This document shows positions 1 to 18,484 of a stretch of 18,484 nt of DNA, one piece after another; position 1 is the first letter of the stretch, and each line of letters opens with the position of its first letter. Position numbers and translations under genes: made by a program. The notes below the pieces were generated by a model. The model was not told where the DNA came from. It made no database searches and was given only the letters and a program-made list of their open reading frames with translations. The stretch spans positions 1-18,484 of the forward strand of contig WJIO01000423.1 in assembly GCA_014730235.1 (NCBI GenBank). Reading direction: 5' to 3'. Origin of the DNA: Candidatus Poribacteria bacterium. Its GTDB lineage: Bacteria > Poribacteria > DTPJ01 > WJIO01.

Positions 1-1
1 A

Positions 2-3000
2 TTAAATAGCTATGAAGGTCGAATTATTGCTGAGAGATTGGATATAGATAAGATTATCTCCGATTTTCAGGGAGTTCCATCACCTGTATCAACCCGCATG
101 GATGCTCAGTTAGCTTTAGAGGGAACTGAATTACATCCGGGTCGGGTAAAAATGGATGGCCATATATCCCTTCAAGACCTAAAAGCGGATATGCCCTCTT
201 CAGACAACAATTCAGAAACCAGGACTGCTGAAATCGGTCTTGTTAATACCAGTCTTTCGCTGGATCAAGGTCAAATAAATATCGATGTATCACATTCTAA
301 TTCTAAAATCCATGTTGAGGGAAAGCTGACGGATGATGGAAGACTCAGTATGTCAGTTTCCGCAGATCCTATAAACCTGGCAGAGGTTTCATCCATCGCC
401 ACAGGTGTACCAACTGTCAGGGGTAAAACAGAGATAAACGCTGACGCAAATATGGAAATAGCAGAACCGGGTATACGAAAAATGATGGGATTGTCACCAA
501 TCCAGCAATCTTCGGACTTTATCCAGGGTATCTCAAATCTCAAGGCACAGGTTGAAATATCCACACCGGATATTATTATCAAACCTGCTGGAACTGATGG
601 TGAAATAGCGGCAGGAACGCTGACAGGTAAACTTAATCTTAAAGATAATCTTCTGGAAATACAGGAGATAGCACTTCGAAAAGATACTACCAGAACTTCA
701 ATTGATGGAACAGTATTACTGGAAGAAAAACCTTATTTAAATGCTCAACTGGTTATTGATTCATTAAATATTCAGGATTATATGACTATTTTGGGTGAAC
801 AGCAAATACCTGTTAAAGGCGGCATGGTAAATGGAAAGCTGACAGCAGAGGGTAGGATTGACAGAATAGATGGAGGTGGAGAAATAAATATATCCCAGCT
901 TGTTGTAGCTGATAGACCTATTGATCCTGTAAAGATACCTGTTGAATTAAATTCCGGAGTTGTTGATATTAACGATATGATGATATCCAGTGAAAATGAG
1001 TATATAAAAATTAATTTCAGCATGGATCAGTCGGGGGATTATGACTTTGATGTGGTATCTTCGGATATAAATCTATCAGGTGTAATCCCTGAGAATTATG
1101 CAGTCAGCGGTCTTATAAACGTGTCTGTTTCCGGAAAAGGAAACCTCAAATCCCCGGCTTTTGATGGTAACATTGAAATTGTAAATCTGGCTTATAATGA
1201 CCAGGCCTTCAGCGATTTAAATTGTTTGTTTAGCCTTGATAAAGGAAAAATCCATGTTGATTTAAGTCTTTCTGATCAGTCGCTTGTCGCTGTTTTTGAT
1301 AGCGGAATTGAATTTCCTTTTCCGTATAAGGCCAGGGTTAAAATTGACAATATTAACTTTGATCCTCTCCTTAATACTGCTGAAATCAGTCGTAATTTTA
1401 AAATAGGTTTAGTTGGTTCTATAAATGCAGAAGGTCAGGGAGCATATCCGGAAAAATCCCTTGTTAAAGCTAATTTCCTTTCTCTGATAATTGATGCAGA
1501 GGGATATAAATGGTCCAATAATAAGCCTATCGAATTTACTTATGAAAATGGTAAAGCAAAAATTGAGTCATTTAATATAGAGAACGAAACCAGTTATATT
1601 TCCCTGAATGGACAATACACACTTAATAACAATAAACTGCAAGGGGAATTAAAAGTCAGCGAACTTAATCTTACCCCGATATCGAAGATGATCCCCCAGG
1701 TTAAAACAATAGACGGAAAAATTAATTATAAGGCAAAATTCGGCGGCAAGCTTGAGTCTCCGGTTATTCTTATGACCCTTTCCGGTTCCGATATAAATTA
1801 TGAAAAAATCAATATCAGAAGAATATCAACCCAAGCATCATACAAAAAAGGTAAAGCCGAATTGGAAGAATTGCTGGTCAGAACTCTTGGCGGTGAAGCC
1901 AAAATAAAAGCCATGATGCCAATTGAATTTAACATCATGGCTCCGCCAACTATTGAAGATATTATGGGTAAACCCGTCTATGTTTCTGTTGATGCCAAGA
2001 ATTTTGATCTGAGTATGGTAAAATCCTTTGTTCCCCAGTTAGTAAAATCCCGGGGTAAAATAAGTGAAATTCATTTAGAGGCCACAGGGTTACCAGAATA
2101 TCCCAGAATTGGTGGATATATCAAGATTAATAACGCCGAATTTCAGCTTGAGAGTATGCCCGTTCCTCTGGAAAATATTAACGGTACATTCTCAGTTATG
2201 AGTCTTGATGTAACCGACCCCTTGTCTCCGGATGGTACTGTTGATGGTTTATCTATGGTGAAAGATTTGAACTACAGGAATTCTGTAAAATCATATCCTC
2301 TGGATTATGAATTAAACGGAAATATTGACTGGGTTATGGATAATGGAAGTTACAATTCAGAATTTTCTCTGAGAGTTCCATACTGGATGTTAAATGGTAA
2401 AAATCAGTTATCCAGCCCTGTAAGTAGAAACGGAAAACCGGATTTTCAATTTAGTATGGATATTCAGGATGGTCAATTAGGAGTATTTTTCAAGGAATTC
2501 TTGAAGGAATCAGATATCTCCGCTGATGGTTCTTTGTCCATGAATTTAGCTTTAAATGGTTCTTTCAACAAGTCAGATTTCTGGGTGTTCGATTCGGATA
2601 TTTCCAAAAGGCTTTCTGATACTGAAAAACTACTTTCTGAGATTAAAAGTCTGAGGGGTAATATAAACATTGACCCTGTCAATGTTTTAGTTAATGATGT
2701 AGGAATAAAAAACTATGAAAGCATAAGGTTTTATATAGACAAAAAAGGCCTGAATATAACGGAATTTCAACTTAATGTTACAAAATCCGTTGATCAAAAA
2801 TCAAAGCCAAAGGGATCAATCGCTGTATCGGGAACCATAGATACCGATTTAAATCTAAAATTAAACGTTCTGGGGCAGGATATTAATCCTGATCTTGCAT
2901 CATCTTTTGTTAATCCTCCGGAAGCTATGGGTGGAAATATGGGTTTCCGTTTTCTGGCAAGGGGGAAATTGCCAAAACCAATTTTCAGATTGTTTTTTGA

Positions 3001-5650
3001 AGGAAATAATCTGAATATACCCATATCCTCAACTAACGGACAGACAAAAATAGATAAGGTTATTCTAAAAGCCCGTTATAACGAAAATAATATCAATGTT
3101 GAGGATTTTCAGGTTGACAGCTTTGGAAACAAAATAGAAGCCAATGGTCTATTTCCTCTTGAGCTTTCCCTTCTTCCTGTTTCTGTAAATATACCGGATA
3201 AAGAAGTCAATTTTAAGATGCTGATGGAAAATTTCGATCTTCAGTTCCTGAAACATATATCACCTCAAATCCAGGAATCAAAAGGGAAAATCGAGGCTGA
3301 TATACAGGTTTCCGGAACTGTGAGTAAGCCAAATCTAAAAGGAAATCTTAATCTGGCTGATTCAACTTTCAGAATTATTCCTATTGTTCCTGAAACAGAA
3401 GTTGAGGATAGTTCAGCAAAACCTGTTCCACTGAATGTTGAAAATATAAATCTTAATATTACCATGAATGACGAAGGTATATTCATGGAAGAAACTGCGT
3501 TTAATATTGGAGAAGGGCATTATGAATTTAGCGGAAATATACAGCTTGGAAAACAGTTGATGCCCCAGTTATATGAAATTTCCTTCAAAGCCGCACCGGC
3601 AAAATTGGATCCCTTTGTGGCTCTGGGAGGGCCGGAACTGGCAAAACTTGTATCCGGAGAAATTACTATTGAAGGTGGTCTCAAAGGTGATTTCAGGAAA
3701 TTTCTGGAAGGTTCTATGATGGATAAAGTCAATTCAGTTTCCGGGCAACTGCTTATAGCTGATGAGGGAATAAAGGTCAACGCTGCACAGCATTTCTTTA
3801 CAAATCCCAAAAAGATGTCAGTAAACTTTAAAGACGGAAAGCTGAATTTAAGCTCATTTAAGCTAATTGACATGACATCTCAAAGCGAATTTTCCACCAG
3901 TATATCAGCCTTTGGTGAATGGGATATTGATGGTCGTAAGTTGTTTGATGCTACCGTAAATCTTGACATGGAGTTGGTCTCCCAGTTTATGCAGGACCCG
4001 GACCTTATGGGTGGGTGGCTGGCTTTTAAGCTTCAGGCCCGGGGTGAAGAGGTAGAATTCTTCTGGCCTCCAGAGAATTTCAACCAGAAACGCCCTCTGA
4101 AATTTGGTCTTGCTGTTCTGGATAAATTTGAAGGTAGGATCGTATACCGGGATAAAAACATATCTGTGGAAAAAATCAGTGTGTCTACGGGTCAAAACCA
4201 GATGATATTAAGCGGAAATGTGCCTTTGAACGATGAACTTATGGAAGTGCAATTTGATGCCCGATTGGATGATATGGGCATATTATCCCTTATCAATAAA
4301 GGGATAACAGAATCCAGCGGTACAGGTGTTGTAGGGGCGACAGTAACCGGAAATGCTTTGGAAATAGCTTCTGGCAAAAAAAGCCCCCATGTTGTGGGGT
4401 TCTGCCGTCTGGATAATCTGGATATAAATTTTGAAAGCTCAAACATAAAATTTGAAGATATAAGAACTGACATAGAATTTGATTCAAAAAGCATTTCTGA
4501 TAAACAGGGTTTTATAGCCCTGAAAAATTTTCGGGGAAAACTAAACGATGGAGATTTTTTCCTGGACAAAAAACAGGATACCAGGGCCGGGGTCGTAATA
4601 TTATGGGAAAAAGGTAACGTCTATAATATCGGTGAAATCCAGGATATATCCATCGTAATGCAAAACTGTGCTTTAAAACAACCTATGGTTTTCTCAATGT
4701 TATTTGATGGAGAATTAATGCTGAAAGGGCGTTTTGATAATCCCATAATTACTGGTAATATTACAGTAAACAGGGGGGAATACACCGAATCCCTGAACAG
4801 CTTGATACAAAAAACATTCCAGTCAAGGGAGATAGGCTTTAAGGCTTTTCTGGATTATCCCCTGGTTCAGGATCTGGAACTTGATGTTAATGTCCAGATA
4901 CCCGGGGATTTACGAATGGAAAACAGCCTTATGAATGTTGAAGCTCAAGCCGCGGCAAGAGTAAGGGGGTCTCTGGCCGGACCCCTTGTTTTTGGTCAAG
5001 CCAGTATTGTTGAAGGTGAATTTGCCTATTTTGGTCGCACCTTCACCATAACAGAGGGGACGATTAGAAATAGAGCTGAAATTAATCCTGAATACGACAT
5101 TACTGCTGAAACAGAGGTACAAAGCGATGTCGCAGACGGTGTGGACGATGAAACATTTATAGTCCGTATAGAAATTCGAGGTACTCTAAATGAGCGATTG
5201 CCTCCCTCCTTCACAATAGTTGGTGAAGGTGTTACCCAGGAAACACCTGATTTAAGCGAAGAAGAGATAATATCTATTCTGGCATTAGGAGCTACGCCGG
5301 AACAATTACTAAACAGGGCCTCAGAATCATCTTCGTCATCACCCCAAATGCTGGCTAAATGGTATCTGGAAAATCAGGCGGAAAAACGCCTTAATCTAAC
5401 GGAATTTGATATACAGATAGACCCTGATAACTCCAAGGAAACCCGTCTGGTCATGGCCAAGCAGTTAATGAGTCAGATTTCTGTCCTGGTTGATGTAGGC
5501 TACGGAGGTTTAGAACGATTGGGACTTGAATATGAATTGACTAAGCATCTGGCCATAAGTGGTGAAATTCAGCGCAAGGATTGGGGGTTGGATCTTAAGG
5601 CAAAACGTGAAAGCCCAACCATCTCAGGTCTATTTGACTTTTTGAAGTAG
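2..5650 (+). CDS. TamB-like translocation/assembly module protein (DUF490), 5'-truncated by window edge
   Basis: The reading frame is open from base 2, so the true start lies upstream; the TTG at 38 is only an internal codon. At least 1882 residues are present, longer than E. coli TamB (about 1260). The protein is almost entirely repeated amphipathic beta-strand segments with G-x-(L/I) and D/N turns, as in AsmA/TamB proteins that form a lipid-carrying beta-groove across the periplasm. The last ~200 residues match the conserved TamB C-terminal domain: FAYFGRTFTITEGTIRN near residue 1665 (counting from base 38), a 'ETFIVRIEIRGTL' strand, and SEEEIISILALG. The next gene encodes an Omp85 barrel protein 19 bases downstream, the usual TamB-TamA/BamA pairing. 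Role by family: transport of phospholipid or assembly of outer-membrane proteins, anchored in the inner membrane by an N-terminus not seen here. The family call is firm; the exact cargo is unknown. Confidence 0.92.
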   Translation, partial: LNSYEGRIIAERLDIDKIISDFQGVPSPVSTRMDAQLALEGTELHPGRVKMDGHISLQDLKADMPSSDNNSETRTAEIGLVNTSLSLDQGQINIDVSHSNSKIHVEGKLTDDGRLSMSVSADPINLAEVSSIATGVPTVRGKTEINADANMEIAEPGIRKMMGLSPIQQSSDFIQGISNLKAQVEISTPDIIIKPAGTDGEIAAGTLTGKLNLKDNLLEIQEIALRKDTTRTSIDGTVLLEEKPYLNAQLVIDSLNIQDYMTILGEQQIPVKGGMVNGKLTAEGRIDRIDGGGEINISQLVVADRPIDPVKIPVELNSGVVDINDMMISSENEYIKINFSMDQSGDYDFDVVSSDINLSGVIPENYAVSGLINVSVSGKGNLKSPAFDGNIEIVNLAYNDQAFSDLNCLFSLDKGKIHVDLSLSDQSLVAVFDSGIEFPFPYKARVKIDNINFDPLLNTAEISRNFKIGLVGSINAEGQGAYPEKSLVKANFLSLIIDAEGYKWSNNKPIEFTYENGKAKIESFNIENETSYISLNGQYTLNNNKLQGELKVSELNLTPISKMIPQVKTIDGKINYKAKFGGKLESPVILMTLSGSDINYEKINIRRISTQASYKKGKAELEELLVRTLGGEAKIKAMMPIEFNIMAPPTIEDIMGKPVYVSVDAKNFDLSMVKSFVPQLVKSRGKISEIHLEATGLPEYPRIGGYIKINNAEFQLESMPVPLENINGTFSVMSLDVTDPLSPDGTVDGLSMVKDLNYRNSVKSYPLDYELNGNIDWVMDNGSYNSEFSLRVPYWMLNGKNQLSSPVSRNGKPDFQFSMDIQDGQLGVFFKEFLKESDISADGSLSMNLALNGSFNKSDFWVFDSDISKRLSDTEKLLSEIKSLRGNINIDPVNVLVNDVGIKNYESIRFYIDKKGLNITEFQLNVTKSVDQKSKPKGSIAVSGTIDTDLNLKLNVLGQDINPDLASSFVNPPEAMGGNMGFRFLARGKLPKPIFRLFFEGNNLNIPISSTNGQTKIDKVILKARYNENNINVEDFQVDSFGNKIEANGLFPLELSLLPVSVNIPDKEVNFKMLMENFDLQFLKHISPQIQESKGKIEADIQVSGTVSKPNLKGNLNLADSTFRIIPIVPETEVEDSSAKPVPLNVENINLNITMNDEGIFMEETAFNIGEGHYEFSGNIQLGKQLMPQLYEISFKAAPAKLDPFVALGGPELAKLVSGEITIEGGLKGDFRKFLEGSMMDKVNSVSGQLLIADEGIKVNAAQHFFTNPKKMSVNFKDGKLNLSSFKLIDMTSQSEFSTSISAFGEWDIDGRKLFDATVNLDMELVSQFMQDPDLMGGWLAFKLQARGEEVEFFWPPENFNQKRPLKFGLAVLDKFEGRIVYRDKNISVEKISVSTGQNQMILSGNVPLNDELMEVQFDARLDDMGILSLINKGITESSGTGVVGATVTGNALEIASGKKSPHVVGFCRLDNLDINFESSNIKFEDIRTDIEFDSKSISDKQGFIALKNFRGKLNDGDFFLDKKQDTRAGVVILWEKGNVYNIGEIQDISIVMQNCALKQPMVFSMLFDGELMLKGRFDNPIITGNITVNRGEYTESLNSLIQKTFQSREIGFKAFLDYPLVQDLELDVNVQIPGDLRMENSLMNVEAQAAARVRGSLAGPLVFGQASIVEGEFAYFGRTFTITEGTIRNRAEINPEYDITAETEVQSDVADGVDDETFIVRIEIRGTLNERLPPSFTIVGEGVTQETPDLSEEEIISILALGATPEQLLNRASESSSSSPQMLAKWYLENQAEKRLNLTEFDIQIDPDNSKETRLVMAKQLMSQISVLVDVGYGGLERLGLEYELTKHLAISGEIQRKDWGLDLKAKRESPTISGLFDFLK

Positions 5651-5669
5651 TAAGAAGTAGTAAATAGTC

Positions 5670-8600
5670 ATGTTTTATAATCTATATAAAATCGGTCTTA
5701 TTATAATAATTCTAATATGCTTTTGCCCGGTATGGGCATCGGGTCAAAATTCTGATTATTCACCATCAGGTCTGGAATTTATTGGACAAAAGATTGTGAG
5801 TATTGATTATCGGGGGGATGGTGAATTTTCCAGGGAAAAAGTAGAATCTGAAACAACAATAAAAGTTGGTGACTTATATTCCCGAAGTTCAATAAGAAAA
5901 AGTATTGAAGGTATTTACTCTATAGGTAGTTTTTCCGACGTGGAAGTAGATGTAAAGACAACGGATGATGGTCTGAATATAATTTTTATCCTCATCACAA
6001 AAATCCGGGTTCGAAGTATTGAGTTACAGGGTAATGAAAATCTTAAGCGAGAGAAAATACTACAGGTTATGAGACTTCAGGTAGGTCGGGATTATGATAA
6101 ATCCATAGCTGAGGCTGATGAAAATTCTATTAAGGAGTTATATAAATCTCAGGGATATTATAATACCCAGGTGAAACTGGATTCTCTGAATATTGATGGT
6201 AAAACTAAAGAGGCAAGTCTTGTATTTGTTATTAATGAAGGACAAAGACCTGTTATAAAGAAGATAGTCTTTATTGGCACTATGGAAGCGGTCATAAGTG
6301 ATAAAGAGCTTCTGGAAACTATGCAGCATATGAAAATAGGTAATAAATACAAGGGTCAGGAAGTTTTAAGAACAGATGCCAGACTTATCGAGGAAAAATA
6401 CAGAAGCAAAGAATATATTACCGCAAAAGTAAAAACTGCAAAAGCTTTATCGGATAAAGAAAACGTCAGGAAATTTACCGAGGAATCACTGTTCAGCATT
6501 AAAAATGAATACCAGGCAGAGTTGGATAACCTGAAAATATCCGAAAATCTGACGAAAACTTTTAACGAAAACGGTGTATTTTTATCCCCCGAAGCATATG
6601 TTTCTATTGTGACTTCAGGTTCTGTATGGATTATATCAGATCGAGGTAAAAAATATATAATCAGGAAACATAATGATAAATTGGATATATCCCGGCAATT
6701 AGGGCGGCATTTTCCAAAAGATTCAGTGGAAATTTATTCAGAGGATGATAACAGCGTTTTGATCTTTATGGAGGTAGAGCAGGGAAGGCGCGTATATATA
6801 AAAATCCAGAAAAAGGAAGACGGCAAATATGTCGGGGTTGATGATGAGGAAGAAATTAAGAAATCCATAGCAGTTAATCGTATGCACTCAGTTACAGATC
6901 CTGTTCTTAACCGAAGTGCTGAAGATATAAGAAATGTATATCGTTCTAAAGGTTATTATCAGGCAGAGGTTAATTACAGCATACTAAATGATAAGGTATG
7001 GGGTTTTAATAATGAAGATGATACAGAAGGTTGGACACCTGAAAATGAAAGCACAACTTTAAAAGTAGTGGACAGGATTTTAACAATAGAAACCGCTGAT
7101 AATAAACCTGTAATTATAAGCCCTGAAATCCGACTTGATGCCAGTATATACAGGCGATTCCATATAAGAATGCGCTGTGAACTGGGTTCATTGGCTACAG
7201 TATACTGGCTTACTGAAGATGATAAAGACAAATGGAAGTCCGAGCGTCAGGTAAGTTTTGACATTATATCGGGAAACCAGTTCCGGGATTACGCTATTGA
7301 TATAGGCCGCAATAAACATTGGTCAAAGACAATAAAGCAATTGAAAATTGAAGTTTCCGATAAAGCAGGAGCAGATGCGGAGATCTCTACCATCAACCTT
7401 ACAACAGAATATATACCGGTTATTTTTAACGTTATCGAAAATAATAAGATGATTATCAGGGATAAGGTTACAATAAAATCTGCAACTGATGAAGAATTGG
7501 AAGTAGAACCTGAAAATATAAGAAAGCAGATGCTTACCAGAAAAAAAAGCTTCTGGTCTTTCTGGCTCTTTAAAAAATATTTTTCAAGTGGTATACTGGA
7601 TAACACAATTTTAGAAGCTGATCGCAAAGCCATAATAGCCTTTTATAAAGATAAAGGTTATACTAATGTCAGTGTAAATAAAAAGATAAATCCAAAACCT
7701 GAAGAGGAAAAAATTGATGTTACTCTGGAAATAACAGAGGGATCAAAAACTCTGGTAACTGATATTTATGTTCAGGGTGATAACGGGGAGATAATGAGTA
7801 ACGAAGAAATATTTTCAAATTTGACAGTTATAACGGACTTCAAGAAAGAAAACATACAGGTTGAAAGTGAATTTCCCCGTAGAATTCATTACAAGGCGGA
7901 TAATCCAAAAATATTCAGAGAAGAAGATACAGTCGCCGATAGATCTTATTTACGCACAAAATATGCAGATGAAGGATATCTTTACGTGCAGGTTGAAAAA
8001 ACGGAGAAATTTAGCGATGACAATTCTCAGGTTTCTATAACATACAATATTGATGAAGGCCAGAAAATAAGAATTGATGATGAAATTGAGATACAGTATT
8101 ACCGCATAATTGATGGAAGACAGGTGTTTTTAACTGAAAGTCAGGCCAAAACAAAACCACATATTATCAAGCGCGAATTATCAAAGCGTTTGACAGAAGA
8201 AAGGGTATTCAGCTATACAGAAATAGCCCGTAGCTGGCAGCGTATCTATGATCTTGGCTTGTTTGAGGGAGTTAAGATTGACACAAAACCTGTAACTGGT
8301 GTTCCCGACATGGTTAAGATTATTATTGAAGTAATTGAAAGAAACGCAATTTCCGTTAATACCCATATAGGATTCAGTTCAAATGATAATTTTCGTGGTG
8401 GTATAGAGTTTAACCATCGTAACCTGTTTGGAACAGCCCGAACTATGGGCGGGAGAATCCAGATAGGTACGGAGGGAACTCGTGGTGAAATTAACTACAT
8501 TGAGCCGAAAATCTTTGGAAGTGAAGCTTACGGCCTGACAGATATACACAGGTATTCAGAGGAAAATATTAACTATCCGGAGACATGGACAGGTGGTACA

Positions 8601-9275
8601 GTTGGTATAGGTCATGGACTTGGCAGAAATAACACTTTCATGTATAAATACAGGTATGACCTGCTGGATTATATAGACAGGCAAGATGAGCGGAAAAGAA
8701 CAACCAATATCGGTAGAGTGGAAACAACTTTCCGGAGGGATACCCGTAATAATCCCCTTAACCCTATAGATGGATGGTTGCATGTATTAAAACTGGAACA
8801 CGCAAATGATCGTCTGGGTGGTACAGAGACATTTACAAAAATTACTTTTGATAACACCCATTACATACCCTTACCCCTGAATTCTGTATTTGCTTTAGGT
8901 ATCATGACCGGTTGGGTAAGAGGGTTGGACGAAGCCGATCTGGTTCTTACACCCGAGCAGTTCCAGATGGATGATTATAATGTACCCCGGGGATATACAT
9001 GGGATAAAGACGATACCAGTAATGTGCTGCTTAATACGAGTATCGAATTGCGTTTTCCCATATACAAATGGTTAGGAGGAGCCTTTTTCTTTGATTCAGG
9101 ATATATTTATAACCGCATACAGGATTTTGATATAACAGAAATGAAATCATCTATAGGTACAGGATTAAGATTTTCGACACCTATAGGCCCTATAAGGATA
9201 GACTATGGATATCCAATAAGGGGAAACGGAAAGAGAAACTATTGGCCCCATTTTGCATTAGGACATGCTTTTTAG
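5670..9275 (+). CDS. Omp85/BamA-TamA family outer membrane protein with ~7 POTRA domains and two inserted segments
   Basis: 1201 residues; BamA is about 800 and TamA about 580. A hydrophobic signal peptide (residues 5-24, ending WASGQ) is followed by POTRA-type repeats at about 41-113, 114-190, 196-375 (interrupted), 373-590 (interrupted), 597-692, 696-799 and 800-890. These show the typical 'Y.s.GYY...V' helix-to-strand pattern and end in strands such as 'LVFVINEGQ'. Residues 893-1201 are the barrel: the loop-6 motif PRGY is at 1106-1109, a 'GGAFFFDSGYIY' strand at 1136-1147, and the terminal residue is Phe as in a beta-signal. Residues ~440-582 break the fourth POTRA and look like a jelly-roll carbohydrate-binding module. 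Residues ~257-360 break the third. The ATG follows the tamB-like stop by 19 bases with only a weak Shine-Dalgarno, suggesting one transcript. By family it inserts or exports proteins or lipids at the outer membrane; whether it is the BamA or TamA equivalent cannot be decided here. Confidence 0.93.
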   Translation: MFYNLYKIGLIIIILICFCPVWASGQNSDYSPSGLEFIGQKIVSIDYRGDGEFSREKVESETTIKVGDLYSRSSIRKSIEGIYSIGSFSDVEVDVKTTDDGLNIIFILITKIRVRSIELQGNENLKREKILQVMRLQVGRDYDKSIAEADENSIKELYKSQGYYNTQVKLDSLNIDGKTKEASLVFVINEGQRPVIKKIVFIGTMEAVISDKELLETMQHMKIGNKYKGQEVLRTDARLIEEKYRSKEYITAKVKTAKALSDKENVRKFTEESLFSIKNEYQAELDNLKISENLTKTFNENGVFLSPEAYVSIVTSGSVWIISDRGKKYIIRKHNDKLDISRQLGRHFPKDSVEIYSEDDNSVLIFMEVEQGRRVYIKIQKKEDGKYVGVDDEEEIKKSIAVNRMHSVTDPVLNRSAEDIRNVYRSKGYYQAEVNYSILNDKVWGFNNEDDTEGWTPENESTTLKVVDRILTIETADNKPVIISPEIRLDASIYRRFHIRMRCELGSLATVYWLTEDDKDKWKSERQVSFDIISGNQFRDYAIDIGRNKHWSKTIKQLKIEVSDKAGADAEISTINLTTEYIPVIFNVIENNKMIIRDKVTIKSATDEELEVEPENIRKQMLTRKKSFWSFWLFKKYFSSGILDNTILEADRKAIIAFYKDKGYTNVSVNKKINPKPEEEKIDVTLEITEGSKTLVTDIYVQGDNGEIMSNEEIFSNLTVITDFKKENIQVESEFPRRIHYKADNPKIFREEDTVADRSYLRTKYADEGYLYVQVEKTEKFSDDNSQVSITYNIDEGQKIRIDDEIEIQYYRIIDGRQVFLTESQAKTKPHIIKRELSKRLTEERVFSYTEIARSWQRIYDLGLFEGVKIDTKPVTGVPDMVKIIIEVIERNAISVNTHIGFSSNDNFRGGIEFNHRNLFGTARTMGGRIQIGTEGTRGEINYIEPKIFGSEAYGLTDIHRYSEENINYPETWTGGTVGIGHGLGRNNTFMYKYRYDLLDYIDRQDERKRTTNIGRVETTFRRDTRNNPLNPIDGWLHVLKLEHANDRLGGTETFTKITFDNTHYIPLPLNSVFALGIMTGWVRGLDEADLVLTPEQFQMDDYNVPRGYTWDKDDTSNVLLNTSIELRFPIYKWLGGAFFFDSGYIYNRIQDFDITEMKSSIGTGLRFSTPIGPIRIDYGYPIRGNGKRNYWPHFALGHAF

Positions 9276-9284
9276 GAGGTAGAA

Positions 9285-9680
9285 TTGAAAGAGGACAAAC
9301 AAAAGACAGTTGCAGTTATTGGAGCCTCTAAAGATAGAAGTAAATACGGTAATAAGGCAGTAAGAGCATATAAGGAAATAGGTTATAAAGTTTATCCGGT
9401 TAACCCAAAGGAAGAAGTAATTGAGGGAATTAAAACTTATAAGTCAATACTTGATATACCCGATAAAATAGACCGGGCTACCCTGTATTTACCATCAAAA
9501 TTGGGCATACGGGTTATAGAGGAAATAGCTGAAAAAGGGGTAGGAGAGTTGTATTTCAACCCGGGATCAGAAAGCGATGAATTGGTTAAAAAAGCCAGAG
9601 AGCTTAATTTAAATCCTATCCTGGCATGCAGTATATTGGCTGTGGGAAAAAATCCGGAACTGGATATATCTTCTGTCTGA
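9285..9680 (+). CDS. CoA-binding protein, YccU-like (CoA_binding_2 family)
   Basis: 131 residues, close to the size of E. coli YccU (137). It is a single Rossmann-fold domain: strand and glycine turn 'VAVIGASKDRSKYGNKAV' (residues 9-26), second strand 'YKVYPVNP', then 'ATLYLPSK' and 'ELYFNPGSES' with the Asn-Pro-Gly turn typical of this family. It resembles the CoA-binding module of succinyl-CoA synthetase alpha and acyl-CoA synthetases but lacks their ligase domains, so it probably binds CoA or a related nucleotide rather than acting as a ligase. The TTG start at 9285 is chosen because a perfect AGGAGGT (9274-9280) lies 4 bases upstream and no ATG lies nearby. That ribosome binding site overlaps the Omp85 stop codon (9273-9275), so the two genes are very likely cotranscribed and possibly translationally coupled. 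It is cytoplasmic; the link to the envelope genes is unclear. Confidence 0.88.
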   Translation: MKEDKQKTVAVIGASKDRSKYGNKAVRAYKEIGYKVYPVNPKEEVIEGIKTYKSILDIPDKIDRATLYLPSKLGIRVIEEIAEKGVGELYFNPGSESDELVKKARELNLNPILACSILAVGKNPELDISSV

Positions 9681-9714
9681 ATTTTATTAATAGAAGAAAT
9701 CAAATGTATAAACA

Positions 9715-9750
9715 AGGCTAAAAAAATGCCTTATGCGGCACTTTTAGCCT
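9715..9750 (-). terminator. Hairpin at the end of rpsT, putative intrinsic terminator
   Basis: Read on the minus strand, AGGCTAAAAGTGCC and GGCATTTTTTTAGCCT form an almost fully paired stem with a 2-base bulge around a 6-base loop (9731-9736). The rpsT stop codon (9731-9733) sits in the loop. The core TGCC/GGCA stem is preceded by an A run and followed by seven T on the minus strand, which fits a Rho-independent terminator. It lies between convergent genes. The T run is inside the longer stem, so the extended form may act differently. Confidence 0.5.
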
Positions 9751-10003
9751 CGTTGATCATTCTGGCAAGCTGGGATTTTTTTCTGGATGCTGTGTTTTTC
9801 TTCATAATACCTTTTGTATAAGCAGAATCTAGGGCAGACACAGCCTTATTAAAATTAGCTTCAGCAGTTTCAATATCACCAGCTTGAATAGCTTCTTCCA
9901 CACTTTTAAGAGTATTTCTCAGTGATGATTTTAACATTCTATTTCTTGCTTCTTTTTTTTTGTTCGATCTAATGCGCTTTTTTGAAGATTTTAAATTAGC
10001 CAC
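9731..10003 (-). CDS. rpsT: 30S ribosomal protein S20
   Basis: 90 residues, usual length for S20 (about 87). It begins ANLKSSKKRIRSNKKKEARN, has 'MLKSSLRNTLKSVEEAI' as the first long helix, 'EANFNKAVSALDSAYTKGI' in the middle, and ends with 'KKNTASRKKSQLARMINE', the conserved S20 C-terminal signature. It binds 16S rRNA as a primary assembly protein of the small subunit. The start is GTG (10001-10003), the only one that gives the MANLKS N-terminus; a GGAGGAG Shine-Dalgarno lies at 10014-10020 on the minus strand. E. coli rpsT also uses a non-ATG start (UUG), which there matters for autogenous control. The gene is alone on its strand, divergent from araD and convergent with the CoA-binding gene, with its own strong promoter (see 10075-10103). 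Confidence 0.98.
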   Translation of the reverse strand: MANLKSSKKRIRSNKKKEARNRMLKSSLRNTLKSVEEAIQAGDIETAEANFNKAVSALDSAYTKGIMKKNTASRKKSQLARMINEAKSAA

Positions 10004-10074
10004 AGGATAATTACTCCTCCGTTTCTATGTATAATGATTTATATATTTTTAAATATATTCAAACACGGCTTATG

Positions 10075-10103
10075 ATAATAGCAAAATTATGATATAATGT
10101 CAA
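10075..10103 (-). promoter_or_regulatory. Sigma70-type promoter for rpsT
   Basis: On the minus strand a perfect -35 hexamer TTGACA (10103 down to 10098) is followed after exactly 17 bases by TATTAT (10080 down to 10075), 5 of 6 matches to the -10 consensus. Transcription would begin near 10068, giving an AT-rich leader of about 65 bases before the GTG start. It is the best-matching promoter in the window, fitting a highly expressed ribosomal protein gene. Confidence 0.7.
10093..10098 (+). promoter_or_regulatory. Putative -10 element (TATAAT) for araD
   Basis: A perfect TATAAT lies 46 bases before the araD ATG on the plus strand. The -35 position at 17-base spacing (10070-10075, TTATGA) matches only 3 of 6 bases. 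The element abuts and shares one base with the opposed rpsT -35 box, so polymerases on the two promoters would compete. Confidence 0.4.
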
Positions 10104-10144
10104 TGTTTTTTCTTAAAAATCCAGAATTTCCGGGAGAATGATTA

Positions 10145-10849
10145 ATGGACTTTCAAAATCTAAAAAATGATGTCTGGAAAGCAAATATAGAGCTGGCCAA
10201 AAGTGGTTTAATAATTCTTACCTGGGGTAATGTAAGTGGAGTTGATCGAGAAGCAGAAGCGATGGCCATAAAGCCTAGTGGAGTTGATTATAAAAAACTG
10301 AAGCCTGAAGACATCGTAGTTATTTCTATAAAAACCGGTGAAGTTATAGATGGTGATCTAAGACCATCTTCTGATACACCCACCCACCTATTCCTGTATC
10401 AGGAGTTTAAAAACATAGGAGGTATAGCCCACACCCATTCAACCCATGCGACAAGCTGGGCCCAGGCCAGTATGGAAATACCATGTCTTGGTACTACACA
10501 CGCTGATACTTTTTATGGCCCGATACCTATTACACGAAATCTTACCACATCAGAAATTAAAAATGAATATGAGAAAAATACAGGTAAAGTTATTGTAGAG
10601 TATTTTCATGAACATAATCTAGTGCCTCTACATATGCCGGCAATTCTAGTTGCTAATCACGGCCCATTTATATGGGGTGAAAATCCAATGGATTCTTTCG
10701 TAAATGCTATAGTTTTGGAAGAGGTAGCGAAGATGGCTTTATATACGCTTCAACTAAGCCCAAAAGACCTCGATATACCCAGGGGTCTCTTGGATAAACA
10801 CTTTCTAAGAAAACACGGCCCAAAGGCATATTATGGACAGAAAAAGTAA
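10145..10849 (+). CDS. araD: L-ribulose-5-phosphate 4-epimerase
   Basis: 234 residues against 231 in E. coli AraD, and the resemblance runs end to end: LTWGNVSGVDRE (25-36), KPSGVDY (43-49), PSSDTPTH (74-81), GGIAHTHS (92-99), GTTHAD (116-121), 'ANHGPF.WG' (170-178), 'NAIVLEEVA' and the tail LLDKHFLRKHG.KAYYGQ. Zinc ligands His96, His98 and His172 are present, with Asp77; the residues matching catalytic Asp120 and Tyr229 of E. coli are Asp121 and Tyr230. It interconverts L-ribulose 5-phosphate and D-xylulose 5-phosphate in the cytoplasm, feeding L-arabinose (or ascorbate/xylulose-type sugars) into the pentose phosphate pathway. L-fuculose-phosphate aldolase shares the fold, but the C-terminal tail and the Asp/Tyr pair favour the epimerase. 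GGGAG at 10132-10136 supports the ATG at 10145. No araA or araB is in the window, so it appears to be a stand-alone gene. Confidence 0.94.
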   Translation: MDFQNLKNDVWKANIELAKSGLIILTWGNVSGVDREAEAMAIKPSGVDYKKLKPEDIVVISIKTGEVIDGDLRPSSDTPTHLFLYQEFKNIGGIAHTHSTHATSWAQASMEIPCLGTTHADTFYGPIPITRNLTTSEIKNEYEKNTGKVIVEYFHEHNLVPLHMPAILVANHGPFIWGENPMDSFVNAIVLEEVAKMALYTLQLSPKDLDIPRGLLDKHFLRKHGPKAYYGQKK

Positions 10850-10891
10850 TTAAAAAATAGGGGGAGCGGGATCAGCAGATTTAATTTATTT

Positions 10892-10930
10892 GGCTCTTCC
10901 GACTTGAGTGTGGAAATGTAAAAAAAATGT
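10892..10930 (+). repeat. Extra, degenerate terminal repeat abutting MITE copy 1
   Basis: The 22 bases at 10892-10913 (GGCTCTTCCGACTTGAGTGT then GG) match 19 of 22 positions of the MITE end, in the same orientation as the left end at 10931. They are followed by 17 A-rich bases and then directly by MITE copy 1. This looks like the left end of a related element: either the remnant of an older insertion or a deletion hybrid. Confidence 0.7.
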
Positions 10931-11049
10931 GGTTCTTCCGGGTTTAGTGTGGTAATAATTGAAAATTCTCTCAGCTTGTCATTCCTGCTTTCGCAGGAAT
11001 GACAGCATAAAAGGTTTCTTATCTTTACCACACTGAACCCGGAAGAGCC
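10931..11049. mobile_element. MITE copy 1 (119 bp, ISL3-like ends)
   Basis: A non-autonomous element with 25-base terminal inverted repeats (10931-10955 and 11025-11049; 2 mismatches), beginning GGTTCTTCCGGGTTTAGTGT. In the centre is a perfect 11-bp-stem palindrome (10978-11003: GTCATTCCTGC, loop TTTC, GCAGGAATGAC). It has the same length as copy 2 at 14904-15022 and differs at only 6 of 119 positions. No transposase is encoded. The GG(C/T)TCTTCCG termini resemble ISL3-family IS ends, so movement was probably in trans by such a transposase (inference). No matching 8-base direct repeats flank this copy (AAAAATGT left, AATCCCCT right), unlike copy 2. The intergenic stretch 10850-11096 otherwise shows nothing beyond the extra end at 10892. 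Confidence 0.85.
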
Positions 11050-11096
11050 AATCCCCTTAAGTCAATGATATTCTGCTTAATTCCGCTGTTATAAAT

Positions 11097-12092
11097 ATGA
11101 AATATTTTTGGTTAGATGCAAGAGAATGGAACAGAGACCTGATTACAACAGCCCTGGAAAGCGGTGCCGATGGAATAGTTGTAAATGAAGATAAAGTTAA
11201 TAAAGTAAAAGAACTGGGAATCATCAAGACAATTGCGGAAAATGGAGACATAAAACTCGGTGAGGATGTTATAGAACTGGAAATTAACAGCAAGGCGGAT
11301 GAGGATGAGGCTGTAAAACATAGTAATACCAGAATGGTAATAGTTAAAACCGGTGACTGGATGGTGATACCTCTGGAAAATTTGATTTCCAGAGCCAGTA
11401 ATATTATTGCCTTTGTAAAAAGCAGTCAGGAAGCTGTATTAGCTATGGGTGCTCTTCAAACTGGTGTAAGTGGTGTTTTGCTAAAGACAGATGATATAAA
11501 TGAAATTAAGAAAGTTGCCCGGATGGTAAAAGAATCTTCAGAACATCTGGATTTAGATATAGCAAAGATAACCAATACGAAACAACTGGGTTTGGGTGAT
11601 CGAGTATGTGTTGATACATGCACAAATATGATAGGCAGTCAGGGCATGCTGGTAGGAAACAGCAGCAGCGGCATGTTTCTTGTCAGGGCGGAGAACATCG
11701 AAACCCCATACTGCGATCCCAGGCCCTTCCGCGTAAACGCCGGCGGCGTTCATGCTTATGTAAGGGTTCCAGACGGTAAAACCAGGTATCTGGCAGACCT
11801 GAAAACCGGTGATGAAGTTCTTATTGTAGATTCTGATGGCAATGGTCAGGCAGCCTTTGTAGGAAGAAATAAAATAGAGCGTAGACCCATGATCCTTGTA
11901 GAAGCAGAATGCGAAGACAAGAAAAAAGTATCCTTGATACTCCAGAACGCCGAAACGATAAGATTGACAAAAACCGATGGTTCTCCCATTTCAGTAGCAA
12001 AGCTCAGTAAAGGTGATGAAGTCTTGGTTTTTGTGGAAGATTCTGGTAGACACTTTGGTGTGAAGATTGACGAAAATATAGTAGAGAAGTAA
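11097..12092 (+). CDS. 3-dehydroquinate synthase II (archaeal-type, AroB' family)
   Basis: 331 residues, similar to Methanocaldococcus MJ1249 (about 360). N-terminal part: KYFWLDAREWNRDLITTALE (residues 2-21) and 'GADGIVVN'. The diagnostic centre is 'GLGDRVCVDTCTNM' (165-178), 'GMLVGNSSSGMFLV' (183-196), 'PRPFRVNAGGVHAYV' (208-222) and 'PDGKTRYLADLKTGDEVL' (225-242). By family it performs the NAD-dependent oxidative deamination and cyclisation of 2-amino-3,7-dideoxy-D-threo-hept-6-ulosonate to 3-dehydroquinate, bypassing DAHP and classical AroB. The related GriH makes 3-amino-4-hydroxybenzoate with GriI; sequence alone does not settle between these. The partner aldolase (AroA'/GriI) is not in this window. 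The ATG at 11097 lacks a clear Shine-Dalgarno but gives the expected N-terminus. The gene lies just after MITE copy 1. Confidence 0.88.
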   Translation: MKYFWLDAREWNRDLITTALESGADGIVVNEDKVNKVKELGIIKTIAENGDIKLGEDVIELEINSKADEDEAVKHSNTRMVIVKTGDWMVIPLENLISRASNIIAFVKSSQEAVLAMGALQTGVSGVLLKTDDINEIKKVARMVKESSEHLDLDIAKITNTKQLGLGDRVCVDTCTNMIGSQGMLVGNSSSGMFLVRAENIETPYCDPRPFRVNAGGVHAYVRVPDGKTRYLADLKTGDEVLIVDSDGNGQAAFVGRNKIERRPMILVEAECEDKKKVSLILQNAETIRLTKTDGSPISVAKLSKGDEVLVFVEDSGRHFGVKIDENIVEK

Positions 12093-12102
12093 ACAAGTTG
12101 TA

Positions 12103-12131
12103 TTGTAAATAGAAGTATCGTATGGTATAAT
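12103..12131 (+). promoter_or_regulatory. Sigma70-type promoter for the lipoprotein-dGTPase-OMP unit
   Basis: TTGTAA (12103-12108, 4 of 6 matches to the -35 consensus), a 17-base spacer, and a perfect TATAAT (12126-12131) lie in the 91-base gap after the DHQ synthase gene. Transcription would start near 12138, about 45 bases before the ATG at 12184. Confidence 0.6.
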
Positions 12132-12183
12132 TATTTCTGTTATAAAGACAAAAAGTATTATATTAAGAGGAGTGATGATTGTA

Positions 12184-12963
12184 ATGTTAAGAAAGCTTTC
12201 TTTTGCTTTCGTATTTTTATTTATTTTATCTTTACTTTTGTTCGCATGTGGCATAAGACCTCAGGTGGATTATTATGTTAATCCTGTACTAAATAATGAA
12301 GAACAGAAACTAAATGAAGAATTTAATTCTGTAAGTGTAGAAAAGGGTGGACTATACATATCAGTTTCCCCTGTTGACGCTGTTGATTTGATGGATGTAA
12401 CCTCAGATGCCAGAATTAATCCCTATCTTTATGTTGATGATTGGGGGCATGCCAGACCACGCTATACCGTTTTTGATGTAAAAGTAAAAAATAATACGGA
12501 TTCCGGTCTTAAAGCTAATCTGAGTATGGCCGTTCTTATGGATGATTCTGGAGAACAGTATGAGTCAATTTCCTACGAGGAGCTCAGGGAAAGATATAGC
12601 TCATATCCAACTATTGAAAGGGAGGTAGTATATACAAATCGCCCTCCATATCATCCCAGATATCACAGGCGATATATGCGTCCCTGGTATTATCACTATG
12701 ACCTTTACTGGCGTCCCAGGACATACTCTGTTAGAAGGATTTATAATCCTTCATACCTCAGACGTATGATACTTAAGGGAACTATGATGAAGCCTGTAAA
12801 ACTTTATGCCGGTGGTAAAAAGAGCGGCTTACTGGTGTTTCCCCTGGTTTCACCAGAAGCATCAGAGCTAAAGCTTATCTTTCCTGATGTAAGGATTCCG
12901 GAATCAGAAGGCTGGAAAGATGTTGTGTTCCAGTTTAAAAGAACTCCAGCGGTGATGGATTAA
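12184..12963 (+). CDS. Predicted lipoprotein with Tyr/Arg-rich segment and Ig-like fold, function unknown
   Basis: I chose the ATG at 12184 (259 residues) over GTG 12172 and ATG 12175: GAGGAG (12167-12172) lies 11 bases upstream, whereas it would touch or overlap the earlier starts. The N-terminus is a lipoprotein signal: MLRK, a hydrophobic stretch, then LLLFAC with Cys22 as the likely lipidation site, then Gly. Positions 96-125 ('[21 protein letters not shown]') and 206-252 ('[20 protein letters not shown]', 'VVFQFK') form the strand pattern of DUF4352-like immunoglobulin-fold exported proteins. Between them, residues ~150-192 are very rich in Tyr, Arg, His, Pro and Trp ([19 protein letters not shown]), a low-complexity loop of unknown role. 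It is first in a tight unit with the dGTPase-like gene (1-base gap) and an outer-membrane protein. Localisation is probably periplasmic, membrane-anchored; no specific function can be assigned. Confidence 0.78.
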
Positions 12964-12964
12964 T

Positions 12965-13987
12965 ATGACAATAAGGGAAATGCTGGAGAAAATAGAATCT
13001 GAATATCTCAGTCCTTTTGCATGTTTAAGCTCTAATACCCGGGGACGGAAAACACCACTAGTAAAATGCGATGTGCGCACTGAATTCCAGCGGGACAGGG
13101 ATAGAATTCTCCATTCAAAAGCCTTCCGCAGACTTAAAGACAAAACCCAGGTATTCCTTGCACCTGTGGGTGATCATTACAGAACCCGTCTTACTCATAC
13201 TCTGGAAGTATCTCAGATTGCCCGTACCATATCCAAAGCCCTTCGTCTGAATGAAGATTTAACTGAGGCTATAACTCTTGGTCATGACTTAGGGCATACA
13301 CCCTTTGGACATGCCGGTGAGGCGGCTCTGAATGAAATCTACTCTCAGGGTTTCAGGCACAATGAACAAAGCCTGCGTGTGGTTGATATGCTGGAACGCA
13401 ACGGCCAGGGATTAAATCTGACTTTTGAGGTTCGGGACGGCATATTAAAACATTCAAAAGGCAAAGACAGAATTGATTCTAGAGAAAACCTGCCTTTTAC
13501 CCTTGAAGGTCGTGTTGTCAGAATAGCCGATATTATCGCTTATGTTAATCACGATATAGAGGATGCCATAAGGGCCGGTATCATAAGTCAATCCGACTTA
13601 CCCCGGGATTATATCCAGACTGTTGGAGATACACACGGAGCCAGAATAGACATAATGGTAAAGGACGTTGTCAAAAACAGCCTGGATTCACATGACATAA
13701 AAATGGGTAGGCAAATACTAGATGCTGTAGAAGGAATAAGGCAGTATTTATATACCGAGGTATATCCCCACGAGCAAATATTGATGGAAATACGCAAAGC
13801 CACAAAAGCCCTGAGGGAATTGTTCTATTATTACATAGAAAATCCACACGAAATCCTGGTTAAGATGAGTAGAAATGAAAGAGATGACATATCCAGGATC
13901 GTATGTGACTTTGTCGCCGGTATGTCAGACAAAATGGCATTAAATACTTACGAACAAATTTTTTTACCCCACCCTTGGAACGAGTAA
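12965..13987 (+). CDS. dGTPase-like HD-domain triphosphohydrolase
   Basis: 340 residues. It begins with the family's 'RGR.....[23 protein letters not shown]' region (residues 26-57), followed by KTQVF (60-64) and '[19 protein letters not shown]'. Metal-binding HD residues are His78, His107-Asp108 ([15 protein letters not shown], 105-119) and Asp189 ([16 protein letters not shown]), all intact; His111, His116 and Glu119 match the family active site. By family it hydrolyses dGTP (often other dNTPs too) to the deoxynucleoside and tripolyphosphate, controlling dNTP pools in the cytoplasm. The length and the lack of extra insertions fit the shorter 'dGTPase-like' subgroup rather than E. coli Dgt (505 residues). 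The ATG is one base after the lipoprotein stop, so the two are cotranscribed. True substrate preference is not readable. Confidence 0.93.
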
Positions 13988-13991
13988 TTTT

Positions 13992-14804
13992 ATGAAATAT
14001 AAAATCCCTATTTATATCTGCCTGTTAGTTTCACTACAGCTTTTTTGTTATAGATTATCAGCCGATCCGGTTTTAAAAAGCTCATCGTTGATAAATATAC
14101 CCAAAGCCTATGTAAAGGACCAGGGTATATTTGATACAGGTATAAATATATCCATGGTGGATAAAAAACGGGATGATCTCTTTATGTGGCTGGATTTTGG
14201 CATATTCTATTTTGCAGAACTAGGGCTTCTAAGACTTGAGCAGGATGATGAAGATTACATCCTGGGAAACATGAGGATATTGGTTATAAGGGAATCGGGT
14301 TCCATTCCGGCTATGTCCATAGGTGTGGATAGTATCATTGATAAGACAGTTAGAGAAGAGGACAGTTATGAGCGATCCATATACGGTGTTGTTAGCAAGA
14401 GCTTCAATCTTCCTTTAGTGCATATGATACATGGGCATCTGGGTATAGGGGATGGGAGATATCGCTCTGATGATACAACTTTGGGGGAATATTTGCATGG
14501 GGTATTCTTTGGTATTAGCAAAGATTTTTATATAAATTACATGAGCAGTAATGTTGAAATTATGTTTGAACTGGATGGCGTAAACCTGAATCTGGGTCTT
14601 AGATATATAATGGATAGTGGTTTATCGCTGAATTTAGCCAGCACCAGGATAAGCTCTGATCCTACCGAAATAAAACACTACTTATCAGTTGGTTTTACAA
14701 ACCAGAAGATGATTAAAGAAATTAACCAGAGTTCTGATTTGGTTAAACACGCTGTAAGAATAGCAAATAAAGCATTATCCGAATCTGAAAAGAAAGATGA
14801 ATAA
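13992..14804 (+). CDS. Predicted outer-membrane beta-barrel protein (YjbH-like)
   Basis: 270 residues. A signal peptide occupies about 1-24 (KYK then a hydrophobic core, cleavage after LSA before DP). The mature part starts 'SSLINIPKAYVKDQGIFDTG', which resembles the 'L.N.P.a....G.f..g' opening of YjbH-type and related barrel proteins. It then alternates short hydrophobic strands with Asp/Gly turns ('LFMWLDFGIFYFAELGLLRL', 'IYGVVSKSFNLP', 'LNLGLRYIMDSGLSLNLAS', 'HYLSVGFTNQ'). The C-terminal ~35 residues are charged and helical (LVKHAVRIANKALSESEKK) and probably lie in the periplasm. It sits 4 bases after the dGTPase stop, third in the unit from 12184. YjbH proteins are linked to exopolysaccharide export, but the match is only to general strand pattern, so that role is a guess. 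Confidence 0.72.
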   Translation: MKYKIPIYICLLVSLQLFCYRLSADPVLKSSSLINIPKAYVKDQGIFDTGINISMVDKKRDDLFMWLDFGIFYFAELGLLRLEQDDEDYILGNMRILVIRESGSIPAMSIGVDSIIDKTVREEDSYERSIYGVVSKSFNLPLVHMIHGHLGIGDGRYRSDDTTLGEYLHGVFFGISKDFYINYMSSNVEIMFELDGVNLNLGLRYIMDSGLSLNLASTRISSDPTEIKHYLSVGFTNQKMIKEINQSSDLVKHAVRIANKALSESEKKDE

Positions 14805-14868
14805 AGTAATAGTAAAAAAAGATTTTTATAACAAAAATAATCATAAATTTTTGTCATTTACCATTACT
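14805..14868. repeat. Imperfect inverted repeat after the OMP gene
   Basis: AGTAATAGTAAA (14805-14816) is matched by TTTACCATTACT (14857-14868): 11 of 12 pairs, with a 40-base AT-rich loop. It begins directly after the stop codon. No T run follows closely, so it is not a standard terminator; it may be a transcript-end structure or chance in AT-rich DNA. Confidence 0.35.
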
Positions 14869-14895
14869 ATAAAGCTGTTTTTCTAAACATATCTT

Positions 14896-15030
14896 TAATT
14901 TTTGGCTCTTCCGGGTTCAGTGTGGTAATAATTGAAAATTCTCTCAGCTTGTCATTCCTGCTTTTGCAGGAATGACAGCATAAAAGATTTCTTATCTTTA
15001 CCACACTGAACCCGGAAGAATCTAATTTTT
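14896..15030. mobile_element. MITE copy 2 (119 bp, 14904-15022) with 8-bp target-site duplication
   Basis: The element spans 14904-15022, with 25-base terminal inverted repeats (14904-14928 and 14998-15022, 2 mismatches) starting GGCTCTTCCGGGTTCAGTGT. A perfect 11-bp-stem palindrome lies at 14951-14976. The identical octamer TAATTTTT flanks both sides (14896-14903 and 15023-15030). An 8-base duplication fits ISL3-family transposition, and the intact duplication indicates a simple, probably fairly recent insertion. It ends 40 bases before the URO-D-like start, so it may have displaced or altered that gene's promoter. Confidence 0.92.
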
Positions 15031-15062
15031 TACGATTACAATAAAGAGATTGGAGGAATACA

Positions 15063-16019
15063 TTGGCAGATGATCGCATGAAAGCAATGCGCTATGATAA
15101 TCCTGAATATATACCCGTTGGCGTTTCATTATTGCCTGCAACATGGATGAAATACCGGGAAGAACTGGATGAATTGGCCACGAGGCATCCTGTAATTTTC
15201 GGTCAGCATAATAAAGGCCAGAGGGATTACGACGCGGTAGGTGGAACTTATGTTAAAGGAAACCATACCGACAGGTGGGGAAGTGTATGGAGTAACGTGG
15301 CCGAGGGAATGGAGGCCATAGTTAAATACTTCCCTGTCCCAAAAAGAGAAGATGTGCACAAAATGAAAGCACCGGATATAATAGATGGCAGTTTCCCTCA
15401 TGGCTTTATGTATCTGGAATTACAATACCTGAGAAGTTTTGAGGAGCTAATGGTTGACTTTGCAGAAGAACCCCCGGAACTCCAGATGCTAATTGACATA
15501 GTGCTGAACTACAACATGAAAAACCTGGAATTCCGACTTAAGGATTACAACGGCACTATGATTCACTTCGGCGACGATCTAGGCATGCAGGACAGACTTC
15601 CCATGAGTCCGGAAAAATGGCGAAAATATCTCAAACCATGTTTTGCCAGAATATATGGTAGATGTCACGAAGAAGGTCTTTATGTATACATGCACACAGA
15701 CGGTCATATTGTAGAAATCATCCCCGATCTGGTTGACTGCGGTGTGAATGTGCTTAATCCCCAGATCAGGGCCAATGGTCTGGATGGTTTAGAGGCAACC
15801 TGTAAGGGTAAAGTCTGCATAAATCTTGATCTGGACAGGCAGCTATTCCCCTTTGCTACTCCGGAACAGATAGATGAACATATAGGGGAATGTGTTGAAC
15901 GTCTAGCACTCCCTGAGGGTGGATTATGGTTAAGCGCAGAATGTGCTCCTGACGTGCCGCTGGAGAATATCGAGGCAATTTGCGTGGCCCTTGAAAAACA
16001 CCGGTCTTATTTTCATTAG
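15063..16019 (+). CDS. Uroporphyrinogen decarboxylase (URO-D) superfamily protein, non-canonical
   Basis: 318 residues. The TTG start is chosen because GGAGGA (15052-15057) lies 5 bases upstream; the next in-frame ATG is at 15078. Features of the URO-D/MtaA/CmuA TIM-barrel superfamily: 'DNPEYIPVGV' near the N-terminus, 'FMYLELQYLRSFEELMVDF' (115-133), 'HFGDDLGMQDRLPMSPEKW' (168-186), 'YMHTDGHIVEIIPDLVDCGV' (209-228), 'LNPQI' (231-235) and 'SAECAPDVPLENIEAI' (291-306). It is not a heme enzyme by sequence: the N-terminal Arg-rich substrate motif of HemE is absent. Methyltransferase relatives bind zinc through His-x-Cys and a later Cys; here the first site reads HTDGH (His211, Asp213) and the later Cys is Cys294, so the ligand set is altered. 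Likely roles are corrinoid-dependent methyl transfer or demethylation, or an uncharacterised activity. It is first in a same-strand cluster with 16053-18365. Confidence 0.82.
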   Translation: MADDRMKAMRYDNPEYIPVGVSLLPATWMKYREELDELATRHPVIFGQHNKGQRDYDAVGGTYVKGNHTDRWGSVWSNVAEGMEAIVKYFPVPKREDVHKMKAPDIIDGSFPHGFMYLELQYLRSFEELMVDFAEEPPELQMLIDIVLNYNMKNLEFRLKDYNGTMIHFGDDLGMQDRLPMSPEKWRKYLKPCFARIYGRCHEEGLYVYMHTDGHIVEIIPDLVDCGVNVLNPQIRANGLDGLEATCKGKVCINLDLDRQLFPFATPEQIDEHIGECVERLALPEGGLWLSAECAPDVPLENIEAICVALEKHRSYFH

Positions 16020-16052
16020 TTTTAAATATCTTTACCTTATGGAGGATCATTA

Positions 16053-16334
16053 ATGGCTGAACTGATAGTAACAAGACTTGATCCTGTTACAAACCAATGG
16101 GAACATAACCACGCAGAAGGCAAAACCGGCACTAAAGAAGAAGGCGAAAAATGGTTATCATCGTTAAAAGATGGTGAAATTCCCGAAGGTAAAAGATTTG
16201 AGTGGGATGAAGTCATAGACATCAACGATAAATGGGTAGAAGTAAGTAACCTGCACTTTGGCCCCTATGAAGGCCCTGATGCTGGAAAATTAATTCATTC
16301 TCTCAAAAAAGCAAGATTAACTGTTGCATTTTAA
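16053..16334 (+). CDS. Conserved-looking small protein, 93 residues, function unknown
   Basis: The ATG at 16053 has a strong GGAGG (16041-16045) 7 bases upstream, and the gene sits 33 bases after the URO-D-like stop and 27 before the next gene, so it is very likely translated. It is acidic in the middle and hydrophilic throughout, without signal peptide, membrane segment or cysteine. It contains short strands around 'AELIVTRLDP' (2-11), a helix 'TKEEGEKWLSSLKDG' (27-41), then 'RFEWDEVIDINDKWVEVSNLHFGPY' (48-72, written here only as a position guide by its ends RFEW and FGPY) and a final amphipathic helix and strand 'LIHSLKKARLTVAF'. I do not recognise a family. Its position suggests a role with the URO-D-like or FGE/BNR protein, for example an accessory or binding subunit; this is inference only. 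Confidence 0.75.
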   Translation: MAELIVTRLDPVTNQWEHNHAEGKTGTKEEGEKWLSSLKDGEIPEGKRFEWDEVIDINDKWVEVSNLHFGPYEGPDAGKLIHSLKKARLTVAF

Positions 16335-16361
16335 ATATAACCCTAACAAGGGAGTCTTTCC

Positions 16362-18365
16362 ATGCTGGACATATATCCTCTGAGTTTTGCTTTACTGGCC
16401 TTTGCCGCTTCTATACCCGAAAGCAAAGTATATGAAAATTCAATAGGGATGAAATTCACACGTATTGAACCAGGTAGTTTCATTATGGGGCAGGAAGACG
16501 GTGATTTTGATGAACGTCCTGTCCACAAAGTAAACATTACAAAACCTTTTTACATGGCTGTTACCGAAGTGACCAACCAGCAGTATGAAGAATTTAACCC
16601 GGATCATAAAAAACTTCGGGGAAAACGTGGTTTTTCAAAAGACGATGACGAAGCGGTTATATTTGTAAATTGGCATGAAGCCGTTGATTTTTGTAAATGG
16701 CTTGGGGAAAAAGAGAGTTTACCTTACAGGTTACCCACTGAAGCGGAATGGGAATACGCTTGTCGGGCTGGAACCCAGACACCATACAACACTGGCGATG
16801 AAATTCCCAAAATGTATCATAAACACCAGGAACACGAATGGGATCCTGTTCCTGTACCCCTGCATGTGGGAAAAACCAAGCCTAACGCATGGGGATTGTA
16901 TGATATGCATGGTAACGTGGAGGAATGGTGTCATGACTGGTACGGAAGATATATAGATAACGAGCAGACTGACCCTGTTGGCATGATCAGCGGCACAATG
17001 AAAGTTACTCGCGGAGGGAGCCATAACACAACACCGGAATTCCTGCGATCAGCCAATCGTCTTGGAACATTACCTGAGGATAAAAGCTGGCTTATAGGTT
17101 TTCGGGTGGTGCTGGGTGAAATGCCCGAAACAAAACCCCTGCCCCCTCCAGACCCCAAGCTTTGGGCTGTGAATGTCAGTCAAGATGCCTATAAATGGAC
17201 CAAAGGCCCGGATGAACCGTATTTCAAAGGTCCGGTTGAATACGTCAAATACCCCCCGGATCGAGAAAATATCCCCATGTATGACCACAACCATTGTCCC
17301 AGCATAACATGGTGTGAAAACGGTGATCTGCTGGCTGTGTGGTTTTCCACCATTCATGAGAGAGGACGGGAACTGACTATCCTGGCCAGTCGGCTAAGAC
17401 AGGGAAATGATGAATGGGATGATCCAGCAGAATTTTTCAAAGCGCCAGACAGAAATATGACCGGCTCTGCCCTGTATTATGATGGTAAGGGTAAATTATA
17501 CCATTTCAACGGTTTGGAAGCCGGTGCAAGATGGGCAAATCTGGCCCTTACATTACAGACCAGCACCGACAACGGCGTAACATGGTCACATCCAGAACTT
17601 ATCTGTCCTGAACATCAACCGCGAAACCAGGTCATCAGCGGTACGTTCAGAACTAAAGAAGGTTATCTAATTCAGCCATGCGATGCAGTCTACAGCGGCA
17701 ACGGTGGAACAGCCATACACATCAGTAAAGACGAAGGTGAAACATGGTATGATCCCGGAGCTGGAACTCCCAAGCCCGATTTCAAGACAGCTAAAACCGG
17801 AGGCACTATTGCCGGTATTCATGCCGGTGTAACTCAACTTAAAGACGGGAGTCTGATGGCCTTTGGTCGCGGTGATAATCGCCTGGGAAGTGACGACAAT
17901 ATCGGAGAACGTATGCCCAAAAGCATGTCAGGTGACATGGGTGAAACATGGAGCTATACTGCCAGCGAATTTCCGCCTATTGATGGTGGTCAAAGAGTTG
18001 TATTGATGCGCCTGATAGAAGGCCCAATTTTGTTTATATCCTTTACCGATTCCAGCAGAAATCTTGATGATCCTGAAGGCCTGGTTATAACCGACTCATC
18101 CGGCGAGGAAAAGCGTGTATACGGTTTATTTGCAGCCCTTTCCTTTGACGAAGGTCAGACATGGTCTGTCAAAAAGCTTATAACAGCCGGTGATGTAAGC
18201 AAGGAACTGGACGGTGGGGCCTGGACCCGTAATTTTACAATGGATGCAACCCATGCTGAACCCAGAGGTTACATGGCAGCAACCCAGTCACCAGATGGCA
18301 TGATACATCTTATTTCCAGCCGTTTGTATTATAAGTTTAACCTGGCATGGCTGAAAGCTGAGTAG
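16362..18365 (+). CDS. FGE-sulfatase-like (SUMF1) domain fused to BNR/Asp-box sialidase-like domain
   Basis: 667 residues. Residues ~24-252 are an FGE-sulfatase fold: 'GMKFTRIEPGSFIMGQ' (29-44), 'ERPVHKV.I.KPFYMAVTEVTN' (51-72), 'LPTEAEWEYACRAG' (124-137), 'NAWGLYDMHGNVEEWCHDWYG' (175-195), 'RGGSHNTTPEFLRSANR' (217-233) and 'GFRVV'. The two catalytic cysteines of true formylglycine-generating enzyme (3 and 8 residues after RGGS) are Thr223 and Leu228 here, so it probably does not make formylglycine. A Pro-rich linker (259-266) leads to a six-bladed-propeller-type domain with four Asp-boxes: STDNGVTW 401-408, SKDEGETW 455-462, SGDMGETW 523-530, SFDEGQTW 594-601. The opening 'HCPSITWCENGDLLAVWFS' (311-329) fits the BNR_2 group and lacks the RIP arginine of classic sialidases. 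The N-terminus has a short hydrophobic stretch (6-17) but no basic residues, so export is uncertain. AAGGGAG (16348-16354) supports the start. Confidence 0.88.
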   Translation: MLDIYPLSFALLAFAASIPESKVYENSIGMKFTRIEPGSFIMGQEDGDFDERPVHKVNITKPFYMAVTEVTNQQYEEFNPDHKKLRGKRGFSKDDDEAVIFVNWHEAVDFCKWLGEKESLPYRLPTEAEWEYACRAGTQTPYNTGDEIPKMYHKHQEHEWDPVPVPLHVGKTKPNAWGLYDMHGNVEEWCHDWYGRYIDNEQTDPVGMISGTMKVTRGGSHNTTPEFLRSANRLGTLPEDKSWLIGFRVVLGEMPETKPLPPPDPKLWAVNVSQDAYKWTKGPDEPYFKGPVEYVKYPPDRENIPMYDHNHCPSITWCENGDLLAVWFSTIHERGRELTILASRLRQGNDEWDDPAEFFKAPDRNMTGSALYYDGKGKLYHFNGLEAGARWANLALTLQTSTDNGVTWSHPELICPEHQPRNQVISGTFRTKEGYLIQPCDAVYSGNGGTAIHISKDEGETWYDPGAGTPKPDFKTAKTGGTIAGIHAGVTQLKDGSLMAFGRGDNRLGSDDNIGERMPKSMSGDMGETWSYTASEFPPIDGGQRVVLMRLIEGPILFISFTDSSRNLDDPEGLVITDSSGEEKRVYGLFAALSFDEGQTWSVKKLITAGDVSKELDGGAWTRNFTMDATHAEPRGYMAATQSPDGMIHLISSRLYYKFNLAWLKAE

Positions 18366-18377
18366 GAGATTGAAGCA

Positions 18378-18484
18378 ATGGATGATCTCAGACATGGACG
18401 ACTGGATATAACCCCCCATTATTTCAGTGTTGACCTGCCTTTCTACAAGAATTACATCAGGGATTTTATGCCGGATCGGATAAT
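18378..18484 (+). CDS. Start of a further gene, 3'-truncated by window edge
   Basis: The ATG at 18378 has AGGAGA (18364-18369) 8 bases upstream, overlapping the stop codon of the FGE/BNR gene, so the two are probably cotranscribed. The 35 visible codons read MDDLRHGRLDITPHYFSVDL, then PFYKNYIRDFMPDRI, without a stop and without a signal peptide. The end 'MPDRI' is the kind of lead-in seen just before the first metal-binding strand (I-D-x-H-x-H) of amidohydrolase-type TIM barrels, but the window stops before that could be seen. The family is therefore unassigned. Confidence 0.65.
   Translation, partial: MDDLRHGRLDITPHYFSVDLPFYKNYIRDFMPDRI

Follow-up and report, generated by a model that had tools for sequence, protein, structure and literature searches.

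The Omp85 proteins, TamA and BamA among them, are recognized by POTRA repeats followed by a C-terminal Omp85 barrel, and TamA additionally by the adjacent tamB gene. The TamA of E. coli contains three POTRA domains (PMC4525385). Rickettsia palindromic elements are a described system of another kind: small repeats of about 150 nt that lie in frame in unrelated coding genes (Ogata 2000, reviewed in PMC10969869). The locus presented here can be compared with both. It lies in a window of 18,484 bases, which is an entire contig (C370) of a Candidatus Poribacteria genome (G000), and contains the following features:

38..5650, + strand: TamB-like protein, 5' end cut by the contig (PF04357, E 1.1e-29)
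5670..9275, + strand: TamA-like Omp85 with seven POTRA domains and a C-terminal barrel, 1201 aa (Pfam)
6246..6461, + strand: first part of POTRA3, residues 193-264 (PF07244 profile positions 1-67)
6486..6695, + strand: POTRA3 insert, residues 273-342, a copy of a dispersed in-frame element of ~70 aa (profile matches; empty site in locus L053)
6753..6791, + strand: closing strand of POTRA3, SVLIFMEVEQGRR (alignment)
6795..6986, + strand: first part of POTRA4, beta1-alpha-alpha-beta2, residues ~376-439 (PF07244 profile positions 15-66, alignment)
6987..7406, + strand: POTRA4 insert, beta-sandwich of the CBM type, residues 440-579 (alignment, segment scans, model)
7407..7445, + strand: closing strand beta3 of POTRA4, EYIPVIFNVIENN, residues 580-592 (alignment with orthologues and L053)

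The host protein has the composition of an Omp85: Pfam finds seven POTRA stretches (PF07244) along its 1201 residues and a single barrel match (PF01103) at residues 918-1201 with an E value of 2.7e-36. The TamB gene directly upstream, separated from the Omp85 frame by a gap of 20 bases, is the reason why we name the protein TamA-like, and the same gene arrangement is found in a second genome of the order (G001, locus L053). The window genome encodes another, shorter Omp85 (811-aa frame) elsewhere, on contig C326, thus the window protein is best termed TamA-like. As it has seven POTRAs and not three, the label does not go beyond this likeness. Further along the window, positions 11097-12092 encode a 3-dehydroquinate synthase II (PF01959), a form of the enzyme best known in archaea, and a single frame at 16362-18365, read from its sequence, apparently fuses parts that resemble the formylglycine-generating enzyme and a sialidase.

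The sequence-only reading of this DNA had placed a jelly-roll, carbohydrate-binding-like module at 6987-7415 (residues ~440-582), interrupting the fourth POTRA before its closing strand. The translation reads as it was quoted there, inside the open frame 5670-9275, and the Pfam segments and the orthologue alignment agree on the interruption. Of the proposed bounds the start is kept, but the end is better set at residue 579, since residues 580-592 already form the POTRA4 closing strand. The insert of about 140 residues lies exactly in the beta2-beta3 hairpin: when the protein was scanned in segments, the POTRA4 match ended at position 66 of the 79 profile positions, near residue 443, the residues of the insert had no POTRA match, and the closing strand followed ~140 residues further on. 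Twelve aligned poribacterial orthologues (about 900-950 aa) have a short turn at this hairpin and no insert, therefore the additional ~140 residues are a genuine insertion; as MAFFT misplaced the closing strand in the orthologues that lack the insert, we located the hairpin by visual inspection of the strand patterns. The order-mate (DTPJ01000836) carries an insert at the same place. The two inserts are 34% identical, most flanking segments 42-52% and the whole proteins 45%. The insert is thus present in both genomes examined from the order and absent from a genome of another family (G059), and the suggestion that it could be lineage-wide is correct for this one order but not for the phylum, where the twelve orthologues lack it. 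Scans of genome contigs for the window protein recovered only the order-mate and one further orthologue (JAJEAL010000057), and no relative was found in the viral contigs searched.

The fold proposed for the insert was borne out by modeling. AlphaFold models of residues 362-700 from two sequences predict an all-beta insert of eleven strands and no helix, with pLDDT values mostly about 70-80 in its blocks; neither two plain POTRA folds nor a standard POTRA alignment was obtained for this region. The POTRA parts were poorly modeled (pLDDT about 25-50), so the docking of the sandwich against them cannot be read from the model. The best PDB matches of the insert in Foldseek were carbohydrate-binding modules (CBM29, CBM86, CBM16, CBM4 and CBM15, E 3e-6 to 2e-4), and VIA-align gave a Z score of 13.3 both with CBM29 (1gwl, rmsd 2.8 over 130 residues) and with the N-terminal part of Xyn10B (2w5f), which we take to be a CBM22. 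The top VIA match was the phage protein 'Megatron' (8gtc_M, residues 481-635, Z 13.5). A profile built from four module sequences hit one PDB chain only, again 8gtc_M, at residues 494-626 with an E value of 2e-4; the same stretch tops both the profile and the structure search, which lends the fold independent support from sequence. No match was obtained when only the insert was searched against PDB sequences, and none of the Pfam CBM families matched it, the best score being 13.7 bits for Alpha-amylase_N, below its cut-off of 23. By its modeled jelly-roll fold of about 130-150 residues the insert belongs to the beta-sandwich CBM superfamily, and by sequence it reaches the curated cut-off of no named CBM family. 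The structural search also brought up proteins with non-sugar roles that share the fold, namely a complex I assembly factor (7zkq/7zkp) and FlaA1 (9cyn). Numerous tail and receptor-binding proteins of phages were returned from a viral structure library, which is to be expected of a CBM-like fold, and these matches were not weighed.

Relatives of the module occur in the window genome as small, apparently secreted stand-alone proteins, two in tandem on contig C375 and one on C251, as well as in further Poribacteria families. The module is also a part of longer proteins, one of which contains a WbsX/GH99-like domain (L051). Its sequence relatives are thus secreted proteins or belong to carbohydrate-related enzymes. 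The motif GGDPY...FPGG.W is common to the stand-alone members; tandem genes for such small secreted proteins of the CBM fold, with this motif and a conserved KLATTWAKIK-like C-terminus, were seen at L002, L040/L046 and L039/L047. No member of the module family was found in housekeeping genes. The GGDPY...FPGG motif is gone from both Omp85 copies, and several aromatics are conserved between the window and L053. The fold and the likely donor of the POTRA4 insert are clear. The proposed glycan or peptidoglycan binding, on the other hand, is unsupported, and sugar binding unproven, when judged by the missing Pfam CBM match, the lost motif and the non-sugar roles in which the modeled fold is also found.

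The POTRA4 insert is not alone in this protein. Approximately 300 bases upstream, another insert, which the sequence-only reading did not mention, lies in the beta2-beta3 turn of POTRA3, where the POTRA match ends at profile position 67, about 95 residues before the closing strand. The two inserts occupy the same topological place and are unrelated. That the POTRA4 insert is itself a copy of the dispersed element was considered and rejected, as its profile matches only stand-alone secreted or enzyme-like proteins and the two Omp85s. At the corresponding place the order-mate has a loop of ~20 residues, which aligns with both flanks (...AIEEY/RGRGKHF... vs ...NVRKF[...]RQLGRHF...); thus the lineage of the window has gained residues 273-342 by a clean insertion. 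These residues have a dozen further matches in the window genome, all of them within unrelated open frames.

A profile of 12 copies detects 15 or 16 copies of the element in the window genome, and 77 of the 84 Poribacteria genomes searched contain it, with 1-40 copies each (window 6486-6695; loci L057, L063, L065/L192, L172-L191 and L196-L210). Its hosts are unrelated to each other and many are housekeeping proteins; family models confirm RseP, SecA, an MFS transporter, a RAMP protein, LolD and NuoJ, and furthermore signal peptidase I, trigger factor, a CaCA antiporter, a flagellar rod protein and a C-terminal processing peptidase. Several of these hosts are normally essential, and the genes entered include some known as essential from model bacteria. 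No family matching the element was found in Pfam, NCBIfam or PDB, the element was not found in the viral, plasmid and phage collections searched, and no description of it was found in the openly accessible literature searched, which included the single-cell Poribacteria paper (PMC3909097). Modeled alone from one sequence, the element gave one helix followed by three strands at a poor pLDDT of 47.

One gene can be hit at different sites in different lineages, and relatives have clean empty sites. In RseP of the window genome two tandem copies lie within 147 extra residues, and the RseP of the order-mate aligns unbroken at 219/367. The TamA-like Omp85 was hit at two sites, in POTRA3 in the window and in the linker between POTRA5 and POTRA6 in genome G063 (L182, C536:1400-4000, residues 394-465); the latter site is empty in all eight other genomes of the same family, which align unbroken at 393/461-468. 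SecA was likewise hit at two sites, before GGLHIIGTERHESRR in the window genome and, in genus g8, ~150 residues further on. In C-terminal processing peptidases of two distant families (L198 in G001 and L190 in G063) the element apparently sits at the same site, before GVxPD, which is either inherited or a preferred target. In a LolD ATPase (L191, G063 contig C351) it lies between Walker A and the Q-loop region, and an ATPase of this type is expected to be sensitive to insertion. A CRISPR RAMP-superfamily protein of the window genome (L062, contig C1) contains two copies.

The element could, alternatively, be an ordinary ancient domain that was gained by recombination. However, the different sites per gene, the sharp edges and the codon sharing in G063 speak for a discrete unit that is copied. 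The 19 copies in G063 are conserved from the LLFS codons to just after LN(I/V)Y and end sharply there, and 45 of 51 copies are flanked by at least 30 open host codons on either side in the same frame, several of the remaining six being located at contig or protein ends. At shared residues the G063 copies use the same synonymous codon in 52% of cases, compared to 36% expected from host codon usage (z 20, which serves as a guide only, because the copies are not independent). This excess implies that the copies were spread as DNA. In the window genome the sharing is 0.398 against 0.404 expected, that is, there is no excess; spread was therefore recent in G063 and old in the window genome, and we do not claim recent copying for the window copy. 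The 19 junctions in G063 show no clear pattern of terminal inverted repeats or target-site duplications, and a few have direct repeats of 5-8 bases. In our judgement it is rather likely that Poribacteria harbor an undescribed family of protein-coding elements of ~70 aa which place in-frame copies of themselves in the turns and linkers of unrelated and often essential proteins (SecA, RseP, LolD, trigger factor, LepB, NuoJ and the TamA-like Omp85), that the POTRA3 insert is one old copy, and that the peptide was shaped into an independently folding unit that the host protein survives, in other words, selfish DNA disguised as a domain.

For the protein as a whole, the explanation that fits best, with a probability of roughly 0.6, joins permissive hairpin insertions, a recruited side domain of the CBM fold and a neutral passenger in POTRA3. 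In this order, a beta-sandwich of the CBM fold has entered the POTRA4 hairpin between beta2 and beta3 in a TamB-linked Omp85 with seven POTRAs; later, in the lineage of the window only, the phylum-wide element of ~70 aa has come to lie in the matching hairpin of POTRA3. The tips of POTRA hairpins would be permissive sites. With an insert at such a tip, both the barrel and the edge at which the POTRA pairs with strands may stay usable, so that the host protein would still work. The CBM-fold module was probably recruited from the secreted stand-alone family that is still present in the genome, and it is now most likely a periplasmic side domain, a spacer or a surface on which a protein or a component of the envelope docks. 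The POTRA3 element would be best seen as a self-folding and host-neutral passenger. The faster evolution of the insert compared to its flanks and the loss of the family's signature loop make us favor a side domain over a module that actively reads glycans; the binding partner could still be a glycan.

One would argue that the POTRA4 insert is a working CBM, which anchors the assembly machine on peptidoglycan or LPS, or else recognizes glycosylated cargo, as its fold matches best to CBM29, CBM22, CBM86 and CBM16, a homologous module is attached to the WbsX/GH99-like protein and several aromatics are shared with L053. We consider this unlikely: the insert falls into no Pfam CBM family, both Omp85 copies have given up GGDPY...FPGG, the conserved aromatics are largely common to all modules and may be core residues, and the fold serves other roles too. 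It is equally doubtful that the POTRA4 insert is a passenger like the POTRA3 element, kept simply because it is harmless. The neighboring POTRAs were indeed hit twice at the same hairpin position, the insert changes faster than its surroundings and twelve orthologues manage without it, but two genomes whose versions of the protein share 45% identity have both retained a full-length open module, which suggests that it is not neutral, and its family was found in stand-alone secreted or enzyme-like proteins and not in housekeeping genes. That the stretch is a divergent extra POTRA or a disordered loop with no foreign domain is most improbable and was rejected on the segment scans, the orthologue alignment and the all-beta model, for although the POTRA parts are divergent and poorly modeled, the insert has no POTRA match, resembles CBMs in its fold and is cleanly absent in the orthologues.

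The POTRA4 insert shows that an outer-membrane assembly protein can carry a full domain of the CBM type on a POTRA hairpin; it is a natural test of the load that a POTRA arm can bear, and it may provide TAM machines with a new site for binding partners. The POTRA3 element is the more important finding of the two, since it points to a broader phenomenon: throughout the phylum, an element enters coding genes in frame, which bears on the way proteins gain domains. If the element is mobile, it represents a natural domain-insertion experiment with hundreds of repeats, charts where core proteins permit insertions and is a rare counterpart to the Rickettsia elements that is not palindromic.

Compared with the known systems, the window protein resembles TamA and BamA in its POTRA repeats, its Omp85 barrel and, as to TamA, its tamB neighbor, and differs from the E. 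coli TamA with its three POTRAs in having seven of them and two domain insertions in POTRA hairpins. The POTRA4 insert shares fold and size with CBM29, CBM22, CBM86, CBM16, CBM4, CBM11 and CBM30 (Z 11-13 over 125-145 residues), but is only 10-15% identical to known CBMs, is matched by none of their Pfam families and sits inside an Omp85 POTRA hairpin. Its best sequence-profile match in PDB and top structural match, the Megatron of siphophage vB_DshS-R4C (8gtc_M), is a phage tail protein whose architecture is unrelated to Omp85. The poribacterial element, finally, lies in frame inside unrelated protein-coding genes as the Rickettsia palindromic elements do; however, it is ~210 nt long instead of ~150, it is not palindromic and forms no hairpin (fold z-scores -0.82 and 0.24), it codes for a conserved peptide with a predicted helix and strands, and it is spread across a whole phylum.
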